A program made the translations under genes and the position numbers. Below, piece by piece: positions 1 to 64,000 of a stretch of DNA of 64,000 nt. The notes below the pieces were generated by a model that ran no database searches, had not been told where the DNA came from, and was given only the letters and a program-made list of their open reading frames with translations. How positions within the stretch are numbered: the stretch's first letter is position 1; the number at the start of each line of letters is the position of its first letter. Source of the stretch: Ruegeria atlantica (lineage in GTDB: Bacteria > Pseudomonadota > Alphaproteobacteria > Rhodobacterales > Rhodobacteraceae); the NCBI RefSeq assembly GCF_013032505.1, contig NZ_WQCG01000001.1:558001-622000 (forward strand), in the 5' to 3' direction.

Positions 1-449
1 CGCCCTTACCTGCCCCGGTTCCAACGGATCGCGTGGGCATGATTGGCCTTCGATCGGTGGACCCTGCAGAACGCGCAAGGCTGGAACAGGATCAAGCCAT
101 GCTGGCTGACATGCGCAGCATTGACGAGCACGGCATCAAAACGCCCTTGATCGCCTTCCTTGACCGCGTTCGCGCAGCAAATGGTATTTTGCACGTGTCG
201 CTTGATGTCGATTTTCTTGATCCCTCCATTGCCCCTGCCGTGGGCACCACCGTTCCCGGCGGCGCAACCGAACGCGAAGCCCATCTGGTGATGGAACTGC
301 TGCACGAAAGCGGTCTGGTCTGTTCACTGGATCTGGTCGAACTGAACCCGTTTCTGGATGAGCGTGGACGTACTGCAAAACTGATGGTCGATCTGGCCGC
401 ATCTCTGCTTGGGCGCCGAATCTTCGACCGCCCGACCCGGAGTTTCTGA
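1..449 (+). CDS. rocF: Arginase, C-terminal part (gene runs off the left edge)
   Basis: Hydrolyses arginine to ornithine and urea in the cytoplasm. Only the last 149 or so codons are present; the frame is open to the left edge, so the GTG at 33 and ATG at 39 are internal codons and not the start. The visible part carries the arginase/ureohydrolase signature SLDVDFLDP, whose aspartates bind the second manganese, then the GTTVPGG loop and a glutamate-bearing ELNPFLDERGRTAKL tail. Its stop overlaps the start of the next gene (TGATG), so the two are translationally coupled. With ctlX and ornithine cyclodeaminase it forms an arginine-to-proline catabolic operon. Confidence 0.93.
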   Translation, partial: PLPAPVPTDRVGMIGLRSVDPAERARLEQDQAMLADMRSIDEHGIKTPLIAFLDRVRAANGILHVSLDVDFLDPSIAPAVGTTVPGGATEREAHLVMELLHESGLVCSLDLVELNPFLDERGRTAKLMVDLAASLLGRRIFDRPTRSF

Positions 450-1369
450 TGAATTCTCTGCAATCTCCTTCCGCTGTCGTCATGGTTCGACCGCACGAGT
501 TTGTGTCGAACCCAGAGACTCGCCATGACAATGCGTTTCAGACACTGGCACACCGATCCGCTGAAGCGACTTCAGCAGCCGCGCGCGATGAACATGATCG
601 CGCAGTCGAGCAACTGCGCGATGCAGGCGTCACAGTTCATGTATTCGATGATCACGGTCAACAGAACACGCCGGACAGTGTCTTTCCCAACAACTGGTTC
701 TCGACACATCCCGGCGGGCACGTTGCGATCTATCCTATGTTTGTTCCGTCGCGTCGACGCGAACGCCGCACAGATGTTATCGAGTTGCTGAAACAGGAAT
801 ACCGCGTTCAGGACGTGATCGATTATTCGGGGCTGGAACAGGACGATCTCGCACTGGAAGGTACCGGAGCAATGGTTCTCGATCACGTCGGCCGCATCGC
901 TTACACGGTCAAGTCAAACCGCGCTGATCCCGTTTTGTTGGAGCGGTTCTGCACGAACTTCAACTACGAACCCATCGCGTTCGAAGCTAGGGACGACGCA
1001 GGCCGAGACGTTTATCACACCAATGTCCTGATGGGGATCGGCACACATTATGCACTGATCTGCCTCGACATGATCATCGATGCCGAACGCCGCGCGACCG
1101 TACAGGCGCGATTGGAAGAATCCGGTCGCACCGTAATTGATCTGTCCCATGACCAGATCGCAGACTTTGCCGGAAACACCATCGAGCTTAGTGGTCGTGA
1201 TGGGCTCGTGCTGGCTCTTTCCAGCCGCGCCAAAGATGCGCTGACACCCCAACAGACCGACATTATCGAAGACAGCGCCACTCTGCTGCCATTGTCAGTT
1301 CCAACCATAGAAACAGCCGGGGGGTCAGTACGCTGCATGATCGCCGGCATCCACCTTTCCCGCCGATAG
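449..1369 (+). CDS. ctlX: CtlX-type citrulline/arginine hydrolase (guanidino-modifying family)
   Basis: A 306-residue protein of the arginine deiminase/amidinotransferase fold, CtlX type, expected to hydrolyse a ureido or guanidino compound such as citrulline. Family hallmarks visible are the N-terminal MVRPHEF segment, PDSVFPNNWFSTHPGG (substrate-binding Asn/Asp region), the LEGTGAMVLD strand with the catalytic acid, the HTNVLMGIG histidine and a late cysteine in GGSVRCMIAGIHL. It starts inside the arginase stop codon. Position between arginase and ornithine cyclodeaminase supports a role in ornithine-yielding catabolism; the true substrate cannot be read from the sequence. Confidence 0.85.
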   Translation: MNSLQSPSAVVMVRPHEFVSNPETRHDNAFQTLAHRSAEATSAAARDEHDRAVEQLRDAGVTVHVFDDHGQQNTPDSVFPNNWFSTHPGGHVAIYPMFVPSRRRERRTDVIELLKQEYRVQDVIDYSGLEQDDLALEGTGAMVLDHVGRIAYTVKSNRADPVLLERFCTNFNYEPIAFEARDDAGRDVYHTNVLMGIGTHYALICLDMIIDAERRATVQARLEESGRTVIDLSHDQIADFAGNTIELSGRDGLVLALSSRAKDALTPQQTDIIEDSATLLPLSVPTIETAGGSVRCMIAGIHLSRR

Positions 1370-1375
1370 GAGACC

Positions 1376-2419
1376 ATGATGCAACCTTCTGACAAGGCGC
1401 TTGTGCCCTTTGTATCCGTCGACAACATGATGCGGCTGGTGCACCACATCGGGCTTGAAAAGATGATCACTCAGATCGCAGCTCAGATTGAATCCGACTT
1501 CAAACGCTGGGAGAGCTTTGACAAAACCCCCCGCATCCCGGCCCACTCACCCCATGGCGTGATTGAGCTGATGCCGACCTCGGATGGCGAGGCCTACGGG
1601 TTCAAGTACGTCAACGGCCACCCAAAGAACACGTCCGAGGGGCTGCAGACCGTCACCGCCTTCGGCCTCCTGGCTGACGTTTACACCGGCTACCCGACCC
1701 TGTTGACCGAGATGACAATGTTGACCGCGCTACGCACCGCCGCGACTTCAGCGTTGGTGGGCAGTTATCTGGCCCCGAAAAACTCGCGCGTCATGGCGAT
1801 GATCGGCAACGGCGCGCAGTCTGAATTCCAATGTTTGGCGTTCAAGGCCATGTGTGGAATTGACACCGTACGTCTGTATGACACCGATCACGCAGCGACC
1901 GAGAAGTGTGCAGCGAACCTCAAGAACACCGGACTGACGGTCGTGCTGTGCAAAACGCCCGAAGACGCCATCGAAGGCGCGCAAATCATCACCACCTGCA
2001 CAGCGGATAAGAAATATGCAACGATCCTGACCGACAACATGGTTGGACCGGGCGTGCATATCAACGCCATTGGCGGAGACTGTCCCGGCAAGACCGAGTT
2101 GCACCGAGACATCCTTCTGCGGTCTGAGATCTTCGTCGAATACCCCGAACAAACACGCATCGAGGGCGAGATTCAGGCGTTGGAAGACGACCACCCGGTG
2201 ACCGAGATGTGGCAAGTTATGACCGGTCAGGCCCAAGGTCGACGCGATGATCGCCAGATCACCTTGTTCGACAGCGTCGGCTTCGCGATCGAAGATTTCT
2301 CGGCCTTGTGCTACATCCAGTCCGCCATCAAAGGCACTGATTTCTTTGAACCTTTGGACATGCTGGCCGATCCGGATGATCCACGGGATCTGTATGGGAT
2401 GCTGATGCGGGCGAGCTGA
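1376..2419 (+). CDS. ocd: Ornithine cyclodeaminase
   Basis: A 347-residue member of the ornithine cyclodeaminase/mu-crystallin family, which converts ornithine to proline and ammonia with bound NAD. Seen: LTALRTAATSALVG, the dinucleotide-binding glycine motif MIGNGAQSEFQ and the HINAIGGDCPGKTEL segment with the catalytic aspartate. The length fits family members of about 350 residues. A good AGGAG lies just before the ATG at 1376, only six bases after the ctlX stop. It completes arginine to ornithine to proline and is followed directly by a strong terminator. Confidence 0.93.
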   Translation: MMQPSDKALVPFVSVDNMMRLVHHIGLEKMITQIAAQIESDFKRWESFDKTPRIPAHSPHGVIELMPTSDGEAYGFKYVNGHPKNTSEGLQTVTAFGLLADVYTGYPTLLTEMTMLTALRTAATSALVGSYLAPKNSRVMAMIGNGAQSEFQCLAFKAMCGIDTVRLYDTDHAATEKCAANLKNTGLTVVLCKTPEDAIEGAQIITTCTADKKYATILTDNMVGPGVHINAIGGDCPGKTELHRDILLRSEIFVEYPEQTRIEGEIQALEDDHPVTEMWQVMTGQAQGRRDDRQITLFDSVGFAIEDFSALCYIQSAIKGTDFFEPLDMLADPDDPRDLYGMLMRAS

Positions 2420-2442
2420 AGAACCCGCACTTCGCATCAACT

Positions 2443-2471
2443 AACCCCCGGTTCACCACCGGGGGTTTTTT
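2443..2471 (+). terminator. Rho-independent terminator after the arginine operon
   Basis: Perfect 10-bp stem AACCCCCGGT / ACCGGGGGTT with a 5-base loop, whose right arm runs into six T. It ends one base before the stop codon of the convergent dctM gene, so it separates the two operons; the T-tract orientation serves the plus strand. Confidence 0.9.
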
Positions 2472-3875
2472 CTATCCGGCGAGCGACGGTAGGTAGAGTA
2501 CGATACCGGGAAACGCCACGAGCAGCGCGATCGTCACGCCATCGGCGATGAAGAACGGGGTTACGCCTTTGAACACGTCCTGAACGCTCAGATCCGGACG
2601 CACACCTGCCACCACGAAACAGTTCAGACCAATAGGCGGCGTGATCAGGCAAAACTCGGCCATTTTCACCACCAGAATACCGAACCAAATCGCACACATC
2701 GGACCTGACATGCCAAAGGCGCTTTCTGCTGCACTGACCGTCTCACCCCCGTTCAGGGCCATGACCGCTGGGTAGACTACTGGCAGCGTTAGCAACAGCA
2801 TCCCGATGGCGTCCATGAACATGCCCAAGACGGCGTAGGCCAGCAGGATACAGATCAGGATCAGCATCGGTGACATTTCCAATGAGGTGATCCAGTCTGA
2901 AAACGCACCCGGAAGATCGGCAAACCCAAGAAACCGCACGTAAATTAATACGCCCCAGATGATGGTAAAAATCATCGCGGTCAGCTTGGCGGTTTCCAGC
3001 AGGGCCGACTTAAGCTCGGGCCACCGCATTCCGTGGAACAGAGCAAAACAGAAGACGATGAACGCGCCGATTGCCCCGCCTTCCGTTGGCGTACCCCAGG
3101 CTTGGTCTCCGAACGGATTATAGACAAAACAGATGATGATCAAAATCACCGCGACAATCGGGAACGCGCCGGGCAGCGACGCAAATCGCTGCTTCCAGGT
3201 GAATCCCGTGACCGGCGGACCAACGGATTTAAAAACAACCGCGATACCGACAATCAACAGGCCGTAAACAACAGCCGAGAACGCACCAGGGATAAAGCCG
3301 GCGAGCAGCAATTTCCCCACATCCTGTTCCACGATGATTGCATATATCACAAGGATTGCGGATGGCGGGATCAATGACGCTAAGGTACCGCCTGCCGCGA
3401 CCACTCCGGCCGCGAATTGTTTGTTGTAACCGACCTTCAGCATCTCGGGGATTGCGATCCGGGCAAACACAGCCGAAGTCGCGACCGAAGCACCGGAAAC
3501 GGCCGCAAAACCGGCTGTAGCGAACACAGTCGAAACCGCGAGTCCCCCTGGCACCCATGCAACCCAACGCTTTGCAGCCTCGAACAACGCGCGCGTCAGG
3601 CCTGCGTAATAGGCCAGATAGCCAATCAGAATGAAGGTGGGGATCAGGCTGAGCGTATGGGCGGCGACCTTGGAATGAGGCACCTGCCCGGCAGTCTTAA
3701 CGGCAACCGTCACTGCCTTGCCAAAGCGGTCTGGGTCGTAACCGAATTTGGCCCAGAAAATCCAAACCAGCCCAACAAGACCCGCGAGCCCCGCCGCGAA
3801 GGCCACGCGCATTCCCGTCACAACCAGAACCAGCAGGCCACCCGTGACCCACAGGCCAATCTCTATCGAGTCCAT
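2472..3875 (-). CDS. dctM: TRAP transporter large permease DctM
   Basis: A 467-residue, strongly hydrophobic protein with about twelve predicted membrane segments, matching the large subunit of tripartite ATP-independent periplasmic transporters, which moves the solute with a sodium or proton gradient. Typical family stretches are visible: GASVATSAVFARIAIPEM, AAGGTLASLIPPSAILVIYA and the C-terminal LITPPIGLNCFVVAG. An AGGA precedes the ATG, which lies three bases after the dctQ stop. Third gene of the dctP-dctQ-dctM operon. Substrate unknown. Confidence 0.94.
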   Translation of the reverse strand: MDSIEIGLWVTGGLLVLVVTGMRVAFAAGLAGLVGLVWIFWAKFGYDPDRFGKAVTVAVKTAGQVPHSKVAAHTLSLIPTFILIGYLAYYAGLTRALFEAAKRWVAWVPGGLAVSTVFATAGFAAVSGASVATSAVFARIAIPEMLKVGYNKQFAAGVVAAGGTLASLIPPSAILVIYAIIVEQDVGKLLLAGFIPGAFSAVVYGLLIVGIAVVFKSVGPPVTGFTWKQRFASLPGAFPIVAVILIIICFVYNPFGDQAWGTPTEGGAIGAFIVFCFALFHGMRWPELKSALLETAKLTAMIFTIIWGVLIYVRFLGFADLPGAFSDWITSLEMSPMLILICILLAYAVLGMFMDAIGMLLLTLPVVYPAVMALNGGETVSAAESAFGMSGPMCAIWFGILVVKMAEFCLITPPIGLNCFVVAGVRPDLSVQDVFKGVTPFFIADGVTIALLVAFPGIVLYLPSLAG

Positions 3876-3878
3876 GCG

Positions 3879-4508
3879 CTAATCCTGCCCTTCGAATTGT
3901 TCGGCTTCGGCAGCGGCCTGAGCGGCCGCATCCTGTATCAGTGGAACGGCTACGGGGCTTTCCGCCCCTACGATCAGCGCGCGACCATATCCCCAAACCT
4001 GAAGCAGCAGGCGCAGGCAAAGCACCGAGAACGCCACAGGTGCCAGCAGTTTGGCCGGCCAAAGCGGGATACCGATGTCGATTGAACTATCCCGGCTCCA
4101 CATTGGCGCTCCAAAATCAAACGAGCGGTCAAAATGGGACCAGCTGCCCCACACTAAGGCCAGCATTAGCAGCAGGATCAGAAGAACCGAGATAAGCTCG
4201 AACAACCAAAGCGCCCGTCCATGTAGACGCGAGATGACAATGTCCATCCGGATGTGACCGCCATCGCGCTGTACATATGAAATGCCCAAAAACGCTATCA
4301 ATGGCATCGCCTGTTCGATCCAGTCGACATACCCGGGCAAAGGTGCATTGATCGCATTGCGTCCGCTGACCGAGACCACTGCCAGAACCATAAGGCTGAA
4401 CACGGCGATACCGCTGATCAGAGCCAGAAACCGTTCCAACCTCAGCAACTTACGATCCAAAGAACTCAGGAGGCTGCTGTCCTCAAGCACCGTGGCCTGT
4501 CCTGCCAT
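3879..4508 (-). CDS. dctQ: TRAP transporter small permease DctQ
   Basis: A 209-residue inner-membrane protein with four hydrophobic helices, the usual plan of the small TRAP subunit. The segment MPLIAFLGISYVQRDGGHIRMDI corresponds to the conserved DctQ core (W/F-L-G-x-x-x-x-x-R-x-x-H-I-x-x-D). The N-terminal 30 residues and C-terminal 40 residues are hydrophilic; the tail is alanine- and glutamate-rich. GGGGAA precedes the ATG at 4508. It lies between dctP and dctM and is separated from dctP by a stable hairpin. Confidence 0.9.
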   Translation of the reverse strand: MAGQATVLEDSSLLSSLDRKLLRLERFLALISGIAVFSLMVLAVVSVSGRNAINAPLPGYVDWIEQAMPLIAFLGISYVQRDGGHIRMDIVISRLHGRALWLFELISVLLILLLMLALVWGSWSHFDRSFDFGAPMWSRDSSIDIGIPLWPAKLLAPVAFSVLCLRLLLQVWGYGRALIVGAESPVAVPLIQDAAAQAAAEAEQFEGQD

Positions 4509-4536
4509 TGCGGTGTTCCCCTGTATTTTATTGGTG

Positions 4537-4562
4537 TCCGGGCGCCCTGATAGGCACCCGGA
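4537..4562 (-). other. Intercistronic hairpin between dctP and dctQ
   Basis: A 10-bp stem, with a single G-U pair on the minus-strand RNA, and a 6-base loop fill the short gap after the dctP stop. No T-run follows, so a processing or mRNA-stabilising hairpin, or partial attenuator, is more likely than a full terminator. It would help make more binding protein than permease. Confidence 0.6.
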
Positions 4563-4570
4563 TTTAGTGC

Positions 4571-5587
4571 TTAGTTGCCGCTACGTTGCTGTTCCAGCGT
4601 GGACTGGACCAGGTCGTACAGGTCCTGCGCAGGCAGACCCTGAGCGGACATATCCGCAATCCATTGCTCGCGGATCGGGTCAGCGGCCTTTGTGCGGAAC
4701 TCGGCGATCACGGCGTCGTCGATCTGTACTTTTTTGACGCCCTTTTCATCCAAAACACTGTCCCACTGGTCTAGCAGCGTTCCGTAGTTGGCCAGATAGT
4801 GATCAATTGCTTCATCGATCGAGCTGTCCAACGCTTCGCGATGCTCGGCAGGTAGTGCCTCATAGGCGTTAATGTTGACAACAACCGGGCAGTTCACGGT
4901 TCCAGGGTTCAGGTTGGCTGTCCACCAGTCCGCTTCGTTGATCGTGCCAAAGGACAGGTGCGCGTGCTGCGCAAAGGCGACGGTGTCCACAACACCCGAT
5001 TCCATAGCATTGAACGCCTCGGTTGCGGGAACCGAGGTCGGCACACCACCAACGGCTTCGAATGCCTGGCCAAGACCGCCCGTAGCGCGGACGCGCATCC
5101 CTTCAAACTCGGCTAGTTCATCGCGCGGATCACCGGTACCAACGAGATTGTATTGAGGCATCGGCGAGGTCATGATGATACGCGCATTCCACTGCGCCAT
5201 CTCATCCTTAACGGCGGGATGGTCGTAGACCGCGTGGCTGACGGCAACTTCCTCGTCAAGATTACCGACGCCCAGGAACGGCAGTTCAAGAACGGTGATC
5301 GCGCGGTTTTTGTCGCGATGGTAACCGGCACAGAATTGAGCCATTTCAAACGCGCCGATTTCGATGCCATCCAGATTTTCGCGCGGTTTGGACAGGCCAC
5401 CATAGCTGACATTGATGGTGAAATCGCCGTTTGTCTTTTCGCTGACCAGTTCGGCCAGTTTCTCGACATGCTCAGTAAACGCCCGACGTTTGCCCCACAC
5501 CGAGGCATTCCATTCAGTTGCGGCTGCCTCGGACACGAAAGCAACACACAGGGCGGCCACAGCAGAGCCGCTCAGAATCTTTTTCAT
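4571..5587 (-). CDS. dctP: TRAP transporter substrate-binding protein DctP
   Basis: A 338-residue periplasmic solute-binding protein. The start is set at the fifth codon of the longest frame because GGGAG stands 8 bases upstream of that ATG and it opens a classic signal peptide (MKKILSGSAVAALC, cleavage near SEAAA-TEW). The DctP family pattern is visible: EKLAELVSEKTNGDFTINV near the N-terminus, ELPFLGVG, then the hinge region GMRVRATGGLGQAFEAVGG and VPATEAFNAMESGVVD with the carboxylate-binding arginine. First gene of its operon. The ligand cannot be told, since the gene lies apart from any diagnostic enzyme. Confidence 0.92.
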   Translation of the reverse strand: MKKILSGSAVAALCVAFVSEAAATEWNASVWGKRRAFTEHVEKLAELVSEKTNGDFTINVSYGGLSKPRENLDGIEIGAFEMAQFCAGYHRDKNRAITVLELPFLGVGNLDEEVAVSHAVYDHPAVKDEMAQWNARIIMTSPMPQYNLVGTGDPRDELAEFEGMRVRATGGLGQAFEAVGGVPTSVPATEAFNAMESGVVDTVAFAQHAHLSFGTINEADWWTANLNPGTVNCPVVVNINAYEALPAEHREALDSSIDEAIDHYLANYGTLLDQWDSVLDEKGVKKVQIDDAVIAEFRTKAADPIREQWIADMSAQGLPAQDLYDLVQSTLEQQRSGN

Positions 5588-6014
5588 ATTGATTTCTCCC
5601 ATTGCTGCACCCCCTTGCCGGGGCGCTTGCGATCAAAGCTAGCGCCAACATGGGTATGTGCCAACCCCCGGCCATCATTCGCGGCCAGCAAGTCGCGACT
5701 TCGTTGAGCGCTAACAACCAAAAGGTGAGTCGCAGATTCAAATTAGATGGAAACAGGCGACGGATTTCTGCTGAAATTTTCGTTACACTCAAAAGTATGT
5801 AAAATAATTGTTTTTCCTGATCGAAGCTACTTTGTTTACAAATTGATCCCGGGGCAAAAAAATAATTTACAAACTAATCGTGAAAAAACGGTAATTTATT
5901 TCCTTGTTTTCACCTCTCCGTATTATTGCGCACAAGGAGGAAACAGATCGACATCGCCCGTTCAGCAGGCAAAATCGATCTGATTCAATATGGTCCAGAG
6001 GGAGGAGCCTCAGA
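5588..6014. promoter_or_regulatory. Divergent dctP/acsA control region with two TTTACAAA boxes
   Basis: A 427-base stretch without a gene, AT-rich (about 5750-5910) against GC-rich surroundings, so promoters for both directions probably lie here. TTTACAAA occurs at 5835-5842 and again at 5866-5873, 31 bases apart; the first copy sits in the imperfect palindrome TTTGTTTACAAA. This resembles the TTTGCAAA pairs described for short-chain fatty acyl-CoA regulators (PccR/ScfR) of Rhodobacteraceae, which would suit an acetate gene, but the match is not exact. GGAGGAG at 6001 is the acsA ribosome binding site. I see no RNA gene here. Confidence 0.45.
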
Positions 6015-7979
6015 ATGACAACCGCTGCCCAGGCAGAAGCCAATACCTTTCCGCCATCCGCCGAAACCGTAGCTCGCTCGCATGTAAATGCTGAAAAATA
6101 CAACGAAATGTATGCGGCCTCGATCAACGATCCCGTCGCTTTCTGGGACGAACAAGGCAAACGTGTCGACTGGATCAAGCCCTACACCCAGGTCAAGGAC
6201 GTCAGCTATGATTTCGGCTCGGTTGGAATCAACTGGTATGCAGACGGGACACTGAACGTTTCGGCCAACTGCCTGGACCGTCACCTGAAAACCCGCGGCG
6301 ATCAAACCGCGATCATCTGGGAGCCGGATGATCCAAACGACGAAGCCCAGCACATCACCTATGCTGAGCTGCACCGCCGCACGTGCCGGATGGCCAATAT
6401 TCTGGAGACCATGGGCGTGCGTAAGGGCGACCGGGTCGTGATCTATATGCCGATGATCCCCGAGGCCGCCTATGCCATGTTGGCCTGTGCGCGCATCGGC
6501 GCGATCCACTCTATCGTTTTTGCAGGGTTCTCGCCTGATGCTCTGGCGGCTCGTGTAAATGGCTGCGACGCAAAGGTTCTGATCACCGCCGATGAGGCCC
6601 CGCGTGGTGGTCGCAAAACCCCACTGAAATCCAACGCTGACGCCGCCCTGCTGCACTGCAAGGACACCGTTAAATGTCTGGTCGTCAAGCGCACTGGTGG
6701 TCAGACCACCTGGATCGACGGTCGCGACTATGACTACAACGAAATGGCGCTTGAAGCGGATGACTACTGCGCGCCCACGGAGATGAACGCCGAGGATCCG
6801 TTGTTCATCCTCTACACCTCCGGCTCGACTGGGCAACCCAAGGGTGTGGTACATACCACCGGCGGATATCTGGTCTATGCTGCAATGACGCACGAGATCA
6901 CCTTTGATTACCAAGAGGGCGACGTCTACTGGTGCACGGCGGATGTGGGCTGGGTCACCGGCCACAGCTATATCGTCTATGGCCCATTGGCCAATGGCGC
7001 AACGACACTGATGTTCGAAGGCGTCCCAACCTTTCCTGATGCGGGCCGGTTCTGGGAAGTTTGCGCCAAGCACAATGTCAATCAGTTCTATACCGCACCA
7101 ACCGCGATCCGCGCTTTGATGGGGCAAGGTAATGAATGGGTCGAGAAGCACGATCTGAGCGATCTGAAAATCCTCGGTACCGTTGGTGAACCGATCAACC
7201 CCGAAGCCTGGAACTGGTACAATGAGGTAGTCGGCAAAGGCAATTGCCCCATCGTAGATACATGGTGGCAGACCGAGACTGGTGGTCATCTGATGACTCC
7301 CCTGCCCGGCGCGCACGCGATGAAGCCGGGCGCAGCGATGAAACCATTCTTCGGCATTCAGCCGGTCGTGCTAGACCCGCAATCTGGTGTCGAGATCAAC
7401 GGAAACGGTGTCGAAGGCGTTCTGTGCATCAAAGACAGCTGGCCGGGTCAGATGCGCACCGTCTGGGGTGATCATGAACGGTTCGAGAAGACCTATTTCT
7501 CGGATTACAAAGGTTACTACTTTACCGGTGACGGTTGCCGCCGTGATGAAGATGGCGACTACTGGATCACCGGTCGTGTCGACGACGTAATCAACGTCTC
7601 GGGCCACCGCATGGGCACGGCCGAGGTCGAAAGCGCTCTGGTCGCGCACGCCGCGGTCGCCGAAGCTGCCGTGGTCGGCTATCCGCATGAAATCAAAGGA
7701 CAAGGTATCTATTGCTACGTCACTTTGATGAATGACCGCGAGCCGTCGGATGAGCTGCTGAAAGAGCTGCGCACCTGGGTCCGGACCGAGATCGGCCCGA
7801 TTGCGTCGCCCGACGTGATCCAATGGGCACCCGGTCTGCCCAAGACCCGTTCAGGCAAGATCATGCGCCGTATCCTGCGCAAAATTGCCGAGAACGACTT
7901 TGGCGCATTGGGTGACACTTCGACACTTGCCGATCCATCGGTGGTCGAAGACCTGATCGAAAACCGTGCAAACAAGTGA
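6015..7979 (+). CDS. acsA: Acetyl-CoA synthetase
   Basis: A 654-residue AMP-forming acyl-CoA synthetase that makes acetyl-CoA from acetate, ATP and CoA. The ATG at 6015 follows GGGAGGAGCCTC; the longer frame upstream lacks family similarity. Seen in order: the P-loop [20 protein letters not shown] beginning near residue 267, the acetate-pocket [30 protein letters not shown], and [12 protein letters not shown] with Lys615, the lysine normally acetylated to switch the enzyme off. Length and motifs fit AcsA rather than propionyl-CoA synthetase. Upstream of adk and of an acetate-type symporter, it defines an acetate assimilation block. Confidence 0.95.
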
Positions 7980-7986
7980 GGATGTG

Positions 7987-8670
7987 ATGGACGCTGCCAC
8001 GATCACCACACCCGCTGTTCTGATCCTTCTCGGCCCTCCGGGTGCCGGGAAGGGAACACAGGCCCGTATGCTAGAGGATAAGTTCGGGCTGGTTCAACTC
8101 AGCACCGGCGACCTGCTGCGCGCCGCAGTCGCGGCAGAAACCGATGCAGGCAAAGCCGCAAAGGCCGTGATGGAAGCTGGTGATCTGGTCAGCGACGACA
8201 TCGTCATTGCCATCCTTCGTGATCGCCTAGCTGAACCGGATTGCGCCAAGGGCGTCATTCTGGACGGCTTTCCACGCACCACGGTTCAGGCCGAGGCGCT
8301 GGACGGGTTGCTGTCGGAAACTGGGCAGAAGATCAACGCCGCCATCAGCCTTGAAGTCGAAGATGGTGAAATGGTGATCCGTATCTCGGGCCGCTACACC
8401 TGCGCCGGATGTGGCGAAGGGTTCCATGACACGTTCAAGATCCCTGCCATTAAAGGCAAATGCGACAAATGCGGCAGCACGGAATTCAAGCGCCGCGCTG
8501 ATGATAATGCCGAAACCGTCGCCTCACGTCTGGCGGCCTATCATGCGCAAACCGCGCCGCTGATTACCTATTACCAAGACCACGGTGTTCTGAAAGGTCT
8601 GAACGCCATGGGAAATATCGAAAACATCGCTGGCAATCTGGAAAGGATAGTCAGCGACGCGATGAACTAA
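7987..8670 (+). CDS. adk: Adenylate kinase, zinc-lid type
   Basis: A 227-residue adenylate kinase, interconverting ATP + AMP and two ADP. P-loop GPPGAGKG at residues 16-23; NMP-binding ILDGFPRT; lid with four cysteines (CAGCG and CDKCG) that bind zinc in this subclass; RADDN and ETVASRL in the late core. The ATG at 7987 with GAGG upstream is preferred over an in-frame GTG at 7966 that would overlap acsA. Placed right after acsA, it probably serves to recycle the AMP produced by acetate activation, additional to a housekeeping copy near ribosomal genes that this window does not show. Confidence 0.94.
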   Translation: MDAATITTPAVLILLGPPGAGKGTQARMLEDKFGLVQLSTGDLLRAAVAAETDAGKAAKAVMEAGDLVSDDIVIAILRDRLAEPDCAKGVILDGFPRTTVQAEALDGLLSETGQKINAAISLEVEDGEMVIRISGRYTCAGCGEGFHDTFKIPAIKGKCDKCGSTEFKRRADDNAETVASRLAAYHAQTAPLITYYQDHGVLKGLNAMGNIENIAGNLERIVSDAMN

Positions 8671-8855
8671 GGGAAGACGGCCCGCCCTGAATAAGGGCCC
8701 AATTCCTAAAGAAAAACTTCAAAGGACCCGCCCTGGCGGACCGGAGAAGTCTTGCCTGATGCCACCCTGGCATTCGGCATATCGAAAAGCGGCCCCGCGC
8801 ATTGGAGGTTTAGGACAACGGGCCGCCTATGGAAGAAGCGAAGGAGGAACCCGCA

Positions 8856-9140
8856 ATGGCGGATCAATCAACAAACTCCGCGCAGACTGCCGAGGCCGAC
8901 AAGGGCTATTGGCAGGCGAACCTGCGTCTCATCTACATCAGCCTCGTGATCTGGGCGCTGGTGTCTTTTGGATTCGGCATATTGCTGCGTCCGCTGCTGT
9001 CTGGCATCGCCGTTGGCGGCACCGATCTGGGCTTTTGGTTCGCTCAGCAGGGATCAATCCTGGTCTTTCTGGTGCTGATCTTCAACTACGCCTGGCGCAT
9101 GAACAAGCTGGACGCCGAATACGGCGTGGATGAGGAGTAA
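8856..9140 (+). CDS. DUF4212 small membrane subunit of a sodium/solute symporter
   Basis: A 94-residue protein with two hydrophobic helices (about residues 25-45 and 60-80), ending NYAWRMNKLDAEYGVDEE, typical of the DUF4212 family that is encoded just before VC_2705-type symporters and thought to act as their accessory subunit. The ATG at 8856 follows AAGGAGGAA; an in-frame ATG at 8829 lies upstream of that ribosome binding site and is rejected. It ends five bases before the symporter start. The 185 bases between adk and this gene show no convincing terminator or gene. Confidence 0.9.
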   Translation: MADQSTNSAQTAEADKGYWQANLRLIYISLVIWALVSFGFGILLRPLLSGIAVGGTDLGFWFAQQGSILVFLVLIFNYAWRMNKLDAEYGVDEE

Positions 9141-9145
9141 GCGGA

Positions 9146-10930
9146 ATGGACCAGTTTACCATCAACCTGCTCTTTGTCGGCGCGTCGTTTGCGCTGTACA
9201 TCGGCATCGCGATCTGGGCCCGCGCGGGCTCCACATCGGAATTCTACGCCGCCGGTCGCGGCGTTCACCCGGTTACAAACGGTATGGCGACCGCAGCGGA
9301 CTGGATGTCCGCAGCCTCGTTCATCTCGATGGCGGGCCTGATTGCCTTCACCGGCTATGACAACTCGACCTTCCTGATGGGTTGGACCGGTGGCTACGTG
9401 CTGCTGGCGCTGCTGCTTGCGCCCTACCTGCGTAAGTTCGGCAAGTACACCGTCTCGGAATTCATCGGCGACCGTTTCTACAGCCAGACCGCACGCGTTG
9501 TTGCGGTGATCTGTCTGATCGTTGCGTCGGTGACCTACGTGATTGGTCAGATGACCGGCGTGGGCGTGGCCTTTGGTCGTTTCCTTGAGGTTTCGAACAC
9601 TTCCGGTCTTCTGATCGGTGCCTGTGTTGTGTTTGCCTACGCGGTATTCGGTGGGATGAAGGGCGTGACCTACACTCAGGTCGCTCAGTACTGCGTGCTG
9701 ATCACCGCCTACACCATTCCGGCGATCTTCATCTCTCTGCAGCTGACCGGTACGCCCGTTCCGGCACTGGGTCTGTTCGGCGACACTGCAAGCGGTGAGC
9801 CTCTGCTGACCAAGCTGGACGCGATCGTGACCGAGCTGGGCTTCGCCGAGTACACGGCACACCACTCGAACACGCTGAACATGGTGCTGTTCACGCTGTC
9901 GCTGATGATCGGTACTGCTGGTCTGCCGCACGTGATCATGCGCTTCTTCACCGTGCCTAAAGTGTCTGACGCCCGCTGGTCCGCTGGCTGGACGCTGGTC
10001 TTCATCGCTCTGCTGTACCTCACCGCCCCTGCGGTTGGCGCAATGGCGCGTCTGAACATCACCGACATGATGTGGCCCAATGGTGGCATCGAGGGCGGCG
10101 CTGTTTCGGTCGAAGATATCGACAATGATCCGCGTTACGACTGGATGCAGACATGGCAGAAAACCGGTCTTCTGGACTGGGAAGACAAGAACGGCGACGG
10201 TAAAATCCAGTACTACAACGACAAGAATGCCGACATGCAGGCACTTGCCGAAGAAAAAGGCTGGGTCGGTAACGAGCTGACCAAGTTCAACCGCGACATC
10301 CTGGTTCTGGCCAACCCCGAAATTGCCAACCTGCCGGGTTGGGTGATCGGTCTGGTCGCTGCCGGTGGTCTTGCGGCTGCTCTGTCGACCGCTGCGGGTC
10401 TGTTGCTGGCGATCTCGTCGGCGGTGTCCCACGACCTTGTCAAAGGTGCGATCAACCCGCAAATCTCTGAAAAAGGAGAGCTGCTGGCCGCTCGTATCGC
10501 CATGGCTGTTGCCATCGTCGTTGCAACCTACCTGGGTCTGAACCCACCGGGCTTTGCAGCGCAAACCGTGGCCTTGGCCTTTGGTCTGGCGGCTGCCTCG
10601 ATCTTCCCGGCACTGATGATGGGTATCTTCTCGACCCGCATCAACAACACCGGCGCGGTTGCGGGCATGTTGGCTGGTCTGACCGTCACTCTGGTCTACA
10701 TCTTCCTGCACAAGGGCTGGTTGTTCATTCCTGGCACAAACTCGTTCACTGATGCTGACCCGCTTCTGGGTCCGATCAAGTCGACCTCGTTCGGCGCCAT
10801 CGGTGCAATGATCAACTTTGCAGTCGCATTTGTTGTCGCCGGAATGACAAAAGAGACTCCGAGGGAGATCGTTGAATTGGTCGAAAGCGTGCGCATTCCC
10901 CGTGGCGCGGGCGCAGCTCAGAGTAAGTGA
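9146..10930 (+). CDS. Sodium:solute symporter, ActP-like (acetate-type, VC_2705 family)
   Basis: A 594-residue SSSF-family inner-membrane symporter with about thirteen helices. Family stretches: AADWMSAASFISMAGLIAFTG near residue 50, the first sodium-site helix, and VIGLVAAGGLAAALSTAAGLLLAISSAVSHDL. The gene neighbourhood (acsA, adk, DUF4212, DUF294) points to acetate or a similar short carboxylate. An unusual hydrophilic loop of roughly 70 residues after about residue 320 contains D347-K-N349-G-D351-G-K-I354, which reads like an EF-hand/dockerin calcium loop. Start ATG follows GAGGAG at a normal distance. Confidence 0.92.
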   Translation: MDQFTINLLFVGASFALYIGIAIWARAGSTSEFYAAGRGVHPVTNGMATAADWMSAASFISMAGLIAFTGYDNSTFLMGWTGGYVLLALLLAPYLRKFGKYTVSEFIGDRFYSQTARVVAVICLIVASVTYVIGQMTGVGVAFGRFLEVSNTSGLLIGACVVFAYAVFGGMKGVTYTQVAQYCVLITAYTIPAIFISLQLTGTPVPALGLFGDTASGEPLLTKLDAIVTELGFAEYTAHHSNTLNMVLFTLSLMIGTAGLPHVIMRFFTVPKVSDARWSAGWTLVFIALLYLTAPAVGAMARLNITDMMWPNGGIEGGAVSVEDIDNDPRYDWMQTWQKTGLLDWEDKNGDGKIQYYNDKNADMQALAEEKGWVGNELTKFNRDILVLANPEIANLPGWVIGLVAAGGLAAALSTAAGLLLAISSAVSHDLVKGAINPQISEKGELLAARIAMAVAIVVATYLGLNPPGFAAQTVALAFGLAAASIFPALMMGIFSTRINNTGAVAGMLAGLTVTLVYIFLHKGWLFIPGTNSFTDADPLLGPIKSTSFGAIGAMINFAVAFVVAGMTKETPREIVELVESVRIPRGAGAAQSK

Positions 10931-10984
10931 GCATGACGCGGCATATGGTTAACTTTCCTGTGCCGTGTTTTTCGATCAACTTTT

Positions 10985-11015
10985 CCCGTCCGGCACTCCA
11001 CCGGGCGGGATTTTT
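10985..11015 (+). terminator. Rho-independent terminator after the symporter gene
   Basis: CCCGTCCGG and CCGGGCGGG form a 9-bp stem with one G-U pair around a short loop and are followed by ATTTTT. It closes the acetate uptake unit 55 bases after its stop; transcription of the DUF294 gene may start anew or by read-through. Confidence 0.75.
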
Positions 11016-11039
11016 AAACCAGAAACCAAGGAGTGATTG

Positions 11040-12863
11040 ATGCCCCTGTCCCATGACCAGATCACCCGGTTTCTAAAGTCCGTACATCCCTATGATGCCC
11101 TGCCCCCGGAAACGTTGGATCAGATCGCAAAGCAGATTGAGGTATGGGAGGTCGACGAGGACTTTCCTGTATACGAATTGGGGCACACCCTGCCCGGCGT
11201 CTTTGTGATCTACGAGGGGCAAGTTGAGATTACCGATGAGAACGACGCGGTCGTGTCCCATCTTGGCCTGCGAAACTCGTTCGGAGAGCGCGGCCTGCTA
11301 AAGGACGGCAAGGCCGCGACCAAAGCGCGGGCACATACGCCATCCGTGTTGCTGGTTTTGCCCCCCGACCTGGTGCGCCAACTTATAGATGGCCACGACG
11401 TCGTTTCGAAATTTTTTAACCGGACCCGTTCAAACCGATCTGGTCCGCAGAGCTTGGCCACAAGTGCAATCGACGTTCTGATGGCCCATAACCCTGCGAC
11501 CTGCACGCCGGGCACACCGGTTCAGGAAGCCGCCCGGATGATGCGCGACAAGCACATTTCCTCGCTTTGTGTAACCGAAGCGGATGATCTTCTGGGCATC
11601 GCCACACTGCGCGACATCTCAGGCAAATTCGTGGCCAATGGAATGTCTGCCGACACGCCGATCTCAGCGATCATGACGGCAAACCCGATCACCCTGTCAC
11701 CTTCGGATATTGGCTCGGACGTTCTGCATGTGATGATGGAACGCGGGATCGGCCACATTCCAATTTGCGAAGGCGGACGGCTGGTCGGTATCGTGACGCA
11801 GACGGATCTGACTCACTATCAGGCGGTTAACTCGGCAGAGTTGGTCCGGCGGATTGCACAAGCGGACACGGCAGATCAAATGGCGGCGGTGACCGCTGAA
11901 ATCCCGCAACTGCTGGTGCAATTGGTTGCAGCCGGAAACAGGCATGAAATCGTAACCCGCCTGATCACCGATATCGCAGATACGGCGACCCGCCGCCTGC
12001 TTAAACTGGCCGAAGACAAACTGGGACCCCCACCCGTTCCCTACCTGTGGCTGGCTTGCGGATCACAGGGGCGGCAGGAGCAGACCGGCGTATCCGATCA
12101 GGACAATTGCCTGATGTTGGATGACAGCGTTTCGGACGCGGATATGGGCTACTTCGCGAAGCTGGCAAAATTCGTCTCGGATGGGCTGGACGTCTGTGGT
12201 TATTTCTATTGCCCCGGCGACATGATGGCCACTAACCCGCGCTGGTGTCAGCCCGTTCGTGTCTGGGGCGAGTACTTCAACGGCTGGATCGCCAAACCAA
12301 ATCCCGAAGCACAGATGCTGGCTTCGGTCATGTTCGACCTGCGGCCGATAGGAGGAGCCTTTCACCTGTTCGACGATCTGCAGGCCGAGACTTTGGCAGC
12401 CGCCAACGCAAACTCGATATTTGTTGCGCATATGATCTCGAACTCACTGAAACACACGCCTCCGCTGGGTCTTTTGCGCGGGTTTGCGACCATCCGGTCC
12501 GGTGAGCATCGCAACACCTTGGACCTAAAGCACAATGGGGTGGTGCCAGTGGTTGATCTGGCGCGTATATACAGCCTGCAAGGCCGATTGACCGAAGCCA
12601 ACACAAGGGCGCGCCTGAAATCAGCTGCATCTGGCGGAATCCTCAGCCCATCGGGGGCGAGGGATTTGCTGGATGCCTATGACTTGATTGCAGAAACCCG
12701 ACTTGAACATCAGGTAAGGCTTGTGAAGCGCGATCAAAAGCCTGACAATTTCCTTCCGCCCTCGGATCTGTCGGATTTTGAGCGAAGTCATCTTCGGGAT
12801 GCGTTCGTTGTGGTAAAAACCATGCAATCGGCAGTTGGTCACGGCAAGGGAATGCTGGGCTAA
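11040..12863 (+). CDS. cNMP-binding/CBS/DUF294 putative nucleotidyltransferase
   Basis: A 607-residue soluble regulatory protein. Domain order by eye: an N-terminal cyclic-nucleotide-binding-type beta barrel (about 10-125, with GVFVIYEGQVEI), two CBS repeats (about 145-265), a DUF294 nucleotidyltransferase core (about 290-430, with LACGSQGRQEQTGVSDQDN, matching the GSxxRxE...D pattern of GlnD-like enzymes) and a DUF294 C-terminal helical domain. ATG at 11040 preferred over the overlapping TTG at 11037; AAGGAG precedes it. Proteins of this family are often encoded beside ActP-like symporters and are presumed to sense nucleotides and modify a partner; neither ligand nor target is known. Confidence 0.88.
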   Translation: MPLSHDQITRFLKSVHPYDALPPETLDQIAKQIEVWEVDEDFPVYELGHTLPGVFVIYEGQVEITDENDAVVSHLGLRNSFGERGLLKDGKAATKARAHTPSVLLVLPPDLVRQLIDGHDVVSKFFNRTRSNRSGPQSLATSAIDVLMAHNPATCTPGTPVQEAARMMRDKHISSLCVTEADDLLGIATLRDISGKFVANGMSADTPISAIMTANPITLSPSDIGSDVLHVMMERGIGHIPICEGGRLVGIVTQTDLTHYQAVNSAELVRRIAQADTADQMAAVTAEIPQLLVQLVAAGNRHEIVTRLITDIADTATRRLLKLAEDKLGPPPVPYLWLACGSQGRQEQTGVSDQDNCLMLDDSVSDADMGYFAKLAKFVSDGLDVCGYFYCPGDMMATNPRWCQPVRVWGEYFNGWIAKPNPEAQMLASVMFDLRPIGGAFHLFDDLQAETLAAANANSIFVAHMISNSLKHTPPLGLLRGFATIRSGEHRNTLDLKHNGVVPVVDLARIYSLQGRLTEANTRARLKSAASGGILSPSGARDLLDAYDLIAETRLEHQVRLVKRDQKPDNFLPPSDLSDFERSHLRDAFVVVKTMQSAVGHGKGMLG

Positions 12864-12887
12864 AGCGGCAGACACACGGAGAGTCAC

Positions 12888-13406
12888 ATGTTTCTGGAAC
12901 TGATCGGCACCATCTTTGCAGGCATTGCTTTTGCAGGCGTTGTGATGGTGTTGAACAAATTGACGGGCGGCCGCCTGCCCCGTTGGATGACACCTGTCGC
13001 GGCAGGTCTTGGTATGATCGGAATGACGATCGCCAGCGAGTACTCATGGTATGACCGCACCCGCGACACCCTTCCCGAAGGCATGACTGTAATACAAGAG
13101 GTCGAAAGCCGCGCATTCTATCGCCCTTGGACCTATGCCGTTCCTTTTGTGGACCGCTTTGCCGCCATCGATGCCGGTTCCGTGCGTACCAACGAACAAG
13201 TACCGGAACAGCGGCTGGTCGAGCTATACCTCTTTGGTCGCTGGGCTCCTGTTTCGAAGCTACCAGTCGTCGTCAACTGCAAAGAGTTCAGCCGCGCCAA
13301 CCTCGCAGACGGGGCGCAATTCGCCGATGACGGCCGGTTGCTGAACGCCGACTGGATTGACGTCACCGCCAACGACCCAATCGTCGAGGCGACCTGCGGA
13401 GTGTAA
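12888..13406 (+). CDS. Conserved hypothetical membrane protein
   Basis: A 172-residue protein with two N-terminal hydrophobic helices (residues 1-20 and about 35-55) and a soluble C-terminal part. I do not recognise a named family. It lies between the DUF294 gene and the exonuclease gene with gaps of 24 bases and 1 base, so it belongs to the same transcription unit. A single GGAGAGTCAC before the ATG serves as ribosome binding site. The C-terminal half contains a Cys in VVVNCKEFSRANLADG and ends in a second Cys, which could pair if the domain faces the periplasm; that is inference. Confidence 0.75.
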   Translation: MFLELIGTIFAGIAFAGVVMVLNKLTGGRLPRWMTPVAAGLGMIGMTIASEYSWYDRTRDTLPEGMTVIQEVESRAFYRPWTYAVPFVDRFAAIDAGSVRTNEQVPEQRLVELYLFGRWAPVSKLPVVVNCKEFSRANLADGAQFADDGRLLNADWIDVTANDPIVEATCGV

Positions 13407-13407
13407 C

Positions 13408-14820
13408 ATGCTGAACCGGTTAAGCCTGCGTCTGCGCATTTTCCTGTTCTTCTGCCTGCTGGCTGTAGGTGCATTGGCCGTCAGTTCACTGGCATTGTGG
13501 ATCAGCTACCGTCGCGTTGCAGATCCCGACCTTTTTGATGCCTTCATCTTTGCTGAAATTCTGATGGGTTTTGGATTTTTAGCCCTGATCGCAGCTGTTT
13601 GGCTGTTGTTTGACGACAATGTTGCCAAGCCAATCGAAAGGATATCCGCCCAGCTCAGGGCGCGCGCGCATGCCGGTGTAAGCACCGAATTGGACGCGCA
13701 GGCCGCGCGATATCTGGGTGATCTGGCACCAGCCGCAGCCGGGCTCGCCAACCAACTGTCGGGCAAAACAATGGATGTCGCACAGGCCGTAGCCGAGGAA
13801 ACAGCGCATCTGGCCGAGGAAAAGGAACGACTGACGGCCCTGTTGACCGAAATCCCGGTTGCGATGCTTCTGGCCAGCCCAACCCACAAGATCGTATTGT
13901 ATGATGGACAAGCCGCCGAAGTTCTGGCGCAGATCGCACATCCAAGACTAAATGCTTCGCTGTTTGAATATCTGCAGTCCGACTTGCTGGAAGAGGCTTA
14001 TGCAAAACTGGTGAAAACCGGGCTTGAGGTTACCTGCACTTTGACTGGCATTGACGGAGCGCAGAGTTACAGCGCGCGCATGAAACCACTTGGCGGCGCG
14101 CCCGGATACATGCTGGTCTTTGAAGACAGTAAAGCAAACCTGGCGCCCGACGCCGCTCGGCCTTTGGTCTATGATTTCGACTTGCTGAACGCGACCCCGG
14201 GCGAGACCGTTGAAAGTCTTGCCCTGAAAGACTTGTGCTTTGTCGTGTTTGACACCGAAACCACCGGCCTGCTGCCGCATAAAGACGAAATTGTTCAGAT
14301 TGGGGCTGTTCGGGTTGTTAACGGACGTATTGTGGACGGGGAACAGTTGGACATGCTGGTCGATCCCGGCATTCCAATTCCTCCGGCTTCGACCAAAGTA
14401 CACAAGATTAGCGATCATATGGTCCAGGGTGCGCCGAACATTAACGAGGCCGGGCGCGTACTACATCAGTTCGCCCGTGAGGCAGTTATCGTGGCCCACA
14501 ACGCGCCTTTCGACATGGCATTTTTACGGCGACATGCGCACCTGATGAAGGTCGAATGGGATCACCCAATTCTGGACACGGTTCTGTTGTCCGCTGTTCT
14601 GTTCGGGGCAAGTGACAAACACACTCTGGATGCCGTGTGTGAACGGTTGGACATCACTATCCCCGAACATCTTCGCCACACCGCACTTGGCGATGCCGTA
14701 GCAACCGCCGAGGCGCTTGTTAGGATGCTACCGATGTTGAAAGCGCGCGGCATGACGACCTTTGGTGACGTTATCGAAGCTACGCGGCAACATGGTCGTC
14801 TACTGGAAGACCTGAACTAA
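13408..14820 (+). CDS. Membrane-anchored DnaQ-like 3'-5' exonuclease with sensor-like N-terminus
   Basis: A 470-residue protein. Two N-terminal membrane helices (about 10-32 and 45-70) flank a short loop, followed by a HAMP/coiled-coil-like stretch, a PAS-like middle region (about 150-250), and a C-terminal DEDDh exonuclease of the DNA polymerase III epsilon type: D282-T-E284-TTG, HNAPFD with Asp369, and HTALGDA. The ATG at 13408, one base after the previous stop, replaces a longer frame overlapping that gene. The sensor-kinase-like front end with an exonuclease in place of a kinase is characteristic of a family linked to DUF294/ActP loci; its substrate (DNA, RNA or oligonucleotide) is not known. 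Confidence 0.86.
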   Translation: MLNRLSLRLRIFLFFCLLAVGALAVSSLALWISYRRVADPDLFDAFIFAEILMGFGFLALIAAVWLLFDDNVAKPIERISAQLRARAHAGVSTELDAQAARYLGDLAPAAAGLANQLSGKTMDVAQAVAEETAHLAEEKERLTALLTEIPVAMLLASPTHKIVLYDGQAAEVLAQIAHPRLNASLFEYLQSDLLEEAYAKLVKTGLEVTCTLTGIDGAQSYSARMKPLGGAPGYMLVFEDSKANLAPDAARPLVYDFDLLNATPGETVESLALKDLCFVVFDTETTGLLPHKDEIVQIGAVRVVNGRIVDGEQLDMLVDPGIPIPPASTKVHKISDHMVQGAPNINEAGRVLHQFAREAVIVAHNAPFDMAFLRRHAHLMKVEWDHPILDTVLLSAVLFGASDKHTLDAVCERLDITIPEHLRHTALGDAVATAEALVRMLPMLKARGMTTFGDVIEATRQHGRLLEDLN

Positions 14821-14909
14821 TCTGAAAAACCCATAATCCGTGCGCAGCTTTTCATGGACAAACCCGACGCATCGTGGCACCTGAGGCGCGGCCACGGGAT
14901 GAGCGCGCA

Positions 14910-15410
14910 ATGACGGAAAAACACTTTACCCCAACCCCGGATCAAAGCACCGCTTTCCGCGAGGCGTTGGGGTGTTTCGGAACCGGCGTGACTGTGATCA
15001 CCACGGACACCGATCAAGGCCCGCGGGCTATCACGGTTAACTCATTCACCTCGGTGTCGCTGGATCCGCCACTTGTCTTGTGGTGTCTGGCCAAAGATTC
15101 CAACCGGTTCGATGATTTCAACGCCAGTCGGCACTATTCGATCCACGTGATGGGGCAAGATCAGCAGGAACAGGCCCTGCGCTTTGCCCGCGATGGCAAG
15201 GATTTCTCGCACGCCGAATGGGCCCATGACACGATACGCCGGCCACAATTATCCGATTGCCTGGCCCGGTTCGACTGTCAGGTGCACGCCCAACACGATG
15301 CCGGGGATCACCTGATCATCGTTGGTGAGGTTCAAAAGGTCATGTACCGGACCGGTAAAGGTTTGATCTTTAAACGCGGTCAATTTGGCGGTTTTGCAGA
15401 TCTGATCTGA
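14910..15410 (+). CDS. Flavin reductase family protein
   Basis: A 166-residue FMN-binding split-barrel protein of the flavin reductase type (NAD(P)H:FMN/FAD oxidoreductase supplying reduced flavin to a monooxygenase). Seen: FREALGCFGTGVTVITT at the N-terminus, AITVNSFTSVSLDPPLVLWCL (flavin phosphate-binding strand-turn), and HAEWAHD. The ATG at 14910 is chosen because similarity begins there; its ribosome binding site is weak and an upstream in-frame ATG at 14874 cannot be excluded. No partner monooxygenase is next to it. Confidence 0.85.
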   Translation: MTEKHFTPTPDQSTAFREALGCFGTGVTVITTDTDQGPRAITVNSFTSVSLDPPLVLWCLAKDSNRFDDFNASRHYSIHVMGQDQQEQALRFARDGKDFSHAEWAHDTIRRPQLSDCLARFDCQVHAQHDAGDHLIIVGEVQKVMYRTGKGLIFKRGQFGGFADLI

Positions 15411-15413
15411 CGG

Positions 15414-15896
15414 TTACTCGTCCAAAGATCCATGAACCGCTAGCGCTTCCAGCTGGGTCTCTTGCGGTGTGATCACGCGGAATGCTTCACGCACCCCGGC
15501 GTCTGACAATTCACGCGAAACGGTCAGTAGCGTGTTCGGGTTATGCCCGTCACACAGTTCGGACATATGGGCAATCTCGGCCCGGGCGACGTCCATCGCA
15601 GCTTCGACCGACGGGGCCCCGTAGAGTTGCACAAAATGCTCTGACAGATTCTGCGCGATCTGGTCCAATTCGGCCTGTTCCACTTGAGTAACGGCAACGA
15701 ATGTCACGCGCCCAAAGGTTTCAACTCCCAGCCAGCCATTCGCAAAGGCCTGACGCGCCTTCCCTTCCAGGTCGCCCTCGCCCCAATTGGAAAACTCAAA
15801 ACCGCCCGAGATACACCACTCGCCGGTTCGAGCCGGAGAATGGAACACGTTCATGTCGCTTTCGTCGAAATGGATTGCGCGGGCCAGTTTCATCAT
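15414..15896 (-). CDS. DUF6505 family protein
   Basis: A 160-residue protein of unknown function, recognised as the DUF6505 type that accompanies the lipoate-ligase-like gene in Rhodobacteraceae. No catalytic motif, signal peptide or membrane segment is visible. Its start overlaps the stop of the upstream gene (GGATGATGA), with two adjacent ATG codons possible at 15896 and 15893. Last gene of the mrp - ligase-like - DUF6505 operon, so a role with Mrp in cofactor or iron-sulfur handling is possible but unproven. Confidence 0.75.
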   Translation of the reverse strand: MMKLARAIHFDESDMNVFHSPARTGEWCISGGFEFSNWGEGDLEGKARQAFANGWLGVETFGRVTFVAVTQVEQAELDQIAQNLSEHFVQLYGAPSVEAAMDVARAEIAHMSELCDGHNPNTLLTVSRELSDAGVREAFRVITPQETQLEALAVHGSLDE

Positions 15897-16588
15897 CCGT
15901 TCTCCAACAATTCCGTCAGTGGGCGAAGCTGCGTGTCAGAACCGTGTCGGATCAGCATACCGAACCGTTCATCCGTTCCCAAGAACACACCGGTTTCACC
16001 AAACGGCTCTCCTACGCCGCGCATCAGGCCCATCCATTCGCCGTGCACCGGGGCGTTGCCCTCTTCCTGCCAACGGTTCAGCCATGTCAGCATGTGCCGC
16101 GACCAGCTTTCAAGCAGCTGCGTCGCCGAAACATCTGCGCATCCTTCGTCGTACAGCGCGGTTACATCCGGGTTTTCGCCCGGCGCCTCGCTGGTCTGCA
16201 GCAGCGCCAAATCCCATCCGACGATCAGCCAATCCGGTTCCGCCAATGGTTCTTGATCCGAAGCCGCCACGCGGAACATTCCGCATTCGGCCCCGTTCAC
16301 ACAAATCAACCCATCCCAGCCCAGATGTACCGCGACCTCGGGCGGGGCCAGCGCGCCGAGCGCGTTCTGAAATCCGACCGAACACAGTGGCAGCATTGCC
16401 ATTGCGTCCTGCAGGGCAACTTCCGGTGCAAAAACAATGGCGACACGCAGGCGGTCGGCCTGAATGTTGTAAATCAAGGTTCCCGCATCGCAGCCCAGCG
16501 CGGCCATAGCCTGCGCACGCTCGAACGGGTCTTCCCCACCCTGCACCGGGTGGCCCGTCAGCAGCGGGGGAAAGACCGGCTCGCTCAT
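15893..16588 (-). CDS. Biotin/lipoate protein ligase-like protein (DUF4444 type)
   Basis: A 231-residue protein resembling biotin/lipoate--protein ligases: FPPLLTGHPVQGGEDPFERA at the front, VHLGWDGLICVNGAECG in the core and a C-terminal domain with GETGVFLGTDERFGMLIRH. The ordinary ligase RRGRG-type lipoyl-adenylate motif is not evident, so catalytic activity is uncertain. Starts four bases inside the mrp stop region (ATGA overlap) and is coupled to the next gene. Its regular position between mrp and the formate dehydrogenase locus suggests an accessory role there; that is inference. Confidence 0.72.
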   Translation of the reverse strand: MSEPVFPPLLTGHPVQGGEDPFERAQAMAALGCDAGTLIYNIQADRLRVAIVFAPEVALQDAMAMLPLCSVGFQNALGALAPPEVAVHLGWDGLICVNGAECGMFRVAASDQEPLAEPDWLIVGWDLALLQTSEAPGENPDVTALYDEGCADVSATQLLESWSRHMLTWLNRWQEEGNAPVHGEWMGLMRGVGEPFGETGVFLGTDERFGMLIRHGSDTQLRPLTELLENG

Positions 16589-17646
16589 GCGTTGCCCTTA
16601 GCAATCATGTCACGCGCGATTTTGCGGAAAGCTTCGGCCTGTGGGCTATCGGGCTTGCTGACCACTATGGGCGCACCGCCATCGGCGGCGACGCGGATAT
16701 CTAGATGCAGCGGGATTTCACCCAGCAAGGGAACGCCCAGCGCCTCGGCTTCGGACTTAACACCGCCATGGCCGAACACGTGCTCTTCATGGCCGCAGTT
16801 CGAGCAGATATGCGTCGACATATTCTCGATCATCCCAAGGATGGGCGTCTTGAGCTGGTTGAACATGTCGATCCCCTTGCGGGCATCGATCAGCGCCACG
16901 TCTTGCGGGGTCGAAACGACGATGGCACCGTCCACTTTGAACTTCTGGCTCAAAGTCAGTTGCACATCACCGGTACCCGGTGGCAGGTCGACGATCAGCA
17001 CGTCCAGCGCACCCCATTGCACCTGACCCATCATCTGTTGCAACGCGCCCATCAGCATTGGGCCGCGCCAGACAACGGCCTGCCCTTCATTGGTCATCAA
17101 ACCCATCGACATCATGGTGACGCCGTGATTGCGCAATGGCAGGATTGTCTTGCCATCGGGGCTGGCTGGGCGTCCCGAGACACCCAGCATCCGCGGTTGC
17201 GACGGTCCGTAGACATCTGCGTCCAGCAGCCCCACGCGCCGGCCCTCGGCGGCCAAGGCACAGGCGAGGTTGGCTGAAACAGTAGACTTGCCGACACCCC
17301 CCTTACCCGAAGCCACAGCGATAATCCTATCCACGCCCGGTACGGCCTGCGGGCCTGTCTGGGAAGGTTTAGGTTTGGGTTTTAAATCCGGCGGCGCCTT
17401 TTCGGAATGTGCGGTCAACATGGCCGATACAGTGGAAACGCCGTCGACAAGTTGAGCGGCCTGTTCTGCTGCTGCTCGGACGGGTTCCATCCGCTCGGCC
17501 TGCTTGGGGTCGATCTCCAACACAAAGCGCACTGTGTCCCCTTCGACATTCAGTGCGCGAACGACGCCGGCGCTAACGATGTCCTGTCCGGAAACCGGAT
17601 CGGTGATCTTTCTTAGGTTTGCAAGAACTGCGTCACGAACACTCAT
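16585..17646 (-). CDS. mrp: Mrp/NBP35-type iron-sulfur carrier ATPase
   Basis: A 353-residue P-loop ATPase (ApbC/Mrp) that carries Fe-S clusters to target apoproteins. N-terminal MIP18/DUF59 domain (about 1-80), a proline-lysine-rich linker (PKPKPSQ), then the deviant Walker A GKGGVGKST, LDADVYGPSQPRM, DLPPGTGD and the CSNC motif that bridges clusters between two subunits. First gene of its minus-strand operon with GGAG before the ATG. Next to a formate dehydrogenase and a polyferredoxin rich in clusters, a role in maturing them is plausible. Confidence 0.93.
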   Translation of the reverse strand: MSVRDAVLANLRKITDPVSGQDIVSAGVVRALNVEGDTVRFVLEIDPKQAERMEPVRAAAEQAAQLVDGVSTVSAMLTAHSEKAPPDLKPKPKPSQTGPQAVPGVDRIIAVASGKGGVGKSTVSANLACALAAEGRRVGLLDADVYGPSQPRMLGVSGRPASPDGKTILPLRNHGVTMMSMGLMTNEGQAVVWRGPMLMGALQQMMGQVQWGALDVLIVDLPPGTGDVQLTLSQKFKVDGAIVVSTPQDVALIDARKGIDMFNQLKTPILGMIENMSTHICSNCGHEEHVFGHGGVKSEAEALGVPLLGEIPLHLDIRVAADGGAPIVVSKPDSPQAEAFRKIARDMIAKGNA

Positions 17647-17778
17647 GCGTTATTCTCCTTTTGGAACCCGGTGGTAAGGGCTCTGCGTATCGACAAGCTG
17701 TGGTTGCCGCTCATTGCACGTGTCTCCGTCTCATTCAGTTCATTTGACGCATTTGCTGCCGTGCCGTTAGGCTGTGGC

Positions 17779-18507
17779 ATGCGCTTTGTTCTCTTGTGCC
17801 TGAGCCTGACGCTCTCTGCTACCCCCTCTTGGTCGCAAGAGGCGATTGGTCTTGCCGCACCAGACGAGGTTGCGGACTCCGGTCTGCTGCAACATATCCT
17901 TCCTCGCTTTTCTCTCAAGACCGGGATACGGGTTATTGCGGATAATGCGGGCGATTTGGTGCTGGAAACCACGCCTCCGGGTAGTCCTGTGTTCGCGCGC
18001 GATGGTGTCATCTATCACCTCCGGATCAGTGAAGACGCCAAACATGAACGGTTCCGCGACTGGCTGCTGTCCGACATTGGCAAACGGACGGTAGAGAGTT
18101 TTGCCCCCGAACAAGGTGCGCCCTTCTCGGCCAGTTTCGATATCGCGGCCACAGAGACCGAAACAGTGATCGACGGTGATACGTTGCGCGGCGAGGAATT
18201 GTCGATGACCCATTGCGGTCGGTGCCATGTGATCGGACCAAAAAACCGGATGAATGGTCTGGGATCGACGCCCTCTTTCGCGGTGCTGCGCGCCATGCCA
18301 GACTGGTCGGAAAGATTTGAGGCGTTCTTTGCCCTCAACCCGCACCCCGCCTTCACGCAGATTGACGGGCTGACCCCACCGTTTGATCCTCAGCGCCCAT
18401 CGCCCATCTATCCGGTTGAGATGACGCTGGACGATCTGGAAGCCATCCTAGCTTTTGTCTCGGTCATTACCGCGGCAGATTTGGGTGCGCCCTTACAGCT
18501 TCAGTGA
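17779..18507 (+). CDS. Cytochrome c protein with a shortened TupA-like N-terminal region
   Basis: A 242-residue exported protein. The ATG at 17779 opens a signal peptide (MRFVLLCLSLTLSATPSWSQ); the longer frame to 17671 does not. After cleavage, the segment SGLLQHILPRFSLKTGIRV matches SGLFDYILPWFEAETGIDV of the TupA protein encoded at 29885-30700, and FRDWLLSDIGKRTVESF matches TupA FIDWLIGPDGQTAIEAF, but the region between is much shorter. The TupA oxyanion loop STTST is replaced by APDEVA. A single heme c site follows, C146-G-R-C149-H150, with Met residues near the end as possible axial ligand. It converges with, and overlaps by 7 bases, the polyferredoxin gene. Confidence 0.8.
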   Translation: MRFVLLCLSLTLSATPSWSQEAIGLAAPDEVADSGLLQHILPRFSLKTGIRVIADNAGDLVLETTPPGSPVFARDGVIYHLRISEDAKHERFRDWLLSDIGKRTVESFAPEQGAPFSASFDIAATETETVIDGDTLRGEELSMTHCGRCHVIGPKNRMNGLGSTPSFAVLRAMPDWSERFEAFFALNPHPAFTQIDGLTPPFDPQRPSPIYPVEMTLDDLEAILAFVSVITAADLGAPLQLQ

Positions 18508-20453
18508 TCCTTTCGTTTTGAGAAGTAATCCTCGGTCGTAACGACGCGGGGTTTTGGTGCGGATTGAAACGGATTGTCCTGTTGCTGAAACTGCGCGTTC
18601 ACGCGGCAATTATCGCACATCTGTATCATCCGTGCCTTGTCCGAGGTGGCAAACATTGGATGCGTACCGGATAGTTTTTCCATTATCCTCTCGACAGTAG
18701 ATTTTACACCGAACAAAGCTCCGCACTCCACGCAGGCGAACGGTTCCTCTTCATTCAGCACTTGCTGAGACAGGGCCGCATCGCTCAGGTCAAGCTGCGG
18801 GACAAGCGTAATCGCGTTCTCTGGGCAGATGCCTTTGCACAGCCCGCATTGCAGACAGGCATCCTGTTGAAAATTCAATTGCGGCTTGTCCGGGTTATCG
18901 ATCAAAGCGCCTGACGGACACAGCGATACACAGCTGAGGCACAAGGTGCATGCATCCGTGTTCACCGCGACTGCACCATAAGGCGCGTTTTCTGGTAACG
19001 GTAGCGGCGCTTCGGCTTGCGGATGTAACGCCTGCGCAGCCAAACGCGCGATCTGACGACGGTTGCCTAATGGCAAAACAGGATCTGCCAAAGGCTGTGG
19101 GACTTCTTGCGCATAAAGGGTATCGGACAAGGCATCCGGATCAACCTCGTCCACCAAGCCCAGTGCATTCGGCCCTGCAATGGCCTGCGCCAAGGCCAGT
19201 TCACGGTCCAACGCATCCCGCTCGGTTGTTGGGGCCAGCAAGACGTCCACGCGGGCGAAACCATGCGCCAGTGCAGCCAGCATCTCGGCATGACCAAACC
19301 CGGAAATAACACCCAGTTCCAGCGGGATCACATCCGCAGGCAAACCACGTCCAAATCTGGCGGCCAGGCGGATCATCTCGGCCCCGTGGGCATCATGGAT
19401 CAATAAGCGCGGCGCAACTCCTTCGGCTCGCCGATAGGTGCGCGCTAAAATATGCATCCGCGACAGCAACGCAGATATCGGCGGATCCTCGTAGGTGATT
19501 GCTGTTGAGGGGCAAACCGCGGCGCATTCCCCACAGCCCGCGCAGATCATCGGGTCGATTTCCACATGCTCACCGGCGGGTTTGATCGCACCGGTCGGGC
19601 AGATATCCAGACAGTTCGTGCATGCGACCTGTTCGGCCCGTGAATGGGCACACAGCGTTTCTTCCATCCGCACGTAAAGCGGCTTTTCGAACGTGCCGAC
19701 CAATTGAACCGCCTCAAACGCCAACCGTTCGACGGATAGTGGATCTTTGGGGTCGGCGCGCAGATAGCCCTCGCGTTTGGTCGGGGCCTGCACCAGGGGG
19801 GATTCTCCGGTCAGATCAAGAACGATGTCGCAAGCTGACTGCGCCTTGTCCCGTGCCGCAGTCCATGTGAACGCTCCGCGCCCACCGGGTTCAAGCTGTT
19901 GAAACGCGTCCAGCCGCAAGGTGAAGCCGCCCAGCGCCCCGTTTAGCGATTTGATACGCCCACGCACCACGTCGAACGCGCGCGAGATCGGCGCAACCTC
20001 ATCCGTGACGAGAACCGTAACCGCAAGAGTTCCTGACAGCTTTTCCGCAAGCGCAAAGGTTATATCGCCGGGGCCGATAATCAGGCATGTCCCTTCGCTA
20101 TATACATCAACGCTGGGTGTCACTGGTTGCGGCAACAGAGCCTCAGCTGCCAACGCAGCCATTTTCGGAGCCGCACCCGCGCCCTCATCGGACCACCCGG
20201 CCCTGTCACGAAGATCAACAAATCCCGGAGCGTTCACACCCAGTTCTTCGGCCAGTGCCTGAAACACCTCTTGCTCTTGCCCGCAGGCAATAATGATGTC
20301 CCCCTGTTGCATCGCTGCAGAAGCAGCCCCCAACTCTCGTGTGCAAAGTGCTGTGTGAACCTTGGAACACTCCACCTCGCAGGCCGAACCAATGGTGTCG
20401 GAATCCAAAGGTTGAGACACGGCGCAATCGCATAGCAGTAGTTTGGTGCTCAT
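18501..20453 (-). CDS. Polyferredoxin-like 4Fe-4S protein of the formate dehydrogenase locus
   Basis: A 650-residue cytoplasmic protein. The ATG at 20453 has GGGGGAGG upstream and is preferred to the longer frame. At least three complete CxxCxxCxxxCP motifs are visible: CAGCGECAAVCP, CTLCLSCVSLCP and CLQCGLCKGICP, plus an incomplete one (CTNCLDICP) near residue 275, so two ferredoxin-like pairs. A CVECG / CDNCR pair near the C-terminus may bind zinc or iron. The N-terminal 250 residues carry a GPGDI-type segment and may be a degenerate nucleotide-binding part. Divergent from the DUF3305-FDH operon; likely an electron carrier for formate oxidation. Confidence 0.85.
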   Translation of the reverse strand: MSTKLLLCDCAVSQPLDSDTIGSACEVECSKVHTALCTRELGAASAAMQQGDIIIACGQEQEVFQALAEELGVNAPGFVDLRDRAGWSDEGAGAAPKMAALAAEALLPQPVTPSVDVYSEGTCLIIGPGDITFALAEKLSGTLAVTVLVTDEVAPISRAFDVVRGRIKSLNGALGGFTLRLDAFQQLEPGGRGAFTWTAARDKAQSACDIVLDLTGESPLVQAPTKREGYLRADPKDPLSVERLAFEAVQLVGTFEKPLYVRMEETLCAHSRAEQVACTNCLDICPTGAIKPAGEHVEIDPMICAGCGECAAVCPSTAITYEDPPISALLSRMHILARTYRRAEGVAPRLLIHDAHGAEMIRLAARFGRGLPADVIPLELGVISGFGHAEMLAALAHGFARVDVLLAPTTERDALDRELALAQAIAGPNALGLVDEVDPDALSDTLYAQEVPQPLADPVLPLGNRRQIARLAAQALHPQAEAPLPLPENAPYGAVAVNTDACTLCLSCVSLCPSGALIDNPDKPQLNFQQDACLQCGLCKGICPENAITLVPQLDLSDAALSQQVLNEEEPFACVECGALFGVKSTVERIMEKLSGTHPMFATSDKARMIQMCDNCRVNAQFQQQDNPFQSAPKPRVVTTEDYFSKRKDH

Positions 20454-20617
20454 GATCCTCCCCCGGATACATCTCCGCCTCTTGGTATCGTAGGCTGTAT
20501 TCCCGTTGCTGCAATGTAAACCCTTTGAGACTGAGGGCCGTTTGGTCACCAAAACCCCTTAATTTACAACAAACAAAGGCTTCTGTTTGCCGTGATCACT
20601 GTTTTGCTACCTGCGAT

Positions 20618-20633
20618 TACGACTAAGGTCGTA
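20618..20633. promoter_or_regulatory. Inverted repeat in the divergent FDH control region
   Basis: TACGAC-TAAG-GTCGTA, perfect 6-bp arms with 4-base spacer, lies in the 263-base gap between the polyferredoxin gene and the DUF3305 gene, 83 bases before the latter's start. A good operator candidate for the formate dehydrogenase operon, whose last gene encodes a regulator. No known consensus is claimed. Confidence 0.5.
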
Positions 20634-20716
20634 CAGCGTGGGCTTGGCACCTTAGCGCTTTGTGTACCATAGTGGACCCTAGGGAAGGCATGGGAGAGCC
20701 TTCCGGGGAGGAGCCA

Positions 20717-21271
20717 GTGGCCAAGGCCGCAAGCCAGATTGAAATGCCAATCGGCGTCGTTGTGCGCAAAACACCCGGTGTAACCCGCTGGGCGAAATGG
20801 AACTGGCGCGCCATCGCCGTGCTGCCCGGTGCCGGGCCTGCGGACTGGCACGAAATGCGGCGCGAAGGCGAGGCCATCGAGTACCACGCAGCGACCCTGC
20901 CTCTGACGCTTTGGGCGGACGAGACCGAAGCCTATATGGTGAACCTGTCGGACGGCCAACCGTCGATCTACCTTGTTCTTCGTGATGCATTGGATGGTGA
21001 AAGGCCAATGGATGCAGTTCTGGTTACTGCGTCGCCTTTTGAAGGTCAGGACTACGCGGATACCGGCGAGGAGATTGTTGAGAAAATTCCGATGACCGAA
21101 GGGTTAATCGCCTGGGTGCGCGACTTCGCTTTGGAACATCACAGCGATGAGGTCTTTGTGAAACGCCGCAGGGACAAAAAGCGGATCGATCTGGTCGAAG
21201 ACGGCAAGGGGGATGCACGTATCCGGCAAGAGTCTGACGTCTACCGCGCCCCTCGGAGGATCGTGCAATGA
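20717..21271 (+). CDS. DUF3305 protein, formate dehydrogenase accessory
   Basis: A 184-residue cytoplasmic protein of the DUF3305 family, encoded with DUF3306 at the head of many alphaproteobacterial formate dehydrogenase operons. The GTG at 20717 is chosen because GGGGAGGAG lies five bases upstream; ATG codons at 20660 and 20690 precede that ribosome binding site. Seen: MPIGVVVRKTPGVTRWAKWNW at the start and FVKRRRDKKRIDLVEDG near the end. Biochemical role unknown. It overlaps the next gene by four bases. Confidence 0.88.
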   Translation: MAKAASQIEMPIGVVVRKTPGVTRWAKWNWRAIAVLPGAGPADWHEMRREGEAIEYHAATLPLTLWADETEAYMVNLSDGQPSIYLVLRDALDGERPMDAVLVTASPFEGQDYADTGEEIVEKIPMTEGLIAWVRDFALEHHSDEVFVKRRRDKKRIDLVEDGKGDARIRQESDVYRAPRRIVQ

Positions 21272-21852
21272 CCGAAGCTCGCGATTTCTGGTCCCGCCGC
21301 AAAGCGGCGGTGCAAGCGGAAGCCGAGGCCGAGGTCATCGCAGTTGAAGAACAGACCATTGCCGCTCAGCACGCGGAATTGGACGAAAAATCCGACGCCG
21401 AAATACTGGCTGAGCTTAACCTACCCGATCCAGATCAGCTGCAGGCGGGCGATGATGTCACTGGCTTTATGGCGAAGGCGGTGCCCGACCGTCTGCGCCG
21501 CCGTGCTTTGCGCCGACTGTGGCGGCTGAACCCGGTTTTGGCCAATGTCGATGGTCTTGTAGACTATGGCGAGGATTATACCGACGCGGCCTGTGTGATT
21601 GAAAATATTCAGACAGCTTACCAGGTCGGCAAGGGAATGCTCGCGCATGTCGAGGCTCTGGCGGCTGAGGCCGAAGAGAGTGAAACGGACGAGACACCTC
21701 AACCGGACGAACTGCAGGATAGCCCTGTGGAAAGTGAAGAGGCCGCGCCAGAAGCTGTTTTGATGGCTGAGACTGATACTCCGGTCGACACGCAAGACGA
21801 GGTTGAGATCGTCCCTGCCCCGCGCCGTATGAAATTTGAATTCGAAGGATAA
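21268..21852 (+). CDS. DUF3306 protein, formate dehydrogenase accessory
   Basis: A 194-residue protein with the DUF3306 signature: N-terminal FWSRRKAAVQAEA, then LNLPDPDQLQAGDDV, then VPDRLRRRALRRLWRLNPVLANVDGLVDYGEDY. The C-terminal third is strongly acidic and probably disordered. ATGA overlap with the DUF3305 gene and a four-base gap to the TorD-like gene indicate tight coupling. Function unknown; always with Tat-exported formate dehydrogenases, so maturation or assembly is presumed. Confidence 0.88.
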   Translation: MTEARDFWSRRKAAVQAEAEAEVIAVEEQTIAAQHAELDEKSDAEILAELNLPDPDQLQAGDDVTGFMAKAVPDRLRRRALRRLWRLNPVLANVDGLVDYGEDYTDAACVIENIQTAYQVGKGMLAHVEALAAEAEESETDETPQPDELQDSPVESEEAAPEAVLMAETDTPVDTQDEVEIVPAPRRMKFEFEG

Positions 21853-21856
21853 CCTG

Positions 21857-22468
21857 ATGACCGCAAGTGAAGCGCAACAGTTGGACGTCTCAGCCGAGGA
21901 TCGCATGCGCGCGGATTTCTACAACTTCCTGGGGCTGCTTTTGTCTGCGCCGCCGGATCAGATGTTGCTGGACCAGGTGTCTGGCCTGACAGGCGACGAA
22001 ACTGATCTGGGACAGGCCATTCAGGCCATGGCCCGCGTCGCCAAGGTTACCAAGACCGCCTCAGCCGAGCGCGAGTTCAATGCGCTGTTCATCGGATTGG
22101 GGCGCGGTGAGCTGCTGCCCTATGCCAGTTTCTACCTCACTGGGTTCCTGAACGAGAAACCCTTGGCGCAGCTGCGCAACGACATGGCGATGCGTGGCAT
22201 TACCCGAGCCCGGAACGTTTTCGAGCCGGAAGATAACATTGCTTCACTGATGGAGATGATGGCCGGAATGATCGTTGGTCGTTTTGGCGCACCGGCGTCG
22301 TTGGAAGATCAAAAGGCATTCTGGAGCAAGCATATCGGCCCTTGGGCCACGCATTTCTATTCGGATTTGGAAGGCGCTGAAAACTCGGTTCTCTATGCCT
22401 CGGTCGGTACTGCCGGTCGGGTTTTCATGGAGATCGAGCGCGAAGCCTTCCGAATGACGGCGGCGTAA
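21857..22468 (+). CDS. TorD/DmsD-family molybdoenzyme chaperone
   Basis: A 203-residue all-helical chaperone of the TorD type, expected to bind the Tat signal of the catalytic subunit and help insert the metal cofactor before export. Seen: MRADFYNFLGLLLSAPPD, EFNALFIGLGRGELLPYASFYLTGFLNE (the family's central Y-x-S-x-Y-x-x-G/F region) and EPEDNIASLMEMMAGMI, containing the E-P-x-D-H-like motif in the form EPEDN. The ATG at 21857 with AAGGATAACC is chosen over an overlapping start. Partner is most likely FdhA, three genes downstream. Confidence 0.9.
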   Translation: MTASEAQQLDVSAEDRMRADFYNFLGLLLSAPPDQMLLDQVSGLTGDETDLGQAIQAMARVAKVTKTASAEREFNALFIGLGRGELLPYASFYLTGFLNEKPLAQLRNDMAMRGITRARNVFEPEDNIASLMEMMAGMIVGRFGAPASLEDQKAFWSKHIGPWATHFYSDLEGAENSVLYASVGTAGRVFMEIEREAFRMTAA

Positions 22469-22527
22469 GCCCGCCACTCGCCAGCGCTTGCAAAGGCGCT
22501 AGATCGCAAATGGGAGAGGAGAACCCC

Positions 22528-22716
22528 ATGAGCAAGAAAAAGGAAGAAGGCGCGACGCGCCGCGACTTCCTCAAACTGGCCGGAACCGCAGCCCCTGCTG
22601 CAGTCGCCGCCGCCAGCCTGAGCGGAAAGGCCGAGGCAGCTGAGCTTCCGACGGACGAAACCCGCATTCAGGACACTGCGCATACACGCGCCTACCTCGA
22701 CAGCGCCCGGTTCTGA
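22528..22716 (+). CDS. Small twin-arginine peptide of the formate dehydrogenase region
   Basis: A 62-residue protein preceded by a strong GGAGAGGAG. It has a twin-arginine signal, TRRDFLKLAGTAAPAAVAAA, and ends about 25 residues after the presumed AEA cleavage site, so the mature peptide would be very small. Matches the class of formate-dehydrogenase-region Tat targets (often called FdhX) placed just before fdhA. It may be a small structural subunit or an assembly factor. Confidence 0.85.
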   Translation: MSKKKEEGATRRDFLKLAGTAAPAAVAAASLSGKAEAAELPTDETRIQDTAHTRAYLDSARF

Positions 22717-22820
22717 ACCGGACGAGGTCACACCCGACTGACGGTTGCGATTGGCCCTGACGTCGGCAACAGCAGTACCAAGCCAGCCATGGCTTACATG
22801 GCGAGCAAGGGAGGAACGAA

Positions 22821-25715
22821 ATGCTTAGGAAAAAGACCAACGGGGTTGCGAGACGCCCCCAGCGGACAAGTATCCTGTCCCAGGTCGGCGAAAAAACCGT
22901 CGATCGCCGCGCATTCCTGCGTGGCTCGGGCCTGACGATCGGCGGCTTGGCCGCGATCAGCGCCACGGGTGGAACCGTGACGCCAGCCAGCGCCCAGACA
23001 GCAGCAAATCAGGCTGTCGAAAACATCAAATCCATATGCACCCACTGTTCGGTCGGCTGTACGGTCGTCGCCGAAGTGCAGAATGGCGTCTGGATCGGGC
23101 AAGAACCCGGTTGGGATAGCCCGTTCAACCTGGGTGCACATTGTGCCAAGGGGGCCGCAGTTCGCGAGCACGCCCATGGTGAACGCCGCCTGAAGTATCC
23201 GATGAAAAAGGAAGGCGGCGAATGGAAGCGCATCAGTTGGGAAGAGGCGATCAACGAGATCGGCGACGGCATGATGAGCATCCGCGAAGAATCTGGGCCA
23301 GACAGCGTCTATTGGCTGGGTTCTGCGAAGCATAACAACGAACAGGCCTACCTGTTCCGCAAGTTCGCCGCCTATTGGGGCACGAATAACGTGGACCATC
23401 AGGCCCGGATCTGCCACTCAACCACGGTTGCGGGTGTTGCGAACACATGGGGCTACGGCGCCATGACCAATTCGTATAACGACATCCACAACTCTCGGGC
23501 CATCTTCATCATCGGCGGCAACCCGGCCGAGGCACACCCTGTCTCGCTGCTGCACGTTCTGCGCGCGAAAGAGCAGAACAACGCGCCGCTGATCGTCTGC
23601 GACCCGCGCTTTACGCGCACCGCAGCGCATGCGGATGAATATGTCCGCTTCCGCCCCGGTACAGACGTTGCTTTGGTCTGGGGTATTCTGTGGCACATCT
23701 TCGACAACGGATGGGAGGACAAAGAGTTCATCCGCACCCGTGTCTGGGGCATGGACCAGATCCGTGAAGAGGTTGCCAAGTGGAACCCGGAAGAGGTTGA
23801 GCGTGTCACTGGCACACCAGGCTCACAGTTGAAGCGTGTTGCGCGCACCATGGCCAACAACCGTCCCGGTACGGTGATCTGGTGTATGGGCGGTACGCAG
23901 CACACCAACGGCAACAACAACACTCGCGCCTACTGCGTGCTCCAGCTTGCTCTGGGCAACATGGGTACTTCGGGTGGTGGCACCAACATCTTCCGCGGCC
24001 ATGATAACGTGCAGGGCGCAACGGATCTTGGTGTTTTGTCCCACACCCTGCCCGGCTACTATGGCCTGTCAAAAGGTGCATGGGGCCACTGGGCACGTGT
24101 CTGGGGTGAAGAACCCGAATGGCTTGCTGGCCAGTTCGCCACGATCAAGGACAAGGAAGGCAAGGACAAACCGCTTCAGAACGAACGCGGCATCCCTGTT
24201 TCCCGCTGGATCGACGGTGTTCTGGAAGACCCGGCGAACATGGATCAGGACAACAATGTCCGCGCCATGGTGCTGTGGGGCCACGCGCCCAACTCACAGA
24301 CCCGGATGACAGAAATGAAGACGGCGATGGAGAAGCTGGACATGCTGGTCGTGATCGACCCGTATCCCACCGTCTCGGCCGTTCTGCATGACCGCACCGA
24401 TGGCGTCTACCTGTTGCCCGCCTGTACGCAGTTCGAAACCCGTGGATCGGTCACGGCATCGAACCGGTCTTTGCAGTGGCGTGACAAGGTCGTGGAACCG
24501 CTGTTCGAAAGCCTGCCGGACGAGGTCATCATGGCCAAGTTCGCCAACAAGTTCGGCTGGGCGGATCGGTTCTTCCGCAATATCGAGATGGACGACCCTG
24601 AAACCCCGAATGTTGAAAGCATCACACGTGAATTCAACTCGGGTCTCTGGACCATCGGGTACACCGGTCAGTCACCGGAACGTTTGAAAAGCCACATGGC
24701 CAACCAGCATACGTTCGACAGAACCACGCTGCAGGCCATTGGTGGACCAAACGACGGCGAGTACTACGGTCTGCCCTGGCCCTGCTGGGGCACGGCAGAG
24801 ATGGGTCATACGGGGACACCAAACCTCTATGACATGTCGAAACCGGTGGCCGAAGGTGGCCTGACCTTCCGTGCCCGCTTTGGCGTGGAACGTGATGGCG
24901 ACAACCTGCTGGCCGAAGGGGTCTACAGCGCTGGATCGGAAATTCAGGATGGTTATCCCGAATTCACGATGCAGATGCTGATGGACCTTGGTTGGGACGG
25001 TGATCTGACCGCTGAAGAGCGGGCAGCAATCGACGCCGTTGCAGGACCGGAAACCAACTGGAAAACCGACTTGTCCGGCGGTATCCAGCGGGTCGCGATC
25101 GAGCATGGCTGTGCGCCCTTCGGGAACGCAAAGGCACGCGCGGTCGTCTGGACCTTCCCGGATCCGATCCCACTGCATCGCGAACCGCTTTATACACCGC
25201 GGCGCGATCTGGTGGAGGATTACCCGACCTACGAGGACCGTCAGGCTTATCGCCTGCCAACCCTTTATGCCTCGATCCAAAAGAACGACTTTTCAAAGGA
25301 TTACCCGATAATCCTGACGTCTGGTCGTCTGGTCGAATATGAAGGCGGCGGTGATGAGACACGGTCAAACCCGTGGCTGGCTGAGCTGCAGCAAGACATG
25401 TTCGTCGAGATCAATCCCCGCGATGCCAACAACCTTGGTATTCGTGACGGATCACAGGTCTGGGTCGAAGGTCCTGAGGGCGGCAAGGTCAAGGTGATGG
25501 CGATGCTGACCAACAGGGTCGGTGCCGGCGTGGCCTTCATGCCATTCCACTTTGGCGGCCATTTCCAGGGCGAAGACCAGCGGCACAAATACCCCGCCGG
25601 TGCAGACCCCTATGTGCTGGGTGAAAGTACCAACACCGCCCAGACGTATGGCTATGATTCAGTGACCCAGATGCAGGAGACCAAGTGTACTCTCTGCAAG
25701 ATCTCGGCAGCGTAA
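22821..25715 (+). CDS. fdhA: Formate dehydrogenase catalytic subunit (Tat-exported, W/Mo-bis-MGD)
   Basis: A 964-residue molybdopterin oxidoreductase oxidising formate to CO2. Start ATG has GGGAGGA upstream. Twin-arginine signal [11 protein letters not shown] near residues 31-41 directs it to the periplasmic side. One 4Fe-4S cluster is bound by CTHCSVGC and a later Cys in GAHCAKGA. The metal ligand is Cys198 in ARICHSTTV, in the place where some homologues have selenocysteine, followed by the catalytic His. The C-terminal molybdopterin dinucleotide-binding domain includes [17 protein letters not shown]. The nearby tupBCA operon suggests tungsten. Co-transcribed with fdhB and fdhC. Confidence 0.95.
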
Positions 25716-25726
25716 GGAGGACGAAA

Positions 25727-26320
25727 ATGGCTAGAGCAAAGTTTCTCTGCGACGCTGAACGCTGCATCGAGTGCAACGCCTGCGTAACCGCGTGTAAGAA
25801 TGAACACGAGGTGCCGTGGGGCATCAACCGCCGCAGGGTGGTGACGATCAATGACGGCAACCCGGGCGAACGTTCGATCTCGGTGGCCTGTATGCATTGT
25901 TCGGATGCGCCTTGCATGGCGGTGTGCCCGGTCGACTGCTTCTATCAGAACGAAGAAGGTGTCGTCCTGCACTCCAAAGACCTGTGCATTGGCTGTGGCT
26001 ATTGCTTCTATGCGTGCCCCTTCGGCGCGCCGCAATATCCACAGGCGGGTAACTTCGGATCGCGCGGCAAGATGGACAAATGTACCTTCTGCGCTGGTGG
26101 TCCCGAAGAAAACAACTCGACCGCAGAGTTCGCAAAATATGGTCGCAACCGGATCGCCGAGGGCAAACTGCCCATCTGCGCCGAGATGTGTTCCACCAAG
26201 GCCCTGCTCGCCGGTGACGGTGACGTGGTGTCGGCCATCTACCGCGAGCGCGTCGTCGCGCGCGGGTTTGGCTCGGGCGCCTGGGGTTGGGGCACGGCCT
26301 ACGACCAGAAAGACGGCTAA
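25727..26320 (+). CDS. fdhB: Formate dehydrogenase iron-sulfur subunit (FDH3 beta type)
   Basis: A 197-residue ferredoxin-like subunit carrying electrons from FdhA toward the membrane subunit. Four cluster motifs typical of DmsB/FdnH-like proteins: [38 protein letters not shown], and the fourth formed by CTFC with CAEMC. The ATG at 25727 follows AAGGAGG, which overlaps the end of fdhA. No C-terminal membrane helix is present, unlike E. coli FdnH, so it must dock to FdhC by contacts alone. Confidence 0.94.
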
Positions 26321-26340
26321 AACCGTCTTCGTGAACCAAA

Positions 26341-26368
26341 CAGACGACCCGCGTTCGTGGGTCGTCTG
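26341..26368 (+). other. Perfect hairpin between fdhB and fdhC
   Basis: CAGACGACCC and GGGTCGTCTG form a 10-bp perfect stem with an 8-base loop, 20 bases after the fdhB stop and 25 bases before the fdhC start. No T-run follows, so it is more likely to protect or process mRNA than to terminate. A smaller stem (GACGG/CCGTC) overlaps the fdhB stop. Confidence 0.6.
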
Positions 26369-26393
26369 AACAGGGATTTTGACCGAGGTTCAG

Positions 26394-27605
26394 ATGTTCC
26401 GCTTACTCTCCGTATTGCTGCTGACATTTTTGATGGCCCAAACCGCTGTCGCCCAATCAAGTGAAGCCGAAGCCCCTGCCCCTGCCCCTGCTGACAGGGC
26501 GCAGACCGGGGGCGCGACGACGCTTGAGGATATCATGGCGCGACAGCGCGGCGAACAGGTTGATGACAGCTATCGCTCAGACAATACTGGCCAGGGCAAT
26601 GCCGAAGGCTTGCTTGGTCAGTTGGGCACACGGGGTGTCGCCTCGGACAGCGATGTCTACCGCGCGCTGCGCTACGGATCGGCGGATGTCACAGTCTCGT
26701 CCAAAGGACCGGCAGCCGGAGTGCTGATTCAGGACGGCGGCATGTGGTGGTTGAACTTCCGCACCGGTCCGCTGCGCGAATATGGCAGCTACATCATCGG
26801 CGGAATGCTTGTCATCCTTCTGCTTTTCTTCCTAATCCGTGGAAAGATCAGGATCGACGGCGAAAAAACCGGCCGCACGGTCACCCGCTTTGGAGGCTTT
26901 GAAAGGTTTGGCCATTGGCTGTTTGCCGGTTCATTCCTGATCCTCGGCATCACTGGTCTTTTGACCCTATACGGCCGCGACTTCCTGATACCGATCTTCG
27001 GGAAAGAGGGCTTCGCAATGATCGCTCAGGGATGCAAATGGCTGCACAACAACCTCGCATGGGCTTTCATGCTGGGGCTGATCATCGTCACCGTAAACTG
27101 GATCAGTCATAACATTCCGAACCGCGTCGATCTAAAATGGCTCGCCGCTGGTGGTGGACTGTTTACCAAAGGCAGCCATCCCCCAGCCAAGAAATTCAAT
27201 GCCGGACAAAAGATCATTTTCTGGCTTTGCATCCTGCTGGGCGTCTCAATAAGCCTGTCGGGTCTGTCGCTGCTGTTCCCGTTTGAAATGCCGCTGTTTG
27301 CCAAAACCTTCTCGATCGCAAATGCTACAGGCATTCCGCAAATGCTGGGCCTGAACCTACCAGTGCAAATGTCCCCGCAGGAGGAAATGCAATACGCTCA
27401 GGTCTGGCACGTCATGGTCGCCTACGCTTTCATCGCTATCATTCTGGCTCATATCTACTTGGGCTCGGTCGGCATGGAGGGCGCGTTCGACGCAATGGGA
27501 ACCGGAGAGGTTGAAGAGCAATGGGCCCGCGAGCACCACTCGCTGTGGCTGGAAGAGGTGCAGGCAAAAGAGGCCAGCGAAGGAGCGGCCTCGCCCGCCG
27601 AATAA
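26394..27605 (+). CDS. fdhC: Formate dehydrogenase cytochrome b (gamma) subunit
   Basis: A 403-residue membrane subunit that accepts electrons from FdhB and passes them to quinone. The ATG at 26394 starts a signal peptide (MFRLLSVLLLTFLMAQTAVAQ). A periplasmic segment of about 110 residues, Ala/Pro-rich at first, precedes five hydrophobic helices. Possible heme b histidines are in FERFGHWLFAG, CKWLHNNLAW and VWHVMVAYAFIAIILAHIY. This longer N-terminal form is usual for alphaproteobacterial FDH gamma subunits. GAGG at normal spacing precedes the ATG; the stop abuts the start of the next gene. Confidence 0.92.
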   Translation: MFRLLSVLLLTFLMAQTAVAQSSEAEAPAPAPADRAQTGGATTLEDIMARQRGEQVDDSYRSDNTGQGNAEGLLGQLGTRGVASDSDVYRALRYGSADVTVSSKGPAAGVLIQDGGMWWLNFRTGPLREYGSYIIGGMLVILLLFFLIRGKIRIDGEKTGRTVTRFGGFERFGHWLFAGSFLILGITGLLTLYGRDFLIPIFGKEGFAMIAQGCKWLHNNLAWAFMLGLIIVTVNWISHNIPNRVDLKWLAAGGGLFTKGSHPPAKKFNAGQKIIFWLCILLGVSISLSGLSLLFPFEMPLFAKTFSIANATGIPQMLGLNLPVQMSPQEEMQYAQVWHVMVAYAFIAIILAHIYLGSVGMEGAFDAMGTGEVEEQWAREHHSLWLEEVQAKEASEGAASPAE

Positions 27606-28868
27606 ATGCGCAAGCTGGTTCTGGCACTGGCGCTGCTGCCCCTGCCCGCGATGGCCGAGTTCTTCACTCTTAAAGGCCACGGCGGGCCCATCATGGGGAT
27701 CGCCACCGCGCCAGACGGTCGGATCGCAACAGCAAGTTTTGACAACTCGGTTGGCATATGGACCGGGCAATCGCCGAAATGGCTGGAAGGCCACGAGGCC
27801 GCAGTCAATTCCGTCGTATTCAACGGTACCGCGATCTATTCGGCTGGGGATGATTTTACCCTGCGCAAATGGCCTGGCGGTCAGATTGTTGGTCAGCACA
27901 AAGGCAAGATTGTAGGCGTCGCCGCGTCGAAGACCCATGTGGCAACGGCCAGTTGGGATGGGACCATCGGGCTGTGGCCGGTCGATGGCTCGGCGCCGTC
28001 GATGCTCGGGCCGACTGGAAGCGGTGTGAATGCCGTCGAATTCTCTGCAGACGGTTCGGAACTGTATTCCGCAGGTATCGATGGTTCACTGCGCATATGG
28101 GACGTTGCCAGCGGACAGGAAACGAACCGGTTCGTGGAACACGGATTTGGCATCAATGAGCTGGCACTGAACGAACAGGACAACTGGATTGCGTACGGCG
28201 CGGTTGATGGCGTCACCCGCATCCTCGACCTGACAACTGGCGACGAACGTGATTTCACTTTGGAACGCCGACCGATCCTTGCCTTGGCGCTCAGCCCGGA
28301 TCGCAGCATGTTGGCCGTCGGAGACGGCGAAGGCTATATTATGATGATAGACACGGTCGAATGGCGCATCGCACAGGATTTCAGAGCGACCTTACGTGGC
28401 CCGGTCTGGGCATTGGCCTTTTCCACTGACGGGCAAAACTTGCATGCGGGCGGTATTGACGAGGCCATGTATAGCTGGCCAGTCGCTGCGCTGGGAGATC
28501 AGGAACAGATGGCTGCGGCTGAACCCAGCTTTTTGAAAGATCCCGAGGAAATGGAAAACGGTGAACGTCAGTTCGCCCGCAAATGTTCGATCTGCCATAG
28601 CCTGACCCCGGATGGCCAACGCCGGGCAGGTCCGACGCTCCACGGTGTGTTCGGGCGCAAAGCAGGTACCCTACGGGGATATTTTTACTCGGATACGCTG
28701 CAAGACTCTGATATCATTTGGAATGAAGAAACGATAAACGCTCTTTTTGACGAAGGGCCGGACCACTACATTCCGGGGTCGAAGATGCCGATGCAACGGA
28801 TCACTCAGCCTCAGGATCGGGACGACCTGATCGCCTTTCTGCGCCGCGCCACGATGCCAGAAAATTGA
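27606..28868 (+). CDS. Exported WD40-repeat cytochrome c fusion
   Basis: A 420-residue periplasmic protein. Signal peptide MRKLVLALALLPLPAMA; then about seven WD40-like blades (residues 20-295) starting FFTLKGHGGPIMGIATAPDGR with several D-x-S-x-x-x-W-type strands; then a class I cytochrome c domain with C327-S-I-C330-H331 and a PGSKM394-P-M396 axial-methionine loop. It starts on the base after the fdhC stop, so it is translated with the dehydrogenase and may be an alternative electron acceptor or docking protein for the complex. The combination is unusual among FDH accessory proteins. Confidence 0.88.
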   Translation: MRKLVLALALLPLPAMAEFFTLKGHGGPIMGIATAPDGRIATASFDNSVGIWTGQSPKWLEGHEAAVNSVVFNGTAIYSAGDDFTLRKWPGGQIVGQHKGKIVGVAASKTHVATASWDGTIGLWPVDGSAPSMLGPTGSGVNAVEFSADGSELYSAGIDGSLRIWDVASGQETNRFVEHGFGINELALNEQDNWIAYGAVDGVTRILDLTTGDERDFTLERRPILALALSPDRSMLAVGDGEGYIMMIDTVEWRIAQDFRATLRGPVWALAFSTDGQNLHAGGIDEAMYSWPVAALGDQEQMAAAEPSFLKDPEEMENGERQFARKCSICHSLTPDGQRRAGPTLHGVFGRKAGTLRGYFYSDTLQDSDIIWNEETINALFDEGPDHYIPGSKMPMQRITQPQDRDDLIAFLRRATMPEN

Positions 28869-28881
28869 GCCGGAGGAGACT

Positions 28882-29007
28882 ATGAAAGCCTTTCTTGCTG
28901 CCGTCGCCGTTATGGCGGTGATCACTGTCGCCGCGCCATATACGCTGCAACAGATCGGTTTCAGTGCTGCGGATGCAGGGGCTGGCTCGGCTGTGCGTCT
29001 CGACTGA
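28882..29007 (+). CDS. 41-residue membrane or exported peptide in the FDH operon
   Basis: A short reading frame with GGAGGAG seven bases before its ATG, starting 13 bases after the cytochrome gene and ending directly against the ATG of the next gene. The peptide begins MKAFLAAVAVMAVITVAAPY, a single hydrophobic helix or signal sequence, followed by about 20 small and polar residues. Such a well-placed ribosome binding site and exact junctions argue for real translation. It may be a tiny subunit of the membrane complex; I do not recognise a family. Confidence 0.7.
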   Translation: MKAFLAAVAVMAVITVAAPYTLQQIGFSAADAGAGSAVRLD

Positions 29008-29880
29008 ATGTCCGAATACTTGACCACCAAAGAACTGGCCGATCTCCTGCGCATTGGCGAGCGAAAGGCCTATGACCTGGCTTCATCGGGTGAGGTGCCG
29101 TGTGTGCGCGCTATGGGCAAGTTGCTTTTTCCGCGGGCCGAGGTGATTGCATGGCTGAACGCCTCGCGATCTGGCCCGGAAGTGGCCGAACCGCCCCTGC
29201 CCCCGATTGTCGCTGGCAGTCACGATCCGCTGCTGGACTGGGCGCTGCGCGAAAGCGGATCAGGCCTGGCGACATATTACGATGGCTCATTCGATGGGCT
29301 AACCCGGCTAAAAGATCGAAACGCACAGGCAGCAGCGCTGCACATTCATGAGGATGCCGGTTTTAACACCCGGACGCTTCAGGACACTTTGGGTGAGGCT
29401 CCGGTCGTTCTGTTTGAAATTGCTCATCGCCAGCGTGGTTTGCTGCTGGCGCCAGGCACGTCGGATATTCAGGGATTTGAACAGCTAAAAGGTCGACGTG
29501 TAATCCTGCGCCAGGACAGCGCCGCCAGCCAAAGACTGTTCGACGCCCAACTGGAAGCCCATGGTTTGACGCGCGAAGATCTGGAAGCCCTGCCCACCTG
29601 TGCCCGCACCGAGGAAGAGCTGGCAATCGCCCTGCATGATAGCAAAGCCGAGGTCGGGTTCGGGTTGGGTGCATTGGCCGGACTTTACGATCTGGAATTT
29701 GTCCCGACACATTCGGAACGCCTGGACCTGGCGATCTGGCGAAGAGCTTACTTTGATGACCCAATGCTGAAGTTGCTCAGCTTTGTACAATCCGACCGGT
29801 TCCTGAACCGCGCCAATGAGTTTGGCGGCTACGACCTGTCCGGTCTGGGAACAATCCACCACAATGGCGCCAGCGGGTAG
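29008..29880 (+). CDS. Excisionase-type HTH regulator with periplasmic-binding-like sensor domain
   Basis: A 290-residue one-component regulator. Residues 1-50 form an excisionase/MerR-like winged helix: YLTTKELADLLRIGERKAYD then PRAEVIAWLN. Residues about 70-290 resemble a PBP-like domain, as in proteins that sense molybdate or tungstate (the same fold as TupA/ModA). The last gene of the formate dehydrogenase operon, it faces tupA tail to tail with four bases between. I infer that it senses an oxyanion or cofactor state and controls fdh and tup; palindromes at 20618 and 32181 are candidate targets. Confidence 0.82.
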   Translation: MSEYLTTKELADLLRIGERKAYDLASSGEVPCVRAMGKLLFPRAEVIAWLNASRSGPEVAEPPLPPIVAGSHDPLLDWALRESGSGLATYYDGSFDGLTRLKDRNAQAAALHIHEDAGFNTRTLQDTLGEAPVVLFEIAHRQRGLLLAPGTSDIQGFEQLKGRRVILRQDSAASQRLFDAQLEAHGLTREDLEALPTCARTEEELAIALHDSKAEVGFGLGALAGLYDLEFVPTHSERLDLAIWRRAYFDDPMLKLLSFVQSDRFLNRANEFGGYDLSGLGTIHHNGASG

Positions 29881-29884
29881 TTTC

Positions 29885-30700
29885 CTATTTTGCGTTCGGA
29901 AAGAACAACTGATTGCCATTCAACTTAAAGGCCTCAATTGCGGTTTGCCCGTCCGGACCGATCAACCAATCTATGAACCGCTGCCCCGCAGCTGCGCGAA
30001 CACCCGCATGTTTTTCGGGATTCACCAGAATGACGCCGTATTGGTTAAACAAGCGCGGATCACCTTCGACCAAAACCTCAAGGTTCCCCCGGTTTCCAAA
30101 GGATTCCCACGTCGCCCGATCCGTCAGCGCATAAGCGTCCATGCCACTGGCCACGTTCAACGTCGCGCCCATGCCTGAACCTGTCTCGCGGTACCATGTG
30201 CCCGATTCCGCTGTGGGGTCTACACCGGCGTCGCCCCAGTGGCGCATTTCAGCCTTATGGGTACCACTGTCATCCCCACGAGACGCAAAAGGAACTGCCG
30301 CTTCGGATACTGCCGTCAAGGCGGCCACAATGTCCGAACCGCCTTTCACCTTGGCTGGGTCTGATTTAGGCCCGACAAGGACAAAGTCATTGTACATCAC
30401 GTCGAACCGTTCAACGCCCCACCCGTCTTTGACAAACTGCTCTTCATCAGCCGTTGCATGGACCAGCAGAACATCCCCATCGCCGTTGATCGCATTTCGG
30501 ATCGCCTGCCCGGTGCCGACAGCCACAACGCGCACGTCGATCCCGGTTTCCGCTTCAAACCAAGGAAGGATGTAGTCGAACAGCCCCGAATTTTGGGTCG
30601 ACGTTGTTGATTGTACGACGATAAACGGCTCTTCGGCCGAGGCCGAACCTGCAATCAGGCCAAGGGAAACCAATGCTGCCCGAACGAAATTCCGGATCAT
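29885..30700 (-). CDS. tupA: Tungstate ABC transporter, substrate-binding protein
   Basis: A 271-residue periplasmic binding protein. Signal peptide MIRNFVRAALVSLGLIAGSASA, then QSTTSTQNSGLFDYILPWF, the TTTS-type loop diagnostic of TupA, and later SRGDDSGTHKAE, the second anion-binding loop. The family binds tungstate far more tightly than molybdate, though specificity cannot be proven by eye. GGAG precedes the ATG. Third gene of the order tupB-tupC-tupA, next to a formate dehydrogenase, which makes supply of tungsten for FdhA the likely purpose. Confidence 0.93.
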   Translation of the reverse strand: MIRNFVRAALVSLGLIAGSASAEEPFIVVQSTTSTQNSGLFDYILPWFEAETGIDVRVVAVGTGQAIRNAINGDGDVLLVHATADEEQFVKDGWGVERFDVMYNDFVLVGPKSDPAKVKGGSDIVAALTAVSEAAVPFASRGDDSGTHKAEMRHWGDAGVDPTAESGTWYRETGSGMGATLNVASGMDAYALTDRATWESFGNRGNLEVLVEGDPRLFNQYGVILVNPEKHAGVRAAAGQRFIDWLIGPDGQTAIEAFKLNGNQLFFPNAK

Positions 30701-30719
30701 TGTGAACTCCAGGTTTTTG

Positions 30720-31454
30720 TTATGTTACCAGCCCGCCTGCCAGATACCGGCGTGAGGCCTCGCTCAGTGGATCGTCCATTACCTGACGCGCGTCGCCATG
30801 TTCAACCACATGGCCACCCTGCATCATGACGACATCCGATGCCAGCCGACGCGCCTGACCAATGTCATGGGTCACCATGACAATGCGCACCCCTTCAGCT
30901 GACGCGCGCAGGATCATCCGTTCGATTACCTGAGTTGCACTAGGGTCCAGCGCACTGGTCGGTTCGTCCAGAAACAGCGTGTCCGGGTCCAGCGCCAGTG
31001 CGCGTAAGATGGCCAGCCTCTGCGCCTCGCCACCCGACAACGATCTGGCCGATTGCCGCGCCTTGCCCTCCAGCCCGCCTTGGATCAGCAACTCTGCGAT
31101 ACGCATCTTGCGGGCAGCGCGTGACAGGCCCTGCCGTTTCAGAACAAACTCCAGATTGGCCGCAACCGACCGGCGCAGTAAGACAGGCCGCTGGAAAACC
31201 ATCGCCTGTCGAGCTTTATGATTGGAATTCAAGGGAACGCCGTCCTGTTCCACATGCCCCTTATCCGGAGCGATCAGCCCGTGCAAACATCGCAGCAACA
31301 GGCTTTTGCCAGACCCGTTCGGTCCAAGGATCAGAGTCGGACCCGGCCCGGCCAAATTCAGATGCGGTACGTCCAGCAACGCAGTGCCATTGCGTGCAAT
31401 TTGTACTCCATGCACAGTGATGTGCCGCGCCATTTCCGAGACCAGATCACGCAT
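30720..31454 (-). CDS. tupC: Tungstate ABC transporter, ATP-binding protein
   Basis: A 244-residue ABC ATPase: Walker A GPNGSGKS, Q-loop VFQRPVLLRRSV, signature LSGGEAQRLAI, Walker B LFLDEPTSALD and H-loop VTHD. It overlaps the end of tupB by eight bases and is followed by tupA after 19 bases. An in-frame ATG at residue 8 is an alternative start. No C-terminal TOBE domain is present; the protein ends soon after the ATPase core, as usual in TupC. Confidence 0.92.
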   Translation of the reverse strand: MRDLVSEMARHITVHGVQIARNGTALLDVPHLNLAGPGPTLILGPNGSGKSLLLRCLHGLIAPDKGHVEQDGVPLNSNHKARQAMVFQRPVLLRRSVAANLEFVLKRQGLSRAARKMRIAELLIQGGLEGKARQSARSLSGGEAQRLAILRALALDPDTLFLDEPTSALDPSATQVIERMILRASAEGVRIVMVTHDIGQARRLASDVVMMQGGHVVEHGDARQVMDDPLSEASRRYLAGGLVT

Positions 31455-32160
31455 GGCGCAACCCCTCTCGCTCGGCCCGCAGGCTAAGCGTGCTGACCAT
31501 GGCGTTTACCGCCACAGCGATACCGATCAGAATCGCACCAAGCGCAAGAGCAAGCGCAAGATTACCTTTGGACGTTTCCAATGCGATGGTGGTCGTCATC
31601 ACACGGGTCACGTGATTGATATTGCCCCCGACAATAATCACTGCCCCAACTTCGGCAATGGCACGGCCAAATCCGGCCAGTAATGCGGTGACCAGTGCCA
31701 GACGCGCGTCCCACAGCAAGACCGGAACAGAAGCCAGACGCGATACACCAAGCGAACGGAGCTGTTCCGAATATTCCTCGGCCAACATCTCGACCACTTG
31801 CCGCGTCAGCGCGGCAACAATAGGTGTCACCAGGACCACCTGCGCGATGATCATCGCGGTCGGTGTATATAGCAGTTCAAGAACTCCCAACGGCCCCGAC
31901 CGAGACAACATCAGATAGACCAGCAGTCCAACCACGACGGGTGGAAACCCCATCAGAGCGTTCATCAGAACGATCAAGATCCGCCGTCCCGGAAAGCGCG
32001 AAACGGCCAGCGCAGCGCCAACAGGCATCCCAATCAGAGCAGAAATCAGGACGGCAAATACAGAAACTTTCAGGGACAAAAGCACAATCGCCCAAAGCTC
32101 TGGATCCCCGTTCAGGATCAGAGCGATAGCGGTATTGAATTCTGATGCAAATCCCTGCAT
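31447..32160 (-). CDS. tupB: Tungstate ABC transporter, permease
   Basis: A 237-residue integral membrane permease with five or six helices and the binding-protein-dependent transport motif EYSEQLRSLGVSRLASVPVLLWDAR...GFGRAIAEVGAVIIVGGNI, characteristic of TupB/ModB-like proteins (the EVG-GNI signature of tungstate permeases). First gene of the operon. The ribosome binding site is poor, so an internal start is possible. The palindrome TTTCGTACGAAA sits 20 bases before its start. Confidence 0.92.
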   Translation of the reverse strand: MQGFASEFNTAIALILNGDPELWAIVLLSLKVSVFAVLISALIGMPVGAALAVSRFPGRRILIVLMNALMGFPPVVVGLLVYLMLSRSGPLGVLELLYTPTAMIIAQVVLVTPIVAALTRQVVEMLAEEYSEQLRSLGVSRLASVPVLLWDARLALVTALLAGFGRAIAEVGAVIIVGGNINHVTRVMTTTIALETSKGNLALALALGAILIGIAVAVNAMVSTLSLRAEREGLRHA

Positions 32161-32180
32161 TTTTTCCGGACTATCGACTG

Positions 32181-32192
32181 TTTCGTACGAAA
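32181..32192. promoter_or_regulatory. 12-bp perfect palindrome upstream of tupB
   Basis: TTTCGTACGAAA lies 20 bases before the tupB ATG, a position where a bound repressor would block transcription. Candidate operator for tungstate-responsive control, perhaps by the HTH/PBP-domain regulator encoded at 29008-29880. It does not match the ModE consensus. Confidence 0.5.
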
Positions 32193-32264
32193 TGCGCTGT
32201 TATTCATAGAATTCTACGCCATTTCGGCCTCAAGTACAGACACTTTTCCGACATAAGAAAAAGG

Positions 32265-32292
32265 AAACGCGGCCCCGTATGGGACCGCGTTT
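32265..32292 (-). terminator. Terminator of the pyrimidine ABC transporter operon
   Basis: A 12-position stem (AAACGCGG, one mismatch, CCC) with loop GTAT. Read on the minus strand, the stem is followed by CCTTTTTCTT; on the plus strand it is followed by TTTC. It lies 22 bases after the stop of the binding-protein gene and separates that operon from tupB. Confidence 0.75.
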
Positions 32293-32313
32293 TTTCAGTT
32301 AATGCCTAGTTGA

Positions 32314-33303
32314 TCAGTTCAGCGCTGCATCCGTGATCTGATGGGTCCAAGCACCATCCGGCTGTTTGGTGATGACTGGGTCTGATCCACCAGCCAGCAA
32401 CGTGGCCACAGTGCGTTCAAAATCGGCCGGATCCAACGCACCATTCGAACCAGAGGTCAGTTTCGCGATCTCACCCATCATGCGTTTCTGATGCTCTTCG
32501 GTCTGGGCGCCGGTCTCATCGTTTTCCAGAACGATATCGGCGGCCTCTTCCGGGTTTTCTTCAGCGTATTTCCAACCTTTCATCGAGGCCCGGACAAAGC
32601 GCTCCATCTTGTCGGCGAATTCCGCATCACTCAGGTTTTCTTCGAGCACGTAAAGACCATCTTCAAGCGTCGCGACGCCCTGATCTTCGTATTTGAAAGT
32701 CACCAGTTCATCCGGGCTGACGCCCGCATCAATGACCTGCCAGTATTCGTTGTAGGTCATCGTGCTGATGCAATCAGCCTGACGTTGCAACAGTGGATCA
32801 ACGTTGAATCCCTGCTTAAGAACTTCCACGCCGCTTTCGCTTTTGCCACCCGTGTCGATCCCCAGTTGGCTCATCCAGCTCATGAATGGGAACTCGTTGC
32901 CAAAGAACCAAACGCCCAGCGTGCGGTTCTTGAGGTCCTCGGGCGCGGCGATCCCGGCATCTTTCCAGCAGGTCAGCATCATGCCCGAGCTTTTGAACGG
33001 TTGCGCAATGTTCACCAACGGCAGACCCTTTTCACGCGCGGCCAGTGCTGCGGGCATCCACTCGACGGTTACATCAGCGCCCCCACCAGCAATCACCTGT
33101 GTTGGCGCGATGTCTGGTCCGCCTGGCAGAATGGTGACGTCCAGCCCTTCTTCCTCGTAGAATCCCTTGTCTTTGGCGACATAATAGCCTGCGAACTGCG
33201 CTTGCGTGACCCACTTGAGCTGCAATGTCACCTCATCCGCTGCCAAGGCCGAACTGGCGGCCAGACTAAAGGCGGCTATCGCCCCGCTGAGTAGCTTATT
33301 CAT
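32314..33303 (-). CDS. ABC transporter substrate-binding protein (NMT1/THI5-like), probably for pyrimidines
   Basis: A 329-residue periplasmic binding protein of the NMT1/THI5-like family. The second of two nearby ATG codons is used as start because AGGAG stands at proper spacing from it and only two bases from the first. Signal peptide MNKLLSGAIAAFSLAASSALA; the mature part begins VTLQLKWVTQAQFAGYYVA, as in binders of pyrimidine-type ligands (ThiY relatives). Last gene of the hydrolase - dihydropyrimidinase - ABC operon, so uracil, thymine or a ureido intermediate is the likely ligand. Confidence 0.87.
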   Translation of the reverse strand: MNKLLSGAIAAFSLAASSALAADEVTLQLKWVTQAQFAGYYVAKDKGFYEEEGLDVTILPGGPDIAPTQVIAGGGADVTVEWMPAALAAREKGLPLVNIAQPFKSSGMMLTCWKDAGIAAPEDLKNRTLGVWFFGNEFPFMSWMSQLGIDTGGKSESGVEVLKQGFNVDPLLQRQADCISTMTYNEYWQVIDAGVSPDELVTFKYEDQGVATLEDGLYVLEENLSDAEFADKMERFVRASMKGWKYAEENPEEAADIVLENDETGAQTEEHQKRMMGEIAKLTSGSNGALDPADFERTVATLLAGGSDPVITKQPDGAWTHQITDAALN

Positions 33304-33358
33304 CTTCATATCTCCTAGTTGCTGTTGGCGCCCCTTTTGGGGTCTGTTGAATTACTTA

Positions 33359-34204
33359 TTATCCACGCTGAGACGGATGCCAGAATGTCACCGCCTTTTC
33401 GATCATGGCCACAAGGCCGTAAAACGCCGTTCCGGCCAAAGCGGCCACCACAATCTCGGCCCAGACCATATCCAGAGACAATTGCCCGACACTGGTTGAA
33501 ATCCGAAAGCCCATGCCAAGCGTGGGTGATCCGAAGAACTCTGCCACGATAGCGCCGATTAACGCCAGGGTGGTAGAAATCTTTAAGCCATTGAAGATAA
33601 AGGGCATCGCGGCTGGCAAACGCAGCTTCAGAAAGCTTTGCCAATAGGTGGCTGCATAGGTTTCCATCAGATCGCGCTGCATGGCCGTGGCCTCGCGCAA
33701 TCCGGCAACGGTATTCACTAACATTGGGAAGAATACCATCACCACAACCACCGCTGCTTTGGAGTGCCAATCAAAGCCGAACCACATCACCAGAATGGGG
33801 GCTGTCCCCACGATCGGCAGCGCGGCAACAAAGTTCCCGACAGGTAGTAGCCCGAGGCGTAGGAAATCCCAGCGATCCACTGCGATAGCCATCAGGAATG
33901 CCGCGCCACAGCCGATTATGTATCCGCTGAACGCCCCCTTGATGATGGTCTGAACAAAATCTGCCCACAGGATCGGCAGACTATCTACAAAGCGCACCGC
34001 AATTACGGATGGTGCCGGCAGTATGACCAGAGAAACATTGAGCCCTCTGACCAGCAGCTCCCAAATGACGATGATAGTTATGCCAAATATGAATGGTGCC
34101 AAGAAACGCACAATGCGCGTATCGGCATAAGGTCCGCTGGCCAGACGGCTGTTCAGCCACCAGCCCAGCACCCAGACGGCGATTGCAAACAGCACCAGTA
34201 TCAT
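33359..34204 (-). CDS. ABC transporter permease (pyrimidine importer, second subunit)
   Basis: A 281-residue inner-membrane protein with six helices and the ABC permease loop LMETYAATYWQSFLKLRLPAAMPFIFNGLKI (EAA motif). NMT1-type transporters of this class often have two permeases; this one overlaps the upstream permease gene by four bases (ATGA). It lies 55 bases upstream of the binding-protein gene. Substrate assignment rests on the neighbouring dihydropyrimidinase and hydrolase genes. Confidence 0.9.
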   Translation of the reverse strand: MILVLFAIAVWVLGWWLNSRLASGPYADTRIVRFLAPFIFGITIIVIWELLVRGLNVSLVILPAPSVIAVRFVDSLPILWADFVQTIIKGAFSGYIIGCGAAFLMAIAVDRWDFLRLGLLPVGNFVAALPIVGTAPILVMWFGFDWHSKAAVVVVMVFFPMLVNTVAGLREATAMQRDLMETYAATYWQSFLKLRLPAAMPFIFNGLKISTTLALIGAIVAEFFGSPTLGMGFRISTSVGQLSLDMVWAEIVVAALAGTAFYGLVAMIEKAVTFWHPSQRG

Positions 34205-35139
34205 TGCGCCATCCCCATTCTTTTCAGCACTGTCCGTTCAACAAGCCCCAGCAAGCCAACCAGACAGGCCGCCAGAATGGCCGCCGCAAACAAGGCCGAC
34301 CATATTTGCACGGTTTGTCCATAGTAGCTGCCCGCCAGCAAACGTGCACCCAGACCGGCCACCGCTCCTGTTGGCAATTCACCAACAATGGCACCAACCA
34401 GCGACGCCGCGATGCCAATTTTCAACGACGTAAACAGATACGGCATAGACGCGGGCAAGCGCAACTTCCAGAACCCCTGAGACCGACTGGCATTATAGGT
34501 GCGCAGCAGGTCCAGTTGCATTGCGTCAGGGCTGCGCAGGCCTTTAACCATTCCGACAACCACCGGGAAAAAGCTCAGATAGGCCGAGATGATCGCCTTG
34601 GGAATGATCCCCTGAATACCAATCGAATAGAGAACCACGATAATCATCGGTGCGAGTGCGATAATCGGGATAGTCTGGCTGACAATGGCCCAGGGCATGA
34701 CAGACAAGTCCATCACACGGCTGTGCACGATGCCCACGGCCAGCAATATGCCCAGCCCTGTGCCAATCGCAAAACCCAACATCGTCGCGCTGAGCGTCAC
34801 CCAGCCGTGATAGATAAGTGACCGTTTCGAAGTGATTTTCTTCTGTGCCGTGGTCTCCCACATTTCGATGGCGACCTGATGTGGGGCCGGCAGACGGGGT
34901 CGGTCCTGCTCCCACGTGCCTGGAATGGCAAAGCTATTGTTCAACACCAGTCCGAATTCGGACATATCCCGACGGTCTTTAGCTGACGGCGGTTGCACTT
35001 CGGCCCCGGCGCGCTCTTGCTCGGTCAATACGCCTTTGATGTTCATTGGAACGCAAGCCGCGTACCAAAACGCAATGATCACCGCGAGAACAGTCAGAAC
35101 GGCCCAGAAAGCTTTGAATCCGTCATTCATCGTCCGCAT
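34201..35139 (-). CDS. ABC transporter permease with long N-terminal extension (pyrimidine importer)
   Basis: A 312-residue permease. After a first membrane helix (about 10-30) comes a hydrophilic insert of roughly 75 residues, likely periplasmic, before the usual five-helix core with EAA-type loop LLRTYNASRSQGFWKLRLPASMPYLFTSLKI. The start at 35139 overlaps the ATPase gene end by 17 bases; an ATG three codons later is equally possible. Similar loop to the second permease, so the two form a heterodimer. Confidence 0.9.
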   Translation of the reverse strand: MRTMNDGFKAFWAVLTVLAVIIAFWYAACVPMNIKGVLTEQERAGAEVQPPSAKDRRDMSEFGLVLNNSFAIPGTWEQDRPRLPAPHQVAIEMWETTAQKKITSKRSLIYHGWVTLSATMLGFAIGTGLGILLAVGIVHSRVMDLSVMPWAIVSQTIPIIALAPMIIVVLYSIGIQGIIPKAIISAYLSFFPVVVGMVKGLRSPDAMQLDLLRTYNASRSQGFWKLRLPASMPYLFTSLKIGIAASLVGAIVGELPTGAVAGLGARLLAGSYYGQTVQIWSALFAAAILAACLVGLLGLVERTVLKRMGMAQ

Positions 35140-35920
35140 GCCCCGCCCTCAGGCCTTCGCGCACGCGATGGGCGACCTCGATGAACTCTGGCGTATCACG
35201 GATATCCAAAGGCCGTTCTTTTGGCAGAGGGCTGTCGATCACGTCTGTAATCCGCCCCGGCCGTGGGCTCATCACCACGATCTTGGTGCTCAGATACACC
35301 GCCTCTGGGATCGAGTGCGTGACGAAACCAATGGTCTTTTCCGTCCGCGCCCACAGCGCCAGAAGCTGTTCGTTCAGGTGATCCCGAACAATCTCATCCA
35401 GCGCACCAAAGGGTTCGTCCATTAGCAGGATGTCCGCGTCAAAGGCCAAGGCGCGCGCGATACTGGCCCGCTGCTGCATTCCTCCGGACAACTGCCAGGG
35501 AAACTTGCCTCCAAATCCTTCAAGATCAACAAGTTCCAGAACGTTTCTCACACGTTCATCTTGCTCAGCGGCCGAATACCCCATGATCTCAAGCGGTAGC
35601 TTGATGTTCCTAGCGATGGTGCGCCAAGGATACAGACCCGCCGCCTGAAACACGTACCCATAGGCCCGGTTCCGCCGCGCCTCATCCGGGGTCATGCCGT
35701 TGACTGTCAGGGTTCCACCCGTTGGGGTTTCCAATGCCGCGATACAGCGCAGAAAGGTGGTTTTTCCGCAGCCCGAGGGGCCAATAAAACTGACGAATTC
35801 GCCCTTGCCGACAGTCAGGTTGACGTCTTTCAACGCGTGAATCGGTCCGTCATTGGTTTGGAAGGTCAGATCCAGCTGCCTTGCCTCGATCACGGGCTGG
35901 GTAGTGCTTTCAGTATTCAT
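35123..35920 (-). CDS. ABC transporter ATP-binding protein (pyrimidine importer)
   Basis: A 265-residue ATPase of the nitrate/sulfonate/taurine-type: Walker A GPSGCGKTT, Q-loop YVFQAAGLYPW, signature LSGGMQQRASIARAL, Walker B ILLMDEPFGALD, H-loop FVTHSIPEAV. The ATG at 35920 is chosen because similarity starts shortly after and an AAGG is upstream; the longest frame adds 13 residues. Third gene of the RutR-controlled operon, 55 bases after the dihydropyrimidinase gene. Confidence 0.92.
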   Translation of the reverse strand: MNTESTTQPVIEARQLDLTFQTNDGPIHALKDVNLTVGKGEFVSFIGPSGCGKTTFLRCIAALETPTGGTLTVNGMTPDEARRNRAYGYVFQAAGLYPWRTIARNIKLPLEIMGYSAAEQDERVRNVLELVDLEGFGGKFPWQLSGGMQQRASIARALAFDADILLMDEPFGALDEIVRDHLNEQLLALWARTEKTIGFVTHSIPEAVYLSTKIVVMSPRPGRITDVIDSPLPKERPLDIRDTPEFIEVAHRVREGLRAGHADDE

Positions 35921-35975
35921 TCCATAGCCTTGAAAAGATTTGATTTTGGGTCGCCACAAAGACGACCCACACGCA

Positions 35976-37430
35976 TCATACGCCCGTCGCCGGGATGCCC
36001 GACCGCTCGATCGGTCGAGGCGCAGTCAGCTCTTTCCAGGTGCTCAACGCCTTGTTCACATGGCCATTAGGTTCGCGTGCGACAAAATCACCGTGACCTT
36101 CCTGCGTGCGAATCTCGCCGTCATGCACAGCCACATGCCCCCGCGTCAGCGTAAAGCGCGGCAGGCCTTTGACCTCTTTCCCTTCAAACACGTTGTAATC
36201 AATCGAAGATTGCTGAGTACCCGCGCTGATCGTCTTGGATTTCTCAGGGTCCCACACAACGATATCCGCATCTGCCCCAACAAGGATCGCGCCCTTTTTG
36301 GGATAGCAGTTCATTATCTTGGCGATGTTTGTTGACGTCACCGCGACGAATTCATTCATCGTCAGACGGCCTGTATTCACCCCATAGGTCCACAGCATAG
36401 GCATCCGGTCTTCCAAGCCGCCGGTGCCGTTCGGGATTTTGGTAAAGTCGCCGACACCGTACCGCTTTTGCTCCGTCGTAAAGGCGCAATGGTCTGTCGC
36501 TACAACACTCAGCGTGCCCGAGTGTAGACCATTCCACAAACTATCCTGATGTTGCTTGTTCCGGAACGGAGGGCTCATGACCCGACGTGCCGCGTGATCC
36601 CAATCGTGATGAAAATACTCGCTTTCATCCAATGTCAGGTGCTGGATCAAAGGTTCGCCCCAAACGCGCTTACCCTGCATCTTGGCCCGGCGGATCGCTT
36701 CATGCGCCTCTTCACAAGAGGTATGCACAACATAAAGCGGCACGCCTGCCATGTCGGCAATCATAATGGCGCGATTGGTCGCCTCGCCTTCAACCTGCGG
36801 CGGACGGGAATAAGCATGCGCCTCGGGGCCGTTATTGCCCTCGGCCAGTAGTTTGGCACTGAGTTCCGCCACCACATCACCGTTTTCGGCGTGAACCATC
36901 GCGATGCCGCCCAACTCTGCCAGACGCTTGAACGAAGAGAACAACTCATCATCATTCACCATCAAGGCGCCCTTGTAGGCCATAAAATGCTTGAACGTGT
37001 TGATACCGCGTGTCTCGATCACCGTCTTGATGTCATCGAACACCTGCTCGCCCCACCATGTCACAGCCATGTGGAAGGAGTAGTCACAGTTGGCACGGGT
37101 GGATTTGTTGTCCCAGCGTTTCAACGCGTCCAACAGGCTTTCACCCGGGTTCGGCAGCGCGAAATCAACGACCATCGTCGTTCCACCCGCCAGCGCAGCC
37201 CGCGTACCGCTTTCGAAATCATCGCTGGAGTAGGTGCCCATAAACGGCATCTCCAGGTGGGTATGCGGATCAATCCCACCCGGCATGACGTAACATCCCG
37301 TGGCGTCCAATTCTTTGTCACCCTTAAGATCCATCCCGATCTCTGTGATGACCCCATCATCGACCATGACATCCGCCTTGTAAGACAAGTCGGCGGTCAC
37401 AACGGTTCCGTTCTTGATAACAGTGCTCAT
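35976..37430 (-). CDS. hydA: Dihydropyrimidinase
   Basis: A 484-residue cyclic amidohydrolase that opens dihydrouracil or dihydrothymine to N-carbamoyl-beta-amino acids. Metal ligands can be placed: HTH in GGIDPHTHLEMP, the carbamylated lysine in FKHFMAYKGAL, histidines in MVHAENGD and YVVHTSCEEA, and the aspartate in VVATDHCAF. The ATG at 37430 follows GGGAGATTAG; the longest frame adds 22 unsupported residues. Second gene of the operon, between the N-carbamoyl hydrolase and the importer. Length and motifs fit dihydropyrimidinase/D-hydantoinase; context favours pyrimidines. Confidence 0.94.
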   Translation of the reverse strand: MSTVIKNGTVVTADLSYKADVMVDDGVITEIGMDLKGDKELDATGCYVMPGGIDPHTHLEMPFMGTYSSDDFESGTRAALAGGTTMVVDFALPNPGESLLDALKRWDNKSTRANCDYSFHMAVTWWGEQVFDDIKTVIETRGINTFKHFMAYKGALMVNDDELFSSFKRLAELGGIAMVHAENGDVVAELSAKLLAEGNNGPEAHAYSRPPQVEGEATNRAIMIADMAGVPLYVVHTSCEEAHEAIRRAKMQGKRVWGEPLIQHLTLDESEYFHHDWDHAARRVMSPPFRNKQHQDSLWNGLHSGTLSVVATDHCAFTTEQKRYGVGDFTKIPNGTGGLEDRMPMLWTYGVNTGRLTMNEFVAVTSTNIAKIMNCYPKKGAILVGADADIVVWDPEKSKTISAGTQQSSIDYNVFEGKEVKGLPRFTLTRGHVAVHDGEIRTQEGHGDFVAREPNGHVNKALSTWKELTAPRPIERSGIPATGV

Positions 37431-37521
37431 TCTAATCTCCCTGACGCGGTCTGCGCCGCTTGCTTGATCTGGCCAAATATATCCCGTGGAAGTCACCCAT
37501 CAGGCGACGGGGGCAGTCCCC

Positions 37522-38772
37522 CTATTCAACAATCTCCGCCGTCTCAACGACCGCATGGAACAGAACATCCGTCCCGGCTGCAGCCCAGTCCTTGCTGATT
37601 TCTTCAGCCTCGTTATGGCTCAGACCATCGACACAAGGGCACATGACCATCGCGGTCGGTGCCACCCGATTGATCCAGCAGGCATCATGCCCTGCACCTG
37701 AGATGATGTCGGTGTGCGAATACCCCAATCGCTCAGCCGCGTCCCGAACCGCAGCGACACACCCTTCGTCGAACTTTACCGGGTCAAATCCGCCAACTTT
37801 TTCGAACTCGATTTGGAGGCCCATCTCTTCCACGATATCCTCGGCGGCAACGCGCAGACGGTTTTCCATGTCCTTGATCACCGCCAATTCGGGCGAACGG
37901 AAATCGACAGTGAACACTGCTTTACCGGGGATCACGTTGCGAGAGTTCGGATAAACGTCAATATGCCCTGCCGCCCCAACCGCATGGGGCGCATGCGACC
38001 AGGCGATCTCATCCACCTTCTCAAGGATACGCGCCATCGCCAGCCCTGCGTTTTTGCGCATCGGCATCGGCGTCGAGCCGGTATGTGCGTCCTTTCCGGT
38101 CACGGTGACCTGCGTCCAGCTTAGCCCCTGCCCGTGCGTCACAACGCCAATGTCCTTGCCTTCGGCCTCAAGGATCGGCCCCTGTTCAATATGCAACTCA
38201 AAGAAAGCATGCATCTTGCGGGCACCGACCTCTTCGTCTCCCCGCCAGCCGATGCGCTTTAGCTCATCGCCGAAGGTCTTGCCTTCGGCATCTTCGCGGT
38301 CATAGGCCCAGTCCTGCGTGTGCATCCCGGCAAATACGCCCGAAGACAGCATCGCCGGCGCATAGCGCGTGCCCTCTTCGTTGGTCCAGTTGGTCGCGAC
38401 AATCGGATGTTTGGTTTTGATGCCCAAATCATTGAGCGTTCGGATAATCTCCAGCCCACCCAATACGCCCAACACGCCGTCATACTTGCCGCCGGTTGGT
38501 TGGGTATCCAGATGTGAGCCAACATAGACCGGCAGAGCGTTGGGGTCAGTGCCCACGCGATGAGCGAACATGTTGCCCATCTGATCCAAACCCATGGTGC
38601 AGCCGGCGTCTTCGCACCACTTTTGAAACAAAGCGCGCCCCTCTGCGTCTTCATCCGTCAGGGTCTGGCGGTTGTTGCCCCCCGCAACACCGGGGCCGAT
38701 CTTGGCCATCTCCATCAGGCTATCCCAAAGTCTGTCGCCATTGATCCTGAGGTTTTGCGCCGGAGCTGCCAT
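37522..38772 (-). CDS. N-carbamoyl-beta-alanine amidohydrolase type Zn hydrolase (M20 family)
   Basis: A 416-residue metallopeptidase-fold amidase, of the Zn-dependent hydantoinase/carbamoylase family. Expected reaction: N-carbamoyl-beta-alanine to beta-alanine, CO2 and ammonia, the third step of reductive pyrimidine breakdown. Seen: VGSHLDTQPTGGKYDGVLGV with metal His and bridging Asp, NWTNEEGTRYAPAM with catalytic Glu, ELHIEQGPILE and a late GHDACW. The ATG at 38772 is taken with GGGAAGAACAAG upstream. First gene of the operon, 48 bases downstream of the RutR box. Allantoate amidohydrolase is the main alternative. Confidence 0.9.
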   Translation of the reverse strand: MAAPAQNLRINGDRLWDSLMEMAKIGPGVAGGNNRQTLTDEDAEGRALFQKWCEDAGCTMGLDQMGNMFAHRVGTDPNALPVYVGSHLDTQPTGGKYDGVLGVLGGLEIIRTLNDLGIKTKHPIVATNWTNEEGTRYAPAMLSSGVFAGMHTQDWAYDREDAEGKTFGDELKRIGWRGDEEVGARKMHAFFELHIEQGPILEAEGKDIGVVTHGQGLSWTQVTVTGKDAHTGSTPMPMRKNAGLAMARILEKVDEIAWSHAPHAVGAAGHIDVYPNSRNVIPGKAVFTVDFRSPELAVIKDMENRLRVAAEDIVEEMGLQIEFEKVGGFDPVKFDEGCVAAVRDAAERLGYSHTDIISGAGHDACWINRVAPTAMVMCPCVDGLSHNEAEEISKDWAAAGTDVLFHAVVETAEIVE

Positions 38773-38820
38773 CTTGTTCTTCCCTGTTGCTTGCGATTTG
38801 GCTCGCTTTTGGTGTCTTGA

Positions 38821-38838
38821 TTTGACCATCTGGTCAAA
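38821..38838. promoter_or_regulatory. rutR box: RutR operator, perfect palindrome
   Basis: TTTGACCA-TC-TGGTCAAA contains the published RutR recognition sequence TTGACCANNTGGTCAA without a mismatch. It lies between the divergent hydrolase operon (start 48 bases away) and rutR (start 105 bases away), fitting control of both by the regulator encoded alongside. Confidence 0.92.
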
Positions 38839-38943
38839 CTCACGCTATCACGGGTTCGACATCAGTCAAGAAATTGCATGGTGCCGCCGGAAAATTCGGC
38901 ATATTTGGTGCCCGCTTGGCGGAAAAAGAGACAGTCAGGAAAC

Positions 38944-39552
38944 ATGCCCAAAGACCGCGCCCCGACCCGAATTCAGAAAAAGAACCGCGCCGCGATTCTC
39001 GAAGCCGCACTGAATGTGTTTTCGGCGCATGGCTTTCGTGGGGCGACCGTCGATCAAATCGCGACCGAGGCCGGGCTGAGCAAACCAAACCTGTTGTATT
39101 ATTTCCCGTCGAAAGAGGCGATCCACACAGCCCTGCTGTCAGGCCTGCTGGAGGTCTGGCTTGCCCCACTGCATGATCTGGACGCGGATGGCGATCCGAT
39201 GGAAGAAATCCTCGCCTATATCCGCCGTAAGCTGGAAATGAGCCGAGACCTGCCGCGCGAAAGCCGTTTGTTTGCAAACGAGCTTGTTCAGGGCGCTCCG
39301 CGCATCCACGAATCTCTGTCGCGCGACCTTAAATCTCTGGTGGATGAGAAAACGGCAATACTCACACGGTGGATGGATCAAGGCAAAATCGCGCGCCTGC
39401 ACCCCCATCACCTGATCTTTTCAATCTGGGCGCTGACACAGCACTACGCCGACTTCGACGTTCAGGTCCGCGCAATTCTGGGTGACGAAGACCCATTTGA
39501 AGGGGCCGAGCCGTTTATCGACACGCTCTACCGCAAACTTCTGACGCCATAA
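38944..39552 (+). CDS. rutR: RutR-like TetR-family regulator of pyrimidine catabolism
   Basis: A 202-residue TetR regulator closely resembling E. coli RutR: AAILEAALNVFSAHGFRGAT and VDQIATEAGLSKPNLLYYFPSKEAI in the HTH, then VWLAPLHDLDADGDP, RLFANELVQGAPRI and IFSIWALTQHYADFDVQVRA, the uracil-pocket region. The ATG at 38944 has AGGAAAC upstream; the longer frame is not supported. Known RutR releases DNA when uracil or thymine binds. Its own target palindrome lies just upstream. Confidence 0.93.
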   Translation: MPKDRAPTRIQKKNRAAILEAALNVFSAHGFRGATVDQIATEAGLSKPNLLYYFPSKEAIHTALLSGLLEVWLAPLHDLDADGDPMEEILAYIRRKLEMSRDLPRESRLFANELVQGAPRIHESLSRDLKSLVDEKTAILTRWMDQGKIARLHPHHLIFSIWALTQHYADFDVQVRAILGDEDPFEGAEPFIDTLYRKLLTP

Positions 39553-39582
39553 TCGGCGCGACGTTATCCGCCACGCCATTGA

Positions 39583-41013
39583 TCAGGTGATGTCGGCAGA
39601 ATGCCATACGTTTTTTACGATCATGTAGTTGTCCAGCCCCTCGGTGCCGCCTTCGCGACCATATCCGCTGGATTTCACACCGCCAAAGGGCGTTTCAGGC
39701 ATGGATGCCTCAAGCGTGTTGATAGACAGGTTGCCGACCTCGACCTCGTCAATCAATCGATCAATATAGTCCGCGCGATTTGTAAATGCGTAACCGGCCA
39801 ACCCATAGGGCACCGAGTTTGCTTTGCCGATTGCGTCATCCAGTGAGGATACCGGATTGATCACAGCCACCGGACCAAAAGGTTCCTCCTGCATGATCCG
39901 GGCGTTGTCGGGCACGTTCAGCAGGACGGTGGGCTGAAAGAAGTACCCTTTGTCGCCATGTTTGGCGCCACCCGTGGCAACCGTCGCACCCTTTTCACGG
40001 GCGTCTTCCACCAATTCGGTCAGTGCAGGCACCCGCCGGTCATTTGCCAAAGGCCCCATTTCCACATTTTGGTCCATTCCGTTTCCGACAATAGTTGCCG
40101 CAGCGCGTTCAACGAAAGTTGTGGCGTAATCGTCAAAGATGCTCTCATGCGCAAAGAACCTTGTGGGCGATGTGCAAACCTGCCCGGCATTGCGCATTTT
40201 TCGAACTGCGCTTGAGATCCCGGCCGCTTTCACATCTGTGTCTTCGCAGACAATTACTGGCGCGTGGCCACCAAGTTCCATCAGCACCGAAGTCATATGT
40301 TCTGAGGCCAAAGTAGTCAGATGTCGCCCCACAGCGGTTGAGCCGGTGAAAGCCACAAGCCTTACAGGGTCCTGCGGGATGAGGTGGCCTGAGATTTCTG
40401 CCGGCTCTCCGAACACCAGGTTCAGGACGCCTGCAGGAAGACCGGCATCTTCGAAGGCTTTTGCAATATGTATTGCCCCCGCGGGTGTTTCTTCTGCCGC
40501 CTTCAGGATGATCGAGCAGCCCGAGGCCAGCGCGCCAGCGATTTTGCGTGCAGGTTGGCTCATCGGGAAATTCCAGGGTGAAAAGGCTGCGACGACACCG
40601 ATAGGCTGGTGATGAACGGAAAACTTGTGACCTGGAGCCGCAGGGATGACCCGCCCATAGGTCCGCATCGCCTCGCCCGCGTCCCATTCAAAAAACTCTG
40701 CCCCTCGGATAACCTCAAGCCTGGCCTGCTTCAGCGGCTTGCCGTGTTCCATGGTGATAGCATGGGCAATCTTTTCCTGACGTTCCCGCATCAGCGCAGC
40801 AGCGCGCAGGATTGTATCGGAACGTTCGCGCGGTGAGGTGCGACTCCATACGCGAAACCCTCGGACTGCAGCCTCTAGGGCGTCATCCAGATCCTGCTTT
40901 GAGGCGCATGGAAGACGACCGATTTCATCCTCGGTCGCCGGATTCACAACCGGAATGTCGCGGCTGGTTGTGCGCCATTTGCCTGCAATGAACAGCTTGA
41001 GCTCAGGATACAT
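39583..41013 (-). CDS. NAD(P)-dependent aldehyde dehydrogenase (succinate-semialdehyde type)
   Basis: A 476-residue aldehyde dehydrogenase. Seen: FSPWNFPMSQPARKIAGALASG, VAFTGSTAVGRHL, the general-base Glu in MELGGHAPVIV, catalytic Cys in NAGQVCTSPTRFF, and EEPFGPVAVI. Closest by eye to GabD-like succinate-semialdehyde dehydrogenases, but aminomuconate- or malonate-semialdehyde substrates cannot be excluded. The ATG at 41013 with GGAGG is preferred over one nine codons upstream. It lies downstream of the LysR gene, with a T-N11-A motif in the gap, so belongs to the catabolic block of 39.6-47.4 kb. Confidence 0.88.
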   Translation of the reverse strand: MYPELKLFIAGKWRTTSRDIPVVNPATEDEIGRLPCASKQDLDDALEAAVRGFRVWSRTSPRERSDTILRAAALMRERQEKIAHAITMEHGKPLKQARLEVIRGAEFFEWDAGEAMRTYGRVIPAAPGHKFSVHHQPIGVVAAFSPWNFPMSQPARKIAGALASGCSIILKAAEETPAGAIHIAKAFEDAGLPAGVLNLVFGEPAEISGHLIPQDPVRLVAFTGSTAVGRHLTTLASEHMTSVLMELGGHAPVIVCEDTDVKAAGISSAVRKMRNAGQVCTSPTRFFAHESIFDDYATTFVERAAATIVGNGMDQNVEMGPLANDRRVPALTELVEDAREKGATVATGGAKHGDKGYFFQPTVLLNVPDNARIMQEEPFGPVAVINPVSSLDDAIGKANSVPYGLAGYAFTNRADYIDRLIDEVEVGNLSINTLEASMPETPFGGVKSSGYGREGGTEGLDNYMIVKNVWHSADIT

Positions 41014-41090
41014 GAAACCGTTGCCTCCGAATTTGACCATTTCAAATCACGCAAAGGCTGGCATTACTTCAAGTGAATTGGGGGAATACT

Positions 41091-41111
41091 GATATCAATT
41101 TGGCGAATACC
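41091..41111. promoter_or_regulatory. Candidate LysR box upstream of the aldehyde dehydrogenase gene
   Basis: GATAT-N11-ATACC, one mismatch from the motif found twice more in this block (42884-42908 and 43944-43964). It lies 77 bases upstream of the aldehyde dehydrogenase start, between that gene and the LysR gene. Confidence 0.5.
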
Positions 41112-41116
41112 TGACC

Positions 41117-42061
41117 TCATTTCCGCTGCGCCGCCTCATGCAGCGCCGATTTGAAGGCCCGACCGGCGGGCGAAAGATCGGCATCTGCCCGAAACGAGAC
41201 GCCAATCGGCCCTTGGCCAAATGGGACGTCCCAATCCAAAGGCGATAAGTAGCCGTGGGCGATGTCCTGCGAAACGACCTCGGCCGGCATTAGCCCGATC
41301 AGATCCCGCGACTGTAACAGGGCCCGGTTGGTCAGGTAGGACACGGATTCGATCATCACAGGCGGGACGTACTGCTGCTGACCAACGAAGAAATGATCAA
41401 GCTGACGCCGCAGCGTGGTTTCAAGCGGTGGCACAATCCAGCCAAAAGGTTTGATCTGCGCGAACGAGATGTTTTGACGTTCGGACAAGGGATGCTGATT
41501 GCCGACAATCGCCAGAATACGGTCTTCAAACAGCTTTTCCTGCCTGATCTTATCGCGATGCCGATGGGATGGCAGGCGCCCGACCACCATATCGATCTCG
41601 CCCGAAAGCAACCGTGGCATCAGGACTTCGTTCGTGCCTTCGTTAATCTTGATGGCCACGTTCGGACGGTCAGCGAGCAGGATTTCAATAGCCGTTGGCA
41701 GAAGGCTGGTCGAGGCTGCCAGTAGAGTTCCTACCACAACGCGGCCTGCATTTCCTTCGTTCAGGTCGTCCAGTTCCTGCGCGGCGTTCGAGACCTGCGC
41801 AAAGATCAGTTTGCCATGACGGATCAGGGTTTCTCCAAACACAGTCGGGATCACGCCCCGGTTGGTTCTGCTGAACAGCTTGACCTCAAAGTCCAGTTCA
41901 AGATCCTGAATCATCTTAGTTGCTGCGGGTTGAGAAATACCCAGCTCGCGTGCTGCGTTCTGGATGTTTCCATGTGCACCCACAGCAACCAGCAGGCGCA
42001 GTTGGCGCAGTTTCAGCCGGGTCAGGGCGCGATCGACGATGCGTGAGTGACGTCCCACCAC
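41117..42061 (-). CDS. LysR-family regulator of the 39.6-47.4 kb catabolic block
   Basis: A 314-residue LysR-type regulator: N-terminal winged HTH (LRQLRLLVAVGAHGNIQNAARELGISQPAATKMIQDLE, given here in outline: residues 18-55) and an effector-binding domain from about residue 100, related to the CbhR/GbpR-like group that sense aromatic or sugar acids. Its start lies two bases after the aspartate-dehydrogenase stop, so it is in the same operon. Its binding sites are probably the three GATAT-N11 motifs. Confidence 0.9.
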   Translation of the reverse strand: MVGRHSRIVDRALTRLKLRQLRLLVAVGAHGNIQNAARELGISQPAATKMIQDLELDFEVKLFSRTNRGVIPTVFGETLIRHGKLIFAQVSNAAQELDDLNEGNAGRVVVGTLLAASTSLLPTAIEILLADRPNVAIKINEGTNEVLMPRLLSGEIDMVVGRLPSHRHRDKIRQEKLFEDRILAIVGNQHPLSERQNISFAQIKPFGWIVPPLETTLRRQLDHFFVGQQQYVPPVMIESVSYLTNRALLQSRDLIGLMPAEVVSQDIAHGYLSPLDWDVPFGQGPIGVSFRADADLSPAGRAFKSALHEAAQRK

Positions 42062-42063
42062 GA

Positions 42064-42837
42064 TCAGATCACAATTGGGTCCAGAAGCTGTTCGACCTTG
42101 GCCACCACGCTCATGGCCGCCAGGGCAGAACTGCGTGGATTGTCCGGCAGGGACTTCCCACTGATCTGGAAATGAAACCGCCCGAATTCGCCTTGGGCCT
42201 CGATCTCGTGAGTGTTGCCGTTGGCTGAAGGGTCCGCAATCAGTTGAACCTGCGTGTCATCGAACCCTAGCCCAGCCAAAGCGACTGCCGCCGCCACGTT
42301 TGCATTTTTGGGATAGTTCAGCGCGGCCTCGCGAGCGGTGCCACTGAAATGCGTTTCGGCCTTGGTGAGATTTGCGAGGTCTAACTTGTCCTCAGCCATT
42401 GAACCTTTCCAGCCCTGCGGTGGCTTGCGCCCGACATAGATAACCTTGTCCAACTTGCCGGTCGCAGCCGCACCAAGACAATCCAGCGCACCGATGGCGC
42501 CACTGGCCAGATGCAGTTTGGCCCCCGAGTCGCGAGCGGAGGACTCCAGTGCATCCGCGACCTGCCGGTCTGCCAATGCGCCGATGGATACGGTGACCAT
42601 ATCAATGCCACGGGACAAAACCGGAGGACCGTACTCCGCCAACGCCTGATGGCCCGCGCAGTCGATAACCAGTTCTGCCCTGGAAGTGAGATCATTTACA
42701 GAGCTCACAAATAAACCCGGGTCCTGCGAAACGCTACTTGCGCGAACCAGAACCGCATGAACTTGATGCCCTCGTGCCTGAATGGCATCCAGGACATGCT
42801 GCGCGATCGCGCCTTTTCCAATCAATCCAATCTTCAT
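42064..42837 (-). CDS. nadX: Aspartate dehydrogenase-like oxidoreductase (NadX family)
   Basis: A 257-residue NAD(P)-dependent enzyme of the aspartate dehydrogenase family, which converts aspartate and iminoaspartate/oxaloacetate. Seen: Rossmann motif LIGKGAIAQHV, SIGALADRQVADAL, SGAIGALDCLGAA, the RKPPQGWKGS substrate region and NYPKNANVAAAVALAGLG, with the family's catalytic His further on in the NTHEIEAQGEFG stretch. In NAD synthesis this protein makes iminoaspartate; beside a ring-cleaving dioxygenase and a TRAP importer a catabolic role with another amino acid is possible. Divergent from the DapA-family gene across a 145-base control region. Confidence 0.88.
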   Translation of the reverse strand: MKIGLIGKGAIAQHVLDAIQARGHQVHAVLVRASSVSQDPGLFVSSVNDLTSRAELVIDCAGHQALAEYGPPVLSRGIDMVTVSIGALADRQVADALESSARDSGAKLHLASGAIGALDCLGAAATGKLDKVIYVGRKPPQGWKGSMAEDKLDLANLTKAETHFSGTAREAALNYPKNANVAAAVALAGLGFDDTQVQLIADPSANGNTHEIEAQGEFGRFHFQISGKSLPDNPRSSALAAMSVVAKVEQLLDPIVI

Positions 42838-42883
42838 GCGGCAAACTTAACCCAGTGCCAAAGATTCCTAAATTGATATTCTA

Positions 42884-42908
42884 TGGATATTCTAATTTCT
42901 GATATCCA
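42884..42908. promoter_or_regulatory. LysR box in the divergent control region
   Basis: TGGATAT-N11-ATATCCA: perfect 7-bp arms with an 11-base spacer, the classic T-N11-A form of LysR sites. It lies 46 bases before the aspartate-dehydrogenase start and 74 bases before the DapA-family start. An extra GATATTCTA half-like repeat lies at 42875-42883. Confidence 0.75.
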
Positions 42909-42982
42909 ATTCCCAGCTTTCGCATTGGATCAGACGATATGATCGGGCTTTCTTAGCAGGATAACCAAAAGGTCCGCCTGAT

Positions 42983-43936
42983 ATGAATTACTCTAAACAC
43001 GATGCAAAAGCCTATGCGCGCGAGCACATGACCGGTATCTGGGCGGCGGCCCTGAACCCGTTCAACGAAGATTTGTCACTGGATGAGGCAGGCCTGAGGT
43101 CAAACATCCGCCACTGGATCGACGATCTGGATATTCAGGGCCTGTTCGTTGCGGGGAAACAGGGCGAGTTTTTTTCGATGAGCCTTGATGAGCGCAAGCG
43201 CAACTTTGAAATTGCGGTCGATGAATGCGCAGGCAAGGCCGGTGTGATCGTCTCGGTCTCGGACCAGAACATGGACACGGCGCTGGAACTGGCCCGCCAT
43301 GCGCAGGATTGCGGAGCTGATTACATAGTTCTGCACGCGCCTGTCCTGAGCTTTGTTCAGGATCGTGGTGAAGTTCTTTACCAGTACTACAAACGGTTCT
43401 GCGATGAACTGGACATCGGGATCGCCATGTGGAGCCACCCTGACAGCGGCTACCTGATGCAGCCCGAAGAATGCGCGCGGATCGCTGAGCTGCCCAATAT
43501 CGTGGCGATCAAATACTCAGTCCCACGTGAGATGTATGTGAAATTGACTCATATGGTTGGTGACAAAATCCATGTCTCAACCTCGGCCGAACATGAATGG
43601 TTGGACAATATTCTGGAGCTTGATTGGAAGTTGTACCTTTGCTCGTCCCCGCCCTATCAAATCCAGTCCAAGAACGATCAGCGCATGAATGAATACACGC
43701 GGCTGGCCTTTGCGGGAAAAGCAGACGAGGCGCGCAGAGTTTTTGACAGCCTGAACCCGGTTCGTGATGCGATAAAACGAACCAAACCTGCGGACAAACC
43801 CACAGCTTTCGGCAAGTACTGGCAAGAGCTGCTGGGGCAGACCGGAGGGCGCGTGCGGCCCCCGATGCTTGAACTGACGGATGCGGAAAAAGAGATCATC
43901 CGCAAAGGGTTCGAGGAATGCGGCTTAAAGCCCTAA
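42983..43936 (+). CDS. DapA-family (class I aldolase-like) lyase of unknown substrate
   Basis: A 317-residue TIM-barrel protein of the dihydrodipicolinate synthase/N-acetylneuraminate lyase family. The Schiff-base lysine is present (Lys177 in VAIKYSVP) and the fold-typical GEFFSMSLDERK stretch is seen in place of the GE-x2-LT motif. However, the P-Y-Y catalytic tyrosine motif of DapA is replaced by APVLSF, and the arginine that binds the pyruvyl carboxylate is not evident. So it is unlikely to be a lysine biosynthesis enzyme; a retro-aldol, hydratase or deaminating reaction in the catabolic block is more likely. Confidence 0.86.
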   Translation: MNYSKHDAKAYAREHMTGIWAAALNPFNEDLSLDEAGLRSNIRHWIDDLDIQGLFVAGKQGEFFSMSLDERKRNFEIAVDECAGKAGVIVSVSDQNMDTALELARHAQDCGADYIVLHAPVLSFVQDRGEVLYQYYKRFCDELDIGIAMWSHPDSGYLMQPEECARIAELPNIVAIKYSVPREMYVKLTHMVGDKIHVSTSAEHEWLDNILELDWKLYLCSSPPYQIQSKNDQRMNEYTRLAFAGKADEARRVFDSLNPVRDAIKRTKPADKPTAFGKYWQELLGQTGGRVRPPMLELTDAEKEIIRKGFEECGLKP

Positions 43937-43943
43937 CCGCATC

Positions 43944-43964
43944 GATATAAGCAAATCGGATATC
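43944..43964. promoter_or_regulatory. Candidate LysR box upstream of the dioxygenase/TRAP genes
   Basis: GATAT-N11-ATATC, perfect 5-bp arms with an 11-base spacer, in the 95-base gap after the DapA-family gene and 67 bases before the dioxygenase start. Same half-sites as at 42884-42908, suggesting a second promoter for dioxygenase and transporter genes. Confidence 0.6.
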
Positions 43965-43977
43965 TAGATGCGGATAA

Positions 43978-45574
<1,597 letters not shown>

Positions 45575-45591
45575 AGTTGAACGTTTCAAGG

Positions 45592-45620
45592 AAAGGGCGC
45601 GGGTCGATCCTGCGCCCTTT
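45592..45620 (+). other. Intercistronic hairpin between the second dctP and dctQ
   Basis: AAAGGGCGC and GCGCCCTTT pair perfectly around an 11-base loop that can itself pair partly; only TT follows. It parallels the hairpin at 4537-4562 in the first TRAP operon and may set the excess of binding protein over permease. Confidence 0.6.
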
Positions 45621-45637
45621 TGTACAGGGGATCGGCG

Positions 45638-46171
45638 ATGTTGTACCGACTGTCGGCTGCGTGGGCGCGGGTGGAATTGTGGTGTGCCGCAGCGCTTGCA
45701 GTTTGCGTCACTTTGTTGATCTTGCTGAACGTTGTGACCCGCACGGCTGGCAACGCACTGTTCTGGGTGGATGAACTGGCAATCTATGCCATGGTATGGA
45801 TGACATTCCTTGGCGCATCCGCAGCGTTACATCACCGCAATTCGGTCTCGATCACTATCCTTGTGGATCTGGTTCCGCCTCAGGTCCGGGCAATCATCCA
45901 AAAAGTCGTCGATATCGTTGTCTTCATTTTTGCAATCGCGATGCTGTGGGTCTGCTGGCGCTGGTTTCTGCCTTTGGACATCGCACGCACTGGGTTCGAC
46001 GCAATGGCTTTTCAGGGCAACACCTTCAACTTCATCTATGCTGAGCCGACCTCGACACTCGGGCTGCCAAAATTCCTGTTTTGGTTCGTGATGTGGCTAT
46101 TTGCCTTGGGGGCCACGCTGCATTCGACAATGCATCTTGTGGCGCGCCCTGAACGAGGGTTGCAAGCATGA
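45638..46171 (+). CDS. dctQ: TRAP transporter small permease DctQ (second system)
   Basis: A 177-residue, four-helix membrane protein with the DctQ core WVDELAIYAMVWMTFLGAS and the HHRNSVSITILVD segment. The ATG at 45638 with GGGGATCGG is used; the frame from 45620 starts inside the hairpin. It overlaps dctM by four bases (ATGA). Confidence 0.9.
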   Translation: MLYRLSAAWARVELWCAAALAVCVTLLILLNVVTRTAGNALFWVDELAIYAMVWMTFLGASAALHHRNSVSITILVDLVPPQVRAIIQKVVDIVVFIFAIAMLWVCWRWFLPLDIARTGFDAMAFQGNTFNFIYAEPTSTLGLPKFLFWFVMWLFALGATLHSTMHLVARPERGLQA

Positions 46172-47427
46172 GTCCTATTGTCTTTCTGGCGACCCTGCTT
46201 TTGTCGGTCCCCGTCGCCATCGTGCTGGCGATCACCGCGATCTGGTACATCTGGGAAAGCGGGAACACGGTTCTTTATGACAGTTTCGCCCAGAAGATGT
46301 TTGGCGGGCTGGAAAACTACGGCCTGCTGGCTATCCCGCTCTTCATGCTGACCGGAGAATTGATGAACGAAGGTGGCATGACCCGTCGATTGGTCGCCTT
46401 GGCGCGCGTTTTCGTGGGCGGGTTTCGGGGTGGGCTGGCCTATATCAACCTGCTGGCGAACATGTTCATGGCCGCCATCATCGGTTCGGCGACCGCACAG
46501 ATCGCTGTGATGTCCCGCGCCATGGTCCCCGCGATGGAGGAAGAGGGCTATAGCAAGGGCTTCGCCGCCGCCACAACAGCCGCCGGAGGCCTTTTGGCGC
46601 CGGTCATCCCGCCGTCAATGATGTTCGTCATCTTCGGCGTTCTGGCGCAGATACCCATCGGTGACATGTTTATAGCCGGGATCATTCCCGGATTGCTTTT
46701 GGCCGGAGCTTTTGCACTGGTAATCACGTTAATTGGTTGGGTTCAGCAATTCCCCAAGGGTGTCTGGATGTCCCGCAAAGACGCCGTACAAGCCCTGATC
46801 GCCGCCCTGCCCGCCATGCTGATCCCGGTTTCGATCATCGGCGGCATTCTGTTCGGAATTGCAACGCCAACGGAATCCGCCGCCATCGCCTCGCTGATCG
46901 CATTTCTGGTTGGTTGGCTGATTTACGGAGATCTGAAGCCGCAGAATCTGGGCGAGATGTTCAAGCGAACAGCCGCAAATGCGTCGATGATCCTGTTCAT
47001 GATCGCTGCGGCCAGCGTGTTTGGCTGGGTCATCATTTACGAGGAAATACCGCAGCAGCTAGCCGGGTTGATCACATCCATCACATCCAACCCGTTCATG
47101 TTTCTGTTAATCGTCAATGCCGCCCTGCTGTTGGTAGGGATGGTGATCGATGGTATCGCCGCAATAATTCTGATCACACCCATTCTATTGCCGATTGCAA
47201 CCGGGTCCTACGATATCAGCCCCTATCAATTCGGCGTGGTTGTGTGCTTGAATCTGGTTCTTGGCTTGCTGACACCGCCCGTCGGGATTGGCCTGTATAT
47301 CGCCTCATCCATGAGCGGCACGACCCCCGGAGCAATTCTGAAATCGCTTTGGCCGTTCCTGATTGCAGTGGCTGCTGTTTTAATTCTGCTCAGCTATGCT
47401 CCGATCTTGTCGACCTACCTGATCTAG
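46168..47427 (+). CDS. dctM: TRAP transporter large permease DctM (second system)
   Basis: A 419-residue, about twelve-helix membrane protein. Conserved stretches: LLAIPLFMLTGELMNEGGMTRRL, MAAIIGSATAQIAVMSRAMVP, LLAPVIPPSMMFVIFG, GTPTESAA-like FGIATPTESAAIASL and LLTPPVGIGLYIASS. It completes the transporter; the operon then ends at a terminator shared with the convergent preA. Shorter than the DctM at 2472-3875, so the two TRAP systems are not recent copies. Confidence 0.93.
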   Translation: MSPIVFLATLLLSVPVAIVLAITAIWYIWESGNTVLYDSFAQKMFGGLENYGLLAIPLFMLTGELMNEGGMTRRLVALARVFVGGFRGGLAYINLLANMFMAAIIGSATAQIAVMSRAMVPAMEEEGYSKGFAAATTAAGGLLAPVIPPSMMFVIFGVLAQIPIGDMFIAGIIPGLLLAGAFALVITLIGWVQQFPKGVWMSRKDAVQALIAALPAMLIPVSIIGGILFGIATPTESAAIASLIAFLVGWLIYGDLKPQNLGEMFKRTAANASMILFMIAAASVFGWVIIYEEIPQQLAGLITSITSNPFMFLLIVNAALLLVGMVIDGIAAIILITPILLPIATGSYDISPYQFGVVVCLNLVLGLLTPPVGIGLYIASSMSGTTPGAILKSLWPFLIAVAAVLILLSYAPILSTYLI

Positions 47428-47513
47428 CGAAACGAGATGAAGCTGCGGGTCTCTGGAGACGCAGTTAAGTTGGGGCAATAACCACAATTCACGTGGTCAA
47501 CAGCACAATTGGT

Positions 47514-47547
47514 AAGGGGCCCACGTTTTGGGGCCCCTTCTTGCTTT
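47514..47547. terminator. Terminator between convergent dctM and preA
   Basis: AAGGGGCCC / GGGCCCCTT, a perfect 9-bp stem with an 8-base loop, followed on the plus strand by CTTGCTTTT. It stands 86 bases after dctM and 11 bases beyond the preA stop; the minus-strand side has a weaker T content. Confidence 0.75.
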
Positions 47548-47558
47548 TAGTAAGCAAA

Positions 47559-48863
47559 TTACTCGGCAGCTTTGGCCATCGGGTTGTTAGGATGCGTCGT
47601 CCAATTCGCATATTCCGGCTGAACTTCCAGCCCTGTACGCGGATCAACCTCGCCCGCGGCCATTGGCACCATTGAGATACATCCATCAACTGGGCAAACG
47701 TCTACGCACAAGTTACAGGCCACGCATTCGTCATCCATCACCTCGAACACCCGGTCATCGGACATCGAGATCGCCTGGTGGCTGGTGTCTTCACATGCCG
47801 CATAGCAGCGACCACACTTGATACACTGGTCCTGGTCGATCTTAGCTTTTGCCACGTAGTTCAGGTTCAGGTATTGCCAGTCGGTCACGTTTGGAACCGC
47901 GCGACCGATAATCTCGGACACGTTTGTGTACCCTTTTTCATCCATCCACTTGGACAGACCTGCAGTCAGTTCGTCGATGATCTTAAAGCCATAGGTCATA
48001 GCTGCAGTACACACCTGGACGTTTCCACAGCCCAGAGACATGAACTCTGCCGCATCGCGCCATGTGGTCACGCCGCCAATGCCGGAAATCGGTAGGCCAT
48101 GAGTGGTTTCGGCGCGCGCGATCTCGGACACCATCGAAAGGGCAATTGGCTTGACCGCCGGGCCACAATACCCGCCGTGGCTGCCCTTGCCATCAATCGA
48201 CGGTTCCGGGCTGAACGTGTCCAGATCAACGCTGGTGATCGAATTGATCGTATTGATCAGTGACACCGCATCCGCGCCACCGTTTTTCGCCGCCTCGGCA
48301 GGTTTACGGATATCGGTGATGTTTGGTGTCAGCTTCACAATCACAGGCCGGTCATAGTATTTCTTGCACCAGCGGGTGACCATCTCGATATATTCCGGAA
48401 CTTGCCCCACGGCGGCGCCCATTCCACGTTCGCTCATCCCGTGCGGGCAGCCGAAGTTCAGTTCAATCCCGTCCGCGCCGGTTTCTTCGACACGCGGCAG
48501 GATAGCTTTCCAGGCCTCTTCCTCGCAGGGCACCATGATCGACGCGATCAGCGCGCGATCCGGGTAGTCGGCCTTGACCCGCGCCATTTCCTCGAGGTTT
48601 ACCTCAAGCGGGCGGTCCGTGATCAGTTCGATGTTGTTCAGCCCCAGCAATCGACGATCCGCACCATAGATCGCTCCGTAGCGCGGCCCGTTTACGTTCA
48701 CAACCGGCGGCCCTTCAGACCCAAGAGTTTTCCAGACGACACCGCCCCACCCGGCCTCGAATGCGCGGCGCACGTTGTATTCCTTGTCTGTCGGCGGTGC
48801 CGAGGCCAGCCAGTAAGGATTGGGGCTGGAAATGCCCAAAAAGTTTGTTGTCAGATCGGCCAT
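47559..48863 (-). CDS. preA: NAD-dependent dihydropyrimidine dehydrogenase subunit PreA
   Basis: A 434-residue flavoprotein subunit that reduces uracil or thymine to the dihydro form. An FMN-binding TIM barrel (1-320) with LNFGCPHGMSERGMGAAVGQ, in which the catalytic Cys lies, VKLTPNITDI and GIGGVTTWRDAAEFM; then a C-terminal ferredoxin domain with CIKCGRCYAACE and CVACNLCVDVCP for two 4Fe-4S clusters. It is third in the operon preT - methyltransferase - preA and works with PreT. Confidence 0.95.
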   Translation of the reverse strand: MADLTTNFLGISSPNPYWLASAPPTDKEYNVRRAFEAGWGGVVWKTLGSEGPPVVNVNGPRYGAIYGADRRLLGLNNIELITDRPLEVNLEEMARVKADYPDRALIASIMVPCEEEAWKAILPRVEETGADGIELNFGCPHGMSERGMGAAVGQVPEYIEMVTRWCKKYYDRPVIVKLTPNITDIRKPAEAAKNGGADAVSLINTINSITSVDLDTFSPEPSIDGKGSHGGYCGPAVKPIALSMVSEIARAETTHGLPISGIGGVTTWRDAAEFMSLGCGNVQVCTAAMTYGFKIIDELTAGLSKWMDEKGYTNVSEIIGRAVPNVTDWQYLNLNYVAKAKIDQDQCIKCGRCYAACEDTSHQAISMSDDRVFEVMDDECVACNLCVDVCPVDGCISMVPMAAGEVDPRTGLEVQPEYANWTTHPNNPMAKAAE

Positions 48864-48881
48864 GGCTTCTCCCTTCCCGGC

Positions 48882-49718
48882 TCAGCCGGTTTTCTTGAAT
48901 ATCATTTCGGTCGGACGAATACGCCCGGCCTTGAGGTTTTTGACGTAGTTTTGGAATTTTTCAGGCGCCGTCTCGCCCATCATCAGGTGGATGCCCAAGG
49001 GGGCTGGCCCGCTTTCAGCGGTGCGCGCGAAGACTTCCTCGAAAAACTTCAGTGCGAACTCTGTGCGGTCGGTCTCGGCGGCCAATTCCAGACCGGCGGC
49101 ACCCGCGGCGTCCTTGTAGACCTGCGGTGCATGTACAAACGAGGTTTCGGACACCGTTGACCAAGGCAGCGGGAAGGACAGCGGTTCGTCCACATCCCCG
49201 CCCATCACATCGAACAGGGCAAATGTCCCGCCCGTAGCCAGCGCGCGCGAAACTTCTGCGAACAGCCCGGCCTTATCTTCAATGTTCATGCCCACATGCA
49301 ACATGACGGCAAGGTCAAATCCGGCATCCGGCACCGGCATGTCCAAAGCACTTCCGACGTGAAAACTGGCCTTGTCGGAATGCCCGACCAGATCGCTGAG
49401 GGCGGTAGCTGTTTCAACGAATTCTGGCGTCAGATCGACGCCGGTCACTGTCGAGTCGTAGCGATCCACGATGTACCGCGACGTGCCACCTATGCCGCAT
49501 CCCACGTCCAAAACGCGCGTTGCATGGGTCGGTGACAATTGCGCAAACAGGTTGTCTGTCGCCAGAACGCCGCCTGTGTGGAACTCATCCCCCGCCTTCA
49601 GATCGGCCACAGTGGCCGCGTCCGGGTCGATCCCACTTGCCTCAAGCGCCGCGCGCACGCGGTCGGTCAAAGCTCCGGTGGTATAGTGTTGGGCAACGGC
49701 TTGTTCGATCTGGGACAT
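48882..49718 (-). CDS. Class I SAM-dependent methyltransferase inside the preT-preA operon
   Basis: A 278-residue methyltransferase: SAM motif I VLDVGCGIGGTSRYIVDRYD, motif II VTGVDLTPEFVETA, and GFDLAVMLHVGMNIEDKAGLFAEVSRAL. By eye it resembles sarcosine/dimethylglycine- or sterol-type small-molecule methyltransferases; the acceptor cannot be told. It sits 46 bases after preT and 18 bases before preA, so it is certainly co-transcribed, yet no methylation belongs to known reductive pyrimidine breakdown. Confidence 0.85.
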   Translation of the reverse strand: MSQIEQAVAQHYTTGALTDRVRAALEASGIDPDAATVADLKAGDEFHTGGVLATDNLFAQLSPTHATRVLDVGCGIGGTSRYIVDRYDSTVTGVDLTPEFVETATALSDLVGHSDKASFHVGSALDMPVPDAGFDLAVMLHVGMNIEDKAGLFAEVSRALATGGTFALFDVMGGDVDEPLSFPLPWSTVSETSFVHAPQVYKDAAGAAGLELAAETDRTEFALKFFEEVFARTAESGPAPLGIHLMMGETAPEKFQNYVKNLKAGRIRPTEMIFKKTG

Positions 49719-49764
49719 GGGAATACCTCAGCAGCGACAGGAATGGGGTGAATACCCCACCCTA

Positions 49765-51099
49765 TCACGAAACCAGAGTTGCGTGGATGTCCATCGCGGC
49801 ATCACGGCCCTCGGCCACTGCGGTCACGGTCAGGTCTTCGCCTCCCGCCGCACAGTCGCCCCCGGCCCAGACACCCGCCATCGAAGTCCGTCCAGCCCCG
49901 GTCACAGCGATCTTATTGCCGTCCAGTTCCAGACCTTCCGGCGCGCCGTCCAGCTTTTGGCCAATGGCCTTGAGCACCTGATCTGCAGGCAAGCGGATCA
50001 TTTCCCCGGTGCCGGTCAGTTGCCCATCGTGGCTGGTGGTATATTCCAACTCAATCTCGACCGCGGCCCCGTTTCCATGGATGGCCACAGGTTGCACATT
50101 GGTCATGATCTTGACGCCGTGTGAGGCTGCGAGGTCCTGTTCGTACCGGCTGGCCCCCATCGCGTCGCGTCCACGGCGATAGGCAATGGTGACATGTTCG
50201 GCACCCAACAGTTTCGACTTCACCGCAGCGTCCACTGCAGTCATGCCGCCGCCGATGACGACCACGTTGCGACCTACGGGCAAATCAACCAGATCAGAGG
50301 CCTGACGCACGTCCGAAATGAAATCAACAGCGAAGCGAACACCATCTTTTTCCGCCCCATCTGCGCGCAAGGCATTCACCCCGGCAAGACCGATAGACAG
50401 AAACACTGCATCATAGTTCTCGGCTAGCCCTTTCAGCGAGATCCCCTCTCCCAGAACTGAACCGGTCTCAATCGAGATTCCGCCGATTTCCAGCAGCCAA
50501 TCCACCTCGGCTTGAGCAAAATCATTAGTCGATTTATACGCCGCGATCCCGTATTCGTTCAGGCCGCCCGGCTTTGGGCGGCTTTCGTGGATCACCACGT
50601 CATTACCCAGCATCGCCAGCCGGTGCGCGCAGGCCAGACCCGCTGGCCCTGCCCCGATCACAGCAACCGTTTTGCCCGTCGGCGCAGCCCTTTCAAACGG
50701 ATGGCGTCCGGCAACCATGACGCTGTCCGTTGCGTAACGTTGCAAACGACCGATCTCTACCGGCTGCCCTTCGGCAGTTTCGCGCACACAGGCCTCTTCG
50801 CACAATGTCTCAGTGGGACAGACGCGGGCGCACATACCACCGAGGATATTTTGTGCCATGATGGTTTCGCCGGCAGCTTCGGGCTGACCGGCCTGAATCT
50901 GGCGCATGAACAGCGGAATGTCGATGTCCGTCGGACAGGCTGTGACGCATGGCGCATCGTAACAAAAATAACACCGATCTGCTGCCACGGCGGCCTCATG
51001 CGGGGCCAATGGCGGATGCAAATCCGTAAAATTCGATGTCAGCTCTTCGCTGGATAGCCGACCGGAGACAATGCCGGAGGCAATCTGGCCCTGTGCCAT
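49765..51099 (-). CDS. preT: Dihydropyrimidine dehydrogenase NAD(P)H-binding subunit PreT
   Basis: A 444-residue FAD- and iron-sulfur-containing subunit that passes electrons from NADH to PreA. N-terminal cysteine-rich domain: CYFCYDAPCVTACPTDIDIP and CARVCPTETLCEEACV; then FAD motif VAVIGAGPAGLACAHRLA, NAD motif VVVIGGGMTAVDAAVKSKLLG and late GVWAGGDC. ATG at 51099 with AGGGAG upstream; 16 further upstream residues are not supported. First gene of its operon, preceded by two RutR-like boxes. Confidence 0.93.
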   Translation of the reverse strand: MAQGQIASGIVSGRLSSEELTSNFTDLHPPLAPHEAAVAADRCYFCYDAPCVTACPTDIDIPLFMRQIQAGQPEAAGETIMAQNILGGMCARVCPTETLCEEACVRETAEGQPVEIGRLQRYATDSVMVAGRHPFERAAPTGKTVAVIGAGPAGLACAHRLAMLGNDVVIHESRPKPGGLNEYGIAAYKSTNDFAQAEVDWLLEIGGISIETGSVLGEGISLKGLAENYDAVFLSIGLAGVNALRADGAEKDGVRFAVDFISDVRQASDLVDLPVGRNVVVIGGGMTAVDAAVKSKLLGAEHVTIAYRRGRDAMGASRYEQDLAASHGVKIMTNVQPVAIHGNGAAVEIELEYTTSHDGQLTGTGEMIRLPADQVLKAIGQKLDGAPEGLELDGNKIAVTGAGRTSMAGVWAGGDCAAGGEDLTVTAVAEGRDAAMDIHATLVS

Positions 51100-51154
51100 C
51101 GCTCTACTCCCTGTAGATATGTTCGTTATGGCTTCAGCTTGCCACAAAGTAATT

Positions 51155-51189
51155 TTTTATCAAATGGTAAAATTTGCCAATTGGTCAAA
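51155..51189. promoter_or_regulatory. Two tandem RutR-like boxes upstream of preT
   Basis: TTTTATCA-AA-TGGTAAAA at 51155-51172 and an adjoining ATTTGCCA-AT-TGGTCAAA at 51172-51189 each match 13 of 16 positions of TTTGACCA-NN-TGGTCAAA. They lie 55-90 bases before the preT start. The sharing of this motif with the box at 38821 ties the two halves of the pyrimidine pathway to one regulator. Confidence 0.65.
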
Positions 51190-51258
51190 AAATGAATAAA
51201 CCGGACCATTCAATCCGGTTTTCCTTTGTTTATGCCCATTTTTCGTGCGGTAGACGTA

Positions 51259-51891
51259 TCACACCATCTGAGACAAATGGCCAGATTTGGTCCAAACACG
51301 CGCCCCGGAAGCCCCGGCTACAGCGGTCGACCGCGTGCCTGGCGCCAACCTCAACCAGTCCCAGACGTTGAAATCTTCTTCAGATTCCCTCAGCGAACCT
51401 TCGATCACAAACAGCTCTAACCCCTGCGACGCGTCCAGATTCAACACCTCACCCGCCCCAAGATTGAACACCCGGACATCTTCATGCGCGTCTTTGAACA
51501 GTTGAGTGTTCCCCTGACCATTGATCGAACGGCGCACCTCGGTCCGGTCGTCGGGGTCAAACTGATGCAGCTTCACTAAGATTGTGGCGCCTTCTTTGGC
51601 CGAAGGTGTGTGCGACGAGGTCGGAGGGTTTCTCACATAACTGCCGACCGGGAAATCTCCGGTTTCGTCCTGAAAAACGCCGTCTAAAACCAGATATTCT
51701 TCTCCCCCGTCGTGAGTATGGGCCGAAAACGCGCTGCCCGGTGCAAAACGGACGATTGTCGTTGCACGGGCAACCTCTTCGCCGATGCGATCCAGCATCT
51801 TGCGTTCGACACCGGCAGCGGGGGACTCGACCCATTCAGTCTGGTCGAAATGAACTGCAACACGTTTGGTGAAATCTGCGTTGATCCTCAT
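51259..51891 (-). CDS. Cupin protein, ChrR-like anti-sigma cupin type
   Basis: A 210-residue protein of two cupin-like halves. The first contains PGSAFSAHTHDGGEEYLVLDGVFQDETGDFPVGSYVRNP, given here as residues about 50-90, with the His-x-His...Glu metal pattern seen in ChrR C-terminal cupins; the second half (about 120-200) is a weaker copy. It lacks the N-terminal zinc anti-sigma domain of ChrR, so a direct sigma-binding role is unlikely. GGAG lies before the ATG. It is upstream of preT on the same strand, but the RutR-like boxes separate the two. Confidence 0.8.
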   Translation of the reverse strand: MRINADFTKRVAVHFDQTEWVESPAAGVERKMLDRIGEEVARATTIVRFAPGSAFSAHTHDGGEEYLVLDGVFQDETGDFPVGSYVRNPPTSSHTPSAKEGATILVKLHQFDPDDRTEVRRSINGQGNTQLFKDAHEDVRVFNLGAGEVLNLDASQGLELFVIEGSLRESEEDFNVWDWLRLAPGTRSTAVAGASGARVWTKSGHLSQMV

Positions 51892-52058
51892 GGGGGCACT
51901 CCTGAACGGGGACGTGTCAATTACATGGTGTTGCGCCGACAGTTTTCAAATTGCGCGCATCACATCTGGTTTTGACGGGCGCACCTGCTTACTGTACGTC
52001 CGAAAAGAAACCCGAGCAGCGCCGGCCAACGGCAAACACAATAACTGAAAGTCAACGG

Positions 52059-53054
52059 ATGCAGGCCAACGCCCCGAAATTCAACATCCTAATCATCGGG
52101 CAAAACAACCGGCTGCAATACGAAGCGCTTTTGTTCGCCGCATCACTGCGGCACTGCAGCCCTGATTTTTCCGGCCGCCTGTTTGTGGCGGCCCCCAAAC
52201 CCGGACCGAACTGGCCGCAGGACCCTGGTATTCAGGACGAGGATCTGCTGAAAGCGTTGCGCCAGTTGGATGCCGAGATCCTGCCCTTCGAAAACAGGGT
52301 ATTCGGTGCCAGCTACCCCTATGGCAACAAGATCGAAGCATTGCTGGCCATGCCCGAAGGCGAGCCTTTCGTGTTTTTCGACAGTGACACATTGATCACT
52401 GGAGATCTGAACAGCGTGCCTTTCGATTTCGATAAACCGAGCGCATCGCTTAGGGTCGAAGGAACGTGGCCCAAGCCAACCCTCTACGGCCCCGGCCTGG
52501 ATGGGATCTGGAAGGCGCTGTACGACAAGTTCGGATTGGATTTCGCCAGCTCACTGGATACCAGCCAACCGGTGGATTACTGGCGGCGCTATTTGTATTT
52601 CAATGCCGGTTACTTCTTCTACTCCTGCCCGCGTAGGTTTGGAGAACGCTTTCTGGACTATGCCCGCACGATCCGCGACGGCGAGATTCCCGAAATGGCC
52701 GGTCAAAACCTTGACCCCTGGCTGGATCAGGCAGCTTTACCGCTGGTGATCCATTCGTTTGGTGGCAACCGAAACTCCCTGCCTGCAGGATTTCTGGACG
52801 GGTCGGTCAGCTGTCACTATCGCCTGTTCCCCCTGCTCTACGCCCGTGAAAGCGATCATACTGTCGAGGTGCTGGAAACCGTGGTTGCGCCCAACCGGGT
52901 CAAAAAGGTGCTGAAGGGATATGATCCGATCAAGAAGCTGGTGTTGCAGCGCAAGGGTCATAAAATCCGGGACATGTTCGACCGCGACGACCTTCCAAAA
53001 CGCGAGCAGGTTATTCGCAACACGATACGCAAGAATGGTCTTTGGATGCGCTGA
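52059..53054 (+). CDS. Glycosyltransferase-like protein (GT-A fold suspected)
   Basis: A 331-residue protein. I see FVFFDSDTLITGDL near residue 105, a DxD motif as in GT-A type (GT8-like) nucleotide-sugar transferases, and FNILIIGQNNRLQYEALLFAASLRH at the front as in their first strand. No signal peptide or membrane helix. The ATG at 52059 is chosen because similarity begins there; the frame upstream is non-homologous and the ribosome binding site is weak. The last 50 residues are lysine/arginine-rich, perhaps for membrane or nucleic acid contact. Acceptor unknown; no polysaccharide genes adjoin. Confidence 0.65.
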   Translation: MQANAPKFNILIIGQNNRLQYEALLFAASLRHCSPDFSGRLFVAAPKPGPNWPQDPGIQDEDLLKALRQLDAEILPFENRVFGASYPYGNKIEALLAMPEGEPFVFFDSDTLITGDLNSVPFDFDKPSASLRVEGTWPKPTLYGPGLDGIWKALYDKFGLDFASSLDTSQPVDYWRRYLYFNAGYFFYSCPRRFGERFLDYARTIRDGEIPEMAGQNLDPWLDQAALPLVIHSFGGNRNSLPAGFLDGSVSCHYRLFPLLYARESDHTVEVLETVVAPNRVKKVLKGYDPIKKLVLQRKGHKIRDMFDRDDLPKREQVIRNTIRKNGLWMR

Positions 53055-53126
53055 CAGGAATGTTGTCTGCGCGCGCTCAATCGCCTAGAGATTCAGCAAC
53101 AAGCATTCCAACAGGAGATTTCCAAG

Positions 53127-54419
53127 ATGTCTGACGGCCCCACCTACGGTTTTGACACGCTTCAAATTCACGCGGGCGCGCGACCCGATCCTGCGACTGG
53201 CGCCCGTCAGACACCGATCTATCAGACGACAGCCTATGTGTTCCGCGATGCCGACCACGCGGCGGCTCTGTTCAACCTGCAAGAGGTCGGCTTCATCTAT
53301 TCGCGCCTGACCAACCCGACCGTGGCGGTTCTGCAAGAACGCGTTGCCACGCTGGAAGGTGGTGTGGGCGCGGTATGCTGCTCGTCCGGTCACGCTGCGC
53401 AGATCATGGCGTTGTTTCCGCTGATGGGTCCGGGCTGCAATGTCGTCGCATCTACCCGCCTGTACGGCGGCACGGTCACACAGTTCAGCCAGACCATCAA
53501 GCGGTTCGGCTGGTCGGCCAAGTTCGTCGACACCGACGATCTGGACGCCGTGAAAGACGCCATCGACGAAAACACCCGCGCTGTGTTCTGTGAATCGATT
53601 GCCAACCCCGGTGGCTATGTCACAGATATCCGCGCGCTGGCGGATGTTGCGGACGCCGCAGGCATCCCGCTGATCGTCGACAACACCTCGGCCACGCCCT
53701 ACCTGTGCCGCCCGATCGAGCACGGTGCGACGCTGGTCGTACATTCGACCACCAAGTACCTGACCGGCAACGGGACCGTCACCGGCGGCTGCATCGTGGA
53801 TTCGGGCAAGTTCGACTGGTCGGCGAATGACAAGTTCCCCTCGCTCAGCGAACCGGAGCAGGCGTATCACGGGCTTAAATTCCATGAGACCTTCGGCCCG
53901 CTGGCGTTTACTTTCCACGGGATTGCCATTGGCCTGCGCGATCTGGGCATGACCATGAACCCGCAGGCGGCACACTATACGCTGATGGGGATCGAAACCC
54001 TGTCCCTGCGGATGGAGCGGCATGTCGAAAACGCGCAAAAGATCGCCGCGTGGCTCGAGGCAGATGACCGGGTGGAATACGTGACGTACGCGGGACTGCC
54101 CTCTTCCCCCTACCACGACCGGGTAAAGGCACAATATAAGAAGGGCGCTGGCGCGCTGTTCACCTTTGCGGTCAAGGGTGGCTATGATGCCTGTATCAAG
54201 CTGGTCAACGCGCTAGAGATCTTCAGCCACGTAGCCAACCTGGGCGACGCACGCTCGCTGATCATTCACTCGGCTTCGACCACGCACCGTCAGCTGACCC
54301 CGGAACAGCAAGAAGCCGCGGGCGCTGGCCCGGGTGTTGTGCGCGTGTCCATTGGCATCGAAGACGCTGATGACCTGATCGCCGATCTTGATCAGGCACT
54401 GTCCAAAGCGTCCGCTTAA
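53127..54419 (+). CDS. metY: O-acetylhomoserine sulfhydrylase
   Basis: A 430-residue PLP enzyme that makes homocysteine (or methionine, with methanethiol) from O-acetylhomoserine. Seen: FDTLQIHAGARPDPATGARQ, YSRLTNPTVAVLQERVATLEGG, SSGHAAQIMAL, and the PLP lysine in VVHSTTKYLTGNGT. Length of about 430 residues is that of MetY rather than of the shorter MetZ. An AGGAGA precedes the ATG. I found no recognisable SAM-II-type riboswitch in the 72 bases upstream. Confidence 0.94.
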   Translation: MSDGPTYGFDTLQIHAGARPDPATGARQTPIYQTTAYVFRDADHAAALFNLQEVGFIYSRLTNPTVAVLQERVATLEGGVGAVCCSSGHAAQIMALFPLMGPGCNVVASTRLYGGTVTQFSQTIKRFGWSAKFVDTDDLDAVKDAIDENTRAVFCESIANPGGYVTDIRALADVADAAGIPLIVDNTSATPYLCRPIEHGATLVVHSTTKYLTGNGTVTGGCIVDSGKFDWSANDKFPSLSEPEQAYHGLKFHETFGPLAFTFHGIAIGLRDLGMTMNPQAAHYTLMGIETLSLRMERHVENAQKIAAWLEADDRVEYVTYAGLPSSPYHDRVKAQYKKGAGALFTFAVKGGYDACIKLVNALEIFSHVANLGDARSLIIHSASTTHRQLTPEQQEAAGAGPGVVRVSIGIEDADDLIADLDQALSKASA

Positions 54420-54422
54420 ATA

Positions 54423-55133
54423 ATGAGCGGGCACGACACAAACGATCTGGGTCAACCCATCGGATTGCCGGTTTCGGGTGAGTTCCCTCGCCCAACACCG
54501 CCCTACACGCCGATGGAAGGTCGGTTTTGCTCCGTCGTGCCGCTGGACGTGAACAGACATGCGCCCGGATTGTTCCGGGCGTTTGCCAACGACACGGATG
54601 GTCACAACTGGACCTACCTGCCCTATGGGCCATTCGAAAGCGAGCGCGCGTTTGAGGATTGGGCGCGGGCGACCTGCATGGACGCTGACCCGATGTTTCA
54701 CACGGTTCTGGATACGAACGAAGTTCCAGTGGGCATGGCTTCGTTTTTGAGAATCACCCCTGCCTCGGGTGTTGTCGAGGTCGGGCACATCCACTTCTCG
54801 CCCTTATTGCAACGCAGCCCACAATCGACGGAAACCATGTATCTGATGATGCGCCGCGTTTTCGATGAGTTGGGCTATCGCCGTTATGAATGGAAATGCG
54901 ACGCCTTAAACGCACCATCCTGTCGCGCCGCCGAGCGGTTAGGCTTCAGCTACGAAGGTACATTCCGACAGGCCACCCACTACAAAGGCCGTAACAGAGA
55001 CACGGCGTGGTATTCCATCATCGACAGCGAGTGGCCGCGCATCCGCAACGCCTTTGAAGCGTGGCTATCGCCGGACAACTTCGACCAAGCGGGCCAACAA
55101 AGACAACATTTGAAGGCCCGCGCAAACGTCTGA
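54423..55133 (+). CDS. GNAT-family acetyltransferase (RimJ/RimL type)
   Basis: A 236-residue acetyltransferase of the RimL-like group: FCSVVPLDVNRHAPGLFRAF, HNWTYLPYGPFES, GMASFLRITPASGVVEVGHIHFSP and the late YEWKCDALNAPSCRAAERLGFSYEGTFRQA that includes the acetyl-CoA loop. Its start lies three bases after the metY stop, so it is coupled to it, and the frame ends two bases before the convergent SIMPL stop. Substrate unknown. Confidence 0.88.
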   Translation: MSGHDTNDLGQPIGLPVSGEFPRPTPPYTPMEGRFCSVVPLDVNRHAPGLFRAFANDTDGHNWTYLPYGPFESERAFEDWARATCMDADPMFHTVLDTNEVPVGMASFLRITPASGVVEVGHIHFSPLLQRSPQSTETMYLMMRRVFDELGYRRYEWKCDALNAPSCRAAERLGFSYEGTFRQATHYKGRNRDTAWYSIIDSEWPRIRNAFEAWLSPDNFDQAGQQRQHLKARANV

Positions 55134-55135
55134 GG

Positions 55136-55831
55136 TTACTCAGAGATTTCAAATTCCATGGTGACTGTGACCGAAACGGACACCTCACCTCCCGCCACAG
55201 GTACACCCCCAGAATCCGCGGCACTGAATTCTCGCATCATGGCAACGGGACGCGCACCACCGACTTGTTCGCTGATCTCCTGAACCGGCCCAAGCGTCAC
55301 GTTTGCAGCCTGTGCCAACTGTTCGGCCTTGGCGGTCGCTTCGGCTACGGCGTTTGCGCGCGCCTGCGCTTGCAGCGGTTTCGGATCCTGTACACCAAAG
55401 CTTAGCCCGCCAAAGTCATTGGCCCCGTCCTGGATGACTGCATCCATGATTGTACCAAGCTGTGTCAGGTCACGCACACGCACCACCACTCGGTTCGAGG
55501 CGACAAATCCCGAAATTTCGGGCCGGTCGCCGCTTGCGCTGTTACGATTGTTCCAGACCGGCGACAAAGACACGTCGCGGGTCTGCACATCACGCGTTTC
55601 GATGCCCAGCTCCTGCAACCGGCTTAGGACTTGAGTCACCGATTCCGAAGTGGCCTTCATAGCGTTCGAGGCCTGCGCGTCCTCGTTGGTTACGCCCAGA
55701 GTTATGGTCGCCATATCGGGCGTAGCCTGCACGGTTCCCGCTGCGTCAACGGTGATGCGACGTTCTTCCGCATGTGCCAGGCCTGCGACTGACATCGACA
55801 AAACTGCAGCTAGAAAAGCGATTTTATTCAA
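55136..55831 (-). CDS. SIMPL-domain periplasmic protein (DUF541)
   Basis: A 231-residue exported protein of the SIMPL family, associated with oxidative stress tolerance and outer-membrane-vesicle cargo in some bacteria. Start is set at TTG 55831, preceded by GGAGGGAAGACC, which opens a signal peptide (NKIAFLAAVLSMSVAGLAHA); the ATG 19 codons upstream gives no signal peptide. The mature protein starts RRITVDAAGTVQATPDMATI and contains VWNNRNSASGDRPEISGFVASN, both hallmark stretches. Confidence 0.88.
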   Translation of the reverse strand: MNKIAFLAAVLSMSVAGLAHAEERRITVDAAGTVQATPDMATITLGVTNEDAQASNAMKATSESVTQVLSRLQELGIETRDVQTRDVSLSPVWNNRNSASGDRPEISGFVASNRVVVRVRDLTQLGTIMDAVIQDGANDFGGLSFGVQDPKPLQAQARANAVAEATAKAEQLAQAANVTLGPVQEISEQVGGARPVAMMREFSAADSGGVPVAGGEVSVSVTVTMEFEISE

Positions 55832-55995
55832 GGTCTTCCCTCCAATTTGCTTTTCTCCAACATGGGGTGGCGAGGGTCTGCCGAACAAGGGGAAAGACCG
55901 GCTTTTTCTTTCCCTCGGCGGGATCCTGCTTTAATGTCACTCTGCGGACGACAGATCGTTTGCACAGATGCTGACAACTATGGTTTTTCCGGATT

Positions 55996-58191
55996 ATGAA
56001 ACCCGCCTTTGCGCTGTCTTTTTCTTCGACCGGAATATCCTTGCACCACCATTCGGATGGTGATTGGTACTGCATTGGCGAGGTTTCTCTGGATGCGCCT
56101 GACCTGAATGCACAGATCATCGCATTGCGAGATCAAGGCTTTAATCTGGAAAACGACCTGAACTGCAAGCTGTTGATACCGGCAGACCAGGTGCGTTTTT
56201 TATCTGTGTCGACAGAGGGTTTAAGCCCGGAAGAAAGCGCTGAGAAAGCTCAGTCGGAGCTGACCGATGCCACCCCCTACGCGCTGGATGAGCTCGCTTT
56301 TGACACCGTAACCGTGGGTTCCACAACCCATGTTGCTGCCGTCGCAAGACAAACTCTGGCGGAGGCGCAAGCATTTGCCGCCGATCACGGATTTGTTCCC
56401 GTCCAGTACTCAACCCCGATCGAAGATCAGGTATTTCCGTCCGAACCACTCTTTGAAATCAACGCCCCCGAAACGGCCGCTGCGGCTGAACCGGCTGAGG
56501 TGGAAAAACCCGACAAGAACGCTGCGACCGAACCGGCTGAGGCAGATGAACCCGACAAGGCCGAGGCGGCCGAACCGGCTGGGGTAGATGCACCCGACAA
56601 GACCGAGGCGACCGAACCGGCTGGGGTAGATGCACCCGACAAGACCGAGGCGACCGAACCGGCTGGGGTAGATGAACCCGAAAAGGCCGAGCCGGCTCCC
56701 GCGGTTCACGCGATTGCGGCTTCCGAGACCCCGACGGAGTTTCGTTCAACGCCCACCCCGAACACCGCAGCGGATACAAATCCCGCCCCCCAATTCAGCC
56801 GTTATGCTATCCCCGCGGCAGCGGCAGCCGTGGTTGCAGGCATCGCGGTAACAGTTTGGTCCCTGACAGGAACAGACGAAGTCGAACCCGCAGTGGCAGA
56901 GGTCGCTTCAGTCGAAGAGGTGCTGCCAAGCTCGTCCGTCGACGATCAAATCACTTCGCCAGCAGAGCTTGAGGACGCACCACAGCTTACTGAGGTTCCG
57001 CAGACTGAAACGGATCAAGAACGAGATGCGGATCTGTCGGCAACGGATGCTGCAATTCTTGAGGCTTTGAATACCGCGCCGACATCAATCGAACTGACCG
57101 ATCAGGAACCGGAGCTTGCCGCCGTTGCACCCGATGAGGCACAGCAGGATCAAGCCGATGCAGACTCAAGTCCTGATCTCATCACAACTGATCCCGCGGT
57201 TCTTGAAGCGTTGAATGTGGCCCCGACCACCGTCGAACCGGTCGAGCGGGAGCCTGAACCAGCAGAAGACCTCGCACAAGCCGACATCAAAATCGTTGCG
57301 CCCGCACCTTTACCCGACCCGGACCTGCAGCCGACTGAGGACTTGTATCTGGCGTCCCTGGACAGCACTGATTTGTCGCAGGACGCGGTGGCGCTGCCCC
57401 CCGTAAGCAGCTTTGAAACAGATCTTCCGTTTGAACAGAACGCCCTGCCCGCACAGGCAGGCGTCCAGTTTGATCTGGACGAACGCGGCCTGGTCACGCC
57501 CTCAGCCGAAGGAACCCTGAACCCGGACGGGGTGGTCGTTTATCTTGGCCGGCCCGCCAAGGTTCCCCCTGCAGTACCGGTTCGGTTCGAGCAAGAGCCG
57601 ATTGAAGAAGATCCAACAGCCCGCTTAGCGCAGAAACGGCCAAATCCACGTCCCGCCAATTTGCTGGAAAGCTTCGAGCGCCAGCAACTTGGCGGACGCA
57701 CGCGCGAGGAATTGGCGGTTCTGCGTCCGAAACTGCGGCCGGATTCGTTGCAAAGCAGCCCCCAGATTGACGAAACGCCAACGGCTTTGGCAGTTGTGCG
57801 TGTGCCACGCCCCAAACCACGACCAGCCGGACTGACCCGCCCTGCCAGCACAAACACCGCCAATCTTGGGTCGACGGCGGCGGTCAACCAAAACTCGGAC
57901 GAGGCTGGTTCATTCCAGCCAAAGACTGTGGCGCCCAAAATCCCTTCGACCGCTTCGGTGGCGCGTCAGGCGACCATCGACAACGCGATCAACCTGCGCA
58001 AGCTGAACCTGATCGGGGTTTACGGGACGCCGGCCAACCGACGCGCCCTGGTTCGGTTACCCAGTGGTCGATACAAAAAGCTGAAAGTCGGAGACAGGCT
58101 GGACGGCGGCAGTGTCATCGCCATTGGCGATAGCGAGTTGCGGTACCAAAAGCGCGGCAGAAACGTGACACTGAAAATGCCGCGGAGCTAA
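55996..58191 (+). CDS. Large single-pass membrane protein with PilM-like front and GspC-like tail
   Basis: A 731-residue protein of uncertain function. Residues 1-150 have an actin-fold-like look as in PilM/GspL (ALSFSSTGISLHHHSDGDW, CKLLIPADQVRFLSV, ATPYALDELAFD). Residues 165-234 are five 14-residue acidic repeats. One membrane helix is at about 275-293 (YAIPAAAAAVVAGIAVTVW). A long Glu/Pro/Ala-rich periplasmic region follows and the end (about 660-731: NLIGVYGTPANRRALVRLPS...KLKVGDRLDGGSVIAI) resembles the inner-membrane GspC/PilP HR domain. No secretion genes adjoin. Confidence 0.75.
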   Translation: MKPAFALSFSSTGISLHHHSDGDWYCIGEVSLDAPDLNAQIIALRDQGFNLENDLNCKLLIPADQVRFLSVSTEGLSPEESAEKAQSELTDATPYALDELAFDTVTVGSTTHVAAVARQTLAEAQAFAADHGFVPVQYSTPIEDQVFPSEPLFEINAPETAAAAEPAEVEKPDKNAATEPAEADEPDKAEAAEPAGVDAPDKTEATEPAGVDAPDKTEATEPAGVDEPEKAEPAPAVHAIAASETPTEFRSTPTPNTAADTNPAPQFSRYAIPAAAAAVVAGIAVTVWSLTGTDEVEPAVAEVASVEEVLPSSSVDDQITSPAELEDAPQLTEVPQTETDQERDADLSATDAAILEALNTAPTSIELTDQEPELAAVAPDEAQQDQADADSSPDLITTDPAVLEALNVAPTTVEPVEREPEPAEDLAQADIKIVAPAPLPDPDLQPTEDLYLASLDSTDLSQDAVALPPVSSFETDLPFEQNALPAQAGVQFDLDERGLVTPSAEGTLNPDGVVVYLGRPAKVPPAVPVRFEQEPIEEDPTARLAQKRPNPRPANLLESFERQQLGGRTREELAVLRPKLRPDSLQSSPQIDETPTALAVVRVPRPKPRPAGLTRPASTNTANLGSTAAVNQNSDEAGSFQPKTVAPKIPSTASVARQATIDNAINLRKLNLIGVYGTPANRRALVRLPSGRYKKLKVGDRLDGGSVIAIGDSELRYQKRGRNVTLKMPRS
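56488..56697 (+). repeat. Five 42-base in-frame tandem repeats
   Basis: Five consecutive 14-codon units of the form EPAGVDAPDKTEAT lie within the hypothetical membrane protein gene. Units 3 and 4 are identical at the DNA level, the outer ones have diverged, so copy number probably varies between strains. Confidence 0.9.
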
Positions 58192-58196
58192 GTATG

Positions 58197-58234
58197 AAAA
58201 AGGCGGCCGAGGGATAAACCTGACCGCCATTTTC
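58197..58234. terminator. Possible bidirectional terminator between the repeat protein gene and hpd
   Basis: AAAAAGGCGG and CCGCCATTTT can pair as GGCGG/CCGCC extended by A-T pairs, with one mismatch and a 14-base loop, in the 59-base convergent gap. T-tracts follow on both strands. Confidence 0.5.
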
Positions 58235-58250
58235 GGCTTAACTTACTTCA

Positions 58251-59348
58251 TTAAGCAGCTGAAATTTCGCCGCTTTCGATTTGTTCACGTTCGATGGACT
58301 CGAACAGGGCCTGAAAATTCCCTTCACCAAACCCATCATCGCCTTTGCGTTGAATGAACTCGAAAAAGATCGGACCGATCACGGTTTTTGAGAAGATCTG
58401 CAACAAGATACGTGTCTCGCCGCCGTCAAGAACGCCTTCGCCATCAATCAGGATGCCGTGCTTGATCATCCGGTCCAGCGGTTCATCATGATCCACAACC
58501 CGATCCTTGGACATGTCGTAGTACGCCTGGTTCGGCCCCGGCATAAACTTCAGACCTTTTTCCGCAATCGCATCGGTCGAGGCGTAGATGTCTTCGCTAC
58601 CCACTGCGATATGCTGAATGCCCTCACCTTTGTATTTCTTGAGGTAAGACACGATCTGCCCGGTTTCGCCCCGGTCTTCGTTGATAGGAATACGGATACG
58701 ACCGCATGGCGACGTCAGTGCGCGGCTGTAGAGGCCAGTGAACTTGCCCTGAATGTCAAAGAACCGGATTTCGCGGAAGTTGAACAAGTCCTCGTAGAAC
58801 TTGAACCACTTGTCCATATTGCCCTTGTAGACATTGTGGGTCAGGTGATCGAGGTAATAGAACCCGTCACCGCGCGGTTTCGACTGGGTGGTCCAGTTGA
58901 ACTCGTGATTGTAAGGCGATGTTTCGTAATACTGATCGATGAAATAGATCAGCGATCCGCCGATGCCTTTGATTGCCGGGACGTCCATGGTTTTGTCGGC
59001 CGCATCGTAAGGCTCGGCACCTTTGGAAACAGCGTGCTCATAAGCTTTCTGCGCGTCCACAACGCGCCAGCCCATCGCCGGTGCGCATGGGCCGTGCTGT
59101 TCCACGAACTTGGCGGCAAAGCTTTCGGGGTCGGCATTCAGGATATAGGTCACGTCGCCCTGTTGCCACAGTTCAACAAGAGTATTGTCCTTATGGTGTC
59201 CGACCAGTTCGAAACCCATCTTGGCGAAAAGATCGCGCAACTCCTGCGGTTCAGGATGGGCGAATTCCACAAATTCGAACCCATCGGTTCCGGCGGGGTT
59301 TTCAGGGCTGATGACAGATTTCGGGGCGTTATGCGGGAAAGGTCCCAT
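58251..59348 (-). CDS. hpd: 4-Hydroxyphenylpyruvate dioxygenase
   Basis: A 365-residue non-heme iron dioxygenase converting 4-hydroxyphenylpyruvate to homogentisate in tyrosine breakdown. Two glyoxalase-like halves; iron ligands are in DHLTHNVYKG (first His), EGIQHIAVGSEDI (second His) and GPIFFEFIQRKGDDGFGEGNF (Glu). The ATG at 59348 has GGAGACG upstream and the family start is close; 19 extra codons upstream are rejected. Divergent from the Lrp-type regulator gene. Homogentisate dioxygenase and later genes are not in the window. Confidence 0.95.
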   Translation of the reverse strand: MGPFPHNAPKSVISPENPAGTDGFEFVEFAHPEPQELRDLFAKMGFELVGHHKDNTLVELWQQGDVTYILNADPESFAAKFVEQHGPCAPAMGWRVVDAQKAYEHAVSKGAEPYDAADKTMDVPAIKGIGGSLIYFIDQYYETSPYNHEFNWTTQSKPRGDGFYYLDHLTHNVYKGNMDKWFKFYEDLFNFREIRFFDIQGKFTGLYSRALTSPCGRIRIPINEDRGETGQIVSYLKKYKGEGIQHIAVGSEDIYASTDAIAEKGLKFMPGPNQAYYDMSKDRVVDHDEPLDRMIKHGILIDGEGVLDGGETRILLQIFSKTVIGPIFFEFIQRKGDDGFGEGNFQALFESIEREQIESGEISAA

Positions 59349-59419
59349 GGCGCGTCTCCGTAAAAACAGGAATTTCTTTGCTGATTCCAAAATACGCCTT
59401 ACCAAGCGCTGTTTCTGCG

Positions 59420-59463
59420 CATAGTTTTCGTGTAAACTATGATCACATGCGCAATTCGCGCAT
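59420..59463. promoter_or_regulatory. Operator-like palindromes between hpd and the Lrp-type gene
   Basis: CATAGTTT-TCGTGT-AAACTATG (59420-59441), perfect 8-bp arms, is followed after five bases by ATGCGC-AATTC-GCGCAT (59447-59463), perfect 6-bp arms. The first is 71 bases from the hpd start and both lie just before the regulator start at 59495, as expected for self-regulation and control of hpd by an Lrp/AsnC protein. Confidence 0.75.
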
Positions 59464-59494
59464 ATTTGTTAAAGAATATGGAGAAAATCCGCAT

Positions 59495-59950
59495 ATGCTG
59501 GATTCCACCGATACGCGTCTGCTGTCTGCCTTGCAAAAGGACGCACATCTGACCGCGCATCAATTGGGTGAAATGCTGAACTTGTCACCAAGCCAGGCCG
59601 GGCGTCGCCGTCAGCGGCTTGAGGCCGAGGGCTATATCACCGGCTATGCCGCGCGGCTGGATCCGCTCAGGCTGGGTTTGCAGGTTCAAGGCTTCATACA
59701 GGTTCATTTGGGCACTCATGGCCCGGAACAATCCGAGAGCTTTGCTCGCATGGTCAACACCCGCCCCGAAATCACCAGCGCCTGGACGATGACCGGAGAG
59801 GCAGATTATCTGCTGCACGTCTATTGCGACGATCTTTCCGCGCTCAACCGCTTGCTTCACCAGGTGATACTGCCGCATCCTGCGGTGGCACGGGTTCAAA
59901 GCCAGATCGTGATGGACCAACTTAAACGCGACGCGCCGTTGCCCACCTGA
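59495..59950 (+). CDS. Lrp/AsnC-family regulator, likely of hpd
   Basis: A 151-residue feast/famine-type regulator: N-terminal HTH (LLSALQKDAHLTAHQLGEMLNL then SPSQAGRRRQRLEAEGYI) and C-terminal RAM/AsnC effector domain starting LQVQGFIQVHLGTHG with the GEADYLLHVYCDDLSALNRLL segment. The ATG at 59495 is preferred, with GGAG upstream; the longer frame spans the operator. Divergent to hpd, so its effector is probably tyrosine or an aromatic oxoacid. Confidence 0.9.
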   Translation: MLDSTDTRLLSALQKDAHLTAHQLGEMLNLSPSQAGRRRQRLEAEGYITGYAARLDPLRLGLQVQGFIQVHLGTHGPEQSESFARMVNTRPEITSAWTMTGEADYLLHVYCDDLSALNRLLHQVILPHPAVARVQSQIVMDQLKRDAPLPT

Positions 59951-59969
59951 CCGGACCGAGAGGACAAAA

Positions 59970-61850
59970 ATGGACGATTTCCTTTACCAGGCTTCGATCT
60001 ATCTGGCTGCCGCCGTGATCGCTGTGCCCCTATCGGCACGTCTGGGGTTAGGTTCTGTTCTGGGTTATCTGGCCGCTGGCATCGTCATCGGCCCTGTCTT
60101 CGGTCTTGTGGGGGCCGAGACTGAAAGTCTGCAGCACGTGGCCGAATTCGGCGTGGTCATGATGCTGTTCCTGATCGGACTAGAGCTTGAACCGCGCGCC
60201 CTTTGGGACATGCGAGACCGACTTCTTGGACTGGGCGGTCTGCAGGTGTTGCTGTCCACCGCTGTCATCGCCGCCGTGGCCATTTATGCAAACCACCCAT
60301 GGTCGGTCGCCCTGGCCGTAGGGTTAACCTTATCTCTGTCATCGACAGCGATTGTGTTGCAGACGTTGTCGGAAAAAGGGTTGATGCAGACAAATGGAGG
60401 GCGGGCGACGTTTTCGGTCCTGTTGACACAGGACATCGCAGTCATCCCTATTCTGGCGATGCTGCCGTTATTGGCGCTGCCTGCCATGCCTCATATCGAA
60501 AGCGACGGATCAATCGATCGCGGCGCGGACGCACTCCATGACGCGGGCCATCACAGCTTGTCACTGGTCGAAGGTTTGCCAGGCTGGGCTGTTACGCTGG
60601 TCACCATCGGCGCTGTTGCCTTTGTCATTCTGGCCGGTATCTACCTGACGCGCCCACTGTTCCGCTTCATCCACGCAACCCGGCTGCGCGAAATGTACAC
60701 AGCGCTGGCATTGATGATCGTCGTGGGAATTTCCTTCCTGATGACCCTTGTTGGGCTGTCTCCTGCTTTGGGCGCGTTTCTTGCGGGTGTTGTTCTGGCC
60801 AGTTCGGAATTCCGCCACGAAATGGAAAGCGACCTTGAGCCATTCAAAGGCCTGTTCTTAGGCCTGTTCTTCATCACGGTCGGCGCTGGGATTGATGTCG
60901 GTTACTTTTTCAACGACCCGCTTGATCTGATCGGTCTTGCGTTGCTGGTCATACTGGCAAAGGGCATCATCCTGTTTTTGGTCGGCCGCGCGTTCCGGCT
61001 GCGTGGTCGGGATCACTGGCTGTTCACACTGGGTCTGGCGCAGGCAGGCGAATTCGGCTTTGTGCTGTTGGCTTTCTCGACGCAGCAAAACGTCATCCCA
61101 CCGGATTTGTCGCAAAAACTGCTGATGATCATCGCCCTGACAATGCTGATCACCCCGCTGTTGTTCATCATCTATGATCTGATGTCGCGCCGAATGGGCG
61201 AAGGCGCCGCGGAAGTCGAACCTGATGAAATCGACGAGAAAGGCCCTGTGATAATCGCCGGGATTGGTCGTTTTGGTCAGATCGTTAATCGGCTTGTTCG
61301 CGCCAGCGGCTTCAAAACCGTCGTTCTGGACCACGATATCGAGACAATCCAGTTGATGCGGCGGTTCGGCGTCAAGGGTTTTTTGGGTGATCCCACGCGG
61401 CCAGAACTGTTGCGTGCCGCCGGGCTTGAAAAAGCTTCTGTTCTGGTCGCTGCGATGGATGACCCCAAGCAGGTCACGCGGTTGGTTGGCTTTGCCCGGC
61501 GTCAGCGACCGGATTTGCATATCGTGGCCCGCGCACGTGATCGCACCCATGTCTACCAATTGTACCAGGCCGGGGCGGATGACATTGTCCGCGAGATGTT
61601 CGACGGATCGCTGCGAGCGGGCCGCTATGTTTTAGAAAACGTAGGTCTGAGCGAATACGAGGCGGCGCAGGCCGAGCAGACATTCTATCACCACGACCGC
61701 GCCTCTGTGCGTGATCTGGCAGAGCTGTGGATTCCCGGAATGCCAACCGCTGACAACAAAAAGTACATCGAGCGGGCACGGCAGCTTGAGAAAGACCTGG
61801 AAACCGAGCTGTTGGAACTGGCCGAGAAACACGCAAAGAAATCAGCCTGA
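59970..61850 (+). CDS. kefC: KefB/KefC-type monovalent cation:proton antiporter
   Basis: A 626-residue CPA2-family transporter. Residues 1-390 are about twelve to thirteen membrane helices, including FGVVMMLFLIGLELEPRALWDM and GLSPALGAFLAGVVLASSEFRHEME; residues about 405-560 form a cytoplasmic RCK-N (TrkA-N) domain with VIIAGIGRFGQIVNRLV and DHDIETIQLMRRFGVKGFLGDPTRPELLRAAG (residues given in outline). Kef systems expel potassium and are gated by glutathione adducts, but KefF-like ancillary protein is not encoded here. GAGAGGA precedes the ATG. Confidence 0.92.
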   Translation: MDDFLYQASIYLAAAVIAVPLSARLGLGSVLGYLAAGIVIGPVFGLVGAETESLQHVAEFGVVMMLFLIGLELEPRALWDMRDRLLGLGGLQVLLSTAVIAAVAIYANHPWSVALAVGLTLSLSSTAIVLQTLSEKGLMQTNGGRATFSVLLTQDIAVIPILAMLPLLALPAMPHIESDGSIDRGADALHDAGHHSLSLVEGLPGWAVTLVTIGAVAFVILAGIYLTRPLFRFIHATRLREMYTALALMIVVGISFLMTLVGLSPALGAFLAGVVLASSEFRHEMESDLEPFKGLFLGLFFITVGAGIDVGYFFNDPLDLIGLALLVILAKGIILFLVGRAFRLRGRDHWLFTLGLAQAGEFGFVLLAFSTQQNVIPPDLSQKLLMIIALTMLITPLLFIIYDLMSRRMGEGAAEVEPDEIDEKGPVIIAGIGRFGQIVNRLVRASGFKTVVLDHDIETIQLMRRFGVKGFLGDPTRPELLRAAGLEKASVLVAAMDDPKQVTRLVGFARRQRPDLHIVARARDRTHVYQLYQAGADDIVREMFDGSLRAGRYVLENVGLSEYEAAQAEQTFYHHDRASVRDLAELWIPGMPTADNKKYIERARQLEKDLETELLELAEKHAKKSA

Positions 61851-61870
61851 CCCGGTCTTGCCGGATCAGG
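61846..61870. terminator. Hairpin over the kefC stop, between convergent kefC and cobT
   Basis: CCTGACCCGG and CCGGATCAGG pair with one mismatch around TCTTG. It includes the kefC stop codon and lies just beyond the cobT stop (minus). No T-run, so termination efficiency is uncertain. Confidence 0.5.
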
Positions 61871-61878
61871 CGGTTCGA

Positions 61879-62892
61879 TCAACCGTCCGAAACACCTGCT
61901 TCGGCAAATGTCGCCATTCCGGAATGGCACGCGACGGCACTTTTGAGGATATTGATGGCCAGTGCCCCACCAGAGGCTTCGCCCAGGCGCAATCCGAGGC
62001 TCAACAGCGGCTCTTTACCCAATTTGGCCAATACGGCCGCGTGGGCACCTTCGGCGCTTTGGTGGCCTGCGACCGTGTGATCTAAGGCACCTTCGGCCAC
62101 GCCTGCCAGACAGGCTGCAGCCGCCGAACAAATAAAGCCGTCAAGAATGACCGGAATGCGCAACGCCCGCGCAGCTGCGATGGCTCCGGCCATAGCCGCG
62201 ATTTCGCGCCCGCCCAGACAGCGCAGGATTTCCAGCCCGTCGCGTGAACCGGCATGCAAGGCGACGCCTTCAGCCACAACACGGGTTTTGTTGGCCAGAC
62301 CGGCGTCATCAACACCTGTGCCGCGTCCGGTCCAATCGGTCGCCTCCCCCCCGAACAGGGCGCAGGCGATGGCAGCCGCCGGGGTGGTGTTGCCGATCCC
62401 CATCTCTCCGACAACCAGCAAGTCGGCGCTTGGATCAACGGCAGTCCAACCCACGCGCAACGCCGCGAGCAGTTCGTCCTCGGACATAGCTGGGCCTGAG
62501 GTGAAATCAGCCGTGGGTCGGTTCAAATCCAGCGCGTGCACATTCATGGTCGCACCAGCGGCTTTGGCCAATTGATTAATCGCCGCGCCTCCATGTTCAA
62601 AATTCATGACCATTTGAACGGTTACTTCTGGCGGAAAGGCGGAAACACCTTGCGCCGTAACGCCATGATTGCCCGCAAACACGATGACTTGGGGAGCAGA
62701 GATCTGCGGTCGGGCGTCCCCGCGCCAGCCGGCATACCAAATCGCCAAATCCTCGAGCCGGCCCAAAGCACCGGGGGGTTTGGTCAGTTGTCCATTGCGC
62801 TCGGCAGCACCTTGCAGCGCGGTTCCATCCGGTCCTGGAGCGTTGCTCAGAGCCTCGCGAAGAGAATTCAGGTCTTTTAGTTCGGGCAGCAT
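61879..62892 (-). CDS. cobT: Nicotinate-nucleotide--dimethylbenzimidazole phosphoribosyltransferase
   Basis: A 337-residue enzyme activating 5,6-dimethylbenzimidazole as alpha-ribazole phosphate for the lower ligand of cobalamin. Seen: [51 protein letters not shown] and the [15 protein letters not shown] segment with the catalytic Glu. ATG at 62892 with GAGG upstream is chosen; the long frame to 63306 runs antisense through cobS. Divergent to cobS across 79 bases. Confidence 0.95.
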
Positions 62893-62971
62893 CGAAAGCC
62901 TCGTTGCATCAGAGTGGTCCTGTGTGTTTAACCGAAGCGTCCGATCCAACAAGACCCTGAAAGGCGCGGGA

Positions 62972-63736
62972 GTGAACAAAAACGACACTAAACTCTTTTC
63001 CGCTTGGGATTTTCCACTGTCGCTGGTGTTGTTGACGCGCCTGCCGATGCCACGTTTGCCAGAACGCCTGTTTGCGCGACAAGCCAATGCGGTCTGGGCG
63101 TTTCCACTGGTGGGGCTGTCAGTTGGGTTGTTGGCCTGTGTCTTTGGTTGGATAGCAAGCGCAACCGGCCTGCCTGCACTCGCCTGCGCCGTTATTCTGG
63201 TGACTGTGCTTGTGATCACCACGGGGGCTATGCACGAAGACGGGCTTGCAGACACGGCCGATGGGTTCTGGGGCGGGTTTTCCACGGAACGGCGCCTTGA
63301 AATCATGAAGGACAGCTATATCGGCGCCTACGGCGTTCTTACCCTTATCTTCAGCCAACTGCTGCGCGTCGCGCTGATCGCCGCGCTTTTGTCGGCCAAC
63401 GCCTTCACAGGTATTCTGGCGGCCTGCGTCATCTCGCGTGCAGTCATGCCAATACTAATGGCAACACTACCGAACGCCAGAAACAACGGGTTGAGCCATT
63501 CGGTCGGCGGCCCAAAGGCCGAGACTGCAGCGATAGGCTGTGGTCTCGCGGTCGTCTTGTCTCTGCTGCTGATTGGACCAAGTGCGCTGGTACCAACAGT
63601 TTTTTCGGCTCTGACAGTTGGAGTTCTAGCTTTGATCGCCAAAGCCAAGATTAAAGGACAGACAGGGGACGTTCTGGGAGCATCGCAACAAATATCAGAG
63701 CTTGCGTTCCTGATGGCCCTGGCCGCAACTCTCTAA
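62972..63736 (+). CDS. cobS: Adenosylcobinamide-GDP ribazoletransferase (cobalamin synthase)
   Basis: A 254-residue membrane enzyme joining adenosylcobinamide-GDP and alpha-ribazole. Six or seven helices, the metal-binding [36 protein letters not shown] stretch (given in outline, about residues 83-117) and the late [17 protein letters not shown] motif are typical. The start is taken at GTG 62972 with AAGG upstream; the frame continues further but then runs antisense to cobT. Stop codon overlaps that of the convergent channel gene. Confidence 0.92.
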
Positions 63737-64000
63737 GTCGTTCCGCCTGTTTCGATCCGCAGTGTTTCGCCGCAATGCTTGCAATGCACCGCGTCCGGAT
63801 CGTGCCGATACAGGCCGCAATTCGAACACTTGTGACGCACTTTTTGGGGCATGAAAATTGCCTGAGCCAAGCGGACAAACAGGGCCACACCAACGATCAT
63901 AATGAAGACCGAGAACAGCTTGCCCGCCGGCGTCGCCAGCGTGATGTCCCCGAACCCGGTCGTGGTCAGGGTCGCCATAGTGAAATATAGCGCATCGACA
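63733..64000 (-). CDS. Potassium-channel-like protein, C-terminal part (runs off the right edge)
   Basis: The visible 88 codons start before the window's right edge with DALYFTMATLTTTGFGDI, a pore helix and TTGFGD selectivity filter of two-helix potassium channels, followed by one membrane helix (AGKLFSVFIMIVGVALFVRLA) and a zinc-ribbon tail, CSNCG then CKHCG. The ATG at 63978 is internal since the frame stays open to base 64000. The stop overlaps that of cobS by two bases. Confidence 0.85.
   Translation of the reverse strand, partial: VDALYFTMATLTTTGFGDITLATPAGKLFSVFIMIVGVALFVRLAQAIFMPQKVRHKCSNCGLYRHDPDAVHCKHCGETLRIETGGTT

Follow-up and report, generated by a model that had tools for sequence, protein, structure and literature searches.

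A heme c protein with one TupA lobe adjoins formate dehydrogenase genes in many marine bacteria

An exported heme protein with one lobe of the tungstate-binding protein TupA adjoins formate dehydrogenase (FDH) genes in many marine bacteria. A two-lobed binding protein has apparently been cut to one lobe, re-used on a redox protein and kept across many genera. The gene described here lies in a 64,000-nucleotide stretch of Ruegeria atlantica DNA (the window), and its open reading frame, its putative signal peptide, its CGRCH motif and two TupA-like stretches were found where a first-pass annotation had placed them. RefSeq calls its relatives 'hypothetical protein' or 'c-type cytochrome', and the nearest named ones are from Ruegeria (L091, 96% identical). 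With the whole window protein as query, no NCBIfam family is found at E<=0.1, NF041772 included. The features of the gene, and those elsewhere in the window with which it is considered, are:

17779..18507, + strand: half-TupA / cytochrome c gene, 242 aa (open reading frame and translation)
17779..17838, + strand: putative signal peptide, residues 1-20, cleavage near S19/Q20 (inspection)
17839..18141, + strand: predicted single-lobe TupA-like domain (PBP type II, lobe A), residues 21-121 (hhalign, PDB profile search, AlphaFold, structural alignment)
17857..17874, + strand: APDEVA, at the place of the TupA STTST anion loop (alignment register)
17905..17919, + strand: R43-F-S-L-K47, basic pair on helix 1 (conserved in members, not in TupA)
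18175..18504, + strand: mono-heme cytochrome c domain, residues 133-242 (Pfam Cytochrom_C, AlphaFold model)
18214..18228, + strand: CGRCH heme c attachment site, residues 146-150 (sequence; conservation)
18343..18345, + strand: His189, candidate distal heme ligand (invariant, 70/70 aligned members)
22821..25715, + strand: formate dehydrogenase alpha subunit, FDH3-type system (TIGR01591 483 bits, cut-off 666)
25685..26320, + strand: FDH3 beta subunit (NF038355 343 bits, cut-off 240)
29885..30700, - strand: tupA, the full two-lobed tungstate-binding protein, for comparison (NF041772, Pfam)

The translation begins, on inspection, with MR, a hydrophobic stretch and SWS/Q, and with such a Sec-like signal peptide the 242-aa protein is most likely exported and periplasmic. 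The window's TupA (222 bits to NF041772, under the model cut-off of 400; Pfam PBP_like_2 E 7e-45) is encoded 11.4 kb downstream of the half-TupA gene, near the 12 kb first given. In a single pairwise BLASTP comparison the two proteins share two collinear local matches, E 3e-5 and 1e-3; against the whole of its own genome the window protein matches TupA with an E of just 0.44. Its N-domain alone has no match in Pfam, and 5 of 48 member N-domains match Pfam SBP_bac_11 (best E 1.6e-4).

The evidence for homology comes mainly from profiles. One was built from these 48 members, the window's included (2 of 50 member proteins, having the heme domain only, were left out), the other from 33 TupA rows, the window's plus those of fetched loci. 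By hhalign, the N-half of the N-domain profile matches positions 5-38 of the TupA model (probability 95.7, score 48.4) and the C-half positions 217-247 (probability 97.2, score 59.6), in the correct order. In 100 column shuffles per half the score never exceeded 16.7 for the N-half or 17.5 for the C-half, and the probability never exceeded 1.9 or 2.7, respectively; 100 whole-domain shuffles stayed within a score of 20.4 and a probability of 3.1. For the whole N-domain, local mode aligns the C-block alone (97.8) and global mode reaches 98.4; the N-block of the match becomes visible in global mode or once each half is aligned on its own. The two N-terminal stretches initially said to match TupA are thus borne out as matches of both halves to TupA's ends, with shuffles far lower, and the significant profile match to the periplasmic-binding fold, on which the idea had been staked beforehand, is there.

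Searching the PDB with the N-domain profile (A1) gives as its top four 3muq (1e-6), 5my5 (9e-6), 3cvg (2e-4) and 3lr1 (0.0028), all TupA-type; 5my5 is D. alaskensis TupA and 3lr1 a Geobacter tungstate-binding protein. The fifth row is an unrelated plant RNase P (0.003). Applied to 289 class genomes (best candidates scored, at most 17 per genome) the same profile yields at least 125 matches, 5 to family members and 120 to frames of 271 aa or more. Among the matches listed, of 41 N-pieces 37 are followed on the same strand by a C-piece lying 123-164 residues downstream, and the five loci checked all hold TupA (6 frames, phmmer 307-350 bits to the window's TupA). In the protein's own genome, three other binding-protein loci, of seven found, are unmatched by the profile at E<=10.

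An AlphaFold2 model, with 60 sequences from the window and related loci as input, has a pLDDT of ~95 over mature residues 1-100, lower values in the heme part and a pTM of 0.51. Foldseek places 3muq (E 0.008) and 5my5 (E 0.044) at the top and returns nothing for the N-domain model at E<=0.001. Upon re-alignment of the Foldseek candidates 5my5 comes first (Z 13.4, 2.2 A, 101 residues; model 1-101, chain 3-251), followed by 3cvg (Z 11.8), 3muq (11.5), 3kn3 (11.0) and proteins of ModA/PstS type (~10). In D. alaskensis TupA, lobe A comprises A2-R76 and Y201-E251 and lobe B A91-Q200, in the available text of PMC5517513. Because the model aligns to lobe A as that published structure defines the lobes, the N-domain is taken as lobe A without lobe B; the superposition, at Z 13.4, was the outcome of the structure prediction that had been proposed, and an unrelated fold was not seen. 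Residues 21-121 are predicted (pLDDT ~95, aligned to TupA) to fold as one PBP lobe standing alone. Across the 48 members the N-domain measures 95-134 aa versus 249 match columns for mature TupA, and in the window protein residues 22-116 (95 residues) span TupA 26-266 (241), about 146 fewer, close to the 150 or so reported missing. Alignment and model together show lobe B to be missing, with TupA's two end parts joined directly.

The same source (PMC5517513, in its available text) puts the TTTS of D. alaskensis TupA in lobe A and R118, T124 and D170 opposite it in lobe B, and states that R118E abolishes binding. TT[ST] occurs in 0/48 family N-domains versus 31/33 TupA rows, and RGD[DN]SGT, with the R118-type residue, in 0/48 versus 28/33. 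The replacement of STTST by APDEVA noticed in the window protein keeps its register in the family alignment, where the segment is variable, often A-P-x-x, and has no invariant polar residue in the 48 members. From the missing residues we infer that the lobe has lost tungstate binding. The N-domain has acquired features of its own: P42, R43, F44 and W95 are found in 48/48 members and K47 in 47/48, and R43 and K47 are conserved in the half-TupA family, not in TupA. Of the earlier description, a TupA remnant joined to a heme domain, the fusion therefore stands and the remnant does not, as what is present is a conserved single lobe with invariant residues of its own and not a degenerate one. The lobe is more variable than the heme domain, mean column identity being 59% (A5, 39 rows) versus 73% (A6, 59 rows).

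CGRCH is the sole heme c motif of the protein, and the CxxCH heme domain first described is real: C146, C149 and H150 are kept in 70/70 aligned members. Pfam Cytochrom_C (PF00034) matches 59 of 59 A6 members at E<=1 (best 5.5e-6, window member 0.0015), with 17.8 bits for the window protein and 20.2 for its heme part alone against a cut-off of 21.3. A separate heme-domain model has a mean pLDDT of 78 and its best structural match is to a Kuenenia diheme cytochrome (Z 6.7); matches this weak (Z<=6.7) do not allow the domain to be placed in a particular cytochrome family. There is no conserved Met column in the 70 heme domains (residue 158 is Met in 45, residue 170 in 23 and residue 215 in 20). 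His189 is present in all 70 (56/56 fused, 14/14 heme-only), and we infer that the heme may be His/His-ligated (H150/H189) or have open coordination. As the cytochrome part is modelled just moderately, it is conservation alone that puts His189 forward as distal ligand.

The alpha subunit of the neighbouring formate dehydrogenase has a twin-arginine signal, RRAFLRGSG, and should therefore be periplasmic. The half-TupA gene stands singly between the Mrp and 4Fe-4S (Fe4S) genes, outside the fdh operon; the accessory neighbours are Mrp/NBP35, a biotin/lipoate ligase-like protein (BPL), DUF6505, the 4Fe-4S protein, DUF3305/3306 and TorD. A pattern scan of the genome contig collection gave 335 relatives, the best 80 of which were used for loci. 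Of the 79 loci that have all three genes, 78 show the order Mrp(-), half-TupA gene(+), Fe4S protein(-), so that the position of the gene in the FDH3-type locus is fixed, and FdhA is found in 77/80 (both for the best 80 of 335). TupA appears in 0/80, because in the window tupA falls outside the 10 kb flank.

Some details of this arrangement may be recorded. The half-TupA gene and the 4Fe-4S protein gene, which is convergent with it, share 7 bases at their stop ends (18501-18507), and in 67 of 78 related loci these two frames directly abut by their ends. A small DUF6494 gene sits between the Mrp and half-TupA genes in three loci (L049-L051); the corresponding interval of the window, 17647-17778, is just 132 bases.

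Sampling of 295 genomes of the host's family gave 111 with a match at E<=1e-3. Six of the 111 have weak matches to TupA-size frames alone and two (G004, G054) the heme domain only, and both domains are present in 103/295 (4 of the 103 settled by reading sequences). Because of this spread, and its fixed place in an FDH3-type locus, the half-TupA protein is regarded as conserved and not decaying. When 80 genomes were tested for family member, TupA and FDH3 beta, 33 carried a family member (2 of them heme-only), 33/33 of these had TupA and 32/33 had FDH3 beta over cut-off; TupA is present in each of the 41 genomes whose FDH3 beta exceeds the cut-off. Fisher p values for the co-occurrence, which ignore the kinship of genomes, range from 4e-13 to 2e-7. 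Nine FDH3 genomes among the 80 have no family member. Four of these (G071, G038, G013, G006) have Fe4S, Mrp, BPL and DUF6505 in order and lack only the half-TupA gene from the Fe4S-Mrp interval (the G013 Fe4S gene being divided into two frames), and the other five have FDH loci that are less similar or incompletely covered. Since four genomes keep the locus without the gene, the half-TupA cytochrome is accessory to that FDH and not required for it. Loci L235, L236, L242 and L243 are FDH3 loci with the accessory set and no half-TupA cytochrome between Fe4S and Mrp.

Relatives that consist of the heme domain alone bear on the origin of the fusion. In whole-protein profile searches of 385 genomes of the class and 398 of the phylum (best candidates scored, at most 7 per genome), both domains were found outside the host's family in G579 and G656 alone, among the matches listed for the class. 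The heme domain alone was found, among the matches listed, in G389, G594, G295, G671, G372, G400, G669 and G476 for the class and in G904 and G711 for the phylum. The fused form is also present in Roseibium (L161, L162, within the best 80 of 335 relatives). A midpoint-rooted tree of the 70 heme domains (113 columns, 70 rows; bootstrap not settled, 26 of 67 inner branches open) draws ten heme-only rows as one outgroup clade, support 96/89, and because the heme-only relatives form an outgroup the cytochrome probably existed before the TupA lobe was joined to it. Heme-only L206 and L219, and probably L218, are placed among fused rows, where the lobe looks to have been lost. L218, L220 and L221 have long branches, the position of L221 beside L051 is distrusted, and fused rows L026 and L037 join the heme-only clade at a support of 7, an unresolved placement. 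Of 14 heme-only loci, 8 have FDH, accessory or tup genes within ~10 kb and 6 have none, L218 and L219 lying outside any FDH locus. In L207 and L209 the cytochrome is divergent from tupA at ~0.9 kb, in L215 it is upstream of tupC-tupB-tupA and in L211 next to the regulator beside tupA. The simplest story would be that a TupA lobe was acquired once by a tungsten/FDH-linked cytochrome and afterwards lost in places, on an alignment too short to prove a single gain.

A full-length TupA-cytochrome fusion was looked for and rejected (0 of the 50 family proteins inspected). Four genomes, G244, G168, G140 and G265, had split or partial matches hinting at one, but these proved to be longer single-lobe forms. 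In one long member, L033, HMMER aligns a longer middle stretch to TupA 4-81 in one piece. When the extra stretches were tested alone, shuffles equalled or exceeded the real score in 1 of 200 cases for L033, 7 for L041 and 29 for L034; the L032 score falls under the lower bound of all 158 reported shuffles and L035 has no match. With the extra stretch standing out in one of five long members, the idea of an intermediate form is suggestive at best. Nor was a separate half-PBP gene found: in the neighbourhood loci the N-domain profile matches, besides the cytochrome itself, TupA frames only, and there is none among the matches listed in the class search (best 17 or fewer candidates per genome).

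On balance we favour, with some reserve, a role for the protein as a periplasmic mono-heme c accessory of the neighbouring FDH3-type formate dehydrogenase, with the ligand-blind lobe A as its docking module. To the homology, predicted fold, loss of anion motifs, conserved locus and heme site documented above, this adds docking and an electron path, for which the following is proposed. Lobe A, no longer binding tungstate, would act as a protein-docking module, perhaps via the new invariant basic pair R43 and K47, and so set the heme beside a periplasmic partner, which may be FDH or the tungstate permease. The heme would then move electrons from or to FDH on the periplasmic side. The path would be accessory only, because several genomes keep the locus without the half-TupA gene. 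FDH3 of M. extorquens is probably cytochrome-linked, though the texts consulted gave no confirmation. In evolutionary terms an FDH-linked cytochrome would have come first, with the TupA lobe fused later and lost again in a few lineages. A strict docking surface is weakly supported, since the N-domain is the more variable of the two domains.

The same variability suits a lobe that is just a passive stabilising cap left by accidental fusion, with no partner, as do the existence of heme-only relatives and the apparent loss of the lobe in L206, L218 and L219. However, the lobe is kept in 103/295 genomes, P42, R43, F44 and W95 are invariant in 48 members and R43 and K47 are new with respect to TupA, so that a cap seems quite unlikely. 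Resemblance to TupA by chance, of short helices in an unrelated alpha/beta domain, could draw on the own-genome E of 0.44, the missing Pfam match of the window N-domain and the lack of Foldseek matches at E<=0.001, but profile, fold and genome-wide tests lead to TupA, five of 48 members match SBP_bac_11 (best E 1.6e-4), and given the column shuffles and the genome-wide search it is very unlikely, to the point of being negligible.

More substantial is the alternative of a maturation or metal-supply factor for a W/Mo FDH, whose lobe would recognise an FDH subunit or the TupBC permease and whose heme would be a redox switch. The gene is among accessory genes, 4 of 14 heme-only loci (L207, L209, L211, L215) are near tup genes and TupA is present in 41 of 41 genomes whose FDH3 beta passes the cut-off. 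Set against this, four genomes keep the accessory set without the half-TupA gene, and cofactor insertion into Tat-exported enzymes takes place in the cytoplasm, whereas the signal peptide here looks Sec-like on inspection; we consider it unlikely. A half-TupA lobe serving as an oxyanion or small-ligand sensor on its former cleft side, its ligand state altering the heme or the heme gating binding, has parallels in that the ligand contacts of type II PBPs are often mostly in one lobe, chiefly the discontinuous one, the kind kept here, and that in LAO, ArgBP or HisJ one lobe by itself is able to bind ligand (available text of PMC10601554). The absence of TT[ST] in 48/48, a variable replacement segment with no invariant polar residue and the location in the missing part of the three lobe-B contacts named in the available text of PMC5517513 make a sensor unlikely. 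Finally, the lobe might dock on TupBC (or self-pair into a two-lobed clamp), with the redox state of the heme gating tungstate uptake or coupling it to FDH. That is a long shot, but if true a transporter's binding-protein lobe would have been turned into a redox-controlled plug or adapter.

No published description of a half-TupA/heme fusion was found in the open-access literature, in agreement with the first-pass annotation, which knew of no described protein of such build. The closest known systems each share a part of it. TupA (5my5 of D. alaskensis, 3lr1 of Geobacter) has the same lobe A fold, both terminal sequence blocks and export, and the half-TupA protein co-occurs with FDH and with TupA-carrying genomes; unlike TupA, it is without lobe B (A91-Q200 of 5my5), TTTS and R118/T124/D170, and has a heme c domain. 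The heme-only relatives (L206-L215 and L218-L221, of other Alphaproteobacteria) have a homologous heme domain with CxxCH, PSF and PH, but no TupA lobe. Class I c-type cytochromes (PF00034) share CxxCH and a similar helix arrangement (best Z 6.7), whereas the half-TupA family has no conserved Met and an invariant His189. A single-lobe substrate-binding protein of Rhodothermus marinus (Bae 2018, cited in PMC10601554) and isolated halves of ribose-binding protein (PMC10601554) are likewise PBPs cut to one alpha/beta lobe, but in the available text of that source TupA descent is not shown for them and no fused heme domain is mentioned. As single-lobe binding proteins are already known, what is new is that the lobe descends from TupA and is fused to a heme domain. 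It bears on the evolution and repurposing of periplasmic binding proteins. The half-TupA protein also gives the FDH3-type formate dehydrogenase system in marine alphaproteobacteria a further, uncharacterised component and opens the testable question of whether tungsten supply is physically coupled to formate oxidation.

Three further observations concern the surroundings of these genes. After FDH gamma, at 27606-28868 (+), a 420-aa protein, another unusual fused cytochrome, has on inspection N-terminal WD/beta-propeller-like repeats followed by one CSICH heme domain, and is present in 70/80 loci (best 80 of 335). A probable regulator beside tupA, at 29008-29880 (+), combines HTH_17 with PBP_like (PF12727, E 1e-39), a second re-use of a binding-protein fold adjoining the tungstate transporter. 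In another locus (L230, G310:C48), two TupA-type frames, of 560 and 366 aa, are consecutive on the same strand.
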